Below are positions 1 to 64,000 of a DNA stretch of 64,000 nucleotides, in pieces. The notes beneath the pieces are model-generated. The model did not search any database and was not told where the DNA came from. It saw only the letters and a list, made by a program, of their open reading frames with translations. Position numbers and translations under genes: made by a program. How positions within the stretch are numbered: the stretch's first letter is position 1; every line of letters starts with the position of its first letter. The stretch comes from an uncultured Lysobacteraceae bacterium (GTDB lineage Bacteria; Pseudomonadota; Gammaproteobacteria; Xanthomonadales; Xanthomonadaceae), in NCBI GenBank assembly GCA_946480825.1, contig CAMLLG010000010.1, positions 12,728 to 76,727 on the forward strand, read 5' to 3'.

Positions 1-1383
1 CATCTCGCGCACCGTCGCGCCGATCCGCACCGGCACGCGTTCGCCACGGGCGATGCGCAGCAGCGCCGCCTGCGTCCACCACACCCGCGGCAGGTAGACG
101 CCGGCGAGATGGCAGTAATCGTGCGCGTAGACGTTGCAGAACGTCGCGCCTTCGCGCGGCTGGTAGCGCAGATGCTCGCGCGCATCGCAGGCCAGCCAGT
201 CGACGATCGCCGCCAACGCGTCGCGCAGGGCGCCGGCATCGCCGCCGCGGCGCGCCGGGCGGTCGGGTTCGTCGAGCGAATGCGCGTCGGCGAGCGCGTT
301 GCGACGAACGACTCTGCCCGCGGGCGGCGGCAGGTGCGCGGCGACGATCCCGCGTTTCGGCGGTGTCGGTGCCGGCGTCGTCACCGGAATGCCGCGGATG
401 CGTTCGTCGCGGACGAGGAATGCGGTCGATGCGAAGCCGCGCAGATGCGCACCGAGCAGCGTCGTTTCGATCTCCAGGAAGCCTTGTACCGATCGCCCGG
501 TGATCGCGCGCACGGGATGACCGTCGGGCAGATCGGCGATCACGTTCGCGATCGGCGGCGTGCTGCGCCGCGGTTGGCTGCGCAGGCGCAGCGTGGTGCT
601 GCGGGTGTCGACGCGGAAGGACGGACCGGTGGCGCTCGGCGGCGTCGGCGGCGGCACGATGGCTTCGCCCGGCCGCGGCGGTGACAGCGCCGGCGGCGCG
701 TCGTCGATCGACACGGTCTTCGACAGGCGCAGGAACGCGAACACGGATTCGCCGTAATGGCGCTGACCGTCGAAATGGCCCTGGCGCAGGCCGCGCTCCG
801 GGCGGAAGCGGCCGGTGTTGTAGACGATGGCGACGCGCGCGAGCATTTCGTCGTCCAGGCGTTTGCGGTTGGACAGCCCGAGCGTGCGCAGGCCGCGCTT
901 CAGCTCCGCGATGCACATCGCCAGGGTGTCGTCGAAGCGCGCGTAACGGCGCGACAGGAAATAGTCGGGATCGCTGCGGAAGAACTGCAGGTCGCGCTGG
1001 AACAGGCCGTAACCGCGGCAGAACTTGTCCGGGTCGGCGGCCGAGCGTTCGTAGCCGGGAATATGCGCCGCCATCTCGACGAGCGCCTGGCGACCGATCG
1101 CGAACATCGCGTCGCCCTGCGGATGCGACAGCAGATCGGCGCGATGCTTCGGGAACGGGCGGCCGCTGCCGTCGGGCCGGGCATCGATCGTGTCGCCGAC
1201 GCACAGCGCAAGGATGCGCGCGACCGACATGCGCCTGCGTCGCAGGGTCGACCAGATGAAGCCGGTTTCCTGGCAGGCGATGGCGACCACCAGATCGACG
1301 CCGAGCGGCGTGCCGGCGACTGCCGACGCGATGCGTTCGGCGAATTGGCGCTTGAACCAGAGAATGTCGTTGCGGTCCGGCAT
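1..1383 (-). CDS. Peptidoglycan hydrolase-like multidomain protein (partial, runs off left edge)
   Basis: An open frame of 461 codons runs from ATG at 1383 to base 1 without a stop, so the C-terminus lies outside the window. GGAGG precedes the start. Residues 1 to about 225 look like a lysozyme/lytic transglycosylase fold: a helix with a candidate acid (VVAIACQETGF), GYGLFQRD, and VAIVYNTGRF. A proline-rich linker follows, then an SH3-like stretch (about 265-325). The visible end has FCNVYAHDYCHLAGVYLP, which resembles the Cys-containing helix of papain-like peptidases (NlpC/CHAP type). No signal peptide or membrane segment is visible, so delivery to the wall would need another route. It is the last visible gene of the DUF2589 cassette, 126 bp after its neighbour. 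Domain assignments are by motif only; the reading frame is certain, the function moderate. Confidence 0.72.
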   Translation of the reverse strand, partial: MPDRNDILWFKRQFAERIASAVAGTPLGVDLVVAIACQETGFIWSTLRRRRMSVARILALCVGDTIDARPDGSGRPFPKHRADLLSHPQGDAMFAIGRQALVEMAAHIPGYERSAADPDKFCRGYGLFQRDLQFFRSDPDYFLSRRYARFDDTLAMCIAELKRGLRTLGLSNRKRLDDEMLARVAIVYNTGRFRPERGLRQGHFDGQRHYGESVFAFLRLSKTVSIDDAPPALSPPRPGEAIVPPPTPPSATGPSFRVDTRSTTLRLRSQPRRSTPPIANVIADLPDGHPVRAITGRSVQGFLEIETTLLGAHLRGFASTAFLVRDERIRGIPVTTPAPTPPKRGIVAAHLPPPAGRVVRRNALADAHSLDEPDRPARRGGDAGALRDALAAIVDWLACDAREHLRYQPREGATFCNVYAHDYCHLAGVYLPRVWWTQAALLRIARGERVPVRIGATVREM

Positions 1384-1509
1384 GGGGCCTCCGTGAGTCG
1401 CTTGCGTGTGCGTCGTTCGCCGAGTGGTCCATTCGTGTGTCGAGGTGCGGTGGTCGGATCGCCGCGTGGCCCGGATGCGTCCGCATCCGGGCGGCGGAGG
1501 GCGCGGTCG

Positions 1510-2082
1510 TCAGCGCGCCGCGGATGGCAGCGGGAAATCGAGCGGTTCGATTTCCTCGACGAGCAGCAGACGGATGTCGTCGGACGACAACAGCGTGCGC
1601 AATTGCGCGGCCAGCGGTTTCAGCTGCTCGTGCCCGGTGCACAGCATCCAGACCTGATCGACCATCGTCGTCATGTCGTTGGCGGGGTCGTAATGCACGG
1701 CACCGCTCTGGGCGACGATCTGCAGCAGTTGCCGGGCCAGGTCGCGGCCTTGCTGCACCTTCGCTGCGTGCGGTCGCAGCGCATCCTGTGCGGACTGCTG
1801 CAGTTCGTGCATCAGACCGATGGCGATGGCCTGTTGGCGGCGGCGCAGCGTGCCGCGCCGCTGTTCGTCGTATTCGGCCGCGAGGATGCGCGACTTGTGG
1901 CCGGCGAGGTCGGCGGCCGCGACCAGGCCGTGTCCCGACAGCAGCGCTTCCGATGCGTCGATCCAGCGCAGCAGATCGTCGAGCGCGGTCGGCGATTTGC
2001 GTTCGAAGCCACGCACCAGCATGGGCACGCGCAGCAACTGCTCGGACATCTGGCGGACGAGCTGGAGTTTCGATCTCAGCAT
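1510..2082 (-). CDS. Hypothetical helical protein of the DUF2589 cassette
   Basis: A 190-residue protein I do not recognise. Its start ATG lies 6 bp after the stop of the upstream gene, and its ribosome site (GGAG) overlaps that stop, so translation is probably coupled. The sequence is largely helical, rich in Leu, Arg, Gln and Ala, has no signal peptide and no membrane segment. The region around residues 60-120 is a good coiled-coil candidate. The C-terminus is acidic then hydrophobic (LLLVEEIEPLDFPLP). It sits between two cassette members with no promoter visible in between, so it is likely a soluble partner or adaptor of that system. Function unknown. Confidence 0.7.
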   Translation of the reverse strand: MLRSKLQLVRQMSEQLLRVPMLVRGFERKSPTALDDLLRWIDASEALLSGHGLVAAADLAGHKSRILAAEYDEQRRGTLRRRQQAIAIGLMHELQQSAQDALRPHAAKVQQGRDLARQLLQIVAQSGAVHYDPANDMTTMVDQVWMLCTGHEQLKPLAAQLRTLLSSDDIRLLLVEEIEPLDFPLPSAAR

Positions 2083-2088
2083 GGCGGC

Positions 2089-2796
2089 TTACTCCGGAAT
2101 CAGCTTGCGTTCGATGGTGCCGTCGCTGCGTTCCGAGGTCTGCCATTCCATGCCGTCCTCGCCGAGCTTCATCCGGATGTGGATGATGTCTTCGGGGCGC
2201 TGCTCGCGCAGGCGATGGGATTCGGCGATCACGGCGAGCTGGTCGAGCACCGGCTTGTCGACGACGCCGGTCACCAGACCGAGGCCGAGCTCGTGGCAAC
2301 GCTTGGTGATGTCGTCCTGAGCGTAGCCTTCGGGGAACTTGCCTTCGTGCAGGCGCGCTTCGATGCCGATGTCGAACAGATCGGAGACGATATCGCCCGC
2401 GAAGGTCAGCATCGACTTGATCCGGTCGCCGGAGATGCGGATGCCGTCCACGAGTTTCGGGATGTGCGCGTCGAGGGCTGAGAGCAGTTTCTGGGCCGCG
2501 ACCGGCGGCAGTTCCACGTAGCCGACGAAGCGCGAGAGTTCGCGCGCGCAGATGCGCTTGAACTCGGCGTTGCCGATCGGGTCGAGCTGGTAGCCGGTAC
2601 GTTCGCTCAGTCCTTCGATCGCCACCGGAATGGTGAGCTCGATGTCGCCGATGCGCATGCGCGGCACGGAAAAATGCTTGAGCAGATCGTGCTTCGCGTA
2701 CTGCTCGGCGACCTGCACGGTCTGCAGGTCGGCGATCACGCGCGCGTCGGTGATGCTGGCGACGAGGCCGCCGAGATATTCGTTGAGGGTGGGCAT
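2089..2796 (-). CDS. DUF2589-related companion protein
   Basis: A 235-residue protein. The first 60 residues contain a helix (around VIADLQTVQVAEQYAKH) and an amphipathic strand-like block, VPRMRIGDIELTIPVAI, similar in layout to the 'fPxLrieEvniDF' strand of DUF2589 proteins such as the gene just upstream. The rest (about 65-235) is mixed helix and strand with no catalytic motif I recognise. There is no signal peptide. A strong GC hairpin lies between it and the upstream gene (2857-2880), which could lower read-through. Relationship to DUF2589 is inferred from the shared strand pattern and adjacency; biochemical role unknown. Confidence 0.7.
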   Translation of the reverse strand: MPTLNEYLGGLVASITDARVIADLQTVQVAEQYAKHDLLKHFSVPRMRIGDIELTIPVAIEGLSERTGYQLDPIGNAEFKRICARELSRFVGYVELPPVAAQKLLSALDAHIPKLVDGIRISGDRIKSMLTFAGDIVSDLFDIGIEARLHEGKFPEGYAQDDITKRCHELGLGLVTGVVDKPVLDQLAVIAESHRLREQRPEDIIHIRMKLGEDGMEWQTSERSDGTIERKLIPE

Positions 2797-2856
2797 GTTC
2801 GATGTCCTGAAGGGTGTGCGGGTGGTGAAGTGCAGCTGTCGATGTGCGCTTGCAAA

Positions 2857-2880
2857 CGGGGCCGGCGCGCGGCCGGCCCC
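2857..2880. terminator. Strong intercistronic GC hairpin
   Basis: GGGGCCGGC and GCCGGCCCC form a nine-pair stem between the DUF2589 gene and its companion. On the minus strand it is followed by GTTTGC, too few T for a full rho-independent terminator. More likely an attenuator or mRNA-stabilising hairpin that sets unequal expression of the two genes. Confidence 0.5.
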
Positions 2881-2890
2881 GCAGCTTGCG

Positions 2891-3502
2891 TTACAGCGCG
2901 GCGATGCTGTCTTCCAGCATGGTCAGGATGCGATCCAGGCCGGCCGGGATCTCATCGTTGACCGCGCGGACACGGACGCCGAGGTTGTAGGTGCGTTCGG
3001 TGCTCACACCGCTGCTGGACGTGCGCTTGTACGAGGCCGAGGCCTTGAAGTTCACTTTCCAGAAGCGGGCGCTGAGCTCCGCGCTGCCCGCGAACTCGCT
3101 GGAGACGTTCGAGGTTTCCGTCGAGGTCAGCTTCGCGTTGAAGTCGATGTTGACCTCTTCGATGCGAAGCGCCGGGATGGTCAGCATGGTCAGGAACGGC
3201 ACCTTGATGGTGACGGTCGGTTCGAGGAACTGCGAGGTGACGTCGGTATTGGCCGGAAGGCCTTCGGCCGTCAACTGCGCCGCGGTCTTGTTGAAATGCG
3301 GATTCGGCACCGACTTCTTGTAGATGAAGTCGACGTAGCGCAGTTCCTGGCCGCCGGCGCCGTCGTCCTTGAAACCGACTTCCTGGATGAAGCTGACCTG
3401 CGACATCGACGCCGCATGCTGCGCCTGCACGGCCGCCTGCAGCGGACCGCCGATGTAGACGCTGAAATCGAGGCTGTTGAGTTCCTGCACGAGATTGGGC
3501 AT
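2891..3502 (-). CDS. DUF2589 family protein
   Basis: A 203-residue protein matching the DUF2589 pattern as I know it: an N-terminal 'GGPLxAAVxAQxAA...SFIxEVGF' helix (about 18-45), a 'LRYVDFIYKK' strand (about 53-63), the hydrophobic stretch VPFLTMLTIPALRIEEVNID (about 100-120), and a later strand region with FNAKLTSTE. The family has no established function. It is cytoplasmic by sequence (no signal peptide). It is the first gene of a minus-strand cassette and has an excellent ribosome site (AAGGAG, 8 nt from ATG). The upstream 450 bp presumably holds the promoter. Family call good; role unknown. Confidence 0.8.
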   Translation of the reverse strand: MPNLVQELNSLDFSVYIGGPLQAAVQAQHAASMSQVSFIQEVGFKDDGAGGQELRYVDFIYKKSVPNPHFNKTAAQLTAEGLPANTDVTSQFLEPTVTIKVPFLTMLTIPALRIEEVNIDFNAKLTSTETSNVSSEFAGSAELSARFWKVNFKASASYKRTSSSGVSTERTYNLGVRVRAVNDEIPAGLDRILTMLEDSIAAL

Positions 3503-3900
3503 GTGTTGCTCCTTGTGATGATTCGCCTACTCTGTTGCGGCTTTTCGGCATCCGCCGTCGCGCGCTGCGCCGTCTTCCCGGGGCGGCGGTCTCCGTCCGT
3601 GGAGTCCGCCGGCGAGGCAAGTGCGTCCCTGCGAAGGAAGACGTCCTGTCCTCCTTCCGGCGATCTTCGATGGGTGTCGCCCGGCACGCATTCGGGCGTT
3701 CGAGGATGACGTTGTCGTCCTTGCGTGCTGTTCATTATCGACATCGGGGTCGCACGGACTGCGACGCCGGACGATCGATGGAATCTCTTGAAAAACAGGG
3801 GTTTCGAAGATTTTCCGTCGCCCGCGAAAAGCCGTTGTCAAGGCTTGCGCCGCGGTCGGATTCGTGAATTCCGGACGCCCCGCGCCCGCGTCGTGCGAAG
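3503..3900 (-). promoter_or_regulatory. Non-coding leader of the DUF2589 cassette
   Basis: About 400 bp without a convincing gene; the small ORFs here have no ribosome sites or family resemblance. Minus-strand reading shows a perfect TTGACA at 3841-3836, but no good TATAAT is found 16-18 nt downstream, so a sigma70 promoter is only possible. A run of A/T (about 3785-3835) stands out against the GC-rich background. Confidence 0.3.
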
Positions 3901-3902
3901 CG

Positions 3903-3932
3903 AAAAAAAAGACCCGGGCATGCCCGGGTCTT
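3903..3932 (-). terminator. Rho-independent terminator of the M14 peptidase gene
   Basis: A perfect palindrome AAGACCCGGGCA/TGCCCGGGTCTT at 3909-3932, followed on the minus strand by eight T (3910-3903). It lies 28 bp downstream of the minus-strand peptidase stop. Very typical intrinsic terminator. Confidence 0.9.
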
Positions 3933-3959
3933 TCGTATCGCGTCGTCGCCGGTGGCGAC

Positions 3960-6281
3960 TCAGAACGTGATGCTCCAGCTGTCGATGCGGCCGGTGTCGC
4001 CGCCGGCGTTGTCGTTCACCCGCAGTTTCCAGGTGCCGTTCAACGCTTCGGTCGACAGATTCACGGTGTAGGTCGTGTTGATGTTGTCGGCGCTGCCGCC
4101 GCTGCGGTTGTGCAGCACGTACACGCTGCCGTCGGGCGCGACCAGATCCACCTTCAGGTCGCCCTTGTAGGTGTGGACGATATTGACCAGCACGGGCGTC
4201 GCCGCCGGTGCGTTGCCGCTGCGGCCGGAGACCGCGATCGCGCTTTCCACCGTGGCGTTGTCGCCGATGGCGACATCGGTGCCGTTGGTGTACGTCTGCG
4301 CGCCGCCCGTGCTCACCGTGACCGATTGCGTCCTGGTGTTGCTCAGCCCGCCGTTGTCGGTGACCGTCAGGCTCACGCTGTAGCTGCCTGCCGCCGCGTA
4401 GGTCTTGCTCGGATTGGTCGCGGTCGAGGTGCTGCCGTCGCCGAAATTCCAGCTGCGCGCGGCGATGCTGCCGTCGCTGTCGGTCGACGTGTCGGTGAAC
4501 GTGGCGGTCAGCCCCGAGGCCGCACTGCTGAAGTTCGCGACCGGCGCGACGTTGCCGCCGCCGCCGTCGGTGATCGTCAACAGCGCCGCGTTCGGTGTGC
4601 CCGGCTTGCCGGAGGCGTCGGTGCCCTGCACGTAGACGATGTGCCGGCCCGGGGCCAAGCCGGCGGTGCCGAGGCTGACGGTCACGGTCTCGCGGGTGGC
4701 GTTGAAGCTGCCGTCGCTCGCGGTCATCGCGATGCCGGTCGCGCCCCCTTCCCACGGCGGCAGGTCGAGATAGAGCTTCGCCGACGCGATCGCCTGGGTG
4801 GTTTCCGTGCCGTTGCTCTGGTTGAACTGGCCGTCGTCGAGGATCGCGGAGATCGTCACCGGCGTGCCGGCCGGCACCGAGGCGCTGGATGCGGACACGC
4901 TGACCGTGTTCGGCCCCGACGGATAGCGGTAGGGCGCGGTGAGATTGCGCGCGGCGTACTTCAGCGACGCGAGATTGTTCGGCAGGGTCGATCCGGTGAA
5001 GGTCGAACAGGATTCGAAGAACGACACGCCGAGTTCGATCGTGTAGCTGGGCACGCCGAGCAGGCCGTACATCGTGTCGTCGGTGGTGCCGTCGGTGCCG
5101 TAGAGTTCGTTCGACTGCTGCGGGCGGTAGCCGTTGAAGTAGGCCATGCGCCGGCCCAGCGTGCGCAGCGCCGGTCCGTTCGGCGCCGCGGCGGTGGTGT
5201 CGCCCCACGACCACAGCACCAGCTGCGAGTAGCTGTGGATGTCGAGGAACATGCCCTGGTAATCGTCCGGTGCGGCGCTGGTGTTGCCGTCGCCGCGTCG
5301 ATCGGGGAACAGGCCGCCGCCGTAGACGCCGCTGGCGTTGGGCGTGCCGGCGACGAGTTGCATCAGGTTCCGCGTTTCCGGCTCGGACTGCGCCAGCGGG
5401 CCGCGGTAGGTTTCGGCGCAGGCGTTGCCGCTGGAGCCGCCGGCGACGGTATTCCAGTGGAAGGGGAAGTTGCGGTTGAGGTCGGTGCCGACGCTGTTGG
5501 CGCTGCAACTGCCGTTGGTGTTGTTCACGTTCTTCCGCCACGACAGGCCGGTCTCGGCTTTCTTGCGGCCGTCGGGGTTGGCCTGCAGCACCAGATAGAA
5601 CGTGTAGTTGTCCATCAGCCAGGTGGCTTCCGGGTCGCTGCCGTAGCCGTTGACCAGCCATTCGCCGAAGCGGGTGAGCAGTTCGGCCGGTGTGTACTCG
5701 CGGGCGTGGATCGAACCGAACATCACCATCGGCGGCTTGTTCGGGCGGGTCGCATTGGTCGCCGAATTGGTCAACCGCAGCACCTTCATGTCGTAGCCGC
5801 CGGTGTTGCGCGATTTCAGCCAGGTCGGGCCGATGTTGGACACGCTGGCCAGCGCCGGCTTGTTCGCGACCAGCTGGTCGATGGTGGCGTAGGTCTCCTC
5901 GACGGTGCGGTAGCAGGCATAGCCGGAAATGCTGCGGGTGCCGAAGCCGCCGCTGCCGATCGCGCTTTCGACGCTGCGGATGCGCTCGGTCGACGCCCGG
6001 TCGATCTCGACCCGCAGGCCCGTGCGCCGGATCGCGTCGATGTCTGCGGGCGTGGCCTCGGTGCGCACGGTGCGCTGCGCGCGATCGACGATCATGTGCT
6101 GGAAGCGCGCGGCCAGCGATTGCAGCTGGGCGCGGTTGCGATAGTGGATGGTGACGAAGTGCGGACGATCGTCTTCGATGGACGGCGCGCCGGCATCGGC
6201 GGTCGCGGCGAGGGCGGTATCGGACAGCGGAGCGGCGAGGCAGAGCAGAAGCGCGGCAGGCAACAACAGACGAGCGGTCAT
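3960..6281 (-). CDS. Secreted M14 zinc carboxypeptidase with PKD and P domains
   Basis: I chose ATG 6281 (773 residues) because GGAGAC precedes it and a clear Sec signal peptide follows (MTARLLLPAALLLCLAAPLS...ALA). Longer in-frame starts upstream have arginine-rich, non-signal sequence. The catalytic domain (about 120-470) has the M14 zinc site HAREY (H192, E195), the later histidine in DIHSYSQL (H349), TDLNRNFPF, and the catalytic glutamate in YTIELG (E416). A bacterial Ig-like region, a PKD domain (about 575-660, SWNFGDG) and a C-terminal proprotein-convertase P domain (about 665-773) follow. It should be an exported metallocarboxypeptidase acting on peptides outside the cell; P domains in such enzymes are often removed during maturation. 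Type II secretion is plausible, as GspA/GspB are encoded in this window. Confidence 0.92.
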   Translation of the reverse strand: MTARLLLPAALLLCLAAPLSDTALAATADAGAPSIEDDRPHFVTIHYRNRAQLQSLAARFQHMIVDRAQRTVRTEATPADIDAIRRTGLRVEIDRASTERIRSVESAIGSGGFGTRSISGYACYRTVEETYATIDQLVANKPALASVSNIGPTWLKSRNTGGYDMKVLRLTNSATNATRPNKPPMVMFGSIHAREYTPAELLTRFGEWLVNGYGSDPEATWLMDNYTFYLVLQANPDGRKKAETGLSWRKNVNNTNGSCSANSVGTDLNRNFPFHWNTVAGGSSGNACAETYRGPLAQSEPETRNLMQLVAGTPNASGVYGGGLFPDRRGDGNTSAAPDDYQGMFLDIHSYSQLVLWSWGDTTAAAPNGPALRTLGRRMAYFNGYRPQQSNELYGTDGTTDDTMYGLLGVPSYTIELGVSFFESCSTFTGSTLPNNLASLKYAARNLTAPYRYPSGPNTVSVSASSASVPAGTPVTISAILDDGQFNQSNGTETTQAIASAKLYLDLPPWEGGATGIAMTASDGSFNATRETVTVSLGTAGLAPGRHIVYVQGTDASGKPGTPNAALLTITDGGGGNVAPVANFSSAASGLTATFTDTSTDSDGSIAARSWNFGDGSTSTATNPSKTYAAAGSYSVSLTVTDNGGLSNTRTQSVTVSTGGAQTYTNGTDVAIGDNATVESAIAVSGRSGNAPAATPVLVNIVHTYKGDLKVDLVAPDGSVYVLHNRSGGSADNINTTYTVNLSTEALNGTWKLRVNDNAGGDTGRIDSWSITF

Positions 6282-6691
6282 GGCGTCTCCATGTCGGGGT
6301 GGCGCGGTCGCATCGTGTCGACCGGGTGGGCCGCGGGCTGCGGCAAGGGGTGGGGAACCATGTGTGTGCCGCGAATCCCGGCGCTTTGCAAGCGTCGCCC
6401 GTACGACCGACGCGCGCGCTCGACTCCGCCGATGGCGCTCCGCCCTACCGTGCGCAGCGTGGCGTCTCGTGAAATGCAGGCGATGCATGCGGATCGCGTC
6501 GGGCGTCGTGGCCGCGGTCTTGTCGCCGACGCGGCATGCGCCGGCGCAGCGATCTGTTGCCCTGCAACAGCCGTTTGCGAAAAGTCGGCGTCGCGCCGTC
6601 GTGCCTGCGCGGTTTCCGGATGAGATGCGCGTCTCGTTTCGGATGCGATCACTGCGCCGTCGAGCGCGATGGCCGTCGCGGACGGCGCAAC
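6282..6691. other. Long intergenic stretch without a supported gene
   Basis: About 400 bp between the M14 peptidase start and the terminator-like palindromes of the beta-barrel gene. Open frames in it are arginine-rich shadows with no ribosome site. It must carry the peptidase promoter, but I cannot pick one out. Confidence 0.4.
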
Positions 6692-6699
6692 GGTATCGG

Positions 6700-6751
6700 G
6701 TCCGGAATTCCGGGCTACACAATGAAATCGGGCCCGGAATTCCGGGCCCGA
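6700..6751 (-). terminator. Paired CCGGAATTCCGG palindromes, probable terminator of the OMP gene
   Basis: A 24-bp perfect palindrome lies at 6728-6751 (core GGGCCCGGAATTCCGGGCCC), and a shorter one with the same CCGGAATTCCGG core at 6700-6715. On the minus strand the first is followed by TTTCATT. They sit 40 bp beyond the stop of the beta-barrel gene. Terminator function is likely; the duplicated core suggests one arose from the other. Confidence 0.6.
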
Positions 6752-6791
6752 GGGGTATCGCCGATACGTGCTGGAAAAAGCGGAATCGCGA

Positions 6792-7544
6792 TCAGAAGCG
6801 GTAGTTGACGCCGATGCGGATGGTGTCGAAGTCCACGTCCTGACGCACCGATTCGGTGTAGGCGGGCGTGACGAAGGTGCTGCCCGGCAGGTAGACGGTG
6901 TCGTAGCGGATGTCGTCGAGGTCGGTGCGCAGATATTCGCCGCGGATCGACCACTGGTTGCCGAAATCGAATTCGTAGCCGACGCCGTACTGGGTGCCGT
7001 CGAGGCGGTCGGACGCGCCGCCGGCCTTGGCGTAACCGCCGTTGCTGGCGATGCCGGACGCGGCATCCACATCGACCCGGGTCGCACCGGCGGTGGCGTA
7101 GAAGAAGTGACGGTCCGCGGCGTAGCCGAGTTTCACGCGCAGGCTGATCTGATCGTTGAGTTCGACCGCATTGACGGTGGTGTAGCTCAGCGAGGGAAAC
7201 ACGGTGGTGGCGAGCGGGCCGGTGACGCTCGAATCGTCGATGTTCAGCTGGCTGTAGTCGAGTTCGCCGCCGAGCACGAAACCGCCGAAGTCGTGGTTGT
7301 AGCCGAACTGCAGGCCGTAGGCGCCGCCGCTGGCGTCGAGGTCGTCGGACATCTGCGCGACCACTTCGTCGCGCAGTGCCGCGGATTCGCTGCTCCACTG
7401 GCCACCGAGTGTGGTCCGGGTTTCGGATTCGGCGCTGCCGTGGCCGGCGTTGGCGCCGACATACCAGCCGGTCCAGCCGTCGGCGGCGAAGGCGGAGGTG
7501 CTGAGCAGCGAGGCGGCGATCAGAATGGAGAGACGTTTGATCAT
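6792..7544 (-). CDS. Outer-membrane beta-barrel protein (OmpA-like/Omp25 type)
   Basis: A 250-residue protein with a Sec signal peptide (MIKRLSILIAASLLSTSAFA, cleavage after residue 20) and WTGWYVGANAGHGSAE immediately after, the usual opening of 'outer membrane beta-barrel' (OMP_b-brl) proteins. Alternating hydrophobic/polar strands separated by acidic loops run to the end, and the last residue is Phe (GVNYRF), the C-terminal signature recognised by the BAM machinery. Probably an eight-stranded barrel. The gene is alone; the upstream region holds two tandem palindromes (7595-7618). Function beyond membrane insertion unknown. Confidence 0.88.
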   Translation of the reverse strand: MIKRLSILIAASLLSTSAFAADGWTGWYVGANAGHGSAESETRTTLGGQWSSESAALRDEVVAQMSDDLDASGGAYGLQFGYNHDFGGFVLGGELDYSQLNIDDSSVTGPLATTVFPSLSYTTVNAVELNDQISLRVKLGYAADRHFFYATAGATRVDVDAASGIASNGGYAKAGGASDRLDGTQYGVGYEFDFGNQWSIRGEYLRTDLDDIRYDTVYLPGSTFVTPAYTESVRQDVDFDTIRIGVNYRF

Positions 7545-7594
7545 GGGATGTCCTTATTTCGGGAAATGGATCGGAGGGCGGGTTGTATCGCTAT

Positions 7595-7618
7595 GCGGTA
7601 CCGCAGTTGCGGTACCGC
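7595..7618. promoter_or_regulatory. Tandem 10-bp palindromes, candidate operator
   Basis: GCGGTACCGC occurs twice, separated by AGTT. Each copy is a perfect palindrome, so the pair could bind two dimers. Located 51-74 bp upstream of the beta-barrel gene (minus) and 330 bp upstream of the sensor kinase (plus). Operator role is inference. Confidence 0.45.
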
Positions 7619-7943
7619 GTGGATCGTGCCCGGCGGTGCCTGCCGGTCTGCCCATTCATTACGGAGATCGCGCTTGCCGAAGGACAGCCGCCTCCGCGGC
7701 CCCGTTCAGGTTCGATCCACGTCAGGCGGGTGACAGCTGTCCCGCGATGAGATTTTGGCGGCACCGACATCGCGTCGCCAGCGCCCTGCGAAAAACGGGG
7801 CGTGCGTCCCACATCCTGCTCGACCGGTTGGCTCGATCTGCCCGCTCGGCCGCCCTGCCGGCCGGCTCGCCGCGATGCGGCCCGACCGGTATCGTAGGCA
7901 CCGGCCGCCATGGCGCGGCATCGGGGCAGGATGGGGAGGGGGC
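7619..7943. other. Intergenic region between OMP and sensor kinase genes
   Basis: Divergent promoters for the beta-barrel and kinase genes should be here. No convincing -35/-10 pair or gene is visible. The kinase ribosome site is GGGGAGGGGG just before 7944. Confidence 0.35.
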
Positions 7944-9839
7944 ATGATCACCGCAGGGTCCGTCGAGACTCGGCAGCGCATCGCCAACGAGTGCCGGCAA
8001 CTGGTGCTGGCGCAGGGGCGTGCCGGTGCCTTCGCGACCCTCGCCGTGGCCGTGCTGTTGCTCTACACCCTGCGCGACGTGCATCCCCGCGAACATCTCG
8101 TCGCCTGGGCGGTGGCGGTCGGCGTGGCCTCGGCGCTGCGCATCTGGCTGGCGACGCCGCCGGCGCAAGAACGACCGGGCGAAAGCGAACGTCTCGCGGC
8201 GACGCCGATCGGCTGCATGCTGCTCGGTGCGCTCTGCGGCGGTGTCTGGGGCGTCGCATCGACCGTGCTGTTTCCCCTGGGCCACAGCGATCTGTATTTC
8301 GTCGTCGCGTTCCTGCTGATCAGCATGCCGGCGGCCGCGACCAGCAGCTTCGGCGCGTGGTGGCCCGCGCACGCCGCCTACGTGCTGTGCAACATCGGGC
8401 CGTTCGCGCTGTATTTCATGCTCTCGGGCCAGCCCGACTTCGTCGTCGCCGGCATGGCCGCGTCTTTCTTCACGGCCTTCCTGTTGCGGCAGGGCTTCGT
8501 CGTCAGCGGCACCATCCAGCACAACATCGCCCAGCGCATCGCACTGACCGCGATGACCCGGACCCTCGGCGAGGCGCTCGACCGCGCCGATGGCGCCAAT
8601 CGCGCCAAGTCCACCTTCCTCACCAACATGAGCCATGAGCTGCGCACGCCGCTGAACGCGATCATCGGCATGAGCGAGCTGCTGGCCGAGGCGCCGGACG
8701 CGCCGCAGCACCGGCAGTTGCCGCACAGCATCCACCGCGCCGGGCAATCGCTGCTGGCCCTGATCAGCGATGTCCTCGATCTGTCGCAGGTCGAAGCCGG
8801 CAAGATCGTGCTTCACCCCGCGCCCTTCGCGCCGCGCCGGCTCATCGAGGGCGTGCTCGACATGTTCGCGCCCGAAGCCGAGGCCAGATCGCTGGTGCTG
8901 GCCGCCGACTGCTCGCCCGATGTGCCCGTGCGCTTCGTCGGCGACCAGGCGCGCCTGCGTCAGGTGCTGGTGAATCTGGTCGGCAACGCGATCAAGTTCA
9001 CCGCGGCCGGCGGCGTGCGGATCGAGGTCGAACTGCTGCCCGGCGGCGATGCGCCGCAGGCGCTGCGGATCGTGGTCGCCGATACCGGCCCGGGTATTCC
9101 CGAACACGAGCGCACGCGGATTTTCTCGGCGTTCCAGCAGGGCGACGATTCGGTCAGCCGCGCGCATTCGGGCACCGGCCTCGGCCTGAAGATTTCCAGC
9201 GACCTCATCGCGTTGATGGGCGGACGCATCGATCTGGACAGCGAGCCGGGCGTCGGCAGCCGGTTCGCGGTGACCGTGCCGGAAGCCGAGCTGCCAGCGT
9301 ATCTGGCCGGGCACCCGGCCGCAGCTGCACGCGAGACCGACAGCGCGCAGGGTGTCGCGGCGTCGGCCCGGGCGATCGGAGGCCTGCGTGTGCTGGTGGT
9401 CGAGGACAACGCGCTGAACGCATCGCTGGTGAAGTTGATGCTGGAGCGCGACGGCTGCAGCGTCGAGTGCGCGGGCAGCGGTGCGCGCGCGCTGGAGCGG
9501 ATGCGGAGCGAGCGCTGGGATGTCGTGCTGATGGATTGCCAGATGCCGGACATCGACGGTTACGCCGCGACCCGGCGCTGGCGCCAGATCGAACTCGCCG
9601 AACGCCGCCCGCGGTTGTCGATCGTCGCGCTGACCGCGCATGCGATGGCCGACGACCGCCGCCGTTGCCTGGAGGCGGGCATGGACGAATACCTCACCAA
9701 GCCGGTGAGGCTGGATGCTCTGCGCAGCGTGCTGGCGCGGCATGCGCCCGATGGTCCTGCCGAAGCGGTGGATGCGGCTCCGGCCGAAACCGCGCCTGCC
9801 CAGCCCGAGCCGTCCCAAACCGAGCATGCGCCGCCATGA
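7944..9839 (+). CDS. Hybrid sensor histidine kinase with receiver domain
   Basis: ATG 7944 follows GGGGAGGGGG and gives 631 residues; the longer open frame upstream is not needed. Residues about 25-200 contain five to six hydrophobic segments forming an integral membrane input domain. HisKA follows with the phospho-acceptor in NMSHELRTPLNAIIG (H231), then HATPase (NAIKFT around 347; G boxes DTGPGIP, GTGLGLKIS), then a receiver domain (about 475-600) with VLVVEDNALN, the phospho-acceptor Asp in VLMDCQMPDIDG (D531) and the T/K residues LTAHA and YLTKP. The architecture resembles RpfC, the DSF sensor of xanthomonads, but there is no C-terminal HPt and no rpfF/rpfG neighbour, so I do not name it. 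It overlaps the next gene by ATGA. Confidence 0.9.
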   Translation: MITAGSVETRQRIANECRQLVLAQGRAGAFATLAVAVLLLYTLRDVHPREHLVAWAVAVGVASALRIWLATPPAQERPGESERLAATPIGCMLLGALCGGVWGVASTVLFPLGHSDLYFVVAFLLISMPAAATSSFGAWWPAHAAYVLCNIGPFALYFMLSGQPDFVVAGMAASFFTAFLLRQGFVVSGTIQHNIAQRIALTAMTRTLGEALDRADGANRAKSTFLTNMSHELRTPLNAIIGMSELLAEAPDAPQHRQLPHSIHRAGQSLLALISDVLDLSQVEAGKIVLHPAPFAPRRLIEGVLDMFAPEAEARSLVLAADCSPDVPVRFVGDQARLRQVLVNLVGNAIKFTAAGGVRIEVELLPGGDAPQALRIVVADTGPGIPEHERTRIFSAFQQGDDSVSRAHSGTGLGLKISSDLIALMGGRIDLDSEPGVGSRFAVTVPEAELPAYLAGHPAAAARETDSAQGVAASARAIGGLRVLVVEDNALNASLVKLMLERDGCSVECAGSGARALERMRSERWDVVLMDCQMPDIDGYAATRRWRQIELAERRPRLSIVALTAHAMADDRRRCLEAGMDEYLTKPVRLDALRSVLARHAPDGPAEAVDAAPAETAPAQPEPSQTEHAPP

Positions 9840-10465
9840 GCCGCCTGCTGATCGTCGGCGCGACCGGGCTGGTCGGTCGTCATGCGCTGGCGTCGGCGCT
9901 GGCGGACCCGCGCGTGTCGCAGGTCGTCGCGCCGACCCGGCGCGCGTTGCCGCCGCACGCGAAACTCGACAACCCGGTCGTCGACTTCGAAGCGCTGCCG
10001 GCAGACGCCGCATGGTGGTCGGTGGACGCGGTGGTCTGCACGCTCGGCACCACGATCCGCGATGCCGGCTCGGAGGCGGCGTTCCGCCGGGTCGATGTCG
10101 ACCATGTCCTCGCGGTCGCCACGCACGCCCGCGCAGCCGGCGCGCGCGCGTTCGCGCTGAACTCCTCGGTGGGCGCCGATCCCGCCGCCCGCGCGTTCTA
10201 TCTGCGCTGCAAGGGCGAGGCCGAGCGCGGCGTGGAAGCGTTGGGTTATCCGTCGTTGACGCTGGTGCGGCCGTCGATCATCGGCGGTGAGCGCGAGCGA
10301 CGGCGGCCGCTGGAACATCTCGGCATGGTGACGCTGCTCGCGTTCGAACCCTGGGTGCCGAAACGCTACCGCGTGGTGCCGGCGGAACGCATCGCGCGTT
10401 GCCTGCTCGATGCCGCGATCGCCGCGCCGCCGGGCGTGCGTATCGTCGAATCCGAAGCGCTCTGA
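9836..10465 (+). CDS. NAD(P)-binding Rossmann-fold protein
   Basis: A 209-residue protein whose ATG overlaps the kinase stop (ATGA), so the two are translationally coupled. The N-terminus LLIVGATGLVGRHAL is the GxxGxxG dinucleotide-binding loop of atypical short-chain dehydrogenases (NmrA/HTATIP2-like group). A Ser followed by YxxxK-like YLRCKGE (about 120-126) fits the SDR active-site region; LVRPSIIGG follows. No signal peptide. Substrate unknown. Co-transcription with a sensor kinase does not by itself suggest a shared pathway. Confidence 0.82.
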   Translation: MSRLLIVGATGLVGRHALASALADPRVSQVVAPTRRALPPHAKLDNPVVDFEALPADAAWWSVDAVVCTLGTTIRDAGSEAAFRRVDVDHVLAVATHARAAGARAFALNSSVGADPAARAFYLRCKGEAERGVEALGYPSLTLVRPSIIGGERERRRPLEHLGMVTLLAFEPWVPKRYRVVPAERIARCLLDAAIAAPPGVRIVESEAL

Positions 10466-10710
10466 GCGGGCGCATCGTCCGCGCCGCGCCGCCGCGTTGG
10501 CGCGCTTCTGCGGCGGAATCCGCGCTGGCCGGATGTGCCTGCACATCATTGCCCGCACGATGTCGATGCATGTGCTTGCCGTAAGTGCATGATTTCAATG
10601 AGATTGATTGTTGCGATGCAGCATCCGCTGCGCATGCCGTTCGCCGCCCTGAGTCAATGCCCCACCGCGAGGGCGCACAATACCCGGCTGTCAGCCGTGG
10701 ATGTGCCGCA

Positions 10711-12621
10711 ATGTCGACCGAAGTTCCTTCCCTGCGTTTCGCCGATCTCGGCCTGTCCGAAGCGGTCATGGCCGCAGTCCAGGAGGTCGGCTACGAAACG
10801 CCGTCCCCGATCCAGGCGGCGACCATTCCCGCGCTGCTGGCCGGCCGCGACGTGCTCGGCCAGGCCCAGACCGGCACCGGCAAGACCGCGGCCTTCGCGC
10901 TGCCGCTGCTCTCGCGCCTCGATCTGTCGAAACATACGCCGCAGGTGCTGGTGCTGGCGCCGACCCGGGAACTCGCGATCCAGGTGGCCGAGGCCTTCCA
11001 GCGTTACGCGCACAAGCTCCCCGGCTTCCACGTGCTGCCGATCTACGGCGGCCAGAGTTACTACCCGCAGTTGCAGGCGCTGAAGCGCGGCGTGCACGTC
11101 GTCGTCGGCACCCCGGGCCGGGTGATCGATCACCTCGAACGCGGCACGCTGGATCTGTCCGACCTCAAGGCGCTGGTGCTGGACGAAGCCGACGAGATGC
11201 TGCGCATGGGCTTCATCGACGATGTCGAGACGGTGCTGAAGAAAGTGCCGGAGCAGCGCCAGGTCGCGCTGTTCTCGGCGACCATGCCGTCGCAGATCCG
11301 CCGCATCGCCCAGACCTATCTGCGCGACCCGGCCGAAGTCACCATCGCCGCGAAGACCACCACCGCGACCAACATCCGCCAGCGGTTCTGGTTCGTCAGC
11401 GGTCTGCACAAGCTCGACGCGCTGACCCGCATCCTCGAAGCCGAACCCTACGACGCGATGATCATCTTCGCGCGGACCAAATCGGCGACCGACGAACTGG
11501 CCGAGAAACTGCAGGCGCGCGGCCTCGCCGCCGCCGCGATCAACGGCGACGTGCAGCAGGCGCAGCGCGAAAAGACCATCCAGCAGCTGAAGGACGGCAA
11601 GCTCGACATCCTGGTCGCCACCGATGTGGCCGCGCGCGGCCTCGACGTGGAGCGCATCAGCCACGTGCTGAACTACGACATTCCCTACGACACCGAGAGC
11701 TACGTCCACCGCATCGGCCGCACCGGCCGCGCCGGGCGCAGCGGCGAGGCGATCCTGTTCGTCAGCCCGCGCGAGAAGAGCATGCTGCGCGCCATCGAGC
11801 GCGCGACCCGCCAGCCGATCGCGGAAATGCAGCTGCCGACGGTCGAAAGCGTGAACGACGCGCGGGTGACGAAATTTCTCGCCCGCATCACCGACACGCT
11901 GGCGCTGGACGAGAACAGCGGCGGCGAGATGGGGCTGTACCGCGAACTGGTCGAACGCTACGAGCGCGAACACAACGTGCCGGCGATCGAGATCGCGGCC
12001 GCGCTGGCGAAACTGCTGCAGGGCGACACGCCGCTGCTGCTGGCGCCGGAGCGCAAGCGTGAGCCGCAGGAATTCCAGCAGCGCCGCGAATACGCCGAAC
12101 GTGCCCAGCGCGAGCCGCGACCGGAACGCAGCGAGCGTCCTGGCGGCGAGCGTGCGCCTCGCGGCGACGGCGAAGAGCGCGCGCCGCGGCCGAAGAAGGA
12201 CGTGGGCCCGCGCCAGCCGCCGGAAGCGGGGATGGAGACCTACCGCATCGAAGTCGGCCACATGCACAGCGTGAAGCCGGGCAACATCGTCGGCGCCATC
12301 GCCAACGAGGCCGGCCTCGACAGCAAGTACATCGGCCGTATCGACATCCACGACGATCATTCGATCCTCGATCTGCCCGAAGGCATGCCCAAGCCGCTGC
12401 TGATGCACCTGAAGAAGGTGCGCGTGGCCGGCCAGGCGCTGCGCCTGCAGAAGCTCGACGAGTACGACGGCGGCGGTGCGAAGTCGCAGGGCTTCAAGCC
12501 GCGCGGCTTCACGCCGGGTGCCGGGAAACCCGCGGGCGCCAAGCCTGGCGGGTTCAGGCCGGGCGGCTTCAAACCCGGGCCGAAGAAGCCGCACCGCAAG
12601 GGTCCGCCGCGCGAGGACTGA
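10711..12621 (+). CDS. deaD: DEAD-box ATP-dependent RNA helicase with DbpA-type RNA-binding domain
   Basis: ATG 10711 gives 636 residues starting STEVPSLRFADLGLSEAV, the Q-motif region. Motif I AQTGTGKT (52-59), PTRELAIQ, GTPGR, DEAD (158-161), SAT (FSATMPSQ), and HRIGRTGRAGR are all intact. After the helicase core comes an acidic/basic linker rich in Arg-Glu-Pro, a DbpA RNA-binding domain (about 510-580), and a C-terminal tail with repeated G-F-K-P-G units and lysines. This is the CsdA/DeaD architecture: ribosome assembly and RNA remodelling, usually induced at low temperature. The roughly 245-bp leader upstream is less GC-rich than its surroundings, as cold-shock leaders can be, but no motif proves it. 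Confidence 0.93.
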   Translation: MSTEVPSLRFADLGLSEAVMAAVQEVGYETPSPIQAATIPALLAGRDVLGQAQTGTGKTAAFALPLLSRLDLSKHTPQVLVLAPTRELAIQVAEAFQRYAHKLPGFHVLPIYGGQSYYPQLQALKRGVHVVVGTPGRVIDHLERGTLDLSDLKALVLDEADEMLRMGFIDDVETVLKKVPEQRQVALFSATMPSQIRRIAQTYLRDPAEVTIAAKTTTATNIRQRFWFVSGLHKLDALTRILEAEPYDAMIIFARTKSATDELAEKLQARGLAAAAINGDVQQAQREKTIQQLKDGKLDILVATDVAARGLDVERISHVLNYDIPYDTESYVHRIGRTGRAGRSGEAILFVSPREKSMLRAIERATRQPIAEMQLPTVESVNDARVTKFLARITDTLALDENSGGEMGLYRELVERYEREHNVPAIEIAAALAKLLQGDTPLLLAPERKREPQEFQQRREYAERAQREPRPERSERPGGERAPRGDGEERAPRPKKDVGPRQPPEAGMETYRIEVGHMHSVKPGNIVGAIANEAGLDSKYIGRIDIHDDHSILDLPEGMPKPLLMHLKKVRVAGQALRLQKLDEYDGGGAKSQGFKPRGFTPGAGKPAGAKPGGFRPGGFKPGPKKPHRKGPPRED

Positions 12622-12699
12622 GTTCGTTCCGCCGCCTGCGCCGCCGGTCGATCGCACGACACGCTTGTCAGCTTCCCGCGGATTTGATCGACTGTCGGC

Positions 12700-14613
12700 A
12701 TGACGGGTGGCGCGGGGGCGGGAATGCGGAGTGTCGTACTGGCGATATCGCTGTGCTGTGCGCAGGCCTGGGCGGCGAAGCCGCCGACGGTCGAAGAAGT
12801 GCTCCGCCCTTCGCTGCACGGGTTGGTGAAGATTTCCCCCGACGGCCGCTACGTCGCCGCGACGGTGCGCAAGGCCGAGAACAAACAGAACCGGGTGTTG
12901 CTCGCGATCATCGACCGCGAGACCAACAAGTTGGTCCGGGTGCTCGATCCCGAGGAAAAGTCCGAAATCAGCCGGGTCTGGTGGGTCGGCGACGAACGTC
13001 TGTTCGTCCAGACCCGCTGGGGCGGCGACATGTTCCAGCAGTACTACACCGATCCGCGCGTGGTCGCGATCAATGTCGACGGCACCGGCAAGCGCGGGAT
13101 CTCCGCGTGGATCGTCGACACCCTGGTCGACGACGACGAGCACATGCTGATCGAGCGCTGCGCGAAGGCGACCCGCAGGGGTTGCCTCACCTACCTCCAG
13201 AAAGTCGACACCAAGGGCGGCGTGAACGGTCCGCGGATCGCCGATGCGCCCGCGGTGGGCGCGGAGTTCTTCACCGACAACGCCGGACGCGTGCTGTTCG
13301 CGACCGCGTGGGACGACGACCGCAGCCAGCGCGTGTGGATCCGGCGCGGCGAGGCCTGGGAGATCTTCAACGACGAAGCGCGGAGCGGCGTCGAGATCGC
13401 GTTGATCGGCACCTCGCGCGACGATGCCCAGGTATTCCTGCAGGTCGAGCGCAAGGACGGGCCGGACCGGATCGAGCGACTGACGTTCGCGACCGGCGAA
13501 CGCACGGTCGCGATGAGCGACCCGAAACTCGATCCCGCATTCGTGGTCTGGTCGGCCGATGGTCGCCAGCCGATCGGCGCCGCTTACGGGCTCGGCGTGC
13601 CGCGCGCGCGTTTCTGGGACCCGTCCGATCCCGACGCGAAGTTGTTGCGCGGCATGGAGGCGGCCTTTCCCGAGGATGCGGTCGCCTTCATCGACGGTTC
13701 GCGCGACGGCAGGCATGTCGTGGTCAAGGTGTGGAGCGATCGCGACCCCGGCAGTTTCTACATGCTCGATCGCGACACCCGGCGCATGGATCTGGTGGCG
13801 CGCGAGAAGCCGTGGCTCGATCCGCAGGCGCTGGCGCGCAACGAACCGATCGTCTTCACCGCCCGCGATGGCCTCGAACTGCACGGCTATCTCACGCTGC
13901 CGCTTGCCGCTGCGTCGCCGCCGCCGCTGGTGGTGATGCCGCACGGCGGCCCGTTCGGCGTGCGCGACGAGTGGGCCTACGACGAAGAATCGCAACTGCT
14001 CGCGGCGAATGGTTATGCGGTGCTGCGGGTGAACTATCGCGGTTCCGACGGTTTCGGCCAGGCGTTCGAGCGCGCCGGCTATCGCCAGTGGGGTCTGAAG
14101 ATCATGGGCGACATCGTCGACGCCACGCGCTGGGCGATGGCGAGCGGTCGCGTCGATGCCACTCGCGTCTGCCTCTGGGGCACGAGTTTCGGCGGTTATG
14201 CGTCGCTGATGGGCGTCGCGCGCGCGCCTGATCTGTATCGCTGCGCGATTTCGACCGCAGGCGCGACGAATCTGGTCGTCACCCGCAAGTGGGGCGATAC
14301 CCAGCGCACGCAATGGGGCCGGCATTATCTCGACGAGGCGGTCGGCGACGACGAGAAGGCGCTGTTCGAACAATCACCGGTCCGGCACGTGGATCGGATC
14401 GAGGCGCCGTTGCTGCTGGTGCACGGACAGCACGATCAGCGAGTGTCGTTCGAACACGCCAGGGCGATGGTGGCGGCGATGCAGAAAGCGGGCAAGCCGA
14501 TCGAGACCCTGTTCTTCACCGACGAGACCCACGGCATCTACGGCGAGGACAACCGCCGCGAATACTACGACCGCGTGCTGGGGTTCCTGCGCCAGCATCT
14601 GTCCATGCATTGA
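12700..14613 (+). CDS. S9 family serine peptidase (prolyl oligopeptidase type), exported
   Basis: 637 residues from ATG 12700; ATG 12724 (preceded by GGGGGCGGGA) is an equally good start, and both leave a signal peptide ending at QAWA. A beta-propeller-like half (about 30-390) is followed by an alpha/beta hydrolase domain (about 400-637). Catalytic triad by motif: Ser496 in WGTSFGGYAS, Asp579 in HGQHDQRVS, His611 in DETHGIYG. Oxyanion region VVMPHGGP is present. It should cleave peptides in the periplasm, as acylaminoacyl/dipeptidyl peptidases of this group do. It is a single gene. Confidence 0.9.
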   Translation: MTGGAGAGMRSVVLAISLCCAQAWAAKPPTVEEVLRPSLHGLVKISPDGRYVAATVRKAENKQNRVLLAIIDRETNKLVRVLDPEEKSEISRVWWVGDERLFVQTRWGGDMFQQYYTDPRVVAINVDGTGKRGISAWIVDTLVDDDEHMLIERCAKATRRGCLTYLQKVDTKGGVNGPRIADAPAVGAEFFTDNAGRVLFATAWDDDRSQRVWIRRGEAWEIFNDEARSGVEIALIGTSRDDAQVFLQVERKDGPDRIERLTFATGERTVAMSDPKLDPAFVVWSADGRQPIGAAYGLGVPRARFWDPSDPDAKLLRGMEAAFPEDAVAFIDGSRDGRHVVVKVWSDRDPGSFYMLDRDTRRMDLVAREKPWLDPQALARNEPIVFTARDGLELHGYLTLPLAAASPPPLVVMPHGGPFGVRDEWAYDEESQLLAANGYAVLRVNYRGSDGFGQAFERAGYRQWGLKIMGDIVDATRWAMASGRVDATRVCLWGTSFGGYASLMGVARAPDLYRCAISTAGATNLVVTRKWGDTQRTQWGRHYLDEAVGDDEKALFEQSPVRHVDRIEAPLLLVHGQHDQRVSFEHARAMVAAMQKAGKPIETLFFTDETHGIYGEDNRREYYDRVLGFLRQHLSMH

Positions 14614-14667
14614 TTGCGCGCACCGACCACGCGCACCCGACACGCGACCCACGCCCGAGACACCGCG

Positions 14668-15654
14668 ATGCGCATTCCGACCTATTGGGCCGAGGCCCGG
14701 CTGCAGCACCGCGAACGCCGGCGCACGATCACGCTGCGCCGTTTCGGCTGGTCCGACATCGGCGACGCGGACGCGCAGGCGCATGCGGATGCGCGCGTGC
14801 GCGAAGCGATGGATCGGGTGCTGTCGGGCGAGACGCTGCCGCGCCGCGAACGTCGCGTCGCCTACAACGGCGCGGAGGGCGTGCCGATCCGCGAGGAGAT
14901 CGTCGATCGCCACGGCGACAGCGTGATCACCCGCACCGGTTACGGCGCGCTGTGCCTGAACACGCCGGACGTGTTGTTCGCGGACATCGATTTCGCCGAG
15001 CGCAGTCGTCCGCGGCAGGTGCTGCTGGCGATGGTCTGCGTGTTCGCGCCGGTGGCCATCGCGCTGATCGCGGTGCTGCAGGTCTCGGTCGTGGCGTCGC
15101 TGGTCGTCGCGTTCTTCGCGTCGCTGCTGCTCGGCGTGCCGCTGCCGGGTGCGCTGCGCAAGGTCGGCGTCGCGCTGCGCGGCGGTCGCGAGCGTCTCGC
15201 GCTGGAACGCGTGCGCCGGTTCGTGGTCGCGCATCCCGACTGGCGCCTGCGCGTGTACCGCACGCCGGCCGGTCTGCGGCTGCTCGCGCTGCATCGCCGC
15301 TTCGATCCGCGAGAAGAGGCCGTGCGCGCGTGTTTCGATGCGCTCGGCGTCGACCCGCTGTACGCGCGGATGTGCTTCAAGCAGAACTGTTTCCGCGCGC
15401 GGGTCACGCCGAAACCCTGGCGCATGGGCCTGCCGCGCCTGCATCCGCCGTACTCGTCGGCGTGGCGGCCCGAGCACGCGGCGCTGCCGGCGCGGCGCGC
15501 CTGGGTCGAAAGCTACGATCGCGAAGCGCAGGGCTACGCCGCCTGCCGTTATCTCGAAACCCTGGGTAGCGGTGCGAACGATGCCGACGCCGAGTCGGTA
15601 CGCGTCCTGCACGATCTGCTTTGCCAGGCGGAACGCGAACTGCCGCTGGCCTGA
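14668..15654 (+). CDS. Hypothetical membrane protein with two central transmembrane segments
   Basis: A 328-residue protein (ATG 14668). The N-terminal 115 residues are soluble and charged; one segment, ITRTGYGALCLNTPDVLFAD, precedes two adjacent hydrophobic helices (about 120-160: VLLAMVCVFAPVAIALIAVL and SLVVAFFASLLLG), then a long basic cytoplasmic domain (about 165-328) with HPDWRLRVYRTPAGLRLLAL and an FKQNCFRARVTPKPWR block. I do not recognise a named family, although similar proteins seem familiar from xanthomonads. The compact Cys/Phe-containing C-terminal region may be a ligand or nucleic-acid binding surface; that is speculation. Confidence 0.78.
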   Translation: MRIPTYWAEARLQHRERRRTITLRRFGWSDIGDADAQAHADARVREAMDRVLSGETLPRRERRVAYNGAEGVPIREEIVDRHGDSVITRTGYGALCLNTPDVLFADIDFAERSRPRQVLLAMVCVFAPVAIALIAVLQVSVVASLVVAFFASLLLGVPLPGALRKVGVALRGGRERLALERVRRFVVAHPDWRLRVYRTPAGLRLLALHRRFDPREEAVRACFDALGVDPLYARMCFKQNCFRARVTPKPWRMGLPRLHPPYSSAWRPEHAALPARRAWVESYDREAQGYAACRYLETLGSGANDADAESVRVLHDLLCQAERELPLA

Positions 15655-15695
15655 ACAGGCGCTCGGAGCCTGTGCAAAATCTACGACGAACGTAT

Positions 15696-15761
15696 CGGTA
15701 GAGCGGCCTTCAGGCCGCTGATTCACCAGCAGAGATCAGCGGCCTGAAGGCCGCTCTACCG
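15696..15761. repeat. REP doublet (GTAG type), inverted pair
   Basis: Two facing copies of GTAGAGCGGCCTTCAGGCCG form a perfect 27-bp inverted repeat (15696-15722 and 15735-15761) with a 12-base spacer. Each arm also folds alone (AGCGGCC/GGCCGCT). GTAG at the stem base is the hallmark of REP elements described in Stenotrophomonas and mobilised by RAYT transposases. Lies between two convergent genes. Confidence 0.9.
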
Positions 15762-15798
15762 GCGATCTTTCAGGTGCGTCGAGATTCCAAACAGGCGC

Positions 15799-16017
15799 TC
15801 AGCCGGCGACGACTTCGATCGCGATGTCGCCGATTTCGACGCGTTGTCCGCTGCGGATCTTGCAGGTCTTGCGCAGCTCGACGATGCCGTCGACCCGGAC
15901 TTCGCCGCTGGCGACCAGCTGTTTGCCGGCGCCGCCGCTGTCGCAGACGCCGGTGAGTTTGAGCAACTGATGGAGTTCGACGTGATCGCGGTCGAGTTCG
16001 AAATGGAGCGTCGGCAT
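15799..16017 (-). CDS. S4-domain RNA-binding protein (YbcJ-like)
   Basis: 72 residues from ATG 16017 (MPTLHFELDRDHVELHQLL), the usual length for this family; the longer upstream frame is not conserved-looking. Its core is an S4 domain: HVELHQLLKLTGVCDSGGAG, then KQLVASGEVRVDG, then LRKTCKIRSGQ. YbcJ-type proteins bind RNA and are thought to act in ribosome-linked processes. The gene is convergent with the membrane protein across the REP doublet and divergent from the VOC gene across the multi-hairpin spacer. Confidence 0.85.
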   Translation of the reverse strand: MPTLHFELDRDHVELHQLLKLTGVCDSGGAGKQLVASGEVRVDGIVELRKTCKIRSGQRVEIGDIAIEVVAG

Positions 16018-16071
16018 GGGCGCATCGATGAAAAGGGCGGCGGATGGCCGCGCGGTGTGGGGTAGCATAAG

Positions 16072-16266
16072 GCAACGCCGCAAAAGTCGGCGTTGCTGCG
16101 GCACATGGATGTGCCGCTCGCGAATCGATCATGTAAGTGATTGATTCGCGGGAGCGAGTCCGAATTCACTTCGGGCTCGCGACCACTGAACAAGTCCACG
16201 ATGGACTTGTTCGGTGTTGCCACAACGAGCCCGTCCCGTGCCTGCTGACACCGGGGTGTCAGCAGG
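16072..16266. repeat. Array of six consecutive hairpins
   Basis: Six inverted repeats occupy almost the whole spacer: 16072-16096 (9-bp stem GCAACGCCG), 16098-16117 (GCGGCACAT), 16119-16150 (CGCGAATC), 16154-16180 (11 pairs), 16188-16212 (GAACAAGTCCA), 16241-16266 (12 pairs, CCTGCTGACACC). Only one G-T pair occurs among all stems. Stem sequences differ from one another, so it is not a simple tandem repeat. Part of it (16139-16221) recurs at 24655-24738. Confidence 0.85.
16139..16221. repeat. Dispersed double-hairpin repeat, copy A
   Basis: About 83 bp nearly identical to 24655-24738, in the same orientation. It includes the hairpins at 16154-16180 and 16188-16212 joined by GACCACT. Loop and wobble differences relative to copy B keep both stems paired. 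Confidence 0.88.
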
Positions 16267-16305
16267 GGTCGCGCAGACTGCGGATTCCCTTTCCGGAGAC
16301 CTCTC

Positions 16306-16680
16306 ATGATCGCTTACACCACCCTCGGCACCCACGACCTCGCGCGCGCCGCGGACTTCTACGACGCGGTGCTTGCCGAACTCGGCGCCCAGCGTTTCAT
16401 GGAAGAGCCCGATTACTACATCGCCTGGGGCAATTCGGAGCACGGCGCCGGTCTCGGCATCACCTGGCCGTTCAACAAGGAGCCTGCGAGCGTCGGCAAC
16501 GGCACGATGGTGGCGCTGGGCGCGACCAGCCGCGAGCAGGTGGATCGCGTCTACGCCAGGGCGATCGCACTGGGCGGCACCGACGAGGGCGCGCCGGGCC
16601 AGCGTTCCCCCGGTTTCTACGCCGCGTATTTCCGCGACCTCGACGGCAACAAGCTCAACTGCTGCTACATGGGCGAATGA
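16306..16680 (+). CDS. VOC family (glyoxalase/bleomycin-resistance fold) protein
   Basis: 124 residues starting MIAYTTLGTHDLARAADFYD, a typical vicinal-oxygen-chelate opening (betaalphabetabetabeta). The C-terminal module ends FRDLDGNKLNCCYMG, where DxDGNxLE/N is the family signature; here the metal-ligand Glu is replaced by Asn, so metal binding may be weak. TCCGGAGACC provides the ribosome site. It is followed by a YafY-type regulator 52 bp downstream, probably co-transcribed. Substrate unknown. Confidence 0.87.
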   Translation: MIAYTTLGTHDLARAADFYDAVLAELGAQRFMEEPDYYIAWGNSEHGAGLGITWPFNKEPASVGNGTMVALGATSREQVDRVYARAIALGGTDEGAPGQRSPGFYAAYFRDLDGNKLNCCYMGE

Positions 16681-16732
16681 CGGAATCGCCGGTGTCGATG
16701 CGGCGGCGACGTCCATCGAAGAGATCGCCCGC

Positions 16733-17422
16733 ATGCGCCGCGCAGACCGCCTGTTCCAGATCGTGCAACTCATCCGCGGCCGTCGCCTGACGACGGCCGC
16801 CTTCCTCGCCGAGCGTCTGGACATCTCGCCGCGTTCGATCTATCGCGACATCGCCGCGCTGCAGGCGCAGGGCGTGCCGATCGACGGCGAGGCTGGCGTC
16901 GGTTACCGCATGCGCCGCGGCTTCGATCTGCCGCCGCTGATGTTCGACGCGCGCGAAGCGCAGGCGCTGGTGGCCTGCGTGCGCATCGCCCAGCCGCGCA
17001 TCGACACCGCGCTCGCGGCGGGCGCCGACGATGCGCTGGCGAAGATCCTCGCGGTGTTGCCGGCCGCGGAACGCGCGGCGGCGGAAAGCCTGAGCGTGTT
17101 CGCGCCGCCGGTCGGCCCCGATGCGCAGACCCGCAGGCGTTTGCAGCAATTGCGGCAGGCGACCGAACAGCGGATCAAGCTGCGTCTGACCTATCTCGAT
17201 CTCAAGGACGATGCCAGCGTGCGCACGGTGCGTCCGCTCGGCTGTTTTTTCTGGGGCCAGGTGTGGACGCTCGCGGCCTGGTGCGAATCGCGCGAGGACT
17301 TCCGCAATTTCCGCGTCGATCGCATCCGCGATATCGAGATCCTCGACGCGCGTTTCCGCGATGAGCCCGGCCGGACGCTGCCGGATCTGATGCGGCTGTA
17401 CGACTGCGACGATGCCGGTTGA
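16733..17422 (+). CDS. YafY/WYL-type transcriptional regulator
   Basis: 229 residues from ATG 16733 (MRRADRLFQIVQLIRGRRLT), the standard start of this family. The N-terminal HTH_11 winged helix includes TAAFLAERLDISPRSIYRDI (about 20-40), followed by a WYL domain (about 135-200; RPLGCFFWGQVWTLAAWCE) whose WYL triad reads VWTLAAW. Such regulators sense ligands, sometimes nucleic acid, through the WYL pocket. The neighbouring VOC gene is a likely target. A longer in-frame start inside the VOC gene is not credible. Confidence 0.9.
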   Translation: MRRADRLFQIVQLIRGRRLTTAAFLAERLDISPRSIYRDIAALQAQGVPIDGEAGVGYRMRRGFDLPPLMFDAREAQALVACVRIAQPRIDTALAAGADDALAKILAVLPAAERAAAESLSVFAPPVGPDAQTRRRLQQLRQATEQRIKLRLTYLDLKDDASVRTVRPLGCFFWGQVWTLAAWCESREDFRNFRVDRIRDIEILDARFRDEPGRTLPDLMRLYDCDDAG

Positions 17423-17560
17423 TTTTTTCTTGGAATGCTTGTCTGTAGTCCTGGTTTTCAGGTAACGCCTGCAGTCTTTTTCGCGCTGGTGCGCGAGTGA
17501 CTTTCTTTGGCGGGCGAGTTCAACTCCGATTCAAATCTGCCATCGGGATTGTGGTCGGGA
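17423..17560. other. Intergenic segment after the WYL regulator
   Basis: No gene, promoter or repeat that I can support. T-rich just after the stop (GATTTTTTCTTGG) but without a stem, so not a clear terminator. Confidence 0.3.
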
Positions 17561-17615
17561 TTTTTCGACGAGGCATCCCTGCCTCGTCGAAAAACGGCGC
17601 ACATCCTGTGCGCCG
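17561..17615. terminator. Two adjacent perfect hairpins; bidirectional terminator
   Basis: 17561-17594 pairs TTTTTCGACGAGGC with GCCTCGTCGAAAAA (14 pairs, T/A ends on both strands, so it can terminate either way). It is directly followed by CGGCGCACA-TCC-TGTGCGCCG at 17595-17615. It separates the WYL regulator (plus) from gspB (minus). Confidence 0.8.
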
Positions 17616-17841
17616 CCCGCCGGGTCTTCGGTCCAGGGGGGGTGCGTCGTTTTGGATTGCTCGTCGGGACGATGCAGTTTGCCGAGATGCATTCTGTTTG
17701 TGGTCGCTACCCATCTCTTGGCCGCCGATGTGGATTCCTGGCTGCCGAAGAAATATCCATCGTAGATTTGGAAAAGCCTTGGAATGAAATCAAAGAGCAG
17801 TGCTTCATCGGCGAAGGTAATGATGCCCTCAGGACTGAGAC
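17616..17841. other. Low-GC intergenic segment, possible gene remnant or repeat
   Basis: About 225 bp of distinctly lower GC than its surroundings between the hairpins and the gspB stop. Minus-strand translation gives phrases such as QSKTTHPPWTEDPAGGAQD, reminiscent of spurious repeated ORFs I associate with xanthomonad intergenic repeats. No start/ribosome site for a real gene. Confidence 0.35.
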
Positions 17842-18558
17842 CTACTGCAGCGCGATCTTCAATCGCCCGCCGCGCCAGACCAGCACCGCGCCGTCGCGGG
17901 TGATGCGTTCGATCACGAGCTCGCCGAGTACGTCGCCTTCCTTCAGGCGTTGACCGTCGAGAATCACGAAACGCGCCGACGCGGTTTCGTTCCACAGATG
18001 CATGCTGAGCTTCAGCGGCGGCAGTTGGTTGCGCGTGGCCGGGTCGAGATCGGCGAGCGCGATCGGCTGATCGCTCGCGGGCGGTGCGGGGGGCAGCGGC
18101 GCGGGCGGTGGCGGCAGATCGCGCGGCGTGTCGTTCGGCGCCGTCGATTGCGATGTGGATGGTGATGGCGCCGGCACCGACGCGACAGCGGGTGGCGTCG
18201 CCACCGGTGCGACGGGTGTCGTGGGGCGTTCGACGACGGGCAACGTTTCCGCGGGGGACGTTGCGGCGATGGCCTCGACCGGCGCGACCGGCGCATCGAC
18301 GGTCTCCGCTTCCGCGCTTTCGACGCGCGCCGTGCCCGCGGTCGATGTCATCGGTGCCTGCGTCGCGGGTGGGCGCGACACCAGCCAGATCGCGACGATC
18401 AGCGACAGCGCGCCGATGCCGGCGATGGCCCACAGCGGCCATGGGTGCCGCGCGCGTTGGGGCTCGGCCGTCTGCGGCATGGCCGCGAACAGATCGGGCG
18501 CTTCGCTGCGGCGACGTGCGGCTTCGGATTTGCGCAGGGCATCGAGGATGAAGGACAT
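17842..18558 (-). CDS. gspB: General secretion pathway protein B (GspB)
   Basis: 238 residues opening MSFILDALRKSEAARRR, the signature start of GspB/ExeB. One transmembrane helix (about 42-60, PLWAIAGIGALSLIVAIWLV) is followed by a long Pro/Ala-rich periplasmic linker and a C-terminal domain (about 175-238, LSMHLWNETASARFVILDGQ) with the GDVLGELVIERI motif. With GspA it is thought to bind peptidoglycan and help insert the secretin GspD of type II secretion. It begins 3 bp after gspA ends, so the two form an operon; other gsp genes are not in the window. Confidence 0.92.
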   Translation of the reverse strand: MSFILDALRKSEAARRRSEAPDLFAAMPQTAEPQRARHPWPLWAIAGIGALSLIVAIWLVSRPPATQAPMTSTAGTARVESAEAETVDAPVAPVEAIAATSPAETLPVVERPTTPVAPVATPPAVASVPAPSPSTSQSTAPNDTPRDLPPPPAPLPPAPPASDQPIALADLDPATRNQLPPLKLSMHLWNETASARFVILDGQRLKEGDVLGELVIERITRDGAVLVWRGGRLKIALQ

Positions 18559-18561
18559 CGG

Positions 18562-20208
18562 TCACTCCCGCCGTGCGGAGAGGCGCGGGCCGGGATCGCC
18601 GGCGGTGAGCGCGAACAGGGTGTCGGCATCCAGCGTGCCGCTGTCGCGCAGTCCCGCGCGGATCTGGAACGCGCGCAGGGCGGCGGCGGTATCGGTCGGG
18701 CCGCCCGGCGGCAATCGCTTTCGCACCCAGGCGAGCGCATCGGCATCGTCGGCGGCGTAGCGCGTTTCGAGCGTATCCGGTGCCGGCCAGATCGCGAGGT
18801 ATTCGCCGTTCCACACGCCGGCCAGCATCACCCGGTCGACATCGAGCGCTGCCCCATCAATCGACAGCCGCACGCGACGCGGGTCGGCGCCCAGCAGCGT
18901 CGCCCACGCGGCCTGCGGTTCCGCGCGCAGGCGCAACAGCACCGGGCGGTCGATCCGCAGCAGCGGTTCGAGTTGCGCACGACTGCGCAGACAGCGCCAG
19001 CCGCGCGTCGGCACGGCGGGGCACGCATCCGGCGAGATGTCGCGCAGCGCGGCCGGCGCCTGCCATGCGGCGAGCAATCCGGTCCATTCGCGCGTCGATG
19101 CGGCCGGCGTCGTCCGCAGTCGCTGCAACAGTGCGTCGGCATCGGGCGCGGGCGATGCGACCGGAAGCGATGCGTTCGCCGCGCGCGGCATCGCGGGCGA
19201 CGCGCGACGTTCCGTCGTCGGGCGCGCGATCACCAGTGCGAGCACCGTCGCCGCGACCGCCAGCCCGCCGATCACGAACAGTTTCGCCAGTTCGCGCCGT
19301 TGCCCCGCGAACGACGGCGCCAGCGCTTCCTCGGCGGCGCGGTCCACGGTTCGGGCGTCGATCGTCAGCAGATCCTGCGCATAGCCGCCGAGCAGCGCGC
19401 GCTCGGCGACGACGTTGATCAACCGCGGCACGCCGCCGCTGCGCCGGTGCAGGCGGCGCACCGCGTCCTGCGAGAACGGAAAACGCTTCGCGCCGGCGGT
19501 GTTGAGCCGATGGCGCAGATAGGCCGCGGTCGCGGCTTCGTCGAGCGGGCGCAGGTGATAGCGCGCGGTGATGCGCTGCGCGAGTTGCCGCAGTTCCGGC
19601 CGCGCGAGGGTTTCGCGCAGCTCCGGCTGGCCGATCAGGATGATCTGCAGCAGCTTCTGGGTTTCGGTTTCGAGATTGGTGAGCAGGCGCACCTGCTCCA
19701 GCGCTTCGGTCGACAGGTTCTGCGCCTCGTCGACGATCAGCACCACGCGATCGCCCTTCGCATAGGCATCGAGCAGATAGGCGCTCAGCGCGTCGAACAG
19801 CGCCTTGCCGCCTGGTGTCGGGAGCGCGCGCGCGGCCGCGGGCGCGGCGGTTTTGCCCTTGCGTTTGCCCGACGTCGGTGCGGCCGACAGCGCGGATGCG
19901 GGCTTGCCGACCGGCAGGCGCAATTCCTCGCAGATCGTCTGCAGCAGTTCCACCGGGTCCAGCCGCGGATTCAGCACCAGCGCGGCGTGGGTGTTCTCGG
20001 GCAGCCGGTTCAGCAACAGCCGGCTCAGCGTGGTCTTGCCGGTGCCCACTTCGCCGGTGAGCTGCACGAATCCGCCGCTGCCGCCCTGCTGGATGCCGTA
20101 GAGCAGATGCGCCAGCGCGTCCCGATGGTGTTCGCTGAGGAACACGTAGTGCGGGTCGGGCGTGATCGAGAACGGCGCCTGTTCGAGGCCGTAGTACTCC
20201 AGGTACAT
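18562..20208 (-). CDS. gspA: General secretion pathway ATPase (GspA/ExeA)
   Basis: 548 residues opening MYLEYYGLEQAPFSITPDP, diagnostic for ExeA-type AAA ATPases. Walker A GEVGTGKTT (52-60), Walker B VVLIVDEAQ (155-163), sensor QRITARYHLRPL. A Lys/Ala insert at about 105-135 (SGKRKGKTAAPAA) is unusual. A transmembrane helix (about 308-330) leads to a periplasmic part ending in a peptidoglycan_binding_1-like segment (about 480-545). Together with GspB it couples ATP hydrolysis and wall binding to secretin assembly. Confidence 0.92.
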   Translation of the reverse strand: MYLEYYGLEQAPFSITPDPHYVFLSEHHRDALAHLLYGIQQGGSGGFVQLTGEVGTGKTTLSRLLLNRLPENTHAALVLNPRLDPVELLQTICEELRLPVGKPASALSAAPTSGKRKGKTAAPAAARALPTPGGKALFDALSAYLLDAYAKGDRVVLIVDEAQNLSTEALEQVRLLTNLETETQKLLQIILIGQPELRETLARPELRQLAQRITARYHLRPLDEAATAAYLRHRLNTAGAKRFPFSQDAVRRLHRRSGGVPRLINVVAERALLGGYAQDLLTIDARTVDRAAEEALAPSFAGQRRELAKLFVIGGLAVAATVLALVIARPTTERRASPAMPRAANASLPVASPAPDADALLQRLRTTPAASTREWTGLLAAWQAPAALRDISPDACPAVPTRGWRCLRSRAQLEPLLRIDRPVLLRLRAEPQAAWATLLGADPRRVRLSIDGAALDVDRVMLAGVWNGEYLAIWPAPDTLETRYAADDADALAWVRKRLPPGGPTDTAAALRAFQIRAGLRDSGTLDADTLFALTAGDPGPRLSARRE

Positions 20209-20274
20209 GGGGTGTCGGGCCGGCGCGGGTCTGCGGCGAAGGGGCGTCTAGACTGCCACAGCGGCGCGGCAGGG

Positions 20275-21258
20275 TCAGCGCGGGCCGGGGCCGTCCGGCT
20301 CGATGGCCTCGACGATCACTTTCGCTTCGGTCACGGCCAGCGCCTCCGGATGCTCGATCCGTCGCGGCCGCACCACCAGCGGATAGATCAGCACGGTGCC
20401 GAGGATGATGGCGACGCCGAGGTAGAAGGTCGGCGTGAGTTCGCGCTGTTCGCCCAGCAGCAGCATCGCCAGGGCGATCGCGTAGACCGGTTCCAGGTTG
20501 ATCGCGAGCTGCGCGCCGAACGCGCTGAGATGGCGCAGCGCCATCAGCGACAGCACGAACGGCACCAGGGTGCAGGCGATGGCGAGGCCCAGCAGATACA
20601 GGCCGTCGCGCAGGTCCGGCAGCAGGAACGGGTCGCCGCCGAAGGCCTCGGGCGACAGCAGCCCGGACAGCGGCGCCAGCAACGTCATCGCGGCGACGCC
20701 TGCGGCCATTTCCAGCGCCGTCACCGACAGCGCGTCGGCGTGTTCCACCAGCCGCTTGTTGAGCGAGCCGAAGATCGCGACCAGAAGCGCCGAGACCGCG
20801 CCGACGCCGACGCCGATCAGCATGCCGTCGGGCACGCCGCCGGCGACCAGCGCCACGCCCGGCAACACCGCGATGCCGAGGCCGACTTCGCGCTTGGACA
20901 GCCGTTTGCCGGTCATCCACGGTTCGACCAGGGCGGTGAACACCGTGGCCAGCGCCATGCAGGTCGCGCCGACCGAGGCGTTCGACAGCTTGATCGCGGC
21001 GTAGAACGTCAGCCAATGCAGCGCCACCAACACGCCGGCGCCGGCATACGCCCAGCGCAACCGCGCCGGCATCGCGCGCAGTCCGCGCCACACCCGCGGC
21101 AACAGCGCCAGCAATGCGGCGACCAGCAGCATGCGCCACCACACCAGCGGCAACGCGGGCAGGGTGATGAGTTTGCCGAGGATCGCGGTGAAGCCCCACA
21201 GCAGCACGCAGAAATGGATCTGCAGCCAGGCGGTGCGGGTGGCGGGCGTGGCGGTCAT
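20275..21258 (-). CDS. EamA/DMT superfamily transporter
   Basis: 327 residues with ten predicted hydrophobic helices and two EamA repeats (about 12-140 and 155-295); WLQIHFCVLLWGFTAILGKL opens the first. Its ATG overlaps the stop of the upstream LysR gene (ATGA), so regulator and transporter are one transcript. A short acidic C-terminal tail follows the last helix. DMT exporters move metabolites or amino acids; the substrate cannot be read from sequence. Confidence 0.88.
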   Translation of the reverse strand: MTATPATRTAWLQIHFCVLLWGFTAILGKLITLPALPLVWWRMLLVAALLALLPRVWRGLRAMPARLRWAYAGAGVLVALHWLTFYAAIKLSNASVGATCMALATVFTALVEPWMTGKRLSKREVGLGIAVLPGVALVAGGVPDGMLIGVGVGAVSALLVAIFGSLNKRLVEHADALSVTALEMAAGVAAMTLLAPLSGLLSPEAFGGDPFLLPDLRDGLYLLGLAIACTLVPFVLSLMALRHLSAFGAQLAINLEPVYAIALAMLLLGEQRELTPTFYLGVAIILGTVLIYPLVVRPRRIEHPEALAVTEAKVIVEAIEPDGPGPR

Positions 21259-22211
21259 CGCGGGTCCGGGACGGAAGGCCGCGCATTATCGCCGCTGCGC
21301 GCGTGGCGGTCGGGACCGTCTTCGCCGGCGCGTTCGTTGGCGCCCGCCGTCAGCAACCAGTCCACGAACGCCTGCGCCGCCGGACGCAGCCGACGGTGCG
21401 CGGGATGCACGACGTAATAGCGCCAGCGGGTCGGCAGCGCGGGGCCGGGCAGCCGCTGCAGCCGGCCGCTGTCGAGCCACGGCGCCGCGATCCGTTCGCG
21501 CGCGAGCACCGCGCCGAGCCCGTGCGCCGCGGCTTCCAGCGCGTCGGTGCTGTCGCTGAAGGTGTGGCGGATGTCGAGCCGCGCGCCGTGCACGTCGGCG
21601 GCGCGGAACCAGTCGTGCCAGCCTTGCCGGGCGAGATCGGCGACGAGCGGCAGCGCGGCGACCTCGCCGACGGTCCGCGTGCGCGCCACCATCGCGGGCG
21701 CGGCCATCGGAAACAGCGCATCGTCCATCAGCAGATGCGCGGTCAGCCCGGGCCAGTGCCCCGGGCCGTGGCGGATGCCCAGATCGGGACCGCCATCGTC
21801 GAATCGGGTCAGCGCGATTTCGGTATCGATCGCGAGCCTGATCTCCGGATGCCGCGCGGAAAACGCCGGCAGCCGAGGCAGCAGCCAGGTGTTGAGCAGC
21901 GAGTGCAGGGTGGTGATGCGGACGCGATCCTGTTCCTCGCGGCCGTGGCGCAGACCGCCCAGCGTCGCTTCCAGGTCCGCCATTGCGCTGCCGGCCGCGT
22001 CGGCGAGCCTGCGGCCCTCCGCGGTCAGCGCGACGCCGCGCGCATGGCGCTGGAACAGCGCGACGCCCAGCCGGCCTTCGAGTTTGCGCACGTGATGGCT
22101 GACCGCGCTGGCGGTGAGGTGCAGTTCTTCGGCGGCGTGGGCGAAATTCTGGTGACGTGCGGCGGCCTCGAACGCCGAGAGCGCCGGCAGCCAGTCGGGA
22201 CGAAGCGCCAT
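21255..22211 (-). CDS. LysR-family transcriptional regulator (GcvA-like)
   Basis: I chose ATG 22211 (MALRPDWLPALSAFEAAARH, 318 residues) because GAGG precedes it and the family starts here; an upstream ATG adds 12 residues. HTH about 10-65 (HAAEELHLTASAVSHHVRKLEGRLG), LysR substrate-binding domain about 95-295. The pattern LPALSAFEAAARHQNF resembles the GcvA subgroup. It is followed by an EamA transporter in the same operon, likely its target. Confidence 0.9.
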   Translation of the reverse strand: MALRPDWLPALSAFEAAARHQNFAHAAEELHLTASAVSHHVRKLEGRLGVALFQRHARGVALTAEGRRLADAAGSAMADLEATLGGLRHGREEQDRVRITTLHSLLNTWLLPRLPAFSARHPEIRLAIDTEIALTRFDDGGPDLGIRHGPGHWPGLTAHLLMDDALFPMAAPAMVARTRTVGEVAALPLVADLARQGWHDWFRAADVHGARLDIRHTFSDSTDALEAAAHGLGAVLARERIAAPWLDSGRLQRLPGPALPTRWRYYVVHPAHRRLRPAAQAFVDWLLTAGANERAGEDGPDRHARSGDNARPSVPDPR

Positions 22212-22325
22212 GGCGAGCCTCAAATCCGGTTTGTGTCTGGACGCCAAAGTATGCGCTTGTCAGGGAAAACGCGCGTCCTATGATCGTGTCACAGCCAACA
22301 GCGCCGTGATCGGCAGGAGTCGGGG

Positions 22326-22748
22326 ATGGGTCGGATGGAGGGTCTGCCTCGACTTGCGGGGCCGATCGGCGAGCGCCCGGTGGCGGTCGCGGTCGCCGCC
22401 GAAAGCATCGAAGCGATCGCGGTCGACGCAGGTTGCCTGCGCCGCGACCTGCCGGCGCCGCCCGGGGCCCGTGCCTGGCTGGTGGAGATGGCCGTGGGCA
22501 GCGAATGGCCGTGGATCGACCGTCACGACACCGGCGAGGCGTACTTCGTGCTCAGCGGCGAAGTGATCGAAGGCGATGTCCGTCATCCCGCCGGTACCCA
22601 GGTCGTGTTCGCGCCGGGCAGCCGCCATCGCCCGCGCACCGAGACCGGCGCGCGCCTGCTCGGCTTCAACCTCGAGATCGGCGCGTATCTCGGCGCGGGC
22701 GGCGATCCCGCCGCACTGTCCGGCCAGCTGCACGTGCAGCAGGGCTGA
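22326..22748 (+). CDS. Cupin-domain protein (ChrR-like)
   Basis: 140 residues with a single cupin: WPWIDRHDTGEAYFVLSGEV gives the HxxxExxxLxG-type first motif, and GTQVVFAPGSRHRPRTETGA the second. The metal site may be complete (H, E, H). No signal peptide. Function unknown; such small cupins often sense or degrade small molecules. It is followed 25 bp later by an EamA transporter, so the pair may handle one compound. Confidence 0.8.
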   Translation: MGRMEGLPRLAGPIGERPVAVAVAAESIEAIAVDAGCLRRDLPAPPGARAWLVEMAVGSEWPWIDRHDTGEAYFVLSGEVIEGDVRHPAGTQVVFAPGSRHRPRTETGARLLGFNLEIGAYLGAGGDPAALSGQLHVQQG

Positions 22749-22772
22749 TCACCTCTTCGACCAGGCATCCAT

Positions 22773-23663
22773 GTGAACGCTTCCGTCTCCGAACCGCTGT
22801 TGAACGCGCCTGCCGCGCCCGCCTGGCTCACTCCGCTGGAACTCGGTCTGCTCGGTGCGATCTGGGGCGCGTCCTTCATGTTCATGCGCGTGGCCGCGCC
22901 GGAGTTCGGTTCGACGCCGCTGGTCGCGATCCGGCTCGGTCTCGGCGCGCTGATCCTGCTGCCGTTCCTGTGGCGCGACCGCCGCGCGTTTTCCGCCGCG
23001 CTGTGGCCGCGGCTGGCGCTGATCGGCGCGGTCAACGCCGCGATTCCCTTCACCCTGTTCGCGTGGGCCGCGCAGCGCGCACCCGCGGGCGTCGGTGCGA
23101 TCACCAATTCGATGGCGGTGCTGTTCGTCGCCCTGATCGCATTCCTGTTCTACGGCGAGAAGATCGGCACGCGCAGGGCCATCGCGCTGGTCGCCGGCTT
23201 CGCCGGCGTGATCGTGCTCGCCAGCGGCAAGGTCGGCGGCGCCAGCATCGGCCTGCCGGTCGCCGCAGGCACCGCGGCGGCGTTCCTCTACGGCATCGGC
23301 GCGAATCTGGTGAAACGCCATCTCGCCGGCCTGCCGGCGACCGCGGTGGCGGCGGCGACGCTGACCTGCGCCGCGCTGATGACCGCGCCGTTCGCGATCG
23401 CGCAGTGGCCGGCGCATGCGGTGTCGGCCAAGTCGTGGGCGGCGGTCGCGGCGCTGGGCGTGGTCTGCACCGGCATCGCCTTTGTCATGTATTACCGGCT
23501 GATCGCGCGCATCGGCGCGCCGCGCGCGGCGACCACGACCTATCTCGTGCCGCTGTTCGGCGTGGGCTGGGCGTGGCTGTTGTTGGACGAACCGCTGACC
23601 CTCGCCATGGCGATCGCCGGTGCGTTGATCCTGGGCAGCGTGGTGCTGAGCCAGCGGCGTTGA
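22773..23663 (+). CDS. EamA/DMT superfamily transporter
   Basis: 296 residues from GTG 22773, ten hydrophobic helices in two EamA halves (about 25-150, 165-295). Key stretch GLLGAIWGASFMFMRVAAPE is the usual first helix. It is unlike the other EamA proteins in the window in sequence, so it is not a recent duplicate. Probably exports a small metabolite; downstream of a cupin gene. Confidence 0.88.
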   Translation: MNASVSEPLLNAPAAPAWLTPLELGLLGAIWGASFMFMRVAAPEFGSTPLVAIRLGLGALILLPFLWRDRRAFSAALWPRLALIGAVNAAIPFTLFAWAAQRAPAGVGAITNSMAVLFVALIAFLFYGEKIGTRRAIALVAGFAGVIVLASGKVGGASIGLPVAAGTAAAFLYGIGANLVKRHLAGLPATAVAAATLTCAALMTAPFAIAQWPAHAVSAKSWAAVAALGVVCTGIAFVMYYRLIARIGAPRAATTTYLVPLFGVGWAWLLLDEPLTLAMAIAGALILGSVVLSQRR

Positions 23664-23691
23664 TGCGTTCTGCCCGGACCGCAAAATCCTT

Positions 23692-23766
23692 GTAGGAGCG
23701 CCAGCAGGCGCGACAGGCTGCAGAAGATCTTTCCGGGGCCGGTCGCGCCTGCCGGCGCTCCTGCAG
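23692..23766. repeat. REP doublet (GTAG type)
   Basis: GTAGGAGCGCCAGCAGGCGC at the left faces GCGCCTGCCGGCGCTCCTGC at the right, with about 30 bases between. Each half folds into its own hairpin. Lies between convergent EamA and response-regulator genes. Confidence 0.85.
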
Positions 23767-23787
23767 GGGGTGAATCGATTCGGCGGA

Positions 23788-24462
23788 TCAGGGCGGCGCT
23801 GCGGTCTGCATGCCCAGGCGCCGCGGCACGCCGTCCTCGTCGAGCAGCCGTTCGATCCGCGCGAAGACTTCGGGCCGTGAAAAGGGTTTCTTCATGAAAT
23901 CGTCGGCGCCGATGCGCTGCACGTAGAACTGCTCGGTGGCCTGGACGTTGCCGCTGATCATGATGATCGGCACCTGCTTGGTCGCCGGCTCGCGACGCAG
24001 CGCGCGCAGGGCGGCGAAACCGTCCATGCCCGGCAGCACGATGTCCAGGAAGATCAGGTCGGGCACCAGATCGCGCGCCAGTTCCAGCGCTTCCTCGGCG
24101 GTGTAGGCCTCAAGCGTCTGGTAACCGTTCTGCTGCAGCATCTTGCGCAGCACGGCGACTATGGTGGTGGAGTCGTCGACGATCAGCACGCGGGTGCCGG
24201 GTTTCGCCGGCGGCCGCGGTTTTTCGCGGCGCTCCGGTCCGAGATAGCCGTCGTCGATGGCCGGGGGGGCGACCGCGGCTTCGGCGATGATCTCGGGAGT
24301 CGCGGTTTCGGCCAGCGCGTCGAGTTCCTCGGGCGTCGGAGTCGGCGGACGCGGCGGCAGCGGAATGTCCAGAGGCGCGGGCGCGGGCGTATCGCGCCCA
24401 CGCAGGGAATCGTTTCCAAGAAAAGAATCGCGCCACCGCTTGACCGAATCGAAAATACTCAC
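23788..24462 (-). CDS. Response regulator with long disordered N-terminus (PilH/PilG-like receiver)
   Basis: I chose GTG 24462 (224 residues), as GGAG lies just upstream and VSIFDSVKRWRDSFLG is a sensible opening; an in-frame ATG further up has no support. A Pro/Ala/Glu-rich linker (about 20-95) precedes one receiver domain (about 100-215): RVLIVDDSTTIV, phospho-acceptor in LIFLDIVLPGMDG, and KKPFSRPE with the conserved Lys. There is no output domain, as in CheY/PilH proteins, but the 95-residue leader is unusual and could target it to a complex. Likely a single-gene transcript. Confidence 0.88.
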   Translation of the reverse strand: MSIFDSVKRWRDSFLGNDSLRGRDTPAPAPLDIPLPPRPPTPTPEELDALAETATPEIIAEAAVAPPAIDDGYLGPERREKPRPPAKPGTRVLIVDDSTTIVAVLRKMLQQNGYQTLEAYTAEEALELARDLVPDLIFLDIVLPGMDGFAALRALRREPATKQVPIIMISGNVQATEQFYVQRIGADDFMKKPFSRPEVFARIERLLDEDGVPRRLGMQTAAPP

Positions 24463-24612
24463 GCGCTCCGCTCCCTGACAGGTGCCTGTGCAAACGCCAA
24501 CGACGGGCGCATGCGGACGCGGCAAGGATAGCGACCCGCGGCCGGAGGGCCAACCCGGCCCGCCGGCGCGCATGCACGGCTTCGACAGCCGGTCGAAAAA
24601 ACAGTCCGTCAG

Positions 24613-24632
24613 CGCAGCCATGGATGGCTGCG
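24613..24632. repeat. Hairpin with CATGGATG core
   Basis: CGCAGCCAT-GG-ATGGCTGCG, a perfect 9-bp stem. Its centre CATGGATG is shared with the hairpin at 16098-16117, while the outer stem bases differ. Just upstream of copy B of the double-hairpin repeat. Confidence 0.7.
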
Positions 24633-24654
24633 ACGACGAGGCAAGCGCGCAAGC

Positions 24655-24738
24655 GATTGATTCGTCGGGAGCGAGTCCGAATTCACTTCGGACTCGCGAC
24701 CACTGAACAAGTCCCGGAGGGGCTTGTTCAGTGCTGCC
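24655..24738. repeat. Dispersed double-hairpin repeat, copy B
   Basis: Matches 16139-16221 with about ten substitutions and one 1-bp insertion. Hairpins at 24671-24697 (11 perfect pairs) and 24705-24729 (11 pairs). It abuts the stop codon (24739) of the minus-strand DUF885 peptidase and may serve as its terminator. Confidence 0.88.
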
Positions 24739-26550
24739 TCAAATGATCGCCTCGTCCAGCATCATCTGGCGCACGAAGCGCACCGGCGGTGCGCCGTAGG
24801 ACAGCACCTGGTCGTGATAGGCCTTCAGCTTGAAGTCTTTGCCGAGTTTCGCTTCCATCGCATTGCGCAGGTCGAAGTGCTCCTGCACGCCGACGAAGTA
24901 GGTCGGCAACTGCGCGCTGCTGAGCTGCGCGCGCACCCACTTGCCTTCGGCCTCGCGCTCCTGCTGGAACGTGCGCTTGACCATCAGCTCCATCGCCTGT
25001 TCCTTGCTCCAGCCGTCGACGTGCACGCCCTGATCCAGGATCGCGTTCGCCACCGCGCGCAGATAGAACTTGTGACGCACCAGATGGAACAGCGGGTCGT
25101 TGTCGAGATAACCGGCGTCCATCATCACCGACTCGGTGTAGACCGCCCAGCCCTCGGCGAACATGCCGGAACGCAGCACGCCGCGCAGGGTCGACGGATA
25201 GCGCGCCGAGAACGCGCCTTCGAGGTAGTGGCCCGGCATCGCCTCGTGGATCGACAGCAGATGGATCATGCGCGTGTTGTATTCGCGCAGGAACGAATCG
25301 GTCTGCGCGTCGGTCCAGTCGTCCGGGATCGGCGAGATCGCGTAGTACGTCTTCAGGCCCTTGTCGAGCGGGCCGGGCGAGTCGCAATAGGCCACGGCGA
25401 CGCCGCGCTGGAATTCCGGCATCAGGATGATCTCGACCGGATCGTCCGGCACCGTCACCAGATCCTTCGCCTTCGTGAATTCGGTCGCCTGCGCGAGCGT
25501 GGCCTTGGCGGTGTCGACCACCTTGTCGCGCGCGGGTTTGTCGGCATAGGCCAGTTCGAGGGCGGCCTCGATCGCCGCCTGCTGCTGCGCATCGTCGGGC
25601 GCATCGGGCAACGCCGGCGCGCCGGGCTTGTCCTTGAGCACGCCCTGCGCGATCCGGTACATCTCTCCGCGCACGCGCACCACTTCGGCTTCGGCGCGCT
25701 GCTTGATCTCGGCGCGCGACAGCGACGACATCAGTGCGAACTTCAGCTTGTCGTCGTACAACTGCTGGCCGATGCGGAAATCGCCCTTCGCGTTGGGCAC
25801 GAGGGTCTTGTCCAGCCACAGCTGATGCTCGGCCACGGCCTTGCGCAGGCCTTCGATCGCCGCATCGAGGCGCTTGCGGTCGTCGCCCTGCAACTGGTCG
25901 GCGTTGGGCACGATGAATTGTTCGACCAGCGAGATCACGCCGGCGTTCTGCCGGGCGACGGTCTCGGCGTGGATCTTCGGCACCCGCGCCGGGTCGATGT
26001 TCTCGCGCATCTGCGCGAACAGCGCCGGCAGTTTTTCCATGCGCGCGGTCGCCGATGTCAGGCGCTCGGGCAGCGGCGCGAATTCGCGCGCCATCAGGTT
26101 GTAGATCGCGCCGCCGGCGAGACCGCTGTACATCTGCGGGTCCCACGCCCAGGACTGCAGGGTGTCCATGCCCCAGATGTCGGACTGCAGCTGGTTGCGC
26201 AGGATCGCCGCGTCGATCTGGTTCTCGCGAGAGAGCTTCGAGACGTCGATCGCATCCAGTTCGGCCAGCGTCTTCTTGGCGAAATCCACGTATTTCGTGC
26301 GGCCCGCGGCGCTGAGGTCGTCGAGTTCGCTGTCGAACCGGTGATCGCCCTGCTGGGTCGCGGCGACCGGATTGAGGGCGAGGAAGCCGTCGAGCCAGCG
26401 TTTGCTCAGCCCTGCGAAGGTCGCGTCGAGCGCGGCGTCCGAAGCGGCGGCGATTTTCGCGGCGGGTTCGGTGGTGGTGCCGGTGCCCGATCCGGTGCAG
26501 GCGGCGAGCGTGGCGGTGAGCAGTGCGATGGCGAGCGGCGTCAGGCGCAT
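24739..26550 (-). CDS. DUF885 family metallopeptidase lipoprotein
   Basis: 603 residues from ATG 26550. A lipoprotein signal ends LLTATLAACTG with the lipobox Cys at about 19. The body is helical and typical of DUF885, with the zinc motif HEAMPGHYLE (H435, E436, H441, E444) and a further FAEGWAVYTESVM block. These enzymes resemble M32-type carboxypeptidases and are probably periplasmic, membrane-tethered peptidases. Length is normal for the family. Copy B of the hairpin repeat directly follows its stop. Confidence 0.9.
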   Translation of the reverse strand: MRLTPLAIALLTATLAACTGSGTGTTTEPAAKIAAASDAALDATFAGLSKRWLDGFLALNPVAATQQGDHRFDSELDDLSAAGRTKYVDFAKKTLAELDAIDVSKLSRENQIDAAILRNQLQSDIWGMDTLQSWAWDPQMYSGLAGGAIYNLMAREFAPLPERLTSATARMEKLPALFAQMRENIDPARVPKIHAETVARQNAGVISLVEQFIVPNADQLQGDDRKRLDAAIEGLRKAVAEHQLWLDKTLVPNAKGDFRIGQQLYDDKLKFALMSSLSRAEIKQRAEAEVVRVRGEMYRIAQGVLKDKPGAPALPDAPDDAQQQAAIEAALELAYADKPARDKVVDTAKATLAQATEFTKAKDLVTVPDDPVEIILMPEFQRGVAVAYCDSPGPLDKGLKTYYAISPIPDDWTDAQTDSFLREYNTRMIHLLSIHEAMPGHYLEGAFSARYPSTLRGVLRSGMFAEGWAVYTESVMMDAGYLDNDPLFHLVRHKFYLRAVANAILDQGVHVDGWSKEQAMELMVKRTFQQEREAEGKWVRAQLSSAQLPTYFVGVQEHFDLRNAMEAKLGKDFKLKAYHDQVLSYGAPPVRFVRQMMLDEAII

Positions 26551-26664
26551 GGTCGGAGGTCCGGCTGAACGAAAACGCCAAGGATAGGCGGGAATCCGGG
26601 CCCGCGCATCTGCCATCCTGCGGGCTTACATTGCCGGTTTCCTCATCGCCATCAGGAGTGCCCC

Positions 26665-27015
26665 ATGTTGCATCGCGGCAGTTGTCATTGCGGACGGATC
26701 GCCTTCACGCTGGAAGGCGAGATCGCCGAAGCGGTGGATTGCAATTGCTCCCTCTGCCGCCGGCGCGGCGGTCTGCTCGCGTTCTTCCCGCGCGATGCGC
26801 TCCATCTGGAGACCGCGGAGGGCGATTACGCCACCTATCGTTTCAACAGACATCACATCGATCATCACTTCTGCAGCGCCTGCGGCATCGCCCCCTTCAG
26901 CGAAGGCGTGGACCCGCGCAGCGGCGCGAAGACCGTCGCGGTGAACGTGCGTTGCCTGCCGGACCTCGATCTCGCGACGATCGCGATCAAGCCGTTCGAC
27001 GGCGCTCGCCTGTGA
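26665..27015 (+). CDS. GFA/CENP-V family zinc protein
   Basis: 116 residues with all zinc ligands of the glutathione-dependent formaldehyde-activating (GFA) fold: GSCHCGRIAF, CNCSLCRRRG, and HHFCSACGI. Members bind glutathione-formaldehyde adducts or act as small-molecule sulfur-ligand binding proteins; many have unknown substrates. CAGGAGTGCCCC supplies the ribosome site. Formate oxidation genes lie convergently next to it, which fits one-carbon detoxification, though this is only context. Confidence 0.9.
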   Translation: MLHRGSCHCGRIAFTLEGEIAEAVDCNCSLCRRRGGLLAFFPRDALHLETAEGDYATYRFNRHHIDHHFCSACGIAPFSEGVDPRSGAKTVAVNVRCLPDLDLATIAIKPFDGARL

Positions 27016-27096
27016 CGCGTCGGCCGTGCGGCGTCGCGCTGTCGCTGTCGGCGCTGTACGCGTCGCAGCCCGCCGCGCCGATGTCTCCGCCTGCGG

Positions 27097-27137
27097 GACA
27101 CGCCGCTGCGGCGTGTCGGCGGCCGAGGCCGCCTTTT
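27097..27137 (+). terminator. Tandem hairpins with T run after the GFA gene
   Basis: GACACGCCG/CGGCGTGTC (27097-27117) is followed by GGCGGCC-GA-GGCCGCC and TTTT (27118-27137). The T run overlaps the fdhD stop codon on the other strand. Plausible shared terminator for convergent genes. Confidence 0.6.
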
Positions 27138-27933
27138 ACGGGGCGATGCGCTCGCGACCGCTGTAGACGTTCATCCGTCCGTCGCGGGCGAACGCGATCA
27201 GCGTGAGTCCCGCGGCTTCGGCGTGGCGGATCGCCAGATCGGTCGGCGCCGACATCGCGGCGACGATGCGGATGCCCGCGTTCGCCGCCTTGTGCACGAT
27301 CTCGTAGGACGCGCGCGACGTGATCGCGAGGAAGCCGTGTGCGGGGTCGATGGCGGGCGTGGCGCGCAGCATCGCGCCGACCAGTTTGTCGACCGCGTTG
27401 TGCCGGCCCACATCCTCGCGCACCAGCAGCGCATCGCCGGCGACGAAGCCGGCGGCGTGCACGCCGCCGCTGCGCGTGTTCAGCGGTTGCCGCGCGGACA
27501 GCGCGGCGAGGCCCGCATGGATGGCGGCGGCGTCGCGTCGCGGCCCCGCGCCGACCGGCCGTGCCGGTCGCAGCGCGGCGTCGAGACTGGCGGTTCCGCA
27601 CAGGCCGCAGCCGCTGCGGCCTTCGAGCCCGCGCTGCCGCGTCTCCAGCGCATCGAAACGCGCCTGCGGAATCCCGGCGTGCAGCGCGATCCCGCACTCG
27701 CTGCGCACGCGGTCGACCAGTGCGAATTCCGATGGCGACTCGACGATGCCTTCGCACAGCGCGAAGCCGAGCGCGAAGTCTTCCAGATCCTCGGGCGTCG
27801 CCATCATCACCGCGAACGACAGACCGTTGTAGAGCAGGGCGACCGGCGTTTCCTCGATCACCCATTCCTCGCGCGGAACGGCGTCGCCGTCGGCGACATG
27901 CAGCGCTTCGCGCAGGCGCAGGCCCGTGCTCAT
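27136..27933 (-). CDS. fdhD: Formate dehydrogenase accessory sulfurtransferase FdhD
   Basis: 265 residues from ATG 27933, which overlaps the stop of the gene upstream (ATGA). The essential CGLC motif (C109, C112), which relays sulfur from IscS to the molybdenum cofactor of formate dehydrogenase, is intact. Other landmarks: EETPVALLYNG, GVHAAGF, REDVGRHNAVDKLVG and SRASYEIVHKAA. FdhD sulfurates the bis-MGD cofactor; its client here is surely the YdeP-type oxidoreductase two genes upstream in the same operon. Confidence 0.95.
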   Translation of the reverse strand: MSTGLRLREALHVADGDAVPREEWVIEETPVALLYNGLSFAVMMATPEDLEDFALGFALCEGIVESPSEFALVDRVRSECGIALHAGIPQARFDALETRQRGLEGRSGCGLCGTASLDAALRPARPVGAGPRRDAAAIHAGLAALSARQPLNTRSGGVHAAGFVAGDALLVREDVGRHNAVDKLVGAMLRATPAIDPAHGFLAITSRASYEIVHKAANAGIRIVAAMSAPTDLAIRHAEAAGLTLIAFARDGRMNVYSGRERIAP

Positions 27934-28208
27934 GCCGCCGCGCCCGGCAGGTCGCCGTCGCACAGCGCGCGGCCGCGCGCGGTCAGGCGCAGCAACGTCC
28001 GCGCGCCGTCGGCCTGCGCTTCTGACTGGCGCTCGACATGGCGTTCGACCAGATCCAGACCGCCGAACGCCGGATCATCGCCCAGCGCGACCAGCAGGCG
28101 ATGCAGTTCGCTCGCGCCGATCCCCAGCCGTTTCGCCGCGCGCGGCATCGATACATCGCCGTTCTCCGCGAGCAGGCGGAGCAGGGCGAGGGCAGGATCC
28201 TCGCTCAT
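27930..28208 (-). CDS. Small winged-helix-like protein of the formate dehydrogenase operon
   Basis: 92 residues from ATG 28208 (MSEDPALALLRLLAENGDVS). MPRAAKRLGIGASELHRLLVAL looks like a helix-turn-helix, followed by a wing-like stretch and LRLTARGRALC, the usual end of a wHTH domain. Small proteins of this kind sit between the oxidoreductase and fdhD in related genomes, as I recall. It may regulate the operon or assist assembly. It starts within a 17-bp tandem duplication, overlaps fdhD by ATGA and is preceded by a 6-codon mini-ORF. Confidence 0.8.
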   Translation of the reverse strand: MSEDPALALLRLLAENGDVSMPRAAKRLGIGASELHRLLVALGDDPAFGGLDLVERHVERQSEAQADGARTLLRLTARGRALCDGDLPGAAA

Positions 28209-28229
28209 GTCGCGTCCTCGCTCATGTCG
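28198..28229. repeat. 17-bp tandem duplication at the gene junction
   Basis: TCCTCGCTCATGTCG occurs at 28198-28212 and again at 28215-28229, period 17. Each copy holds a start codon on the minus strand (28208 and 28225). The upstream copy opens a mini-ORF MSEDAT whose TGA overlaps the true ATG. Confidence 0.9.
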
Positions 28230-30567
28230 AGCCGGTGCGGCGGCGCAGGCGCACCGGAATCGATTTCGACGCCGGCGTGCGCGCGCGCTCGGCGTGATGG
28301 TCCAGCGGCACCAGCGCATTGGTTTCCGGAAAATACGCGGCGAGGCAGCCGGCGGGGATGTCGTATTCGACCAGCCTGAAATCCGGCGCCACGCGTTCGC
28401 CGTCGTGCCACACCGACACCAGATCGACATGCTCGCCGTCGGCGAAGCCCTGCGCGTCGAGATCGGCGCGCGCGATGAAACAGACCCGGCGCAGCCCGTG
28501 CACGCCGCGATAGCGGTCGTCGTTGCCGTAGACGGTGGTGTTGTACTGGTCGTGCGAGCGCACGGTCATCAATCGTAGGAGGGGCTTCAGCCCCGATGGA
28601 TTCATTCGCGACGTCATCGGGGCTGAAGCCCCTCCTGCAGGGTTAGTGTCCACCAGCGCATGCGCGAAGAACCGCGCCTTGCCCGAGCGCGTCGGGAACA
28701 CCCGCTCGCGACACGGGTGATGCAGATGGAACCCGCCGGGATGGCGCACGCGCGCGTTGAAGTCTTCGAAGCCGGGAATCACCCGCGCGATGCGGTCTCG
28801 GATGCGGTCGTAGTCCTCGATCATCGACAGCCACGGAATATTGCTGTCCGGCAAGGTCGCCGCTGCCAGCCGGGCGACGATCGCCGGTTCCGACAGCAGC
28901 ATGCGCGAGGCCGGCGCGTTCATGCCCGAGGACAGATGCACCATGCTCATCGAATCCTCCACCGTCACCGCCTGCAGGCCGTCGGCCTGCTGGTCGATCT
29001 CGGTGCGGCCGAGGCAGGGCAGGATCAGCGCCTCGCGGCCGTGCACCACGTGCGAACGATTGAGTTTGGTGCTGACCTGCACGGTCAGCGCGCAGTTGCG
29101 CAGCGCGGCGTGGGTCAGCGCGGTGTCGGGCGTGGCCGCGGCGAAATTGCCGCCCATGGCGAAGAACACCTTGCCGCGGCCGTCGCGCATCGCCTCGATC
29201 GCGGCGATGGTGTCGAAGCCGTCCGCGCGCGGCGGCGCGAAACCGAATTCGGCACCTAGCCGGTCGAGGAACGCGGGCGACGGCTTTTCGTGGATGCCCA
29301 TCGTGCGGTCGCCCTGCACGTTGGAATGGCCGCGCACCGGGCAGGGGCCGGCGCCCGGTTTGCCGATGTTGCCGCGGAGCAGCAGCAGGCCGAGGAACGT
29401 CTGGATGGTGGCGACGCTGCGCCGGTGCTGGGTGATGCCCATGCCCCAGCACAGGATCGTGGCCCGGCTGTCGAGATAGACCTGCGCGGCCTGTTCGATC
29501 TGCGTGCGATCGAGGCCGGATTCGCGTTCGATGTCGGCCCATGCGGTGTCGCGGACGGCGTCGGCGAAGTCGTCGTAGCCCTGGGTGTTTGCGACGATGA
29601 AGGCGCGGTCCAGCGCTTCGCCCGCGTGCGCTTCGGACGGTTCGTCTTTGGCATCGGCGTGCGCGATCACGACCTTGGCGATGCCCAGCGCCACCGCGAG
29701 GTCGCCACCGATCTTCGGCTGGAAATAATGCGAGGCGATCGCGGTGGAACCGCCGCCCAGCATCTCCGCCGGCGACTGCGGATCGGTGAAGCGCTCCAGC
29801 CCGCGTTCGCGCAGCGGGTTGAAGACCACGATGCGACAGCCGCGTTTCGCCGCGCGCCGCAGTTCGCCGAGCATCCGCGGATGATTGGTGCCCGGGTTCT
29901 GGCCGAACACGAAGATCGCATCGGCGCGCTCGAAATCGTCCAGCGTCACCGAGCCCTTGCCGCTGCCGATCTGTTCGGTCATCGCCACGCCCGAGGGCTC
30001 GTGGCACATGTTCGAGCAGTCGGGCAGGTTGTTGGTGCCGTAGGCGCGCACGAACGACTGGTACAGGAACGCGGCCTCGTTCGAGGTGCGCCCGGAGGTG
30101 TAGAAGATCGCTTCGTCGGGCGAGGCGAGGGCATTCAGCGCGGCGGCGATCTTCGCGAACGCCGCGTCCCAGTCGATCGGCACGTAGCGGTCGCTGCCGG
30201 CGTCGTAGACCATCGGTTCGGTCAGCCGGCCCTGCGCTTCGAGGAATTCGTCGGTTTGTTGCGCCAGCCATGCGACCGGATGTTCGGCGAAGAACGCGGG
30301 GGTCAGCCGCTTGCCGGTCGATTCGTTGGCGACCGCCTTCACCCCGTTCTCGCAGAACTCGAAGGTCGAGTGCGGGTTGCGGTCCGGCCAGGCACAGCCG
30401 GGGCAGTCGAAACCGGTGGGCTGGTTGGTGCGCAGCAGAGTGCCGGGGCCGCGCAGCACCGCATCCTGTCGGCGCAGCGCCTGCCAGGACGCCTTCAGGG
30501 CATCCCATCCGCCGGCGGGCTTGTCGTAGGGCCGGACCGGGGCCTCGTCGTCGCGGTGTTCTGACAT
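28222..30567 (-). CDS. FdhF/YdeP-type molybdopterin oxidoreductase with in-frame REP insertion
   Basis: 781 residues from ATG 30567. It matches the 'formate dehydrogenase alpha-like, YdeP' group: PGCAWPDRNP near 40-60, NNLPDCSNMCHEPSGV (Cys ligand region), GQNPGTNHPRM, GRTSNEAAFLYQ, PVRGHSNVQGDRTMG, and a C-terminal molydop_binding domain (RLMTVRSHDQYNTTVYG). It should oxidise formate or a similar one-carbon substrate using bis-MGD, with FdhD as maturation partner. E. coli YdeP is, as I recall, 759 residues; here residues about 643-665 are encoded by a 66-bp REP doublet that preserves the frame, exactly accounting for the extra 22. The insertion lies in a linker just before the C-terminal cofactor-binding domain. 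It may still be active. Confidence 0.9.
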   Translation of the reverse strand: MSEHRDDEAPVRPYDKPAGGWDALKASWQALRRQDAVLRGPGTLLRTNQPTGFDCPGCAWPDRNPHSTFEFCENGVKAVANESTGKRLTPAFFAEHPVAWLAQQTDEFLEAQGRLTEPMVYDAGSDRYVPIDWDAAFAKIAAALNALASPDEAIFYTSGRTSNEAAFLYQSFVRAYGTNNLPDCSNMCHEPSGVAMTEQIGSGKGSVTLDDFERADAIFVFGQNPGTNHPRMLGELRRAAKRGCRIVVFNPLRERGLERFTDPQSPAEMLGGGSTAIASHYFQPKIGGDLAVALGIAKVVIAHADAKDEPSEAHAGEALDRAFIVANTQGYDDFADAVRDTAWADIERESGLDRTQIEQAAQVYLDSRATILCWGMGITQHRRSVATIQTFLGLLLLRGNIGKPGAGPCPVRGHSNVQGDRTMGIHEKPSPAFLDRLGAEFGFAPPRADGFDTIAAIEAMRDGRGKVFFAMGGNFAAATPDTALTHAALRNCALTVQVSTKLNRSHVVHGREALILPCLGRTEIDQQADGLQAVTVEDSMSMVHLSSGMNAPASRMLLSEPAIVARLAAATLPDSNIPWLSMIEDYDRIRDRIARVIPGFEDFNARVRHPGGFHLHHPCRERVFPTRSGKARFFAHALVDTNPAGGASAPMTSRMNPSGLKPLLRLMTVRSHDQYNTTVYGNDDRYRGVHGLRRVCFIARADLDAQGFADGEHVDLVSVWHDGERVAPDFRLVEYDIPAGCLAAYFPETNALVPLDHHAERARTPASKSIPVRLRRRTGST
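28575..28640. repeat. REP doublet inside the YdeP-type gene
   Basis: GTAGGAGGGGCTTCAGCCCC and GGGGCTGAAGCCCCTCCTGC face each other over about 20 bases; total 66 bp, a multiple of three, with no in-frame stop in the minus reading. Same GTAG base and TTCAG loop as the intergenic REPs at 15696 and 51425. Confidence 0.9.
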
Positions 30568-30735
30568 GCCGGCATGCTAACGCAGGCCGCCCCGGCGATG
30601 GGCCGCGGTGATGGGCCACGGCGCCTGCCCGCCGGCGCTGGACGCCGGAAAGGCCGCCAGCGTAGATTGTCGGCTTGGCCCCATCGGAAGTCGGGCCGGC
30701 CCTTTGTCGCCCGAAACCCACGAAGCAGATCCGTT

Positions 30736-32781
30736 TTGTCCGAAGCCACCGCCACGCTCGATGTCGCCCTGGACCACGCCTCCCGCCTGCTCGGCAGCGA
30801 TCCCGAGCTGGCCGGCCAGCAGGCCGCCGAAATTCTGCAGGTGGTGGACGGGCATCCCGTCGCGCTGATGATCCTCGGGATTTCGCATCGGCTCGGCGGC
30901 CGTTTCGAACGCGCGATCGAGCTGCTCGGCCCGTTGACCGGTTCGGCGCCGAACCTGCCGCGGGTGCATTACGAATACGCGATGGCGCTGGCGCGGACCG
31001 GTCGCGCCGACGAGGCCATCGCCTCCCTGCAACGATCGCTTGCGCTCAATGCCGGTCTGCCGCAGGTCTGGCTGGCGCTGGCCGATCTGCAGCGCGCCGT
31101 CGGCCGTTCGACCGAAGCCGATGCCGCCTATGCCGGGTATGTCCGCAATTCGGTGCGCGACCCCAACCTGCTGCAGGCGGCCGATGCCCTCAACGCCAAT
31201 CGCCTGCCCGAAGCCGAGCGCCTGCTGCGCGACTGGCTGAAGCAGCATCCCACCGATGTGGTCGCGATCCGCATGCTCGGCGAGCTGGCGGTGCGCGTCG
31301 GCCGTACCGCCGAAGCGCTGCATCTGTTCGAACGTTGTCTGGAGCTGGCGCCGGGATTCCGCGAGGCGCGCCAGCATTACGCGCTGATGCTGCATCGCGA
31401 CCAGCAGTCGCAGAAAGCGCTGGAACAGCTCGATCGGATGCTGGACGACGATCCGGCCAATCCCGGTGCGCGCACGCTCAAGGCCGCGGTGCTGTGCCGT
31501 CTCGGCGAATATGCGCAGGGCATCGGACTGTACGATGCGCTGGTGCGCGAATTCCCGCGCAACGCGCGGCTGTGGATGAGCTACGGCCACGCGCTGAAGA
31601 CCGAAGGCCGGCAGGCCGAGGCGATCGCCGCGTATCGCAACTGCGTGCGCGAAGAGCCGGGATTCGGCGAGGCCTGGTGGAGTCTGGCCAATCTGAAGAC
31701 CCTCCGCTTCGACGACGCCGACATCGCGGCGATGCGCGCGCAGCTGCAGCGCGAGGATCTCGAAACCGAGCACCGTCTGCATTTCGAATTCAGCCTCGGC
31801 AAGGCGCTGGAAGACCGCGCCGAATACGCCGACTCCTTCGCGCATTACGCCGAAGGCAATCGCCTGCGCGTGGAGATGGTGCCGTATCGCGCGGGCGATA
31901 CCAGCGCCCGCGTCGCCCAGTCGAAACGCGTCTATACCGCCTCGTTCTTCGCCGAACGCGCCGGTTGCGGCGATCCCGCGCCCGATCCGATCTTCATCGT
32001 CGGCCTGCCGCGCTCCGGTTCCACCCTGCTGGAGCAGATCCTGTCGAGCCATTCCGCGGTAGAAGGCACGATGGAATTGCCGGAAATCATCTCGATGACC
32101 CGCGCGCTGCGCCGCGGCGCGGAAGGCGCGTCGAATTACCACGAGGTGCTGGCGGAGCTGCCGCTTGAGACGTTCGCGGAACTCGGCCGTCAATTTCTCG
32201 ACCGCACGCGCGTGCAGCGCAAGACCGGCGCGCCGCTGTTCATCGACAAGATGCCGAACAACTTCCTGCATCTGGGTCTGATCCACCTGATGCTGCCGAA
32301 CGCGAAGATCGTCGATGCGCGCCGGCATCCGATGGGTTGCTGCTTCTCCGGCTTCAAGCAGCATTTCGCGCGCGGCCAGAGTTTCAGCTACCGCCTCGAC
32401 GACATCGGCCGCTACTACCACGACTACGTCGAACTGATGGCGCACTTCGACGCGGTGTTCGCCGACATCGGTCTGCCGGGTCGCGTGCATCGCGTGATCT
32501 ACGAGCGCATGGTCGAAGACACCGAGGCCGAAGTCCGGCGCCTGCTCGATTACTGCGGCCTGCCGTTCGAAGCGGGTTGCCTGCGTTTCTTCGAGAACGA
32601 CCGCCCGGTGCGCACCGCCAGTTCCGAACAGGTCCGGCGCCCGATCAACCGCGACGGCATGGACCAGTGGCGGCATTACGCGCCCTGGCTCGGCCCGCTG
32701 GAGGCCGCGCTGGGGCCGGTGCTGCAGGCGTATCCCGATGTGCCCGCGTTTCCGTCCGACGGAGGGCCGCAGACCGTCTGA
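30736..32781 (+). CDS. TPR-repeat sulfotransferase
   Basis: 681 residues if TTG 30736 (LSEATATLDVALDHASRLLG) is the start; this is the first plausible start after a leader that reads as arginine-rich junk, but no strong ribosome site is visible, so the start is uncertain. Eight or more TPR-like helices fill about 1-400 (e.g. LPQVWLALADLQRAVGRSTE). A sulfotransferase domain follows: PAPS 5'-phosphosulfate loop IFIVGLPRSGSTLLEQIL (about 418-435), 3'-phosphate region RHPMGCCFSGFKQHF, and YERMVEDTEAEV. The pairing with a downstream TonB receptor is common in xanthomonads and sphingomonads. Acceptor unknown. Confidence 0.85.
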   Translation: MSEATATLDVALDHASRLLGSDPELAGQQAAEILQVVDGHPVALMILGISHRLGGRFERAIELLGPLTGSAPNLPRVHYEYAMALARTGRADEAIASLQRSLALNAGLPQVWLALADLQRAVGRSTEADAAYAGYVRNSVRDPNLLQAADALNANRLPEAERLLRDWLKQHPTDVVAIRMLGELAVRVGRTAEALHLFERCLELAPGFREARQHYALMLHRDQQSQKALEQLDRMLDDDPANPGARTLKAAVLCRLGEYAQGIGLYDALVREFPRNARLWMSYGHALKTEGRQAEAIAAYRNCVREEPGFGEAWWSLANLKTLRFDDADIAAMRAQLQREDLETEHRLHFEFSLGKALEDRAEYADSFAHYAEGNRLRVEMVPYRAGDTSARVAQSKRVYTASFFAERAGCGDPAPDPIFIVGLPRSGSTLLEQILSSHSAVEGTMELPEIISMTRALRRGAEGASNYHEVLAELPLETFAELGRQFLDRTRVQRKTGAPLFIDKMPNNFLHLGLIHLMLPNAKIVDARRHPMGCCFSGFKQHFARGQSFSYRLDDIGRYYHDYVELMAHFDAVFADIGLPGRVHRVIYERMVEDTEAEVRRLLDYCGLPFEAGCLRFFENDRPVRTASSEQVRRPINRDGMDQWRHYAPWLGPLEAALGPVLQAYPDVPAFPSDGGPQTV

Positions 32782-32970
32782 CGACGCAGCGCGGGCCGGC
32801 CGCGGTTTCGCGCGCGCCGGGCCTGTCTCCAGGCGATTCGTCGCATCGTGTCCGCTGCATTGCGTTCGTTCCATTCCATCCGCTTCATTCCATTCGTTCC
32901 GCTTGTTGCAATCGTCCAGCGCCAACCGTCCTGTCCAATCGAGATGTTCCTACCACCCGGGGAGAGTCCA

Positions 32971-35403
32971 ATGCGTCACACACGTTCCGCAACCCGCCGA
33001 AAGGCGAATCTGGCGAGGATGCCGCTGACCGCGGCCATCTACGTCGCCTTCGGCAGCATGGCCTTCGCCGGTGCGGCGATGGCCCAGCAGAGCGAAGCCC
33101 AGGACGAGAGTCCCTCGCTCGAAACCATCACCGTCACCGCGCAGAAGCGCACCGAAAACGCCCAGGACGTGCCGATCAGCCTGAACGTCATCGGCGCCCA
33201 GCAGCTCGACGAGCTGCAGATCAACGACTTCGAGGATTACGCCAAGCTGTTGCCGAGCGTCTCGATCACGCCCAACGGTCCCGGCTTCGGCCAGGTCTAC
33301 ATGCGCGGCGTCGCCAGCGGCGGCGACGGCAACCACTCCGGCCCGCTGCCGAGCGTGGGCATCTACCTCGACGAACAGCCGATCACGACCATCCAGGGCG
33401 CGCTCGATCTGCACGTCTACGACATCGAGCGCGTCGAAGCGCTGTCGGGTCCGCAGGGCACGCTGTACGGCGCCAGCTCCGAGGCCGGCACCCTGCGCAT
33501 GATCACCCGCAAGCCCGACGCCTCCGGTTTCTCCGCCGGTTACGGCGTCGAAGCGAATGCCGTCGACGGCGGTGGCTGGGGCCATGTGGTCGAAGGCTTC
33601 GTCAACGTGCCGATCTCCGATCGCGCCGCGATCCGCCTGGTCGGCTGGGAAAAGAAGGATGCCGGCTGGATCGACAACGTCTACGGCGAACGTACCTTCC
33701 CGACCTCGGGCATCACCCAGAACAATGCCGACCGCGTCGAGGACAACTACAACGACGTCGACACCGTCGGCGCGCGCCTGGCCCTCAAGCTCGACCTCAA
33801 CGAGAACTGGACGATCACGCCCACGATCATGGGCCAGCGTCAGAAGGCCAACGGCAGCTTCGGCTACGACACCACCATCGGCGAGCGCAAGATCAGCCAC
33901 GCCTATCCCGAGTCCTCGGACGACCGCTGGGCGCAGGCCGCGCTGACCGTGCAGGGCAAGATCGGCAACTTCGATCTCACCTACGCCTTCGCCCATCTCA
34001 AGCGCGACGTCGATACCGACACCGACTACAGCGACTACGGTTTCTGGTACGACACCCTGTTCGGTTACGGCGCGTACTTCTACGACGACAGCGGCGACCT
34101 GATCAATCCGGCGCAGTACATCCAGGGCGTGGACGGCTACAAGAAGACCAGCCACGAACTGCGCATCGCTTCGCCGCAGGACCAGCGCCTGCGCTTCGTC
34201 GCCGGCCTGTTCTGGATGGATCAGTCGCACGACATCGAACAGCGCTACCGCGTCGACGGTCTCGCCGACGTGCTGTCGGTGCGCGGCTGGGAAGACACCA
34301 TCTGGCTGACCCAGCAGGAGCGCAAGGACCACGACGAAGCGATCTTCGGCGAACTGGCCTTCGATTTCACCGACAAGCTCACCGCGACCGTCGGCTTCCG
34401 CCACTTCCGCGCCGACAACGCGCTGAAGGGCTTCTTCGGTTTCGCCAACGGCTATTCCTCGCAGGGCAGCCAGTTGCCTGAGAACCGCTACGGCGAAGCC
34501 GCGTGTATCGTGCAGTTCGGCCCCGATCCGGCCAACTGGCCGTCGTTCAACGGTGCGCCCTGCAAGGTGTTCGACAAGGACGTGCAGGAGAAGGACACCC
34601 TCGGCAAGTTCAATCTGTCGTACAAGTTCGCGCCGGGCAAGCTGGCGTACTTCACCTGGTCCGAAGGCTACCGTCCGGGCGGCATCAACCGCCGCGGCAC
34701 GCTGCCGCCGTACATCACCGAGTTCCTCACCAACTACGAACTCGGCTGGAAGACGTCGTGGCTCGACAACCGCCTGACCTTCAACGGCGCGGCCTTCCAT
34801 CAGGTGTGGGACGACTTCCAGTTCCCGATCCTCGGCCAGAACGGCCTCACCGAAATCCGCAACGCCAACCAGGCGCGCATCCAGGGTCTGGAAATGGACG
34901 TGAACTGGGCCGCGAGCTACAACCTGCGGCTGTCCGCGGGCCTGGGCTTCTACGACGCCGAACTGACCGAGAACTACTGCGGCGAAGTCGACGGCAGCGG
35001 CAATCCGGAAACGGTCTGCGCCGCACCGCTGGCGCCGGACGGCACCCGCCTGCCGGTCACCGCGGACTACAAGGGCAACCTGACCGCGCGCTACACCTTC
35101 GACATCGGCAGCTACGAAGCCTACTGGCAGGGTTCGGTGGTGCACGAAGGCCGCCGCACGTCGGATCTGCGCATCGTCGAGCGCAATATCCTCGGCGACC
35201 TGCCGTCCTACACGCTCGCCGACTTCGCCCTCGGCCTGCGCAAGGACAACTGGTCGGTGGATTTCTTCATCAAGAATCTGTTCGACGAGAACGCGCAGTA
35301 CGGCCGCAACGTGCAGTGCCCGGAGCAGGTCTGCGCCGCGCAGGTCTATTCGACCGCCGGCCAGCCGCGCACCTTCGGCGTGAAGTTCAGTCAGGAATTC
35401 TGA
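32971..35403 (+). CDS. TonB-dependent receptor
   Basis: 810 residues; GGGGAGAG lies 6-13 bp before ATG 32971. An extended-type signal peptide (twin RRKANLARMPLTAAIYVAFG... AMA) is followed by a TonB-box-like ETITVTAQKR (about 50-60), a plug domain (LQINDFEDYAKLLPSVSI; about 60-190, including GPQGTLYGASSEAGTLRM) and a 22-strand barrel ending in KFSQEF, with Phe last. The subtype with 'VTAQKR' and IRG/PQGT resembles receptors for non-siderophore substrates (saccharides or terpenoids). Located directly behind the TPR-sulfotransferase and closed by a strong terminator. Confidence 0.93.
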   Translation: MRHTRSATRRKANLARMPLTAAIYVAFGSMAFAGAAMAQQSEAQDESPSLETITVTAQKRTENAQDVPISLNVIGAQQLDELQINDFEDYAKLLPSVSITPNGPGFGQVYMRGVASGGDGNHSGPLPSVGIYLDEQPITTIQGALDLHVYDIERVEALSGPQGTLYGASSEAGTLRMITRKPDASGFSAGYGVEANAVDGGGWGHVVEGFVNVPISDRAAIRLVGWEKKDAGWIDNVYGERTFPTSGITQNNADRVEDNYNDVDTVGARLALKLDLNENWTITPTIMGQRQKANGSFGYDTTIGERKISHAYPESSDDRWAQAALTVQGKIGNFDLTYAFAHLKRDVDTDTDYSDYGFWYDTLFGYGAYFYDDSGDLINPAQYIQGVDGYKKTSHELRIASPQDQRLRFVAGLFWMDQSHDIEQRYRVDGLADVLSVRGWEDTIWLTQQERKDHDEAIFGELAFDFTDKLTATVGFRHFRADNALKGFFGFANGYSSQGSQLPENRYGEAACIVQFGPDPANWPSFNGAPCKVFDKDVQEKDTLGKFNLSYKFAPGKLAYFTWSEGYRPGGINRRGTLPPYITEFLTNYELGWKTSWLDNRLTFNGAAFHQVWDDFQFPILGQNGLTEIRNANQARIQGLEMDVNWAASYNLRLSAGLGFYDAELTENYCGEVDGSGNPETVCAAPLAPDGTRLPVTADYKGNLTARYTFDIGSYEAYWQGSVVHEGRRTSDLRIVERNILGDLPSYTLADFALGLRKDNWSVDFFIKNLFDENAQYGRNVQCPEQVCAAQVYSTAGQPRTFGVKFSQEF

Positions 35404-35432
35404 CCGGACGCCAAGGCGTCACCGCAGCATGG

Positions 35433-35461
35433 ACAGGCCGCCTTCGGGCGGCCTGTTTTTT
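35433..35461 (+). terminator. Rho-independent terminator of the TonB receptor gene
   Basis: ACAGGCCGCC-TTCG-GGCGGCCTGT stem with six T at the end (35456-35461). It lies 29 bp after the receptor stop and marks the left edge of the lower-GC restriction-modification island. Confidence 0.92.
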
Positions 35462-35654
35462 CGGTATTCCTAATGGCTGGCTGCGTTCGGTGCGGGAAGA
35501 TCGCCTGTTCACTGGTTGGCTGATTCGTAAAGCGCGGTTGACTGGCCGCACTGGGATCCACACACTGCGCCTAAAGCAGTCGCAGGTTTTGCGCCTGTCA
35601 TTGAGCAAAGTTCGGCTCCTTGCTTTCGAATCGGCAAGCCTCGATGAGGATCCA

Positions 35655-37022
35655 ATGAAAGGCCACGTTTCTACCCCCGATGACCTTGTAGACAGGATGG
35701 TTGCCCGGCTGTTTGCTTCGAAAGAACCAGTGCCGGGCGACTCACTCTTGGATCCTGGTTGTGGCGGGGGCGCCTTCATTGCGGGCGTGCTTCGCTGGTG
35801 CGAAGCCAATGGCGTCGCGCCCCCTCGGATTACGGGTGTGGAGCTCAATCCGTCCCTTGTGGCCAAGGCCCGCAAGCGGTTTGCTGACAATCCCACGGTC
35901 CGAATCGTTCAGGCGAACTATCTGCTCTCACCGGTGACGACCTCGTACCGTTTCATCATCGGAAACCCGCCTTACGTCTCGCTTGCGAATCTTGGCGGCA
36001 ACGTCCAGCGGGACAAGTACCGAAAGCTGTTCACCTCGGCTCGCGGTCGCTTCGACCTCTACATGCTCTTCTTCGAGCGCTCCATCGACGATCTCGCGCC
36101 GAACGGGCGCTTGGTCTTCATCACGCCCGAGAAGTTTCTTTACGTCTCCTCGGCCAAGGAGCTTCGTCGTCTGTTGGCAGCACGAACGTTCGTCGCGAGC
36201 ATCCAGCTCGCTCCGGAAGATGCGTTTCCCGGCTTCACCACCTATCCGGCGATCACGACCTTGGATCGAAAAACGCATGAACAGACTCCTACGGCCGTTC
36301 GCCTTCGCTGCGGAACGACTCGTCAGGCGCAGCTTCCAGACGATGGTGAAAGCTGGTGGCCGTGCCTGATGGCCGAGAAAATGGCAAGCGACGATCCTGT
36401 GTTAGGGAATGTTTGCGTTCGCGTCAGTGCTGGGGTCGCTACTGGAGCAGACGATGTTTTTGTCCGCGCGATTGCCGATCTGCCGGCGCAACTTCGTTCA
36501 TTCACGAAGCCTGCTGTTGCCGGGCGCGATCTCGCGACGGGCATGCCTCTTCCAATACCTCGCCGTGCGATTCTCATCCCCTACAAGGACACTGGCGAAC
36601 TTCTACCAAGAGCCAACCTGGGCGCTCTCGGGCGGTACCTTGCCAGCCCCAACCTCAAGGAAGCACTGGAGCGTCGAAGCTGCGCGGAGCGAAAGCCGTG
36701 GTACGCCTTTCACGACAACTTCCCGCCGGATATTCTGCGACCGAAGATCCTCTTCAAGGACATCACGAAGGAGCCGTTCTTTTGGGTCGATCGAACGGGC
36801 GATATCATCCCTTTGCACAGCGTGTACTACATCGTCCCGGAGCGGGATGATCAACTCGATGCGCTCTGTGAATGGCTGAACGGGCCCGAGGCGAGTCGCT
36901 GGCTTGAGGCGAACTGTCAGCGCGCGGCCAACGGATTTCTCCGACTCCAGAGTTCAGTGCTTCGGCGTCTCCCGGTGCCGGCTCATGTCCTCGCGCGGGC
37001 CCCGATGAGGATGGCCGCCTGA
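35655..37022 (+). CDS. N6-adenine DNA methyltransferase (type II R-M, Eco57I/TaqI-like)
   Basis: 455 residues from ATG 35655 (GAGGA just upstream); a very long upstream frame crosses the TonB receptor and is a shadow. Motif I DPGCGGGAF (33-41) binds S-adenosylmethionine, motif IV NPPY (104-107) is the adenine-methylation catalytic site, with a C-terminal TaqI-like recognition domain (about 240-440). Codon use is less GC-biased than in flanking genes and the terminator immediately upstream marks a boundary, both consistent with transfer. It overlaps the next gene at TGATG, so methyltransferase and endonuclease are coupled. Confidence 0.88.
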   Translation: MKGHVSTPDDLVDRMVARLFASKEPVPGDSLLDPGCGGGAFIAGVLRWCEANGVAPPRITGVELNPSLVAKARKRFADNPTVRIVQANYLLSPVTTSYRFIIGNPPYVSLANLGGNVQRDKYRKLFTSARGRFDLYMLFFERSIDDLAPNGRLVFITPEKFLYVSSAKELRRLLAARTFVASIQLAPEDAFPGFTTYPAITTLDRKTHEQTPTAVRLRCGTTRQAQLPDDGESWWPCLMAEKMASDDPVLGNVCVRVSAGVATGADDVFVRAIADLPAQLRSFTKPAVAGRDLATGMPLPIPRRAILIPYKDTGELLPRANLGALGRYLASPNLKEALERRSCAERKPWYAFHDNFPPDILRPKILFKDITKEPFFWVDRTGDIIPLHSVYYIVPERDDQLDALCEWLNGPEASRWLEANCQRAANGFLRLQSSVLRRLPVPAHVLARAPMRMAA

Positions 37023-37783
37023 TGTCCGTTTTCGATGAGATACTCGCCGCGATCAGGGCGAACGGCTACCACAACCATCGCAAAGAGACGCATTCCAATA
37101 TCGTGTCGCGACGCATCGTCGCAGATTTGCGGGGCGCATGCGTGGCATTCGCGAACGACTGCGAAACTGGAGCGATTCGAATCTGGGAGCGCATGCATGG
37201 TCCCGATGATCGAACAACCGATTTGGTCGCTGGCCCGCTAAATGACAAGGGGAAGCCAGACCTGACGAAGGTTAGGCTTCTGGTTGAGAACAAGTCGGTT
37301 GTTACCGCGCATCGAAACAGAAACGCCCGATACCAAGACATTGACCGGGAGCGACTTTCAGCCCACAGAGCCAATCCGAAAACCATTGTTGTTGCCACGC
37401 TCATGGTCGGCGTCTGCGAACGCGTCTTGAACATCCCCGACTGTGTTTCGAAGTTCCACTCGAAGACATTCAAGAGCGACATTCTTCCGAGGCTATCGAC
37501 TGGGGATCAGACCTTGTGGACAGAGTTCGATGCCTGCGTCGGCAGGAACACGCCCGAGGATCCCGCGAAGACCGTTGCGATGTTCCGTGCGCTGCCCACT
37601 CGGCAGGGCTCAGACACCCACCTTCCTGCGCTCGATTACCTGCTGATTGCGCCCTTCGCGATCGACAATGTGAATCCGCCAGAATTGGTGACCACACTCG
37701 GGATTGATGCGGAAGCCGAGTACCAGAGAATGATTCAGCACATCTCGCGCATCTATACGATGCGCTGGCACGATGGCGCTTAG
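37022..37783 (+). CDS. Probable type II restriction endonuclease (PD-(D/E)xK)
   Basis: 253 residues, ATG overlapping the methyltransferase stop by one base. A PD-(D/E)xK core is suggested by TTDLVAGPLNDKGKPDL (D67 or D80) and RLLVENKSVV (E89, K91). No match to a named endonuclease comes to mind; identification rests on these motifs and position after a methyltransferase. Recognition sequence cannot be read. Low-GC relative to the chromosome. No controller (C-protein) gene is visible, so timing probably relies on order and translational coupling. Confidence 0.7.
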   Translation: MSVFDEILAAIRANGYHNHRKETHSNIVSRRIVADLRGACVAFANDCETGAIRIWERMHGPDDRTTDLVAGPLNDKGKPDLTKVRLLVENKSVVTAHRNRNARYQDIDRERLSAHRANPKTIVVATLMVGVCERVLNIPDCVSKFHSKTFKSDILPRLSTGDQTLWTEFDACVGRNTPEDPAKTVAMFRALPTRQGSDTHLPALDYLLIAPFAIDNVNPPELVTTLGIDAEAEYQRMIQHISRIYTMRWHDGA

Positions 37784-37955
37784 GGATGCCTGTCAATATC
37801 CTGAATCTTTCGGCCTACCGCGTCGCAGACGGTCATCAAGGAACATAGGTCGGAACTCGCGCAGCGTATTACGATAGCGCTGCCAGGGATGTGTAGCGCA
37901 TTGGTATGGCGGGCCTTCGACAGCGAAGCGGGTCATCGCCTCCGGCGGCTCCGCC
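37784..37955. other. Right flank of the R-M island
   Basis: 172 bp of mixed composition with no gene. I see no flanking direct repeats or tRNA that would mark how the island arrived. Confidence 0.3.
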
Positions 37956-39413
37956 CTACGGCTGCGCCGTTTCTTCTGTTCCCGCGTCGTGCGCCGCAGG
38001 CGCCCGCACCACCGTGACCGTGCATGACGCTTCCGCGACCACGCGCGCGGACACGCTGCCGAGAATGCGACGCACGCCGGTGACGCCCCGCGCGCCCATG
38101 ATGAGGTGGTCGACGCCGTTGTCGCGTGCGTAGTCGAGCAGCGCGTGCGCGGGGTCGCTGTGTTCGAGCACGTGCACGGTGGCGCGGTGTTCGTCCAGGC
38201 CGAGCGGGCGTATCCAGTCGCGCAGCGCGATCAGGCGTTTGACGTGACGGTTGCGGCCCTCGCTGTCGAGATTGCTGTCCAGACCGATGCGCGCGGTGCG
38301 CATCACGGTGATGCAGGCCAGCCGCGCATGCGGGAAGGTCGAAACGATGCGCTGCAAGGTGCCGCGCAGCGCGGCGCACAGTGCCGCGTCTTCGTGCTTC
38401 AGATCGATCGCGACCATCAGCAGCGGCGCCTGATCGAGGTGGTCGCTCACCGGCCTGCGCGGCGCGCGCTCGTGCCCGACCTGCTTCCACCAGCGGCGGA
38501 CGACGGTGAGACGGTCGTCGCGATGACTGCGGTCGGCGCGTGCGGTCAGCGCCACCTGCTCCGGGTGCTGCAGGTCGTGCGCGAGCTGCGCGGCGGTGGC
38601 GTGGCGCGCGTCGGGGTCGACTTCGAGGCAGCGCAGGATCACTTCCTGCAGCCAGCGCGGAATCTCGGCGCGCAGCGCGCGCGGCGGCACCGGATCGCGA
38701 TACAGCCGCCGACGCAGTCCGGCGGGACTGCCGGGATTGCCGAAAGGACGCTCGCCGGTGGCGAGGTGGTAGAGCGTCACGCCCAGCGCGAACAGATCGC
38801 TGCGCGGTTCGTCGCGCACGCCCAGGACCTGCTCCGGCGCGATGTACGGCGCGGTGCCGATCGGCACGCGGAACTGTTCGTCGAGCAGATCGGGCAGATG
38901 CGCGTGATGCGAGAGACCGAAGTCGATCAGCGCGATCGCACCGTGATGCGGCGTGCCGTCCGGCCGGCGCAAGAGATTGCTCGGCTTGATGTCGAGATGG
39001 ATCGTGTCCTGCTGGTGCAGGGCATGGATCGCGGTCGCCGCCAGCGCGCCGAGTTCGGCCACCCGCTGCGGCGGCAGCGGAGCGACATCGAGCAGCGGCC
39101 GCAGCGTGTCGCCGGCCAGATGCTCCATCACCAGCCACGGCTGATCTTCGTGATCGCCGGCGGCGACGAAGCGCGGTACGTGCGGGCCGCGCAGTTGCGG
39201 CAGGATCATGCGCTCCACTTCGAAACCGACGATCTGGGTCGCGGCTTCGCCGTAACCGATGCGCGCGAGCTTCATCAGCAGCGGCATCGCGCGATCGTGA
39301 TGATCGACATCGCGATGCGCGACCCGCCACAGCGTCGCCATGCCGCCTTCGTGCAGCGGGGCGATCAGTTCGAAATCGCCGATCATCAACCCGGGTTTCA
39401 GCGGCACCGGCAT
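37956..39413 (-). CDS. Ser/Thr protein kinase fused to UspA domain
   Basis: I chose ATG 39413 (MPVPLKPGLMIGDFEL, 485 residues), one base after the stop of the upstream phosphoesterase gene. Kinase domain about 12-285: glycine loop LHEGGMATLW, ATP lysine K48 (LLMKLA), catalytic loop HLDIKPSN (D141; the usual Arg of HRD is Leu), DFG as IDFGLSHH, and APEQVLG. After about residue 325 comes a universal stress protein domain with VAIDLKHEDAAL, IGLDSNLD and GARGVTGVRRILGSVS (ATP-binding glycine pattern). The fusion suggests stress-linked phosphorylation. Adjacent phosphoesterase could be its antagonist or act on nucleotides. Confidence 0.88.
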   Translation of the reverse strand: MPVPLKPGLMIGDFELIAPLHEGGMATLWRVAHRDVDHHDRAMPLLMKLARIGYGEAATQIVGFEVERMILPQLRGPHVPRFVAAGDHEDQPWLVMEHLAGDTLRPLLDVAPLPPQRVAELGALAATAIHALHQQDTIHLDIKPSNLLRRPDGTPHHGAIALIDFGLSHHAHLPDLLDEQFRVPIGTAPYIAPEQVLGVRDEPRSDLFALGVTLYHLATGERPFGNPGSPAGLRRRLYRDPVPPRALRAEIPRWLQEVILRCLEVDPDARHATAAQLAHDLQHPEQVALTARADRSHRDDRLTVVRRWWKQVGHERAPRRPVSDHLDQAPLLMVAIDLKHEDAALCAALRGTLQRIVSTFPHARLACITVMRTARIGLDSNLDSEGRNRHVKRLIALRDWIRPLGLDEHRATVHVLEHSDPAHALLDYARDNGVDHLIMGARGVTGVRRILGSVSARVVAEASCTVTVVRAPAAHDAGTEETAQP

Positions 39414-39414
39414 G

Positions 39415-40170
39415 TCAGCACCCTTCCACCAGGCGTTTCGCGAGCGATGCGGGCAGGCCGGCGTCGACGATCTTGCGCGCCGCGGCGTGATGGTCGTAGG
39501 CCACGCGCAGGGTGGTGAGCGTGGCCGTCGCGGTGTCGTACAGCGCGCAGCACGCGGCGGGGTTGCCGTCGCGCGGTTGCCCCACCGAGCCGGGCAGCGC
39601 CAGCCAGCGCCGGCTGCCGAGCAGCGGCACGGCGACGCCCGGCGTCGGCGCGAAGTGGCGCGCACCGCCGTCCGGCTGCGAGTGATACAGCGCGGGTTCG
39701 TGCACGTGCCCGCAGAACGTCACCCGCTGGCGCGTCGCGGCGATGCTCTGCGCCGCGGCCAGCGCGTTCGCGACGTAGCCCCACTGCAGCGGTGCCCGGG
39801 CGTTGGCGTGGACGTACAGCCGATCGTCGTCCTCGATGCCGGCCGGAAGCGCGGCGAGGAACGCGCGTTGCTCCGTGGAAAGCCGCCCGCGGGTCCAGTC
39901 GATCGCGGCCTGCGCGTGCGGATGTTTTCGGGACTGCGCGTCCGCATGCGCGTCGCGCAGCACCGCTTCGTCGTGATTGCCGTAGATCGCGAGGCCGCCG
40001 TCGTCGACCAGCCGCCGCGCTTCGTCCACCGCCCATTCCGGGTCGGCGCCGTAGCCGACGATGTCGCCGAGCAGCACGGCGCGATCGAAGCCCAGTCTGC
40101 GCAATTTCGACAGACACGCCTCCGCCGCTTCGCGGTTGGCGTGCAGATCGGCGAGCAGGGCGAGGCGCAT
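39415..40170 (-). CDS. Calcineurin-like metallophosphoesterase (YfcE/ApaH-type)
   Basis: 251 residues from ATG 40170. Metal motifs: DLHAN (DxH), GDIVGYG, GNHDE, and a later CGHVHEPA; all standard for the family. YfcE/MJ0936-like members hydrolyse phosphodiesters or cyclic nucleotides, and some relatives act as protein phosphatases. It is upstream of and coupled to the kinase-UspA gene. The C-terminal 90 residues (TFCGHVHEPALY... onward) complete the fold. Confidence 0.88.
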   Translation of the reverse strand: MRLALLADLHANREAAEACLSKLRRLGFDRAVLLGDIVGYGADPEWAVDEARRLVDDGGLAIYGNHDEAVLRDAHADAQSRKHPHAQAAIDWTRGRLSTEQRAFLAALPAGIEDDDRLYVHANARAPLQWGYVANALAAAQSIAATRQRVTFCGHVHEPALYHSQPDGGARHFAPTPGVAVPLLGSRRWLALPGSVGQPRDGNPAACCALYDTATATLTTLRVAYDHHAAARKIVDAGLPASLAKRLVEGC

Positions 40171-40259
40171 GCGGAACGGCCGGCGGAAGATCGCGCCATG
40201 CTAGGCCGCCCCCGCGCGACCCGCGATTGGCGATTGGTCGAATCCCGCCGTGCGTGTCG

Positions 40260-41234
40260 TCAGCGCTTCGGCTTCGCCGCCGGCTCGGGCGCCGTGCGCA
40301 CCGGCAGCGGCACGTTGCACACGTCGATGTGGCCGGCGGGACGTTTGTAGAAATCGTCGCGGCGGTTGCGGCGCGCTTCCACCAGTTCCGCGAACAACGG
40401 CGTGTCGGTGCGCATCACCTGCAGTTTCAGGCGTTCGGCAGGCTTGAGGTCGGCGGCGAGGCGGATCGAACGGATCGCCACGCGCTGCTCAGGTTTCTCG
40501 TAGAAGCCGAGCGGCCCGGTGCCGCGCGGCAGCACGCTCAGCAGCTCCATGCCCTGCACGACGCGGCCGACGGTGGTGATGTTGCGGTCCAGCTGGCGCG
40601 GCGACTGCCCGATGACGACGTAGAGTTCGGCGCCGGTGCTGGAATCGGCGGCGACATCGCGACCGGCGCCCACCATGCCGTAACAGTGGGCCAACCAGGC
40701 GGTGCCGTCGGAGGTGTCGAGGCCGATCGGAAAGCCGTCGCTGAAGCCGACCTGGCGCGCCCACCCGTCGGCATCGGGCAGGGGCGTGAACGGGATATTG
40801 CGGTTGCTGCGGGTGAACTCCGCCGGCAGTTTCGTCTTGGCGCCCTTCGACAGCGGCCTGCGGTCCTTGTCTTCCTCGGCCGGGTCGCCCCACTGCACGA
40901 CGAAATTGTCCTGCGAGCGATTGATGCTCAGTCCGTTCCAGTAGCCGCCCTTGGCCAGTGCGCGGATGTTGGCGACGTGCGCGGGCGCGAACTCGGGCGC
41001 CAGTTCGATCACCACCCGGCCGGCGTCCAGATCCATGTAGAGCGTGCGCATGGGATCGAGGTTGCGCCAATCGCCGGCTTTCGAGCCATCGAGGATCTCC
41101 TGCATCGAACGCGGCTTCGCGTCCGGCGATGGCGTCTGCGCGCCGGCCGCGAAGGCGCCGGCGAGGAGCGCGGTGACCAGCAGCGGCGCCGCCATCCGGG
41201 CGTGTGAGCGGGGCAGGCGGGTGCGGGATGTCAT
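40260..41234 (-). CDS. Exported cyclophilin-type peptidyl-prolyl isomerase
   Basis: 324 residues from ATG 41234 with AAGGAG upstream. Signal peptide: [20 protein letters not shown]. The cyclophilin domain (about 70-270) has [40 protein letters not shown] (usual f.Rii..fmiQgGdp) and [12 protein letters not shown]. Positions normally held by active-site Arg/Phe/Met are partly changed, so activity may be reduced. It folds proline-containing proteins in the periplasm. Single gene. Confidence 0.9.
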
Positions 41235-41316
41235 GGCGGGATCTCCTTTTCGATGTTCCGCCGATTCTGGCCGAGAACCCGGAGCCGGGCCAGCGAGACG
41301 CAGGATGACCTCCGGC

Positions 41317-41345
41317 ACATCCACTATGTTAAAGTTATGAATAGA
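41317..41345. promoter_or_regulatory. Putative PadR promoter/operator
   Basis: An AT-rich island with ACAT-CCACT-ATGT (41317-41329) and TATGTTAAAGTTATGAAT just after it, about 110 bp before padR. PadR operators often carry ATGT/ACAT half-sites, though usually in the opposite order. Candidate autoregulation site only. Confidence 0.4.
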
Positions 41346-41442
41346 GTGATCTTCGAAATATGCGGCAGATCGTTGCAAGTCGACCTGCCATAAAGATCAA
41401 CCCAGCCAGACCACTCCAGCCGTCACCAGTTCGGGGAAGCCC

Positions 41443-41832
41443 ATGGACACTCAGCCCATCGTTCACGACGACGCCAGCGACGCGCTGCTGCGCAAGTTCC
41501 AGAAGGAACTCTCGGCAGGGACCGTGTCGCTTGCGCTGCTGGCGGTGCTGGGCGCTTCGGAGGCGCCGATGTACGGGTACCAGATCGCGAAGACCCTGGA
41601 ACGGCAGGGCGACGGCGTGCTGAGCGGCAAGCAGAGCGCCCTTTACCCCGTGCTGCGCAACCTGGAGGCCGCCGGCCTGCTCGCCAGCGAAGTGGAACCG
41701 TCCATCAGCGGCCCTCCGCGCCGTTACTACCGCATCACGCCCGCCGGCCGCGACATGCTCCGCGCATGGACCGAAGCCTGGTGCGCCACCCGAGATTCCG
41801 TCGACTCCGTCCTGAAAGGGAGCTTCTCATGA
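41443..41832 (+). CDS. PadR-family transcriptional regulator
   Basis: 129 residues. PadR winged helix: LALLAVLGASEAPMYGYQIA (about 31-50), then GKQSALYPVLRNLEAAGLLA and GPPRRYYRITPAGRDML, which are the family's most conserved strings. Its stop overlaps the start of a sensor-domain membrane protein (ATGA), a standard pairing in which PadR controls a HAAS/sensor-domain protein. Probably autorepressed from the AT-rich site upstream. Confidence 0.93.
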   Translation: MDTQPIVHDDASDALLRKFQKELSAGTVSLALLAVLGASEAPMYGYQIAKTLERQGDGVLSGKQSALYPVLRNLEAAGLLASEVEPSISGPPRRYYRITPAGRDMLRAWTEAWCATRDSVDSVLKGSFS

Positions 41833-42776
41833 ACACCCACGCGCAGCCGCCGCTGCCGACCAACATCCCCGAGTATCTCGAACACCTGCGGCGTTCGCTG
41901 GCGGGCGCCGATCCGGCGCTGATCCAGGACGCGCTCTACGACGCCGAGGAATATCTGCGCTCTGAGCTGGCCGAGAACGCCGGCAAGAGCGAGGCGGAGA
42001 TCATCGCCCGGGTCGCGTCGAGCTACGGCGCGCCGGAGGAGGTCGCCGACATCTATCGCGATACCGAGGTGAAGGTGCAGACCGCGCTGCGTACGCCGCC
42101 CGCGCGCCCGCACCGCTCGATCTTCGGCAAATTCTTCGGCGTCGTCGCCGAACCGCGCACCTACGCGGCGCTGTTCTACATGCTGCTGTCGCTGGCGACC
42201 GGCATTTTCTATTTCACCTGGGTGGTCACCGGGCTTTCGCTGTCGGTGGGCCTGGCGATCCTGATCATCGGCATTCCGTTCGTGATCCTGTTCTTCGGCT
42301 CGGTGCGGATGTTCTCGCTGCTGGAAGGGCGCATCGTCGAGGTGATGCTCGGCGAGCGCATGCCGCGGCGGCCGCTGTACGGCAATCGCGGCAAGCCGTT
42401 GATGACCCGCATCGGCGAGATGTTCGCCGACCCGCGCACCTGGACGACCTTGCTCTACATGCTGCTGATGCTGCCGCTGGGCATCGTCTACTTCACGGTC
42501 ACCATCACCCTGCTGAGCACGGCTCTGGGCTTCATCGCCGCACCGATGGCGGTCCTGTTCGGATTGGCGGAAGTGAATGGCGATTTCAGCGGCTGGGTAT
42601 TGCTGGGCGTGGAGAACGGCGCGCTCGCCACCTCGCTGGGCGTCATGGCGCTGCCGCTACTGTTCGTGGCCGGCGTCGTGCTGCTCTTCGCGACCCTGCA
42701 TCTGGTCCGCGGCATCGGTCGCCTGCACGGCCAGTTCGCCAAGCATCTGCTGGTGAAGACCTCGCAGTACAGCTGA
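41829..42776 (+). CDS. HAAS-plus-sensor-domain membrane protein of the PadR operon
   Basis: 315 residues. N-terminal HAAS domain (about 10-90, IPEYLEHLRRSLAGADPALI), known to accompany PadR regulators, then a 'putative sensor' membrane domain with two similar halves (about 110-190 and 205-305), each starting FFGVVAEPRTYAALFYML or EMFADPRTWTTLLYMLL and containing two to three hydrophobic helices. The internal repeat suggests duplication of the sensor unit. Likely a membrane-bound partner that reports envelope state to PadR. Confidence 0.88.
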   Translation: MNTHAQPPLPTNIPEYLEHLRRSLAGADPALIQDALYDAEEYLRSELAENAGKSEAEIIARVASSYGAPEEVADIYRDTEVKVQTALRTPPARPHRSIFGKFFGVVAEPRTYAALFYMLLSLATGIFYFTWVVTGLSLSVGLAILIIGIPFVILFFGSVRMFSLLEGRIVEVMLGERMPRRPLYGNRGKPLMTRIGEMFADPRTWTTLLYMLLMLPLGIVYFTVTITLLSTALGFIAAPMAVLFGLAEVNGDFSGWVLLGVENGALATSLGVMALPLLFVAGVVLLFATLHLVRGIGRLHGQFAKHLLVKTSQYS

Positions 42777-42820
42777 TCCCGCGTCGTCAGGGCTCTCTTC
42801 GCCCGGCACCCGCGCGAACA

Positions 42821-42849
42821 AAAAAGCCGGCGTCCAGCGCCGGCTTTTT
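42821..42849. terminator. Bidirectional rho-independent terminator
   Basis: AAAAAGCCGGCG-TCCAG-CGCCGGCTTTTT, a 12-bp stem with T runs on both strands. It serves the PadR operon (plus) and the PHA depolymerase gene (minus, stop at 42865). Confidence 0.93.
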
Positions 42850-42864
42850 CGTGTTCGGGTTCGA

Positions 42865-44166
42865 TCACGTATTTTTGCGGCGCAGGGGCGTGACCGTGGC
42901 CGGGGCCGCCTTCGACTGCTTCGCGGTGTGATGGGCGATGAAATCGCGCACCTGCGGATAGACCTGATCGCGCCAGCGGCGGCCGCTGAAGATGCCGTAG
43001 TGGCCCGCGCCCTGAGCCGTGAGATGCACCCGATGGGCTTCGGGGATGCCGGTGCACAGTTTGTGCGCCGCGCGGGTCTGACCCAGGCCGGCGATGTCGT
43101 CCAGTTCGCCTTCGATGGTCATCAGCGCGGTGTCGCGGATCGCCCCTGGCGTCACCCGCTCGCCGGCGACGTCCCACAGGCCCCGCGGCAGCAGATGTTC
43201 CTGGAAGACCACGCGCACGGTGTCGAGGTAATACTCCGCCGGCATGTCGAGCACCGCGTTGTATTCGTCGTAGAAGCGGCGGTGCGCGTCGGCGTCGTCG
43301 AGATCGCCCTTCACCAGATCCTGATAGAAATCCCAGTGCGACATCACGTGCCGCTCGGGATTCATCGCGAGGAAACCCATGTGCTGCAGGAAGCCCGGAT
43401 ACACGCGGCGGCCTCGGCCCGGGAAATTCGCGGGCACGATGTGGATGAGGTTCTGTTCGAACCACCACAGCGGTTTGTCGGTGGCCAGATTGTTCACCGC
43501 CGTCGGCGATTCGCGGGTGTCGATCGGGCCGCCCATCATCACCAGCGAGCGCGGCGTGGGCTCGCCGCGCGCGGCCATCAGCGACACCGCGGCCAGCACC
43601 GGCACGGTCGGCTGGCAGACGCTGATGACGTGCAGATCCTCGGCGCCGATGTGGCGGATGAACTGCTCGATGGTGGCGACGTAATCGTCGAGGGTGAAGG
43701 CGCCGGCGTCCTTCGCCACCATGCGCGCGTCGACCCAGTCGGTGATGTAGACCTTGTGGTCGCGCAGCAGGGTCTTCACGGTGTCGCGCAGCAGCGTGGC
43801 GTGATGGCCGGACAACGGCGCCACCACCAGCACCGGCGGATCGTTCTTGAGATCGGCGACGCCGTCGGCCTCGTCGGAGAAGCGCTTGAAGCGCAGCAAG
43901 CGGCAGAACGGCGTGCGCAGCACTTCGCGTTCGACGACGGGATAGGTGCGGCCGTCGCTGGTGACGCCATGGATGCCGAATTTCGGCTTCTCGTAATCCT
44001 TGCCGATGCGGTACAGCAGTTCGTAGCCGGCGGCGAGGCGCGGTGCGTGCGGCAGCGTCGACAGCCAACTGCCGGGGGCGGAGAACATCCGTGCGTTGGC
44101 TTCCGCCCAGTAGGTCATCGGCGCCATCCAGGCGCGGCCCAATTCGTGCATCTGGTAAAGCAGCAT
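42865..44166 (-). CDS. phaZ: Intracellular polyhydroxyalkanoate depolymerase
   Basis: 433 residues from ATG 44166 (MLLYQMHELGRAWMAPMTYW), the characteristic opening of the PhaZ intracellular depolymerase family. The nucleophile is a cysteine, C184 in ISVCQPTVP, as in the Cys-type depolymerases; VLVVAPLSGHHATLLRDTV and GAGHYGIFSGRRWR carry other conserved residues including the catalytic His. It mobilises stored polyhydroxybutyrate. No phaC or phasin gene is within the window. Ends at a bidirectional terminator. Confidence 0.92.
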   Translation of the reverse strand: MLLYQMHELGRAWMAPMTYWAEANARMFSAPGSWLSTLPHAPRLAAGYELLYRIGKDYEKPKFGIHGVTSDGRTYPVVEREVLRTPFCRLLRFKRFSDEADGVADLKNDPPVLVVAPLSGHHATLLRDTVKTLLRDHKVYITDWVDARMVAKDAGAFTLDDYVATIEQFIRHIGAEDLHVISVCQPTVPVLAAVSLMAARGEPTPRSLVMMGGPIDTRESPTAVNNLATDKPLWWFEQNLIHIVPANFPGRGRRVYPGFLQHMGFLAMNPERHVMSHWDFYQDLVKGDLDDADAHRRFYDEYNAVLDMPAEYYLDTVRVVFQEHLLPRGLWDVAGERVTPGAIRDTALMTIEGELDDIAGLGQTRAAHKLCTGIPEAHRVHLTAQGAGHYGIFSGRRWRDQVYPQVRDFIAHHTAKQSKAAPATVTPLRRKNT

Positions 44167-44272
44167 CGGCGAACCCCTGTTCCGGCGACGGATGGTGCGC
44201 CGCAGCATACCCGATCCGCCGGCCGGGAATGTGGCCTGCGCCGCAGTCCGGTGGTTGGGTTACGCTCGTCGC

Positions 44273-44677
44273 ATGACCACACGAGACGAAGACATCGCCT
44301 GGTTCATGGAACTGTTGGCGTCGATCGGCCTGATCGGCGTCCGGCGGATGTTCGGCGGTGCCGGTCTGTATGCCGACGGGATGATCGTGGCCCTGGCGAT
44401 CGAGGGCACGCTGTATCTCAAGGTCGATGGCCCGACCCGGGACGCCTTCGCCGCAGCCGGCGGCGCGCCGTTCGTCTATGCCGGAAAGGCCAAGCCGATC
44501 ACCGTGAACTATTGGACACCGCCGGAAGAGGCGATGGATTCGCCCGAGGCGATGCGGCCGTGGGCCTCGCGTGCGCTGGAGGCGGCGCAGCGTGCGGCTC
44601 GGGCCAGGCCGGCGAAAAAGTCGGCGAAGAAATCGCCGCGGAAATCGCAGGCGCAATCCCGTGCCGCACCACGATAG
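44273..44677 (+). CDS. TfoX N-terminal domain protein with basic tail
   Basis: 134 residues from ATG 44273. TfoX_N domain about 1-100: RRMFGGAGLYADGMIVAL and LYLKVDGPTRDAFAAAG are the consensus. The last 25 residues are Lys/Arg/Ala rich (RPAKKSAKKSPRKSQAQSR), resembling histone-H1-like tails and suggesting nucleic-acid binding. Full-length TfoX/Sxy controls competence; this one has no TfoX_C domain. Function uncertain. Confidence 0.87.
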   Translation: MTTRDEDIAWFMELLASIGLIGVRRMFGGAGLYADGMIVALAIEGTLYLKVDGPTRDAFAAAGGAPFVYAGKAKPITVNYWTPPEEAMDSPEAMRPWASRALEAAQRAARARPAKKSAKKSPRKSQAQSRAAPR

Positions 44678-44686
44678 CGCGATCGA

Positions 44687-45289
44687 TCAGGCGCCGAGTT
44701 CCAGCGCCGCAGCGTCGCTGGCCAACGCAGGCGACAGCCAGCAATGCGAGCCGACGAAGCGGAAGCCCGCGGCCGCGAAGCGCTGGCGGTAGAAGCGCGC
44801 CGGCCGCGCATGGAAGCCGACGTTGTCGCCTTCGGTCTCGTCTTCCTTCGCGAACGCTTCGAGGAACGCGACGCCGGCGCACAGTTCGGCGATGCCGGGC
44901 AGGCCGAGCCCGAGTTCGCGCGTCGGCAGATAGTGCAGCACGTCGCTGCAGATCAGCAGATCCACCGGTGCGCATGGCCGCAGTTGCGCGAAATCCCCGA
45001 ACCGCGCGAAATGCAGGTTGCGGCGCGCGCCGTAGCGGCGGATCGCGTACTCGCTGCTGTCGAAACCGAGATAGCGCGCCTTCGGTCGCAGCTTCAGCAG
45101 CGGCGCGCGCCATGCGCCTTCGCCGCAGCCGATGTCCAGCACGCTGCGCAGCGGTCGTTCGAGGTGGTATTCGGCGGTGGCCACCGCCAGCGCGACCTTC
45201 CGCGCGAGCCGCTGCGCGTCGCCGATGCCGGCCTTGCGGTACCACGTGTCGAAATAGCGGCGGTCGTAGGTCTTTTCGGGTGCGGTCAT
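44687..45289 (-). CDS. SAM-dependent methyltransferase
   Basis: 200 residues; ATG 45289 overlaps the dioxygenase stop (ATGA). SAM-binding motif I is SVLDIGCGEGAW; motif IV region is PVDLLICSDVLHYLPTREL. Opening TYDRRYFDTWYRK is common in small-molecule methyltransferases of this group. Last gene of the minus-strand run that starts at the Roadblock genes. Substrate unknown. Confidence 0.87.
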   Translation of the reverse strand: MTAPEKTYDRRYFDTWYRKAGIGDAQRLARKVALAVATAEYHLERPLRSVLDIGCGEGAWRAPLLKLRPKARYLGFDSSEYAIRRYGARRNLHFARFGDFAQLRPCAPVDLLICSDVLHYLPTRELGLGLPGIAELCAGVAFLEAFAKEDETEGDNVGFHARPARFYRQRFAAAGFRFVGSHCWLSPALASDAAALELGA

Positions 45290-46089
45290 GTGCGGCCGAT
45301 GAGCAGCGAGGTCATCGACAGCGAGCCGATCACGTCGTCGTTGAAGAAAGCCAGCGCGTCGCCCTCGCGGATCAGCGCCAGTGCGTAGAGCAGGGGAATG
45401 TAATGCTCGGGCGTCGGAATGGACAGCCGCGCGTCTTCGCCGAGCGCGGGCCAATCGGCCAGCGCGGCGATGTCGCCGTCGCGGATCAGCGCATTGACGC
45501 GGTCGCGGAAGCGCAGCGCCCACGGCAGCGGCGACGGATCCCGCCAGTCGAACAGCCGCAGGTTGTGGACGATGTCGCCGCTGGCCACCACCAGCACGCC
45601 GTCGTCGCGAAGCGGCGCCAACCGCTGCGCCAGCGCGACGTGCCATGCGCCCGGGCGGCGCGAATCGATGCCCAGTTGCACCACCGGGAGGTCGGCTTCG
45701 GGGTACATCGGTCGCAGCACGCCCCAGGCGCCGTGGTCGAGGCCGCGGCGGGCGTCGATCCGCGCCGGGAACGCATCGCCGAGCAATTCGACCACGCGCT
45801 GCGCCAGCGCCGGATCGCCCGGCGCCGGCCATCGCACGTCGAACAGCGCCTGCGGAAAACCGCCGAAATCGTGGATCGTGTCCGGCGTTTCGCTGCCGGT
45901 GAGCCAGGGCCCGGGCGTTTCCCAATGCGCCGACACGCACAGGATCGCCCGCGGCCGCGGCAGCTCTTCGCCGAGCGCGCGCCATGCGCGCGACCAGGCG
46001 TTGTCTTCGATCGCGTTCATCGGCGAACCGTGGCCGAGGAACAGCACCGGCTGCGGCCGGTCGGGAAGCAGTGCGGAGATCGCGCTCAT
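45286..46089 (-). CDS. DODA-type extradiol ring-cleavage dioxygenase (YgiD/LigB fold)
   Basis: 267 residues: PVLFLGHGSPMNAIEDN (metal His), AILCVSAHWET (His), GLDHGAWGVLRPMYPEADLP, and HNLRLFDW, IPTPEHYIPLLYAL further on. This is the 4,5-DOPA dioxygenase family, using Fe or Zn to open catechol rings. Stop overlaps the methyltransferase start. Follows the deacetylase-family gene by 31 bp. Confidence 0.92.
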   Translation of the reverse strand: MSAISALLPDRPQPVLFLGHGSPMNAIEDNAWSRAWRALGEELPRPRAILCVSAHWETPGPWLTGSETPDTIHDFGGFPQALFDVRWPAPGDPALAQRVVELLGDAFPARIDARRGLDHGAWGVLRPMYPEADLPVVQLGIDSRRPGAWHVALAQRLAPLRDDGVLVVASGDIVHNLRLFDWRDPSPLPWALRFRDRVNALIRDGDIAALADWPALGEDARLSIPTPEHYIPLLYALALIREGDALAFFNDDVIGSLSMTSLLIGRT

Positions 46090-46120
46090 GGCAGCCTCGC
46101 TGGGCGGATGCCCGGGACGC

Positions 46121-47005
46121 TCAAGTATGGTCGGCGCGCGCGGGTCGTCGCCAGACCCGACGTGCGGCACGCACCGTATTGGCGTTGAGACGCGCCACGC
46201 GCTCGGCGTCCTGATAGCCGCCGGCGACGACGAACACGATCGGAATCCCGCGGTCGCGCGCCATCCGGAAGACTTCGAGATCGCGCGCGAACATCTGCGC
46301 CGTGGTCAGCCCGACCTGGCTCTTCGGGTCGTTTTCGTGGCAGTCCGCGCCGGCCTGATAGACCAGCAACGTCGGGCGATGGGCGTCGATCAGCGCTTCG
46401 GCTTCGCGCAGCGCATCGAGATAGCGCGAAAAGCCGTCCTCGCGCACGCGCACCTGCATCGCCCAGGAACGCGCGCCGCCGCGGCAGCCGAAGCGCGTGC
46501 CGAAGATCGAGACGTTGTAGAGATTCGGCATCCGCGCCGCGAATTCCTCGGTGCCGTTGCCGCCGTGTTCGTCGCAGTCGATCACCATCACCCGCCGCGC
46601 AGGATCGACATGCGCGAGCAGCGCGAGGCCGTTCAGCGGACAGAATCCGCTGCCCGCGTCCGGCGACGCGTGATGGAAGCCGCGCGCCACGTTCATCGCG
46701 ATGCCGGTGCGGTATGCGATGTCGGCCGCGGCGAGCTGGCCGCCCAGCATCGCCAGCGCGGCGTCGCGCACCGCGGGCGACCAGCGGATGCCCTGGCGCG
46801 AGGCCATCGGCTCTTCGCCGCGCAGGAACGCGTGCAGGTAGCCGGCTTCGTGCAATCCGGCGAGACGCGCGGGGTCGATCGGGGTCGGCTGCATCGGCGT
46901 CACCAGGCGCAGGCGTTCGAGCTTCGACGCGGTGGTCTGCAGCCGCGCCAGCAGCGGAATGTCGGCCGGTGCGTAATCGGGATGGAAGAAGGCGGGAATG
47001 CGCAT
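46121..47005 (-). CDS. Histone-deacetylase-family protein
   Basis: 294 residues. HDAC-fold signatures: GFHHASPDAGSGFCPLNGLA (tandem His dyad), VIDCDEHGGNGTEE (metal Asp/His), YQAGADCHENDPKSQVGLT (second Asp). The loop sequence differs from AcuC, and it lacks an obvious eukaryote-like Tyr at the canonical site I can identify, so substrate could be acetyl-lysine or an acetylated polyamine. Starts 13 bp after the unknown 312-residue gene, so it probably belongs to the same transcript. Confidence 0.88.
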   Translation of the reverse strand: MRIPAFFHPDYAPADIPLLARLQTTASKLERLRLVTPMQPTPIDPARLAGLHEAGYLHAFLRGEEPMASRQGIRWSPAVRDAALAMLGGQLAAADIAYRTGIAMNVARGFHHASPDAGSGFCPLNGLALLAHVDPARRVMVIDCDEHGGNGTEEFAARMPNLYNVSIFGTRFGCRGGARSWAMQVRVREDGFSRYLDALREAEALIDAHRPTLLVYQAGADCHENDPKSQVGLTTAQMFARDLEVFRMARDRGIPIVFVVAGGYQDAERVARLNANTVRAARRVWRRPARADHT

Positions 47006-47018
47006 CGCCGTCGCAGCC

Positions 47019-47957
47019 TCAGTCGTTCGCCAGTCGCGCGTGCGCGAAGTCGCGCAGGTGTTCGATCGTGGTGGTGGCGGGCGAAAGCATGTCGCCGCGG
47101 ATCTGCGTCTCGAACTGTGCGCTGAAGGCGCGCCGGCGCACCGCGGGCGAAACCGCGAGCGTGGTCAGGCGCAGGAAACGCGCCTGTTCGATCGCATCCA
47201 GAGACAGCGCCTGACCGCAGCCGATGTCGCGCAGCGGCGGCGCGTCGACGTCGCGGCGCAGCGCGAACAGCGCGCCCGGCGGCAGGACCACGCCGCAGAT
47301 CGCGACCGGCGCCACCGCCATGGCCGAATGCGATTCGCCCAGATTCATTTTCTCGACCAGCAGCGGCGCGCCGGCATCGTCGACGACGATGTTGACGCGC
47401 CCGCCGCGACGGACGCGTCCGTGCGCGATTTCCAGGAAGAATTCTTCCGCCTGCGAACAACTGCCGATCTCGGGTTTCTCGCGCATTTCCGGCAGCGACG
47501 GCAGCGCGTGCGTTTCGGGCGCCAGCAGTTGTCTCAGCAGCGCCATCAGCAGCCGGCTTTCCTCGCGCTGCAGCGTCGTTTCGATGCCGGCGAGCGTGGG
47601 CGGCAACCGCGCGAGCGCCATCGCCATCGCTTCGGGCGCGAGTCGTTCGAGGATGTCCGCGGGGCAGCGGTCCAGCCGGCGCCAGCCCTCGGGCCAGCCG
47701 GCGTCGATGGCCTGCCGCGCGATCGTTTCGGTCCGCGATTTCGACCACTCGGCGAAGATGCCGAGATCCAGCGCATCGCATGCGTCGCGCGGGTGATTGA
47801 CGAACGTCGACAGGAATCGCGTGGCCTGGGTGTAGCCGCAGCCGCGGCGCTCGGTGCGATGCGCGGGATGCTCGTCCAGCATTTCGCACAGGGTGCGGTG
47901 CAGGTCGAGCCCGGCCCGCGCAAACGCGGAAACGATCTCGTGCGTTTCGCTATTCAA
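47019..47957 (-). CDS. Uncharacterised protein of the Roadblock-GTPase cluster
   Basis: 312 residues, start 9 bp after the GTPase stop. No signal peptide or membrane segment. About 1-90 helical with SETHEIVSAFARAGLDL; about 175-235 has a strand-rich block (GRVNIVVDDAGAPLLVEKM) with His/Glu that could be cupin- or PAS-like; AISG-like motifs absent. Cys pairs (GCGYTQ, SCSQAEE, IGCGQA) occur. No family recognised. The tight spacing suggests it works with the GTPase, perhaps as effector. Confidence 0.65.
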   Translation of the reverse strand: MNSETHEIVSAFARAGLDLHRTLCEMLDEHPAHRTERRGCGYTQATRFLSTFVNHPRDACDALDLGIFAEWSKSRTETIARQAIDAGWPEGWRRLDRCPADILERLAPEAMAMALARLPPTLAGIETTLQREESRLLMALLRQLLAPETHALPSLPEMREKPEIGSCSQAEEFFLEIAHGRVRRGGRVNIVVDDAGAPLLVEKMNLGESHSAMAVAPVAICGVVLPPGALFALRRDVDAPPLRDIGCGQALSLDAIEQARFLRLTTLAVSPAVRRRAFSAQFETQIRGDMLSPATTTIEHLRDFAHARLAND

Positions 47958-47966
47958 TCGAGCGGC

Positions 47967-48494
47967 TCAATCGAGCGAAAGCAGCAGGGCCCGGACCAGA
48001 TGCGAGGTCTGTTCGCGGTCGCGGGCGTCGAAGGTGAAGACCGGAATCGGCTGACCGCAGCGGCGCACGGCCTGGCGCACGGTGTCCATGCGGAACGCGT
48101 GCCCGAGATCGGTGCGGGTGATGCCGATCACCAGACCCGCGTCGGGCGAGAGATCGCGGATCGAGCGGACCCAGTGTTCGCATTCCGCGGAGATGCTGTC
48201 GCTGTCGCCGGGCAGCACCACGATCACGCCCATGGCGCCTTCCAGCACGAACGGGCGCATGTGCGCGAAGTGTTCCTGCCCCGGCAGCCCGTAGATGTGC
48301 AGCGGCGTACCGTCTTCCAGCAGCACCGGCGAGAAGTCCAGTGCGACGGTCGTCGTCGTCTTCTCGCCCATCGGGCCGTCGGTGAGCGGCATTTCGGTGG
48401 AGACCGGTTCGCAGTCCGACAACGATCGGATGGCGGTGGTTTTCCCTGCGCCGACGGGGCCGGCGAATACCAGTTTTGCGCTTTCGAATGACAC
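47967..48494 (-). CDS. MglA/Arf-like small GTPase
   Basis: 175 residues. G1 P-loop AGPVGAGKTT (11-20); G2/switch I includes the Thr run EKTTTTV (44-50); G3 is YGLPGQEHF (68-75) rather than DxxGQ, as in bacterial MglA-type proteins; G4 is TRTD (126-129), close to TKxD; FTFDARDRE follows at the G5 place. A bacterial small Ras-like GTPase of the kind encoded beside Roadblock proteins, which often act as its GAP or GEF. Two Roadblock-like proteins are encoded upstream. Soluble. Confidence 0.88.
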   Translation of the reverse strand: MSFESAKLVFAGPVGAGKTTAIRSLSDCEPVSTEMPLTDGPMGEKTTTTVALDFSPVLLEDGTPLHIYGLPGQEHFAHMRPFVLEGAMGVIVVLPGDSDSISAECEHWVRSIRDLSPDAGLVIGITRTDLGHAFRMDTVRQAVRRCGQPIPVFTFDARDREQTSHLVRALLLSLD

Positions 48495-48581
48495 GGTGTA
48501 CTCGCTCTGTGAGTGTTCCTGCGGCGCCGCCGTCGACTGGCGGCGCGGGTCCTTGATGGATGTCGCCCGGATGGGTCGGGC

Positions 48582-48752
48582 TCAGGCTCTGCCCAGACCG
48601 AAACGGGTGGCGATGCGGGCCAGCATGCCCGAGAACGCGCCCACCGGTTGCGGAGGCGGCGCAGACGCGTCGACGTCGTCGACGTCGTGCGCATCGAGCA
48701 GGTTCGCGGCCTGATAGGCCCACAGGCTGGCATTGACGTCGCGCGCGTCCAT
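48582..48752 (-). CDS. 56-residue protein of the Roadblock-GTPase cluster
   Basis: An ORF too short for common cutoffs: MDARDVNASLWAYQAANLLD at the start, an acidic DAHDVDDVDAS stretch, PPPQPVG, then an amphipathic C-terminal helix (FSGMLARIATRFGLGRA). It fills the 280-bp gap between the 250-residue gene and the GTPase, starting 18 bp after the former's stop. Codon third-position G/C bias matches its neighbours. No family known. Could be a small adaptor. Confidence moderate, as small size limits evidence. Confidence 0.55.
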   Translation of the reverse strand: MDARDVNASLWAYQAANLLDAHDVDDVDASAPPPQPVGAFSGMLARIATRFGLGRA

Positions 48753-48770
48753 CCCGCACCGCCTGCGCAG

Positions 48771-49523
48771 TTAGTCCGCGTTCCCCGGCGCGCGCAGCAG
48801 GGCCTTCGCGACCTTGAGCGCATCGATGAGTTCGGGCGCGGAGCCCACGTCCGGCCATTCCCTGAGGCGGTAACGACCTCCGGGAAACGCGGGCAGTTGA
48901 TCGCGGCCCTGGAATGCGGACTGCAGCAGAAAGGCTTCCAGGCTGCGGCTGGCGCCGTCGTCGCGCTGGCCGTCGTCGTTCTGCGGGGAAAGGCTGAGGG
49001 TCCAGTCGGCGCTGGAGAAGCTGTCGCGCGCGGACAGCAGATCGCTGAACGTCGGCGCGTAGACGCGGCCCTGTTCGGGCCGGATGCGGAGCAGGCGGCC
49101 GCCGTACGTCGCATCGACGGCGCGGCCGCTGTATTCGGGTTCGGTGAGCCGGCACAGCGCGGGCTGTACGCCGCCGACCATCGTTTCAGGTGCGGCTTCG
49201 GCGACTTCCTGCACGAGCAGATCGCGCAGCGATTGGGCGAGCAGCGGCGCGGGGCTGCCGTCGTTGGCGGTGGCGACGCCTGCGCAGAGGTCGGCCGCGT
49301 CGGCGTTGAACAACAGCATCGGCATCCCGCGTTTCTTCGCGACTTCGAATGCGCGCCGGCCATAGGCGTCGGAGACGTCGGCGACGAGCAGGGTGCAGCG
49401 GGTGCCGTCCCAGGCACGCGCTCGTGCGCGGATGCGATAGGCGGGCAACAGCGAGATGGCGATGCGGATGCGTTGCTCCACCTGCTCGTTGAGCGCAGCG
49501 GTGGCGATGTCGGCGCGGGTCAT
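48771..49523 (-). CDS. Uncharacterised 250-residue protein of the Roadblock-GTPase cluster
   Basis: 250 residues from ATG 49523. The N-terminal part (about 30-110) has Rossmann- or receiver-like alternation: CTLLVADVSDAYGRRAFEVA then GMPMLLFNADAADLC, but lacks a receiver phosphorylation site. A middle region (TYGGRLLRIRPEQGRVYAPT) and an acidic linker follow. Soluble. It sits 116 bp downstream of the first-copy Roadblock gene. Could be a scaffold that reads GTPase state. No named family recognised. Confidence 0.65.
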   Translation of the reverse strand: MTRADIATAALNEQVEQRIRIAISLLPAYRIRARARAWDGTRCTLLVADVSDAYGRRAFEVAKKRGMPMLLFNADAADLCAGVATANDGSPAPLLAQSLRDLLVQEVAEAAPETMVGGVQPALCRLTEPEYSGRAVDATYGGRLLRIRPEQGRVYAPTFSDLLSARDSFSSADWTLSLSPQNDDGQRDDGASRSLEAFLLQSAFQGRDQLPAFPGGRYRLREWPDVGSAPELIDALKVAKALLRAPGNAD

Positions 49524-49639
49524 GTCGGGAATGAGGGCGGTATCGATATGGACGCGAGACCGGAGGCGTCGCGAGGACGCCTCCGGTCGTCGTGGATGCG
49601 AAGGATCCTGCGGAACGTCCGCCAGAATCCGTCGAGGCG

Positions 49640-49996
49640 TCAGGAGAAGTCGACGCCCTTCTCGAAGGTGCGCAGTTCGTGACGGGCCATCGCGAGATTC
49701 GACTTCGACCGGTCCAGCACCACGTACAGGAACAGCTTCTGGTTCGATTCCAGCGGACGGATGATGTGGTACTGCTTGGTGAGGCTGATCAGGATGTCTT
49801 CGATGGTGTCGTTGAGCTTGAGGCTGTTGGCGACCTTGCGCTTGGAACGCACGACTTCGGCGTTGCCGGCGGCGGCGAGTTCGAGGTCGACGCCGGAGCC
49901 GTCGCCGGCGAGCAGCATGCCGCTTTCGGTGTCGACGAGGGCGGCGGCGATGTAGCCGTCGAGGCTGCGCAGGGGTTCGAGGGAAATCTTGGCCAT
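49640..49996 (-). CDS. Roadblock/LC7-like protein
   Basis: 118 residues from ATG 49996, preceded by [31 protein letters not shown] is the Roadblock first strand-helix pattern ('l.gv.gaalvd.dG..la'). [21 protein letters not shown] and [20 protein letters not shown] complete the longin/roadblock sheet. Bacterial Roadblock proteins regulate MglA-type GTPases, and one is encoded downstream here. A longer in-frame ATG (50101) has no ribosome site. Confidence 0.85.
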
Positions 49997-50152
49997 GATG
50001 CGGTGTCCTGTGTTGGAGGTCGTGATGGGTGCGAGGGGTGATCGGAGGAAGGAAACGAATCGTGTACGAAATAAGGTCGCGCAAGGATTCACTGACCGCA
50101 CGACGATGCCGGGCGACCTGGGTTTCGGCGCTTCCGGGCGCCAGCTGCGGTG

Positions 50153-50596
50153 TTACGTGTCGAGTTTCGCGGCCAGCAGCGTCGCGGTGTCCAGCGCCGC
50201 GCGGATGGTCATCGCGAGATTCTCGCTGGCGTCGGCGCAGAGGCAGAGCGTGTGCGCTTTCGCCTGGGACGGGATGCGCACCATCACGATCGATCCGTGT
50301 TCGGTAGCGATGCTGCTGTAAAGGGCCCGGCTGTTCAGGGCTTCCTTGCTGAAGGATTCGGTCAGGCCCATCAGCGAACTCATGATCGCCGCGGAGCGCT
50401 GCGGGTTCGCGTCGTGGGCGGGGCCGTTCGCGTGCGCGTAGCTGCGCCCGTCGACCGTCGCGACCGATGCGAAAAGAACGGCAGGCGTGCGTTCCAAGAG
50501 GGTCGCCAGTGCGCTCTGGCATTCCATCCTCGTTTGCATGCTGACGATGGTCTCCTGGGTGTTTTGTGGGGCAAGGGGTTTGAGGACTGCGGACAT
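50153..50596 (-). CDS. Roadblock/LC7-like protein, first gene of cluster
   Basis: 147 residues from ATG 50596 (GGAG upstream, spacing 6-7). ALATLLERTPAVLFASVATV then DGRSYAH form the Roadblock opening, followed by SAAIMSSLMGLTESFSKEAL and ALYSSIATEHGSIVMVRIP, and AMTIRAALDTATLLAAKL near the end. Two Roadblock proteins in series suggest a heterodimer acting on the GTPase three genes further on. A 12-bp palindrome 31 bp upstream is a candidate operator. Confidence 0.82.
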   Translation of the reverse strand: MSAVLKPLAPQNTQETIVSMQTRMECQSALATLLERTPAVLFASVATVDGRSYAHANGPAHDANPQRSAAIMSSLMGLTESFSKEALNSRALYSSIATEHGSIVMVRIPSQAKAHTLCLCADASENLAMTIRAALDTATLLAAKLDT

Positions 50597-50626
50597 CGAC
50601 AGCTCCGTTCTGCTCGTAATCGATTT

Positions 50627-50638
50627 GTAACCGGTTAC
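50627..50638. promoter_or_regulatory. 12-bp palindrome GTAACCGGTTAC upstream of the Roadblock operon
   Basis: Perfect palindrome placed 31-42 bp before the first start codon of the cluster, where a repressor or promoter-overlapping regulator would bind. Lies in a visibly less GC-rich patch (about 50615-50640). No known consensus recognised. Confidence 0.45.
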
Positions 50639-50936
50639 CAAGCACGTTCCGTGCCAATTTTCCATGCGGTATCGGCCGGCAACCCGCGTCCCCATGATTT
50701 CGCGGCAAGTCCAAGCTGAACAACCGCTTCCCGTGCCCGATCCGGGTCGGGAAATGAACGGGTGGGCGATCTGACGCTCCGGGTCATGTCATTGACGTAT
50801 TTTCGACAGGATGGGCGTCGAATGAGATGGACCATTACTTTCGTCACGGTACGCTCGGCGTCGTGATCGAAGCGCACGGCCGGTTTCCGTCGATCTGCTA
50901 CTGTCCGCATCCCGTCGCGCCGAATCCACGAACGTC
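50639..50936. other. Divergent intergenic region (Roadblock operon / HemJ)
   Basis: About 300 bp that must carry promoters for the minus-strand cluster and the plus-strand hemJ-like gene. TTGACG at 50789-50794 on the plus strand could be a -35, but no matching -10 is evident. No gene seen. Confidence 0.35.
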
Positions 50937-51389
50937 ATGCAGGCTTATTTCTGGGTCAAGACCTTCCATCTGGTGTTCGTCATCGCGTGGATGGCCACCG
51001 TGTTCTATCTGCCCCGCATCCTGGTGAATATCGCCGAGGCCGGCGACGTGCCCGCGGTGCGCGAGCGGCTGGTGCTGATGGGACGACGGCTGTACCGCTT
51101 CGGCCATGGGATGTTCGGCCTCTCGCTGATCTTCGGTCTCGCGCTCTGGCTCGGTTATCGGGTACTCCCCGACTTCCCGACGATGGTGGTCCCCGGCACG
51201 GGCTGGATGCACGCGAAACTGACGCTGGTCGCGCTGATGCTGGCGTATTTCATCGTCTGCGGACGCTGGTTGAAGGGCGTGGACGCCGGTCGTCCGCTGC
51301 CGTCGGCGAAGGCGATGCGCTGGATCAACGAACTGCCGGTGTTCGCGCTGATCGCCGTGGTCTATCTGGTGCTGGCGAAGCCGTTCTGA
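50937..51389 (+). CDS. hemJ: HemJ-like protoporphyrinogen IX oxidase (CopD superfamily)
   Basis: 150 residues with four hydrophobic helices. Conserved residues of HemJ: His11 in VKTFHLVFVIAWMATVFYLP, and H92/K94 in MHAKLTL. Length and layout match HemJ, the oxygen-dependent haem pathway enzyme of bacteria lacking HemG/HemY. Converts protoporphyrinogen IX to protoporphyrin IX in the inner membrane. Single gene. Confidence 0.87.
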   Translation: MQAYFWVKTFHLVFVIAWMATVFYLPRILVNIAEAGDVPAVRERLVLMGRRLYRFGHGMFGLSLIFGLALWLGYRVLPDFPTMVVPGTGWMHAKLTLVALMLAYFIVCGRWLKGVDAGRPLPSAKAMRWINELPVFALIAVVYLVLAKPF

Positions 51390-51424
51390 TCGCTTCGATG
51401 TCCGTGGGGCCGATACGTATGTCA

Positions 51425-51484
51425 CGGTAGAGCGGCCTTCAGGCCGCTATCGATAGAAGCAGCGGGCTGAAGCCCGCTCTACCG
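51425..51484. repeat. REP doublet (GTAG type)
   Basis: CGGTAGAGCGGCCTTCAGGC faces GGGCTGAAGCCCGCTCTACC over a short spacer. Arms differ at two positions that are paired inside each small hairpin (GGCC/GGCC versus GGGC/GCCC), that is, compensatory change. Located between hemJ and the alkaline phosphatase gene. Confidence 0.9.
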
Positions 51485-51501
51485 TGGACGCGGTTCTCGC
51501 A

Positions 51502-53205
51502 TCACTTCGACTCGAAATCCTTCGGCGACGGCAACGTCACCGGCACGCCATCGGCGTTGCACAGATTCGCGGCGCACAAGCGCTCGCGCAGTGCCGGCAT
51601 CGCCTGCAGCAGCACGTGGAAGATCGCGTTCTGTTCCAGCGATCCACGTACCGCCTGCGCCCCGGGGCCGCGGGCCCAGATGCCGACGTCCTCGCCGCCG
51701 TGGGTCTCGTTCGACAGCGGCACGGTCGCTTCCTGCATGAAATCCGGATGCCCGGTGTCGACGTCGTTGAGGTTCGGCCGCCCCTGCTGCGCCTGCTGGT
51801 AGCCGCTGACTTCGTGCAGGAACCGCTTCGGGCCTTCGGGCTGTTCGTCGGTGGCGCCGACGTGGCCGGGGCCGTTGGCATAGCCCAGGGTGGTGTACGG
51901 CAGGCCGGTGGCGTCGGTCGCATATCCGCTGCTGTTGCTGCCTTCGCCGCTGCTGCCCCTGACCTTGCCGAGAATCGGATTGCCCCGCACCGGATAACCG
52001 GCGAATGTCATCGTGTGCGCATGATCCGCGGTGACCAGGATCAGGGTGTCGTCGGCCGAGGTCATCTCCGCGGCCATCGCGACCGCTTCGCTCATCGCGA
52101 TGGTGTCGGTGAGCGCGCGGTAGGCGTTGCCGGAATGATGGGCATGATCGATGCGGCCGCCTTCGACCAGCAGCACGTAGCCCTGCGGGTTGCCGCGCAG
52201 GCGTTCGATCGCGCTGCGGGTCATTTCCGCCAGCGACGGTTCGCCGCCCTTGTCGTTGGCGCGGTCGTGCTCGTAGCGCATGTGGCCGGGTTCGAACAGC
52301 GCCAGCAGCGGGCCGGTCTTCGGCACGTCTGACAACTGGCGCGCGTTCCAGACATAGGTGCCGTCGGGCCGGCGGCGTTTCCATTCGGCGACGAGGTCGC
52401 GGCCGTCGAGGCGCAGGCCGACCTGGTCGTCGTATTCGGGGTCGCGCTCGGCGGTGGGGAAGAAATTGCCGCGGCCGCCGCCCATCAGCACGTCCGGTCC
52501 GCGGCCGTACGGGGTTTCGATGAACTGCCGCGCGATGTCGGCGCAGCCGGCCGCAGCGGCGTCTTCGGGCAGCTCCGCGTCGTTCTCCCAGTTGCGGTTG
52601 GCCGAGTGGGTGAAGGTCGCGGCCGGCGTGGCATGGGTGACACGGGTGGTGGTGACCACGCCGGTGGCGAGGCCGCCGGCGGCCGCGAGTTCCCACAGCG
52701 ACAGCATCGGCGAGCGCAGCGCGCCGGCGCAGTCGTTGCGCGCGGCGTCCTGGCCGATGTTCAGCACGCCGGCGCGGGTCTTCACGCCGGTGGCCATCGC
52801 CGACATCGTGCCCGCCGAATCCGGCGTCTGGCTGTCGGTGTTGTAGGTCTTGCTCAGCGCGGTGTGCGGGAAGGTTTCCCAGCCCAGCATGCTTTCCTCG
52901 CCCGGCGCGCCTTTGCGCTGGCCGTCGAGGATGCGCGCCGCGGCCACCGTGGTCAGGCTCATGCCGTCGCCCACGAACAGGATCACGTTCTTCGCGCGGC
53001 CCGCCATCGCGCCGCGGTTCGCGGCCTGCGCGGCGCCCGCGCGGAACCACCAGGCGGGGCTTTCGCCGTCGGGGTGCCGGATCGCGGGTACCGTCACCGG
53101 AGCGATGGCAGCATCGGCGGCGAGGCTGCGCGGGGCGGGCGTCGAAACGCAGGACGCGGCGGCGAGGATGCAGGCGAGGGCGAGCAGGGCGTTGCGGAAG
53201 GCCAT
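51502..53205 (-). CDS. Alkaline phosphatase, lipoprotein
   Basis: 567 residues from ATG 53205. Lipobox LAAASC (C19). The PhoA-type core includes NVILFVGDGM (metal Asp), the nucleophile S130 in TPDSAGTMSAMATG, VEGGRIDHAHHSG, and TADHAHTMT; all metal ligands appear present. A C-terminal region contains SNETHGGEDVGIWARGP, with the usual His/Glu. It hydrolyses phosphomonoesters in the periplasm, probably anchored to the outer membrane. No Pho box was identified upstream. Confidence 0.93.
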   Translation of the reverse strand: MAFRNALLALACILAAASCVSTPAPRSLAADAAIAPVTVPAIRHPDGESPAWWFRAGAAQAANRGAMAGRAKNVILFVGDGMSLTTVAAARILDGQRKGAPGEESMLGWETFPHTALSKTYNTDSQTPDSAGTMSAMATGVKTRAGVLNIGQDAARNDCAGALRSPMLSLWELAAAGGLATGVVTTTRVTHATPAATFTHSANRNWENDAELPEDAAAAGCADIARQFIETPYGRGPDVLMGGGRGNFFPTAERDPEYDDQVGLRLDGRDLVAEWKRRRPDGTYVWNARQLSDVPKTGPLLALFEPGHMRYEHDRANDKGGEPSLAEMTRSAIERLRGNPQGYVLLVEGGRIDHAHHSGNAYRALTDTIAMSEAVAMAAEMTSADDTLILVTADHAHTMTFAGYPVRGNPILGKVRGSSGEGSNSSGYATDATGLPYTTLGYANGPGHVGATDEQPEGPKRFLHEVSGYQQAQQGRPNLNDVDTGHPDFMQEATVPLSNETHGGEDVGIWARGPGAQAVRGSLEQNAIFHVLLQAMPALRERLCAANLCNADGVPVTLPSPKDFESK

Positions 53206-53359
53206 GGAGCGGATCGCGCGGGGGAAAGCCGGGATTATGCCCGGCCGGCGTGACAGCCGTGGAATGCGGTGATGCCGCCGGTGCGCTCGCCGCGGACGCC
53301 GCGCTCGGCTATGGTGCGGCCTCCATTCCGTTCCGCGCCATTCGCGCCGGAGTCCGCGC

Positions 53360-54676
53360 ATGTCCCTCGTCAAGGCCTGGTTCCGCATTCCGTTCTGGCA
53401 GCGCGTGCTCGCGGGCTTCGTGCTCGGTGCGCTCGCCGGTTGGGCGATGGGCCCGGCGGCCAAGACCTGGTTCGGCCCGATCGGCGATCTCTACGTCACC
53501 CTGATCAAGATGATCGCGGTGCCGCTGGTCTTCTTCGCGGTGATCAACGCGGTGGCTTCGCTGCACGGCCAGAAATCCGTCGCCGCGCTCGGCGGACGCA
53601 CGTTCCTGTGGTTCGCGATCACCGCGGTGCTCGCGGTCGCGGTCGGTCTGGCGGTCGGCACGGTGCTGCAGCCGGGCGTGCTGCAGATTCCGCTCTCGGT
53701 CGATCCGGGCTACGTGCCCAAGGACATTCCGAACCCGGTGCAGGTGCTGTTGAACGTGGTGCCGTCCAATCCGTTCTACGCGCTCACCGGCATCGGCACC
53801 ACGAAGAACGCCGCGGGCGAGACCGTGCTGGCCGCGGGCAAGGGGTCGGTGCTGCCGGTGCTGTTCTTCGCCGCGCTCGTCGGCTTCGCGATGGTGAAGC
53901 TGGGCGACAAGGTCGCGCTGGCGCGCAAGTTCGCCGGCGAGGCCAGCGAGATCTCGATCCAGCTCACCCGTTTCGTACTGGAAATGACGCCGATCGGCAC
54001 CTTCGGCCTGATCGCCGCGCTGGTCGGAACCTACGGCTTCAAGCAACTGCTGCCGCTGGGCAGTTTCGTGATGGCGCTGTACGTGGCCTGCGCGATCCAC
54101 ATCCTCGTCGTCTACAGCGGCCTGCTGATGGCGCACGGCCTCAACCCGCTGAAATTCTTCCGCGGCGCCGCGCCGGGCATGCAGGTCGCCTTCGTCAGTT
54201 CGTCCAGCTTCGCCTCGCTGCCGTCGTCGCTGCGCAGCGTCACCCACAACCTCGGCGTCGACAAGGATTACGCCGCGTTCGCGGTGCCGCTGGGCGCCAG
54301 CATCAAGATGGACGGCTGCGGCGCGATCTACCCGGCGCTGTGCGCGATCTTCATCGCCCAGTACGCCGGCACGCCGCTGACGCCGGAGCAATATCTGATC
54401 GTGATGATCGCCTCGGTGCTCGGCAGCTTCGGCACCGCGGGCGTGCCCGGCACCGCTGTGGTCATGGCGACCGTCGTGCTCAGCGCCGCTGGTTTGCCGC
54501 TGGAAGTCATCGGCTATCTCTACGCCATCGACCGTGTGCTCGACATGATGCGCACGATGACCAATGTCACCGGCCAGATGCTGGTGCCGGTGCTGGTCGC
54601 GAAGGAAACCGGCCTGCTCGATCGCGAGGTATACGAGCGCGCATCCAGCAACGTGGGCCTCGAAGAAACGACATAG
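53360..54676 (+). CDS. Dicarboxylate/amino acid:cation symporter (DAACS)
   Basis: 438 residues. DAACS/GltP-DctA family signatures: the serine-rich hairpin AFVSSSSFASLPSSL, the MDGCGAIYPALCAIFIAQ helix (cf. NMDGTA), and GTAGVPGTAVVMATVV. Eight transmembrane helices and two re-entrant loops can be traced. It imports C4-dicarboxylates or acidic amino acids with Na+ or H+. The change of NMDGTAL to KMDGCGAIY may shift substrate preference. Single gene, start supported by codon bias. Confidence 0.92.
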   Translation: MSLVKAWFRIPFWQRVLAGFVLGALAGWAMGPAAKTWFGPIGDLYVTLIKMIAVPLVFFAVINAVASLHGQKSVAALGGRTFLWFAITAVLAVAVGLAVGTVLQPGVLQIPLSVDPGYVPKDIPNPVQVLLNVVPSNPFYALTGIGTTKNAAGETVLAAGKGSVLPVLFFAALVGFAMVKLGDKVALARKFAGEASEISIQLTRFVLEMTPIGTFGLIAALVGTYGFKQLLPLGSFVMALYVACAIHILVVYSGLLMAHGLNPLKFFRGAAPGMQVAFVSSSSFASLPSSLRSVTHNLGVDKDYAAFAVPLGASIKMDGCGAIYPALCAIFIAQYAGTPLTPEQYLIVMIASVLGSFGTAGVPGTAVVMATVVLSAAGLPLEVIGYLYAIDRVLDMMRTMTNVTGQMLVPVLVAKETGLLDREVYERASSNVGLEETT

Positions 54677-54925
54677 CGTGCGCCCCGGCGCACCGGCTTC
54701 CCGTCGGGACTGACCTGCGGCGTTTTTTCGCGGACTGCCTGCGCCGCGCGGGCGATCCTGATCGATCCGACAGGTGCGCATCGCCTGTGCGGGTGATATC
54801 TGGGCAGGGCCGGCAGCGCCCGCCTACGCGAGCACAGGCTTCGACGAAAGCGGCTGCCGGATCACGAGCGCCAGGGAAGGCGACTGCCTGCCTGACGCAT
54901 GTCCCGTTTTCAAAGGAGTGAATCC

Positions 54926-55435
54926 ATGATCCGTTTCCTCGCGACATCCTTCGTCATCGTCGTCCTCGCCGCGTTCGCGGCACCGCAGGCCGATGCCCGC
55001 AATCTGGGCGGCTTCAGCCTCGACCGTACCGGTACGAAAACACCTTCGCCCATCGAGGGCGGCGTTTACATCTGCACGGCCCACCTGCGCCGCTTCAATT
55101 CCAATACGGGACGGTGGGATTACCACACGGCTTCCGGCTACGACGCATCCAGTTGTCACGCGAGCGCCCAGATCTTCATGAACGTCGGATACCAGCACAA
55201 TCCGAACCCAGGCACAGGCTTCTGCGCGTGCCATCCGGGCTTCCAGGGCTTCATGATCGCCAGCCCCACCGGCGGCAACGGCCCGCTCGGCGTCAGCGGA
55301 TTGTCTCCGCAAGCGATCGATGTCTACAGCGCCGGGCTGACCGAACTGCGCCAGCGCTACCAATTCGATGCGATGGTGCAGGAACACGACGCGCTGCTCG
55401 AAGCCGTGATGGCCGCGGACGGACAGGGCGAATGA
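54926..55435 (+). CDS. Small secreted cysteine-containing protein
   Basis: 169 residues; AAGGAGTGAATCC precedes ATG 54926. Signal peptide MIRFLATSFVIVVLAAFAAP with cleavage near PQADA. The mature part has four Cys in pairs (YICTAHL, SSCHAS, FCACHPGF) plus GGVYICTAHLRRFNSNTGRW; disulfides are probable. The tail (QEHDALLEAVMAADGQGE) is helical and acidic. No family recognised. A hairpin at about 55441-55470 follows the stop. Confidence 0.78.
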   Translation: MIRFLATSFVIVVLAAFAAPQADARNLGGFSLDRTGTKTPSPIEGGVYICTAHLRRFNSNTGRWDYHTASGYDASSCHASAQIFMNVGYQHNPNPGTGFCACHPGFQGFMIASPTGGNGPLGVSGLSPQAIDVYSAGLTELRQRYQFDAMVQEHDALLEAVMAADGQGE

Positions 55436-55440
55436 AACGT

Positions 55441-55487
55441 GCGGTTCCTCCGGCATCCCGGGGGAACCGCTTTCGCGGCTTTTTGAT
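55441..55487 (+). terminator. Hairpin with downstream T run
   Basis: GCGGTTCC and GGAACCGC form an eight-bp stem (loop of about 13), followed by TTTCGCGGCTTTTTG. Likely terminator of the secreted-protein gene. Confidence 0.65.
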
Positions 55488-55529
55488 CGGTTGCGACGGT
55501 CGTGATGGATGTCGTGTCCGCTTCGAACA

Positions 55530-55946
55530 TCACTTCGGCAGCGTCTTTTCCCTGCGCTGCGCCAACTTCGCCGCGAGCAACGCCAGCGGCACCGGCAGCG
55601 ACAGACCCAGCACCGCCATCCAGGTCGGGTGATCGGGCAGCAGTTTGATCATGTAGGCGACACCGAACATCACCACGAACGCGGAGGCGAGGGCGGCGAT
55701 GCGCGGATGACGGGCGATGCGTGCGCCGAGCCAGCCGCCTACGAAGGTGCCCACGCACCAGGCGAGGACGACCATGGCCAGCGCGCCGGTCGGCGCGATC
55801 GCGATGATCCGGCCGACGTGTTCGGGATTCCTCGGGTCGAGCCCGTCCGGCGGTGGGTAGATCGCGTGGCCCAGCGCCTCGACCAGCGAGATGACGATCA
55901 TCGTCGTCACGATGCCCAACAGGATGCCCAGCACAGTGCGCCACAT
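55530..55946 (-). CDS. Small integral membrane protein, function unknown
   Basis: 138 residues with four hydrophobic helices (about 5-25, 48-70, 78-100, 103-125): LGILLGIVTTMIVISLVEAL, PTGALAMVVLAWCVGTFVGG and so on. The loop YPPPDGLDPRNPEHVGR is conserved-looking. No catalytic motif. ATG 55946 has no strong ribosome site but coding bias is clear. Monocistronic. Confidence 0.78.
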   Translation of the reverse strand: MWRTVLGILLGIVTTMIVISLVEALGHAIYPPPDGLDPRNPEHVGRIIAIAPTGALAMVVLAWCVGTFVGGWLGARIARHPRIAALASAFVVMFGVAYMIKLLPDHPTWMAVLGLSLPVPLALLAAKLAQRREKTLPK

Positions 55947-56040
55947 CGTCGTTCCCCCACGTCGATTCCGGTGACCGAAGCATGGGCCGGGCGCGGGCGG
56001 GCCGCAAGGCCATGGCTAATGGGCGGAGCCCGGAAACGCG

Positions 56041-56062
56041 AAAGGCCGCTTGCGCGGCCTTT
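56041..56062 (-). terminator. Terminator of the NlpC/P60 gene
   Basis: AAAGGCCGC-TTGC-GCGGCCTTT, a nine-bp perfect stem with TTT at the minus-strand end, 25 bp after the peptidase stop. Confidence 0.7.
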
Positions 56063-56086
56063 GCGGAGGGTGCGGCGGTCGGCGGT

Positions 56087-56770
56087 TTACTGGGTCGCGA
56101 CGCGACGGGCCTGCATGAACTTGCCGCTCCAGTAGCCGGTGGCGAGGTTGGCCACTTCCACGTCCTTGCCGGTGCGCGGGGCGTGGACGAACTGGCCATT
56201 GCCGATGTAGATGCCGACGTGGTCGACATGCTTGCCGCGGCGGCTGAAGAACACGAGATCGCCTTCGGCCAGCGCGTCGCGGTCGCGGATCAGCTCGCCG
56301 ACGGTCGCCATGTCGCGAGAGATGCGCGGCAGCTCGATGCCGAGGGTGTTGCGGAAGACGTAACCGACCAGACCGCTGCAGTCGAAGCCGGATTCCGGAT
56401 TGGTGCCGCCCCAGCGGTAGGGCGTGCCCAGCAGCCCGAGCGCACGCTTGAGCATGGTGCGGATGCGGCCTTCCTTCGGCGTTTCCGCGAGGTCATGCGC
56501 AGCATCGGCCGGGACCGGGGCATCGTTGAAGATCGCGCGGACATCGCGGGCGAACATCACGCTGCGGCCGGAGATGGCCAGCGGGTTGTGCAGGCCGGCA
56601 TCGGCGAGCGGCGCCAGCAGCGGCGGGGAGAAGTCGAGCGGGTCGCCGGCATCGGCCGCCATCGCGGGCACACTGCCCACGGCCAGCAGGCCGGCGACGA
56701 TGAGACGGGAAAAACCGCGCGAGCGGTGGATGGCGGAGGGGCGGCCGGAGCCAAAGGCTGGGGTCGTCAC
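56087..56770 (-). CDS. NlpC/P60 (C40) cell-wall peptidase, exported
   Basis: 227 residues. Basic N-region and hydrophobic core FSRLIVAGLLAVGSVPAMA serve as a signal peptide. The C40 domain (about 100-225) has GTPYRWGGTNPESGFDCSGLVGYV (catalytic Cys), DLVFFSRRGKHVDHVGIYIG (His) and FVHAPRTGKDVEV (second His/polar). It should cleave gamma-D-Glu-meso-DAP bonds in peptidoglycan. A paralogue is encoded immediately upstream, with only about 130 bp between them. Confidence 0.92.
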   Translation of the reverse strand: MTTPAFGSGRPSAIHRSRGFSRLIVAGLLAVGSVPAMAADAGDPLDFSPPLLAPLADAGLHNPLAISGRSVMFARDVRAIFNDAPVPADAAHDLAETPKEGRIRTMLKRALGLLGTPYRWGGTNPESGFDCSGLVGYVFRNTLGIELPRISRDMATVGELIRDRDALAEGDLVFFSRRGKHVDHVGIYIGNGQFVHAPRTGKDVEVANLATGYWSGKFMQARRVATQ

Positions 56771-56901
56771 GCGTCATTCACTTTGCAAGAGGAGCAGGGA
56801 TATTGCCCGACGACGGCCGGCAGGGGGTTCACATTTCGTTAGACCCGGCCCGCAAAAGGTGACTTGAGTCGCGAAACGGGACATCCATACCGGGGCGAAC
56901 G

Positions 56902-57471
56902 TCAGTCGAGGACCCGTTTGGCCCCGGTGTAGTGGTCCCGCCAGTAGGGTCCGTCGAGCCGGTCCAGGCGGACGGTGCCGCCGGTCCGCGGGGCGTGGAC
57001 GAAGCGGCCCTCGCCGACATAGATGCCCACGTGAGTGATCTCGCCGCCCTGGCCGAAGAACACCAGATCGGCCGGCGCCAGTCGGTTCGGGGCGATCTTC
57101 GGGCCCTGGATCGCGGCCAGGTCCCGCGAGGTGCGCGGCAGCCGCAGATCGAGCATGTCGCGGAAGACGTAGTTCACCAGGCCGCTGCAGTCGAAGCCGC
57201 TGTCCGGGGTGTTGCCGCCGTAGCGGTAAGGCGTGCCGACCAGACCGATCGCGCGCATCAGGATGGCGTTGGCCGCGGCCGGGTCCGCGGGCGGGGTGTT
57301 GCCCCAGTCGCGGGTCGGCCGGGCCGGCGGCGGATCGCGGCGCACCGTCTCCGCGCCGCCGCAGCCGGAAAGAACGAGGCCCAGCGCGATCAGGGCGGCC
57401 GCGACGGCGATGCCGGCGCGGCGCGCGGATGGCGTCGGGGCGGGGGAGCACGGATAATGCGCGGCCTTCAT
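56902..57471 (-). CDS. NlpC/P60 (C40) cell-wall peptidase, lipoprotein
   Basis: 189 residues from ATG 57471; ATG 57480 adds three residues and cannot be excluded. Lipoprotein signal with IALGLVLSGCGG (Cys about 37). C40 motifs: GTPYRYGGNTPDSGFDCSGLV (catalytic Cys), DLVFFGQGGEITHVGIYVG (His), FVHAPRTGGTVRLD. Closely related to the neighbouring NlpC/P60 protein; the pair looks like an old tandem duplication with one secreted and one lipid-anchored form. Confidence 0.92.
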   Translation of the reverse strand: MKAAHYPCSPAPTPSARRAGIAVAAALIALGLVLSGCGGAETVRRDPPPARPTRDWGNTPPADPAAANAILMRAIGLVGTPYRYGGNTPDSGFDCSGLVNYVFRDMLDLRLPRTSRDLAAIQGPKIAPNRLAPADLVFFGQGGEITHVGIYVGEGRFVHAPRTGGTVRLDRLDGPYWRDHYTGAKRVLD

Positions 57472-57565
57472 CGTGGCCATCTTGGCCGCATCGTCGGCCG
57501 GCGAGCAAGCCGGCCCCTGCCGCGTTCCGCGGCCAGACCCTTTCCGGACCCACCCGAGCCAGACC

Positions 57566-58045
57566 ATGAAAATCGAGAAAGACCGCGCTGTCCGTTTCCA
57601 CTACACCGTCGGCGAAGTCGGCCAGCCCGCCACCGAAAGCTCCAACGGCGGCGAGCCGCTGGCGATCCTGATCGGGCACGGCAACATCATCCCGGGCCTG
57701 GAAAAGGCGATGGAAGGCCGCGAAGCCGGCGAGAGCTTCTCCGTCGACGTGCCCGCCGCCGAGGCCTACGGCGAACGCCGCGACGGCCTGAGCCAGCGCA
57801 TCCCCAAGAAGCATTTCGGCGAACAGCGCCTGATGCCCGGCATGCAGGTGGTGCTGCAGACCAATTTCGGCCCGCGCGCGGTCACCATCGAGAAGGTCGG
57901 CATGAGCGTGGTGGACGTCGACCTCAACCATCCGATGGCCGGCAAGGATCTGCACTTCGACATCGAGATCGTCGACGTGCGCGAAGCCAGCGCGGAAGAG
58001 GTGGAGCACGGCCACGTGCACGGCGATGGCGGTCATCACCACTGA
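57566..58045 (+). CDS. slyD: FKBP-type peptidyl-prolyl isomerase SlyD
   Basis: 159 residues from ATG 57566. The FKBP domain has FHYTVGEVGQPATESSNGGE and the IF-domain insert (about 70-125, AAEAYGERRDGLSQRIPKKH). The C-terminus is His-rich (VEHGHVHGDGGHHH), as in SlyD, which binds nickel and helps hydrogenase maturation. It is cytoplasmic. The terminator-like hairpin at 58117-58144 follows. Confidence 0.93.
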   Translation: MKIEKDRAVRFHYTVGEVGQPATESSNGGEPLAILIGHGNIIPGLEKAMEGREAGESFSVDVPAAEAYGERRDGLSQRIPKKHFGEQRLMPGMQVVLQTNFGPRAVTIEKVGMSVVDVDLNHPMAGKDLHFDIEIVDVREASAEEVEHGHVHGDGGHHH

Positions 58046-58116
58046 GGTCGTCGCGACCGGGCGATGTCTTCCGCATCGCGCGTTCGCGAAATCCGGATCC
58101 ACGCAATCGAATGAAG

Positions 58117-58144
58117 ACGACGGCCCGCGCGAGCGGGCCGTCGT
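58117..58144 (+). terminator. Strong hairpin after slyD
   Basis: ACGACGGCCCGC-GCGA-GCGGGCCGTCGT, a 12-bp perfect stem. Only CGTT follows, so termination without a T run is less efficient; could also protect the 3' end. Confidence 0.6.
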
Positions 58145-58240
58145 CGTTCGCGGTCACGGCGGTCACATTCCGCCTGTTGCGCTGTCCCGACATCATCGCC
58201 GGGCTGCCGGCGCGCAGCACGCCACCATCAGGAATTCGTC

Positions 58241-59500
58241 ATGACCGAAGTACAGCCTCAACTGCGTCCCGTCGCCGTCGGCGAACGCATCGAAGCGATG
58301 GACGTGCTGCGCGGCGTGGCGCTCCTGGGCATCCTGCTGATGAACATCGAAGCCTTCGTCGGGCCGCTGGTGGCCGTGATGACCGGACTGGATCCGACCC
58401 TGACCGGCGCGGATCGCATCGTCGATGCCGCGGCCTTCATCTTCGTGCAGGGCAAGTTCTACCTGCTGTTCTCGCTGCTGTTCGGCATGGGCTTCGCGGT
58501 GATGATGGCCCGCGCCGCCGCCGCGGGGCGGCCGTTCTTTTCGCTGTACCTGCGGCGCACGCTGGTCTTGCTGGCGATCGGTCTGGTCCATCTGCTGCTG
58601 ATCTGGTCGGGCGACATCCTGGTCGCCTACGCGCTGATCGCGCTGCCGCTGCTGTTGATCTTCCGCACCGTGCCGTATCCGCAATTGCCCTACTGGATGG
58701 CCGGGCTGTATCTGCTGAATGTGTTGATCATCTTCGGCATGAGCGCGCTTGGCTCGATCGCGCAACTGGAGCCGACGATGGCCGCGGAAATGGACAAGGC
58801 CCTGCAGCAGCAGGGGGCGGAGATGCGGCAGTTGCTCGAAGACGAGCGCGCGGCCTACGGCGCAGGCACGTATGCCGAGGCCGTGGCCCAGCGCGGCCGC
58901 GATGCGCTGGTGAACCTGCCGACGCTGTTCTTCATCGGCGCCCAGGTCCTGGCCATGTTCGTGCTCGGCGCGTGGTTCGTCGGCAGCGGTGCGATCGAGC
59001 GGCCGCAGGCGTTCCCGCGGTTCTACGCGTGGCTGCGCTGGGGCGCGCTGCCGCTGGGCCTTGCGCTGATGCTGCTGGCGTTCTGGATGATGCCGACGGT
59101 CGCATTCGACCGCCTCGATGCCACCAGCGGCGCGGCGACCGCGATCGGCATGCTCGCCGGTCTCGGCATGTGCCTCGGTTACGTCGCGTGGATCCTGCGC
59201 GGGCTGGCGTCGCCGTTCGCGGCCGCGCTGCGCTGGGTGGCGCCGGCCGGGCGGATGGCGCTGACCAATTATCTCGGTCAATCCATCGTCTGCACGCTGA
59301 TCTTCTACGGGTACGGGCTGGGTCTGTTTGAACGCTTGCCGCGCGCCTGGCAGGTGCCGTTCGCGCTGGCGCTGTTCGCGGCGCAGGTGCTGTGCAGCCG
59401 CTGGTGGCTGGCGCGGTTCCGGTTCGGGCCGATGGAATGGCTGTGGCGGGCCGCGACCTACGGCCAATGGCCGCCGATGCGACGCCGTGCGGAGGCGTGA
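58241..59500 (+). CDS. DUF418 family membrane protein (YeiB-like)
   Basis: 419 residues with about ten hydrophobic segments. Opening ERIEAMDVLRGVALLGILLM is the DUF418/heparan-acyltransferase-like signature; the C-terminal DUF418 region has GRMALTNYLGQSIVCTLIFY and FGPMEWLWRAATYGQW, its most conserved string. Related to acyltransferase-3 membrane folds; function unproven. Start ATG 58241. Next gene follows at 54 bp on the same strand. Confidence 0.9.
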   Translation: MTEVQPQLRPVAVGERIEAMDVLRGVALLGILLMNIEAFVGPLVAVMTGLDPTLTGADRIVDAAAFIFVQGKFYLLFSLLFGMGFAVMMARAAAAGRPFFSLYLRRTLVLLAIGLVHLLLIWSGDILVAYALIALPLLLIFRTVPYPQLPYWMAGLYLLNVLIIFGMSALGSIAQLEPTMAAEMDKALQQQGAEMRQLLEDERAAYGAGTYAEAVAQRGRDALVNLPTLFFIGAQVLAMFVLGAWFVGSGAIERPQAFPRFYAWLRWGALPLGLALMLLAFWMMPTVAFDRLDATSGAATAIGMLAGLGMCLGYVAWILRGLASPFAAALRWVAPAGRMALTNYLGQSIVCTLIFYGYGLGLFERLPRAWQVPFALALFAAQVLCSRWWLARFRFGPMEWLWRAATYGQWPPMRRRAEA

Positions 59501-59554
59501 GCCCGCGATGCGGCTAACATGGACGTCCGTTCCTCTCCGTGAACCTCTGTCCCG

Positions 59555-60811
59555 ATGCCCTCGACCGATGATGTCCTGATCGCCGGCGGCGGCGTGAGCG
59601 GCCTGGCCACCGCCCTGGCGCTGCTCGATGCCGGCCGCGGCGTGCACGTGATCGAAGCGAAGGCCCTCGGCAGCGGGGCGTCGCACGGCAACTGCGGCAC
59701 AATCACCCCCAGCCACGCGCCGCCGCTCGCCGCGCCGGGCACCGTGGCGACCGCGCTGAAGTGGATGTTCACGCCGGACGCGCCGCTGTACATCCCGCCG
59801 CGTTTCGACCCGCTGTTGTGGCGGTGGATGCTCGGCTTCGCGGGTCGCTGCAACGCCCGCGACTGGGAGGCCAGCGCCCGCGGCAAGCACGCGCTGCTGG
59901 ACGATTCGCGCCGCCGCCTCGTCGACTGGGTCGGACGCTACGGCCTGCAGTGCGAGTTCGTCGAATCCGGCGAGGATTACGTGTTCCGCGACAAACGCGC
60001 GTTCGCCCACGGCCAGCGCGAGCTCCCGTTGCTGCGCGAACTGGGCATCCCGGTCGAGCTCATCGACGGCGCCGCGATGGAAGCGCAGGAGCCGGCGCTG
60101 AAGCCCGGCGTGGCCGGCGCGCTGCGGTTCTCCGGCGATGCGGCGCTGCGGCCGGATCGCTACCTCGCCGAACTTGGGCGCGCGGTGCGCGAACGCGGCG
60201 GGATCATCGTCGAGAACTGTGCCCTGCACGGGCTGCGCGAAGACCGCGAGGGCGTGATCGCCTACACCACCCACGGCGAAGTGCGCGCGCGCAACGCGGT
60301 GCTGGCGTTGGGCGCGTGGTCGGCGAAGTCGGCCGACACCCTGGGCCTGCCGTGGATGAAGAAGATCATCCAGCCGGGCAAGGGTTATTCGATCACCTAT
60401 CGCGCGCCCGGGCTGGTGCCGAAGCGGCCGCTGGTGCTGCGCGAGCGCTCTGTCTGCGTCACCTCCTGGAACGACGGTTTCCGGCTGGGCAGCACGATGG
60501 AATTCTCCGGCTTCGACGAGACCCTCAATGCACGCCGGCTCGATGCACTGGAACGCGGCGCGCGCGAATATCTGCATGCGCCCACCGGCCCCGAGGTGCG
60601 CGAACGCTGGTACGGCTGGCGGCCGATGAGTCGCGACGACATGCCGCTGATCGGTCGCGCGCCCGGGCTGCGCCGGGTGTGGATGAATACCGGTCACGGC
60701 ATGATGGGCGTGGGCATGAGCACCGGCAGCGCGCAACTGCTGGCCGAACTGATGAACGGCCGCGCCCCGGAGATCGATCCCGCGCCCTATCGTCCGGAAC
60801 GTTTCGCGTGA
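59555..60811 (+). CDS. D-amino acid dehydrogenase-like FAD oxidoreductase (DadA family)
   Basis: 418 residues. DAO fold with FAD-binding VLIAGGGVSGLATALALLDAG at the N-terminus (first 25 residues), SHGNCGTITPSHAPPLAAPG, and C-terminal GWRPMSRDDMPLIGRAPGL with NTGHGMMGVGMSTGSAQL, characteristic of DadA. It oxidises D-amino acids or hydroxyproline-like substrates to keto acids, passing electrons to the quinone pool. A gene for N-formylglutamate amidohydrolase lies downstream, but no racemase is seen. Possibly in one operon with the glutathione reductase (73 bp gap). Confidence 0.88.
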   Translation: MPSTDDVLIAGGGVSGLATALALLDAGRGVHVIEAKALGSGASHGNCGTITPSHAPPLAAPGTVATALKWMFTPDAPLYIPPRFDPLLWRWMLGFAGRCNARDWEASARGKHALLDDSRRRLVDWVGRYGLQCEFVESGEDYVFRDKRAFAHGQRELPLLRELGIPVELIDGAAMEAQEPALKPGVAGALRFSGDAALRPDRYLAELGRAVRERGGIIVENCALHGLREDREGVIAYTTHGEVRARNAVLALGAWSAKSADTLGLPWMKKIIQPGKGYSITYRAPGLVPKRPLVLRERSVCVTSWNDGFRLGSTMEFSGFDETLNARRLDALERGAREYLHAPTGPEVRERWYGWRPMSRDDMPLIGRAPGLRRVWMNTGHGMMGVGMSTGSAQLLAELMNGRAPEIDPAPYRPERFA

Positions 60812-60884
60812 ACGCGCCAGCATCGTCGGTTCGCGCCGTGTCCCATCCGCCGTCGGCGGCTCCGCGCGACCTGGAGGAGGTGCC

Positions 60885-62306
60885 ATGCAGAAGCATCCGA
60901 TGCACGGGAACGTCGGTTCCGAAGGCAGTGTCGCCCGCATGAACGACGCCGCGGCCCGCGACTACGATCTGATCGTGATCGGCGGCGGCTCCGGCGGGCT
61001 CGCCGCGGCGTTCCGCGCCGCCGCCCACGGCGCCCGCGTCGCGCTGTGCGAACCCGACGCGCTCGGCGGCACCTGCGTCAATGTCGGCTGCGTGCCGAAG
61101 AAGGCGATGTGGCTGGCCGCGGACGTGGGCGCGAAGGTCGAACTCGCGCGCAGCTTCGGCTTCGATCTGCCGGCGGCGACGCTGGACTGGCCGACCTTCC
61201 TGGTTCATCGCCAGCGCTACATCCACAACATTCACGCGAGTTATCGCCGTCGCCTCGACGACGCCGGCATCGCGGTGCTGCCGCGCCGGGTGCGGTTGCG
61301 CGACGCGCACACCGTGGTCTGCGCCGACGGCATCGACCTGCGCGGCGAGCGGCTGTTGATCGCCACCGGCGGCCGCCCGCATCGTCCCGACGTGCCGGGC
61401 GCCGATCTTGGCGGCGTGTCCGACGATTTCTTCCACTGGACCGCACCGCCGCCGCGGGTGGCGATCGTCGGCGCGGGTTATATCGCGGCCGAACTCGCCG
61501 GCGTGTTGCAGGCCCTGGGCAGCCGCGTCGATCTGTTCGCGCGCGGCGACCGTCTGCTCGCCGGTTTCGACGCCGAAGTGGTCGCACAGTTGACCGAGGA
61601 TTACCGCCAGGCCGGCGTGCATCTGCACTTCGGTTACGGTCTCGACGCGGTCGAACGCGATGCCGACGGCAGCGGTCTGCGTCTGCGCGATATCGCCGGC
61701 GGCGTGAGCGAACGCTTCGACGCGCTGTTGTTCGCGACCGGCCGGCGCGCGAACACCGACGATCTCGGACTGGAGAGTGTCGGCGTCGCGCTCGATGCGG
61801 AGCGACGCATCGTCGTCGACGACGGCAACGCGACCAATGTCGAAGGCGTGTTCGCGGTCGGCGACGTCACCACCGATCCGGCGCTGACGCCGGTGGCGAT
61901 CGCGGCGGCGCGCCGGCTGATGGACCGGTTGTTCGCCGGCGCCACCGCGCGGTTCGATCGCAGCGACATCCCCACCGTGGTGTTCTCGCATCCGCCGCTG
62001 GCCAGCGTGGGCCTGACCGAAGAGGACGCGCGTGCGCGCCACGGCGACGCGGCGGTGCAGGCGTATCGCAGCGGCTTCCGGCCGATGCTGCATGCGCTGG
62101 CCGAATCGCCGCAGCGCAGCCTGTTCAAGCTGGTGTGCGTGGGCGAGGAACGGCGGGTCGTGGGCATCCATCTGCTCGGCGAAGGCGCCGACGAAATCCT
62201 GCAGGGTTTCGCGGTGGCGCTGAAGCGCGGGATCACCCTCGACGATCTGCACGACACCGTGGCCATCCATCCGACCAGCGCCGAAGAAGTGGTGCTGATG
62301 CGTTGA
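60885..62306 (+). CDS. gor: Glutathione-disulfide reductase
   Basis: 473 residues; GGAGGAGGTGCC precedes ATG 60885, though ATG 60939 (MNDAAARDYDL) would give the more usual N-terminus. FAD motif DLIVIGGGSGGLA, redox pair C64/C69 in GGTCVNVGCVPKK, NADPH fold VAIVGAGYIAAELAG, FAD-binding GVFAVGDVT, and active-site His462-Glu467 in HPTSAEE. The NADPH-binding Arg residues seem partly different (LFARGDRLL), typical of bacterial enzymes. It keeps glutathione reduced. Confidence 0.93.
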   Translation: MQKHPMHGNVGSEGSVARMNDAAARDYDLIVIGGGSGGLAAAFRAAAHGARVALCEPDALGGTCVNVGCVPKKAMWLAADVGAKVELARSFGFDLPAATLDWPTFLVHRQRYIHNIHASYRRRLDDAGIAVLPRRVRLRDAHTVVCADGIDLRGERLLIATGGRPHRPDVPGADLGGVSDDFFHWTAPPPRVAIVGAGYIAAELAGVLQALGSRVDLFARGDRLLAGFDAEVVAQLTEDYRQAGVHLHFGYGLDAVERDADGSGLRLRDIAGGVSERFDALLFATGRRANTDDLGLESVGVALDAERRIVVDDGNATNVEGVFAVGDVTTDPALTPVAIAAARRLMDRLFAGATARFDRSDIPTVVFSHPPLASVGLTEEDARARHGDAAVQAYRSGFRPMLHALAESPQRSLFKLVCVGEERRVVGIHLLGEGADEILQGFAVALKRGITLDDLHDTVAIHPTSAEEVVLMR

Positions 62307-62373
62307 TGCCGTCGCACGCATCGCCGCCCGCACGTGTCGCGCAACGAAAAAACCGCAACGATAAAGACAACGA

Positions 62374-63225
62374 GTGACTCGCAACGCCATGTCGACCGAG
62401 ATCGCCAGCGAAATGTCCGACGGGATTCCCGCGCTTCCCGTATTCCGGCTATATCGCGGCACCGCGCCGCTGCTGGTGAGCCTGCCGCACGACGGCAGCG
62501 CCATTCCCGCGGCGCTCGCCGCGCGCATGACCCCGGAGGCGCGTCGCGCGCCGGACACCGACTGGCATGTGTCGCGGCTGTACGCGTTCGCGCGCGATCT
62601 CGGCGCCTCGATGTTGGTGCCGGCGTATTCGCGCTACGTGATCGATCTGAACCGGCCGCCGGACGATGTTTCGCTGTACCCGGGCCAGAACACCACCGGC
62701 CTGTGTCCGATCGTGCGGTTCTCCGGCGATCCGGTGTATCTGCCCGGGGAGGAGCCGTCGCCGGACGAGATCGCACAGCGCGTCGAGACCTGGTGGCGGC
62801 CGTATCACGACGCATTGCGCGGCGAGCTCGACCGGCTGCGCATGGACCACGGCCGTGCAACGTTGTGGGAAGGGCACTCCATTCGCGGCGAATGTCCGTT
62901 CCTGTTCGAAGGACGTTTGCCCGATCTGAATCTCGGCACCGCCGCCGGCGCCAGCTGCACGCCGGCACTGCAGTCGCGATTGGAGGCGGTGCTCGCGGCG
63001 CAGACCGATCACGACTGGGTCGCGAACGGCCGCTTCAAGGGCGGTTACATCACCCGGCACTACGGCGACCCCGCGAACGGCATCGATGCGGTGCAGTTGG
63101 AGATCAGCCAGCGCATCTACATGGACGAGTCCCGATTCGATGAAGGCTGTTTCGAGTACGACGAGGCGCGTGCGGCGGACTCGCAGCGGGTACTGCGCGC
63201 GCTGCTCGAAGCCTGTCTCGCGTGA
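62374..63225 (+). CDS. N-formylglutamate amidohydrolase (HutG-like)
   Basis: 283 residues from GTG 62374, or 278 from ATG 62389; no decisive ribosome site. N-formylglutamate amidohydrolase signatures: PLLVSLPHDGSAIP, DTDWHVSRLY, YSRYVIDLNRPPDD, LWEGHSIRGECPFLFEGRLPDLN, and GGYITRHYG. It hydrolyses N-formyl-L-glutamate, the last step of one histidine-degradation route. Other hut genes are not in the window, so I leave the symbol open. It overlaps the following transporter gene (GTGA). Confidence 0.9.
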   Translation: MTRNAMSTEIASEMSDGIPALPVFRLYRGTAPLLVSLPHDGSAIPAALAARMTPEARRAPDTDWHVSRLYAFARDLGASMLVPAYSRYVIDLNRPPDDVSLYPGQNTTGLCPIVRFSGDPVYLPGEEPSPDEIAQRVETWWRPYHDALRGELDRLRMDHGRATLWEGHSIRGECPFLFEGRLPDLNLGTAAGASCTPALQSRLEAVLAAQTDHDWVANGRFKGGYITRHYGDPANGIDAVQLEISQRIYMDESRFDEGCFEYDEARAADSQRVLRALLEACLA

Positions 63226-64000
63226 CTGCGCCGCACAGGCCGGACGCCATCGGCGTGCTGCTGGTGGCCGGCGGCGCGGTCGCGTTCTCCGGCAAGGCCA
63301 TCATCGTCAAGCTCTGCTACCGCCACGGCGTCGACGCCGTCACCCTGCTGGCGCTGCGCATGGTCGTCGCGCTGCCGTTCTTCGCTGCGATGGCCGCGTG
63401 GGCCGCGCGTCGCGCCGCACCGCTGCAGCCCAGCGACCGCTGGCGCATCCTCGCGCTCGGCGCCTGCGGCTACTACCTCGCCAGCCTGTTCGACTTCCTC
63501 GGCCTCGCGTACATCTCGGCCACGCTCGAACGCATCATCCTCTATCTCACACCTACGCTGGTGCTGCTGATCGGCGTGCTGCTCGCGCGGCGCTGGCCCT
63601 CGCGAGTGCAATGGATCGCGCTGGGCGTCAGTTACCTCGGCGTCGCGCTCGTCTTCGGCCACGACCTGCGCGTGGAGGGCGACGGCACGCTCATCGGCAG
63701 CGCGCTCGTGTTCTGCAGCGCGCTCTCGTATGCCGCCTATCTCTACGGCAGCGGCGAACTCGTCGGCCGCATCGGCGCGGTCCGCCTCACCGCCTATGCC
63801 AGCATCGTCGCCAGCCTGCTGTGCATCGGCCAATACCTGATCCTGCAACCGATGCCGCTCGCCGACGTCGCCAACGAGGTCTACGCGCTCTCGCTGCTCA
63901 ACGGCACGCTCTGCACCGTGCTCCCCGTGCTCGCCACGATGATGGGCATCCGCCGCATCGGCTCCGGCCCCGCCGCACAGATCGGCATGATCGGCCCGGT
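63222..64000 (+). CDS. EamA/DMT superfamily transporter (partial, runs off right edge)
   Basis: GTG 63222 overlaps the HutG-like stop, and the frame is open to the last base (259 codons). AIGVLLVAGGAVAFSGKAII is the first helix; eight hydrophobic helices in two EamA repeats can be counted, ending at IGSGPAAQIGMIGP, close to the usual ninth helix, so roughly 30-40 residues are missing. Coupling to the amidohydrolase hints at uptake or export of a related compound. Substrate unknown. Confidence 0.87.
   Translation, partial: MTAPHRPDAIGVLLVAGGAVAFSGKAIIVKLCYRHGVDAVTLLALRMVVALPFFAAMAAWAARRAAPLQPSDRWRILALGACGYYLASLFDFLGLAYISATLERIILYLTPTLVLLIGVLLARRWPSRVQWIALGVSYLGVALVFGHDLRVEGDGTLIGSALVFCSALSYAAYLYGSGELVGRIGAVRLTAYASIVASLLCIGQYLILQPMPLADVANEVYALSLLNGTLCTVLPVLATMMGIRRIGSGPAAQIGMIGP

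Follow-up and report, generated by a model that had tools for sequence, protein, structure and literature searches.

A GTAG-type REP doublet in frame within a linker of an FdhF/YdeP-family oxidoreductase gene, and its states in related genomes

The 64-kb stretch of DNA analysed here (the window) carries a GTAG-type REP doublet inside an open reading frame. How did such a palindrome come to lie within a gene, is it translated, and is it there for a reason? A sequence-only reading of the window had described a complete GTAG REP pair of 66 bp, lying in frame and without a stop at about codons 643-665. Frame and position were confirmed, as the 781-codon ORF is intact and the element encodes residues ~644-664 (Table 1). 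It is indeed a pair with perfect 22-nt arms, although its size is 64 bp and only one of its heads is GTAG.

Table 1. Features of the oxidoreductase locus in window coordinates.
Feature	Position	Strand	Basis or remark
FdhF/YdeP-family molybdopterin oxidoreductase gene	28222..30567	-	781-codon intact, stop-free ORF (ORF list and translation); TIGR01701; Pfam; fold
fdhD/narQ-family gene	27136..27963	-	PF02634, 1.1e-70; open frame, downstream of the oxidoreductase gene on the same strand
ORF between the oxidoreductase and fdhD/narQ genes	27930..28430	-	weak IclR-type helix-turn-helix, PF09339, 1.2e-4, residues 80-116
GTAG-type REP pair (REPIN-like inverted doublet)	28575..28638	-	in-frame reading at ~residues 644-664: AGGASAPMTSRMNPSGLKPLL
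First arm	28577..28598	.	22 nt; inverted repeat I1; GTAG head at 28575-28578 on the + strand
Spacer between arms	28599..28614	.	16 nt; by eye unlike the spacer of the closest relative, L081
Second arm	28615..28636	.	22 nt, 100% complementary to the first; head GCAG at 28635-28638 on the - strand
Length-variable disordered linker before the C-terminal dinucleotide-binding domain	28573..28653	-	codons 639-665; alignments of relatives and pLDDT

The consensus GTAGGAGSGGCTTCAGCCSCGA matched at 28575-28596 on the plus strand without mismatch and at 28617-28638 on the minus strand with one, GCAG for GTAG. No third match was found in the 64-kb window with up to three mismatches, and 100 shuffles gave a mean of 0.01. 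With GTAG at one end of the palindrome and GCAG at the other, the element belongs to the GTAG type, and its fully complementary arms across the 16-nt gap make it an inverted doublet of stem-loop units. It lies within an open gene and is thus not extragenic. Extragenic location is typical of REPs and not defining, because intragenic GTAG REPs have already been described (PMC3733652). Two of the three reading frames through the arms are open; the gene uses the GASAP frame, the RRGFSP frame being open as well. Codons 646 and 658 of the ORF mark the starts of the two cores, both in frame 0.

The host gene had been called YdeP-type. This stands at the level of the FdhF/YdeP subfamily (TIGR01701, 963.5 bits against a cut-off of 582.15) and fails for the YdeP equivalog (NF007406, 838.2 bits against a cut-off of 1473). 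Pfam placed the molybdopterin domain (PF00384) at residues 114-496 and the dinucleotide-binding domain (PF01568) at residues 664-770, and the best Foldseek matches of an AlphaFold2 model were formate dehydrogenases. The small ORF between this gene and the fdhD/narQ gene probably has its true start further inside. On the other side, a TPR-sulfotransferase gene (30574-32781, plus strand, from the ORF list) is divergent from the oxidoreductase gene, with the two starts 7 bp apart. This leaves almost no room for a promoter at 30567-30574, and the true starts of both genes may lie further inside.

The AlphaFold2 model (44 sequences, mean pLDDT 85.4) was confident over most of both domains. Residues 642-658 fell below a pLDDT of 50, flanked by blocks at 91 and 86, and the REP site is therefore predicted to be a disordered joint ahead of the C-terminal cofactor domain. 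The earlier suggestion that the REP sits at a tolerant site just before this domain agrees with the predicted disorder and with the variability of the joint in relatives. Purifying selection was evident on both sides of the element. By Nei-Gojobori counts, dN/dS against L081 was 0.13 before the REP (637 codons) and 0.19 after it (116 codons), and the values against the other eight relatives were between 0.14 and 0.35. Since the codons past the REP are under purifying selection, the REP-encoded segment is very likely translated.

We searched 395 genomes of the family and fetched 30 loci, among which orthologues were 75-93% identical. The nearest genus, that of the closest orthologue, included 11 genomes. 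Ten of these had a close orthologue, two of them on cut contigs, and the eleventh (G096) had only a 51% homologue. The ten orthologues differed in the state of the joint. Both REP arms were found in L081, L083 and L084, the pair in L083 being decayed; a single arm was found in L082 and L085, and a remnant, recognised by eye, in L088. No REP was present in the ydeP joint of L086, L087, L111 and L112. Such presence, decay and absence across nearest-genus genomes fits the claim that a REP of mobile type has added protein sequence in frame. Outside the nearest genus, the corresponding site of L095, from a genus represented by one genome, was occupied in the same frame by a perfect doublet of another subtype, GTAGGAGCGGCTTTAGCCGCGA.

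The element is not a simple 22-residue insertion relative to orthologues, as had been supposed. In L086, the closest REP-free orthologue, the joint has 16 residues, against 27 in the window, and a different sequence. As it is 11 residues shorter, and not 21 or 22, and unlike in sequence, flanking sequence has been lost or replaced. In the nearest clade, the joints without a REP end in KPLLQ or QPLLQ and may be what deletions left behind instead of true empty sites. A clean insertion with a recoverable empty site and a target duplication was considered and rejected. No exact pre-insertion site was found in L081-L088 compared with the window, and no target duplication can therefore be claimed. 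The excess of 22 residues over E. coli YdeP (781 against 759) had been equated with the insert. That argument fails, because linker length varies throughout the family and L086 is only 11 residues shorter. Nor is total length usable as evidence of insertion, as REP-free relatives range from 761 to 778 aa (774-778 aa in P0034, P0037, P0040 and P0042; 761-769 aa in P0044, P0045, P0049 and P0051).

When the window was compared with L081 by eye, the arms differed at few positions and the spacer had no recognisable similarity. Paired changes kept the pairing: TCA to TCG in one arm is matched by CTG to CCG in the other, replacing Leu with Pro. Arms changing together beside a dissimilar spacer are not what plain neutral decay would lead one to expect. 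The pattern suggests correction of one arm by the other or by further copies, or retention as a hairpin. The doublet could accordingly be kept for a hairpin role in mRNA or DNA (pausing, RNA stability or protein binding), its translation being a side effect, and the very stable fold of the doublet as RNA (-51.4 kcal/mol, z -8.5 against shuffles) agrees with this as the kept pairing does. However, pairing would equally persist if one arm corrected the other through the hairpin, or if other copies acted as conversion donors. Close relatives manage with a single arm (L082, L085), with a pair that has decayed (L083) or without the element (L086, L087), the frame is open and under purifying selection, and there was no Rfam match at the gathering threshold in 28000-29200. 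We consider a hairpin role unlikely.

The joint was then compared at the protein level. In the best 80 of at least 595 loci (54-67% identity), the joint between GKAxF and RSHDQYNTT varied in length and sequence. A survey of joint classes took the window protein and the best 120 of 8000 scored homologues; P0106 was dropped, as its anchor motif was missing, leaving 120 rows. Classes were assigned by motif and partly set by hand (P0019, P0062, P0067 and P0070 were labelled by hand), and five ambiguous rows (P0056, P0060, P0085, P0087 and P0119) were left unlabelled. The 115 labelled joints comprised 40 with a REP translation (GGASAP...SGLKPLL, one arm thereof, or a subtype), 9 PSPRxRGE-like, 4 of the LSPR type (LSPRGWGEG...LLPQGEG or similar), a single one of the VIPANAGI type (VIPANAGI...DPAIRRDDE) and 61 of class none, which takes in some longer joints without a recognised repeat (e.g. 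P0061, P0068 and P0072). The expectation that relatives would lack the segment was not borne out, since, by our own labels, a REP or other palindrome translation occupies the joint in 37 of the 41 best-scoring homologues (P0002-P0042).

A quick tree from which the joint was excluded requires at least 20 changes of class (REP versus the rest 16, PSPR 5, LSPR 3); these counts are approximate because 43 of the 117 inner branches were open, and they cannot separate gain from loss. The PSPRxRGE class corresponds to a reading of a dispersed palindrome, CCTCTCCCCGCATGCGGGGAGAGG, in four of the six copies fetched (L194, L195, L196 and L198). The IPANAGI and LSPR classes we take to be palindrome translations too. 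In ydeP joints, these three classes are known from the proteins alone. Genome G081 (L107, L194) has 35 matches to the CCTCTCCCCGCATGCGGGGAGAGG palindrome with up to two mismatches, yet its oxidoreductase joint is plain.

Counted from FPT, joint length ranged from 29 residues, without insert, to 130 in P0058, which has two PSPR copies; that of the window is 46. In P0046, P0053, P0058, P0059 and P0063 the joint has 74-130 residues from FPT and seemingly holds two palindrome translations in tandem, the enzyme being otherwise normal. An element like that of the window, in the same position, was also found in P0002, a 92%-identical protein cluster with 36 member sequences. An artefact of assembly or annotation, or a pseudogene, is conceivable in that hairpins can mislead assembly. 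Given this cluster, the similar elements at the same place in several other genomes, the open frame and the purifying selection on both sides, we regard it as extremely improbable.

The REP is dispersed in the nearest genus. A 16-nt core, GGGGCTTCAGCCCCGA, had 63 matches in seven of the eight nearest-genus genomes searched (0-21 per genome), and its reversed control had none. The core was not found in genome G196 nor in seven genomes outside the nearest genus; allowing one mismatch, the genomes of seven relatives, G001-G007, had none either (0 of 7). A 19-nt REP pattern gave 0-51 copies per genome in the 11 nearest-genus genomes, again with zero in the reversed control. The window itself has one pair. 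Regular, BIME-like REP arrays were observed at G020:C1:1213379-1214111 (~119-nt spacing) and G247:C86:1892-2108 (~99-nt spacing).

Grouping matches within 1 kb reduced the 63 core matches to 47 places, and DNA was fetched for the 43 outside ydeP. Forty covering ORFs were tested with Pfam, 20 of them also with NCBIfam, and ORFs of 156 aa or less were mostly left out. An in-frame REP within a Pfam-confirmed gene was found at 13 of the 43 places, and at 17 of the 47 when ydeP (four genomes) is included; the other 30 places were not counted as intragenic. The hosts besides ydeP were metG (three genomes), glyS, the gene for the PDH E2 subunit and minC (two each), and valS, icmF, lpd and a fused ABC ATPase (one each). 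Several of these cases are shared by descent, and they represent eight different genes. The view that REPs are almost always intergenic, which made the oxidoreductase case look striking on its own, is hard to maintain in these seven genomes, and intragenic REPs were published in 2013 (PMC3733652).

Fifteen of the 17 intragenic REPs lie between annotated domains, ydeP being judged by the domain borders of the window protein. The two exceptions are valS, with the REP inside the catalytic-domain match, and icmF, where the domain borders leave the position ambiguous. All 13 first arms in the confirmed non-ydeP genes use the GASAP frame. The RRGFSP frame is used in an oppC ORF (L186), which was outside the intragenic count. 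Also covered by an ORF, yet uncounted, were a NUDIX ORF with the REP before the domain (L161), dapD (L163), where the REP is upstream of the domain as it is in oppC, an ORF with ACPS and GidB domains (L181), and those tested ORFs that Pfam did not match. We considered whether the intragenic subtype is the genome's own. The ydeP copy and the sampled copies agree in G020 (gtggga) and in G163, G122 and G144 (gtagga or gcagga), and G068 has both gtagga and gtggga copies with ttggga in ydeP. The idea was only weakly borne out, G068 being mixed and many of the sampled copies being themselves intragenic.

The joints of metG, glyS and PDH E2 were compared in 14 genomes, the 11 of the nearest genus and G015, G242 and G085. 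The 11 metG matches comprised six doublets, one decayed element and four joints without any. For glyS, eight of 13 matches had doublets of differing subtype and five had none, as judged by eye. PDH E2, also with 13 matches and partly judged by eye, had a REP-derived element in four, another palindrome in three and none in six. The other palindromes in E2 were a CCCTCCCCC...GGGGGAGGG element in L236 and, in L234 and L235, a CCCTCTCCCGCCGGGAGAGGG element; the joints of L234 and L235 also contain an arm resembling a REP, as judged by eye. In L234 and L235, the CCTCTCCCC...GGGGAGAGG palindrome also has one copy ~1.1 kb upstream of the E2 gene; it is dispersed in these genomes, with 12 places in G211 and 10 in G235 (up to two mismatches). 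In glyS (L217-L229, 13 genomes), ~residues 505-575 before the REP site appeared hypervariable even between close relatives; in five members of the genus the best match ends at 504-517, and the next 60-100 residues seem unrelated between conserved flanks. One of these sequences, L219 (glyS of G247), has one in-frame TGA, which may reflect an assembly error or a pseudogene.

Unlike palindromes in one E2 joint, seen at the DNA level, point to tolerance of the joint rather than to the target preference of one element. Site-specific targeting of a single sequence is not favoured on the same grounds, as other palindrome classes share the joint in ydeP (protein level) and in PDH E2 (DNA level). A third reading would make the insertions adaptive: longer flexible joints would be selected, and the REP system would act as supplier. 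Different elements have repeatedly come to occupy the same joints of ydeP, metG, glyS and PDH E2, and the frame in use specifies Gly, Ala, Ser and Pro, both as such selection would have it. Nevertheless, the oxidoreductase joints of many REP-free relatives are much shorter, at 29-35 residues from FPT where the window has 46, joints vary freely in both sequence and length, and the elements decay. Tolerance and mutational supply can explain the recurrence with no need for a benefit, and we find selection for longer joints very unlikely.

As candidates for the mobiliser, Y1 transposases (PF01797) were detected in 11 of 12 genomes. A REP-flanked Y1 transposase, the REPtron arrangement, was present in G020 and G068 of the nearest genus and in G015 of another genus. 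In the 64-kb window, tblastn with five sequences from RAYT (REP-associated tyrosine transposase) regions returned nothing better than E 0.04. No Y1 match was obtained in genome G196; the 19-nt pattern finds one REP there, and its ydeP, metG, glyS and E2 joints are REP-free. In this one genome, the lack of a Y1 match and the REP-free joints go together, which is no more than suggestive. Genome G096 has no 19-nt match, yet its glyS doublet is kept.

Stenotrophomonas maltophilia belongs to the same bacterial family as Lysobacter. In the REPtron Sm of S. maltophilia, the transposase TnpA-REP (RAYT) cleaves a REP substrate at a CT dinucleotide in vitro (PMC8266576). The GTAG REPs described there share the GTAG head and the perfect stem with ours; they were isolated REPs studied in vitro, whereas ours lie inside genes and the Y1 transposases of the nearest genus are known from sequence. 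GTAG and CGTC REPs inside ORFs, in frame and with tRNA synthetases among the hosts, were reported by Di Nocera, De Gregorio and Rocco (2013, PMC3733652), who found recB of X. campestris and that of X. oryzae to carry different REPs in roughly the same position and proposed that intragenic REPs form flexible linkers or loops. Our elements resemble theirs as GTAG-tagged palindromes inside ORFs, again with tRNA synthetase hosts. The word Lysobacter is absent from the main text of that paper. Compared with what it describes, the present data differ in following the orthologous joints of several genes through one genus, with differing subtypes, decay and empty sites, in showing that a joint can also take palindromes of an unrelated class, and in adding a structure model.

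Rickettsia palindromic elements (RPE), the classic example, are likewise in-frame palindromes in many unrelated genes (PMC10969869, PMC3733652), a trait matched here by in-frame REPs in nine different nearest-genus genes. RPE are put at ~150 bp in a 2024 review (PMC10969869), and RPE-4 and RPE-6 of R. conorii carry a CGTC tag (PMC3733652); the window element, in contrast, is a doublet with a GTAG tag and measures 64 bp. It acts in the manner of an RPE without belonging to that class. The coding palindromes of nematomorph mitochondria are also perfect inverted repeats in protein-coding genes; they are mitochondrial and longer, reaching 284 bp, and the opening of the abstract makes no link to REPs (PMC6649704). 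The RepRanger paper still describes REPs as seldom in coding regions (PMC12306157). Among the literature matches listed, which mostly exclude subscription journals, no paper title concerned intragenic REPs in Lysobacter or its kin. The kind of element is already known. What deserves to be followed up is how rich this case is, that such elements recur in orthologous joints of several housekeeping enzymes, and that other palindromes occupy the same joints.

We consider it quite likely that a GTAG REP doublet entered the FdhF/YdeP linker in a Lysobacter-like ancestor and is read through as ~21 tolerated disordered residues. The doublet, of a kind thought to be mobilised by RAYT, would have entered the linker in the ancestor of this lineage and landed in the frame for small flexible residues (GGASAP). 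As the arms are open in two of three frames and the frame used encodes such residues, the ribosome would read through and the protein would gain the disordered residues. A joint whose length and sequence hardly matter would accept an insert of this kind, which is presumably neutral. Insertions elsewhere would have been purged and those in linkers kept, and the same filter may have acted on other enzymes of the genus. A bolder version holds that the RAYT-REP system and other palindromes continually rewrite the joints of housekeeping enzymes (MetG, GlyS, PDH E2, MinC and the FDH-like enzyme) in this genus, that their linkers are permanent landing sites in which subtypes replace each other, and that a domesticated transposase is a source of linker diversity from which the host gains. 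This we offer as speculation and think it rather unlikely.

The name "repetitive extragenic palindrome" can mislead, since about one third of the sampled places of one subtype in seven genomes are coding. The affected genes are natural examples of housekeeping-enzyme joints that tolerate about 20 extra residues or more. Their orthologues, which include every state from the full pair through one arm, a decayed element and another subtype to none, trace a route from a non-autonomous palindrome to protein sequence, and the nearest-genus genomes are a place where this conversion can be counted and tested gene by gene.
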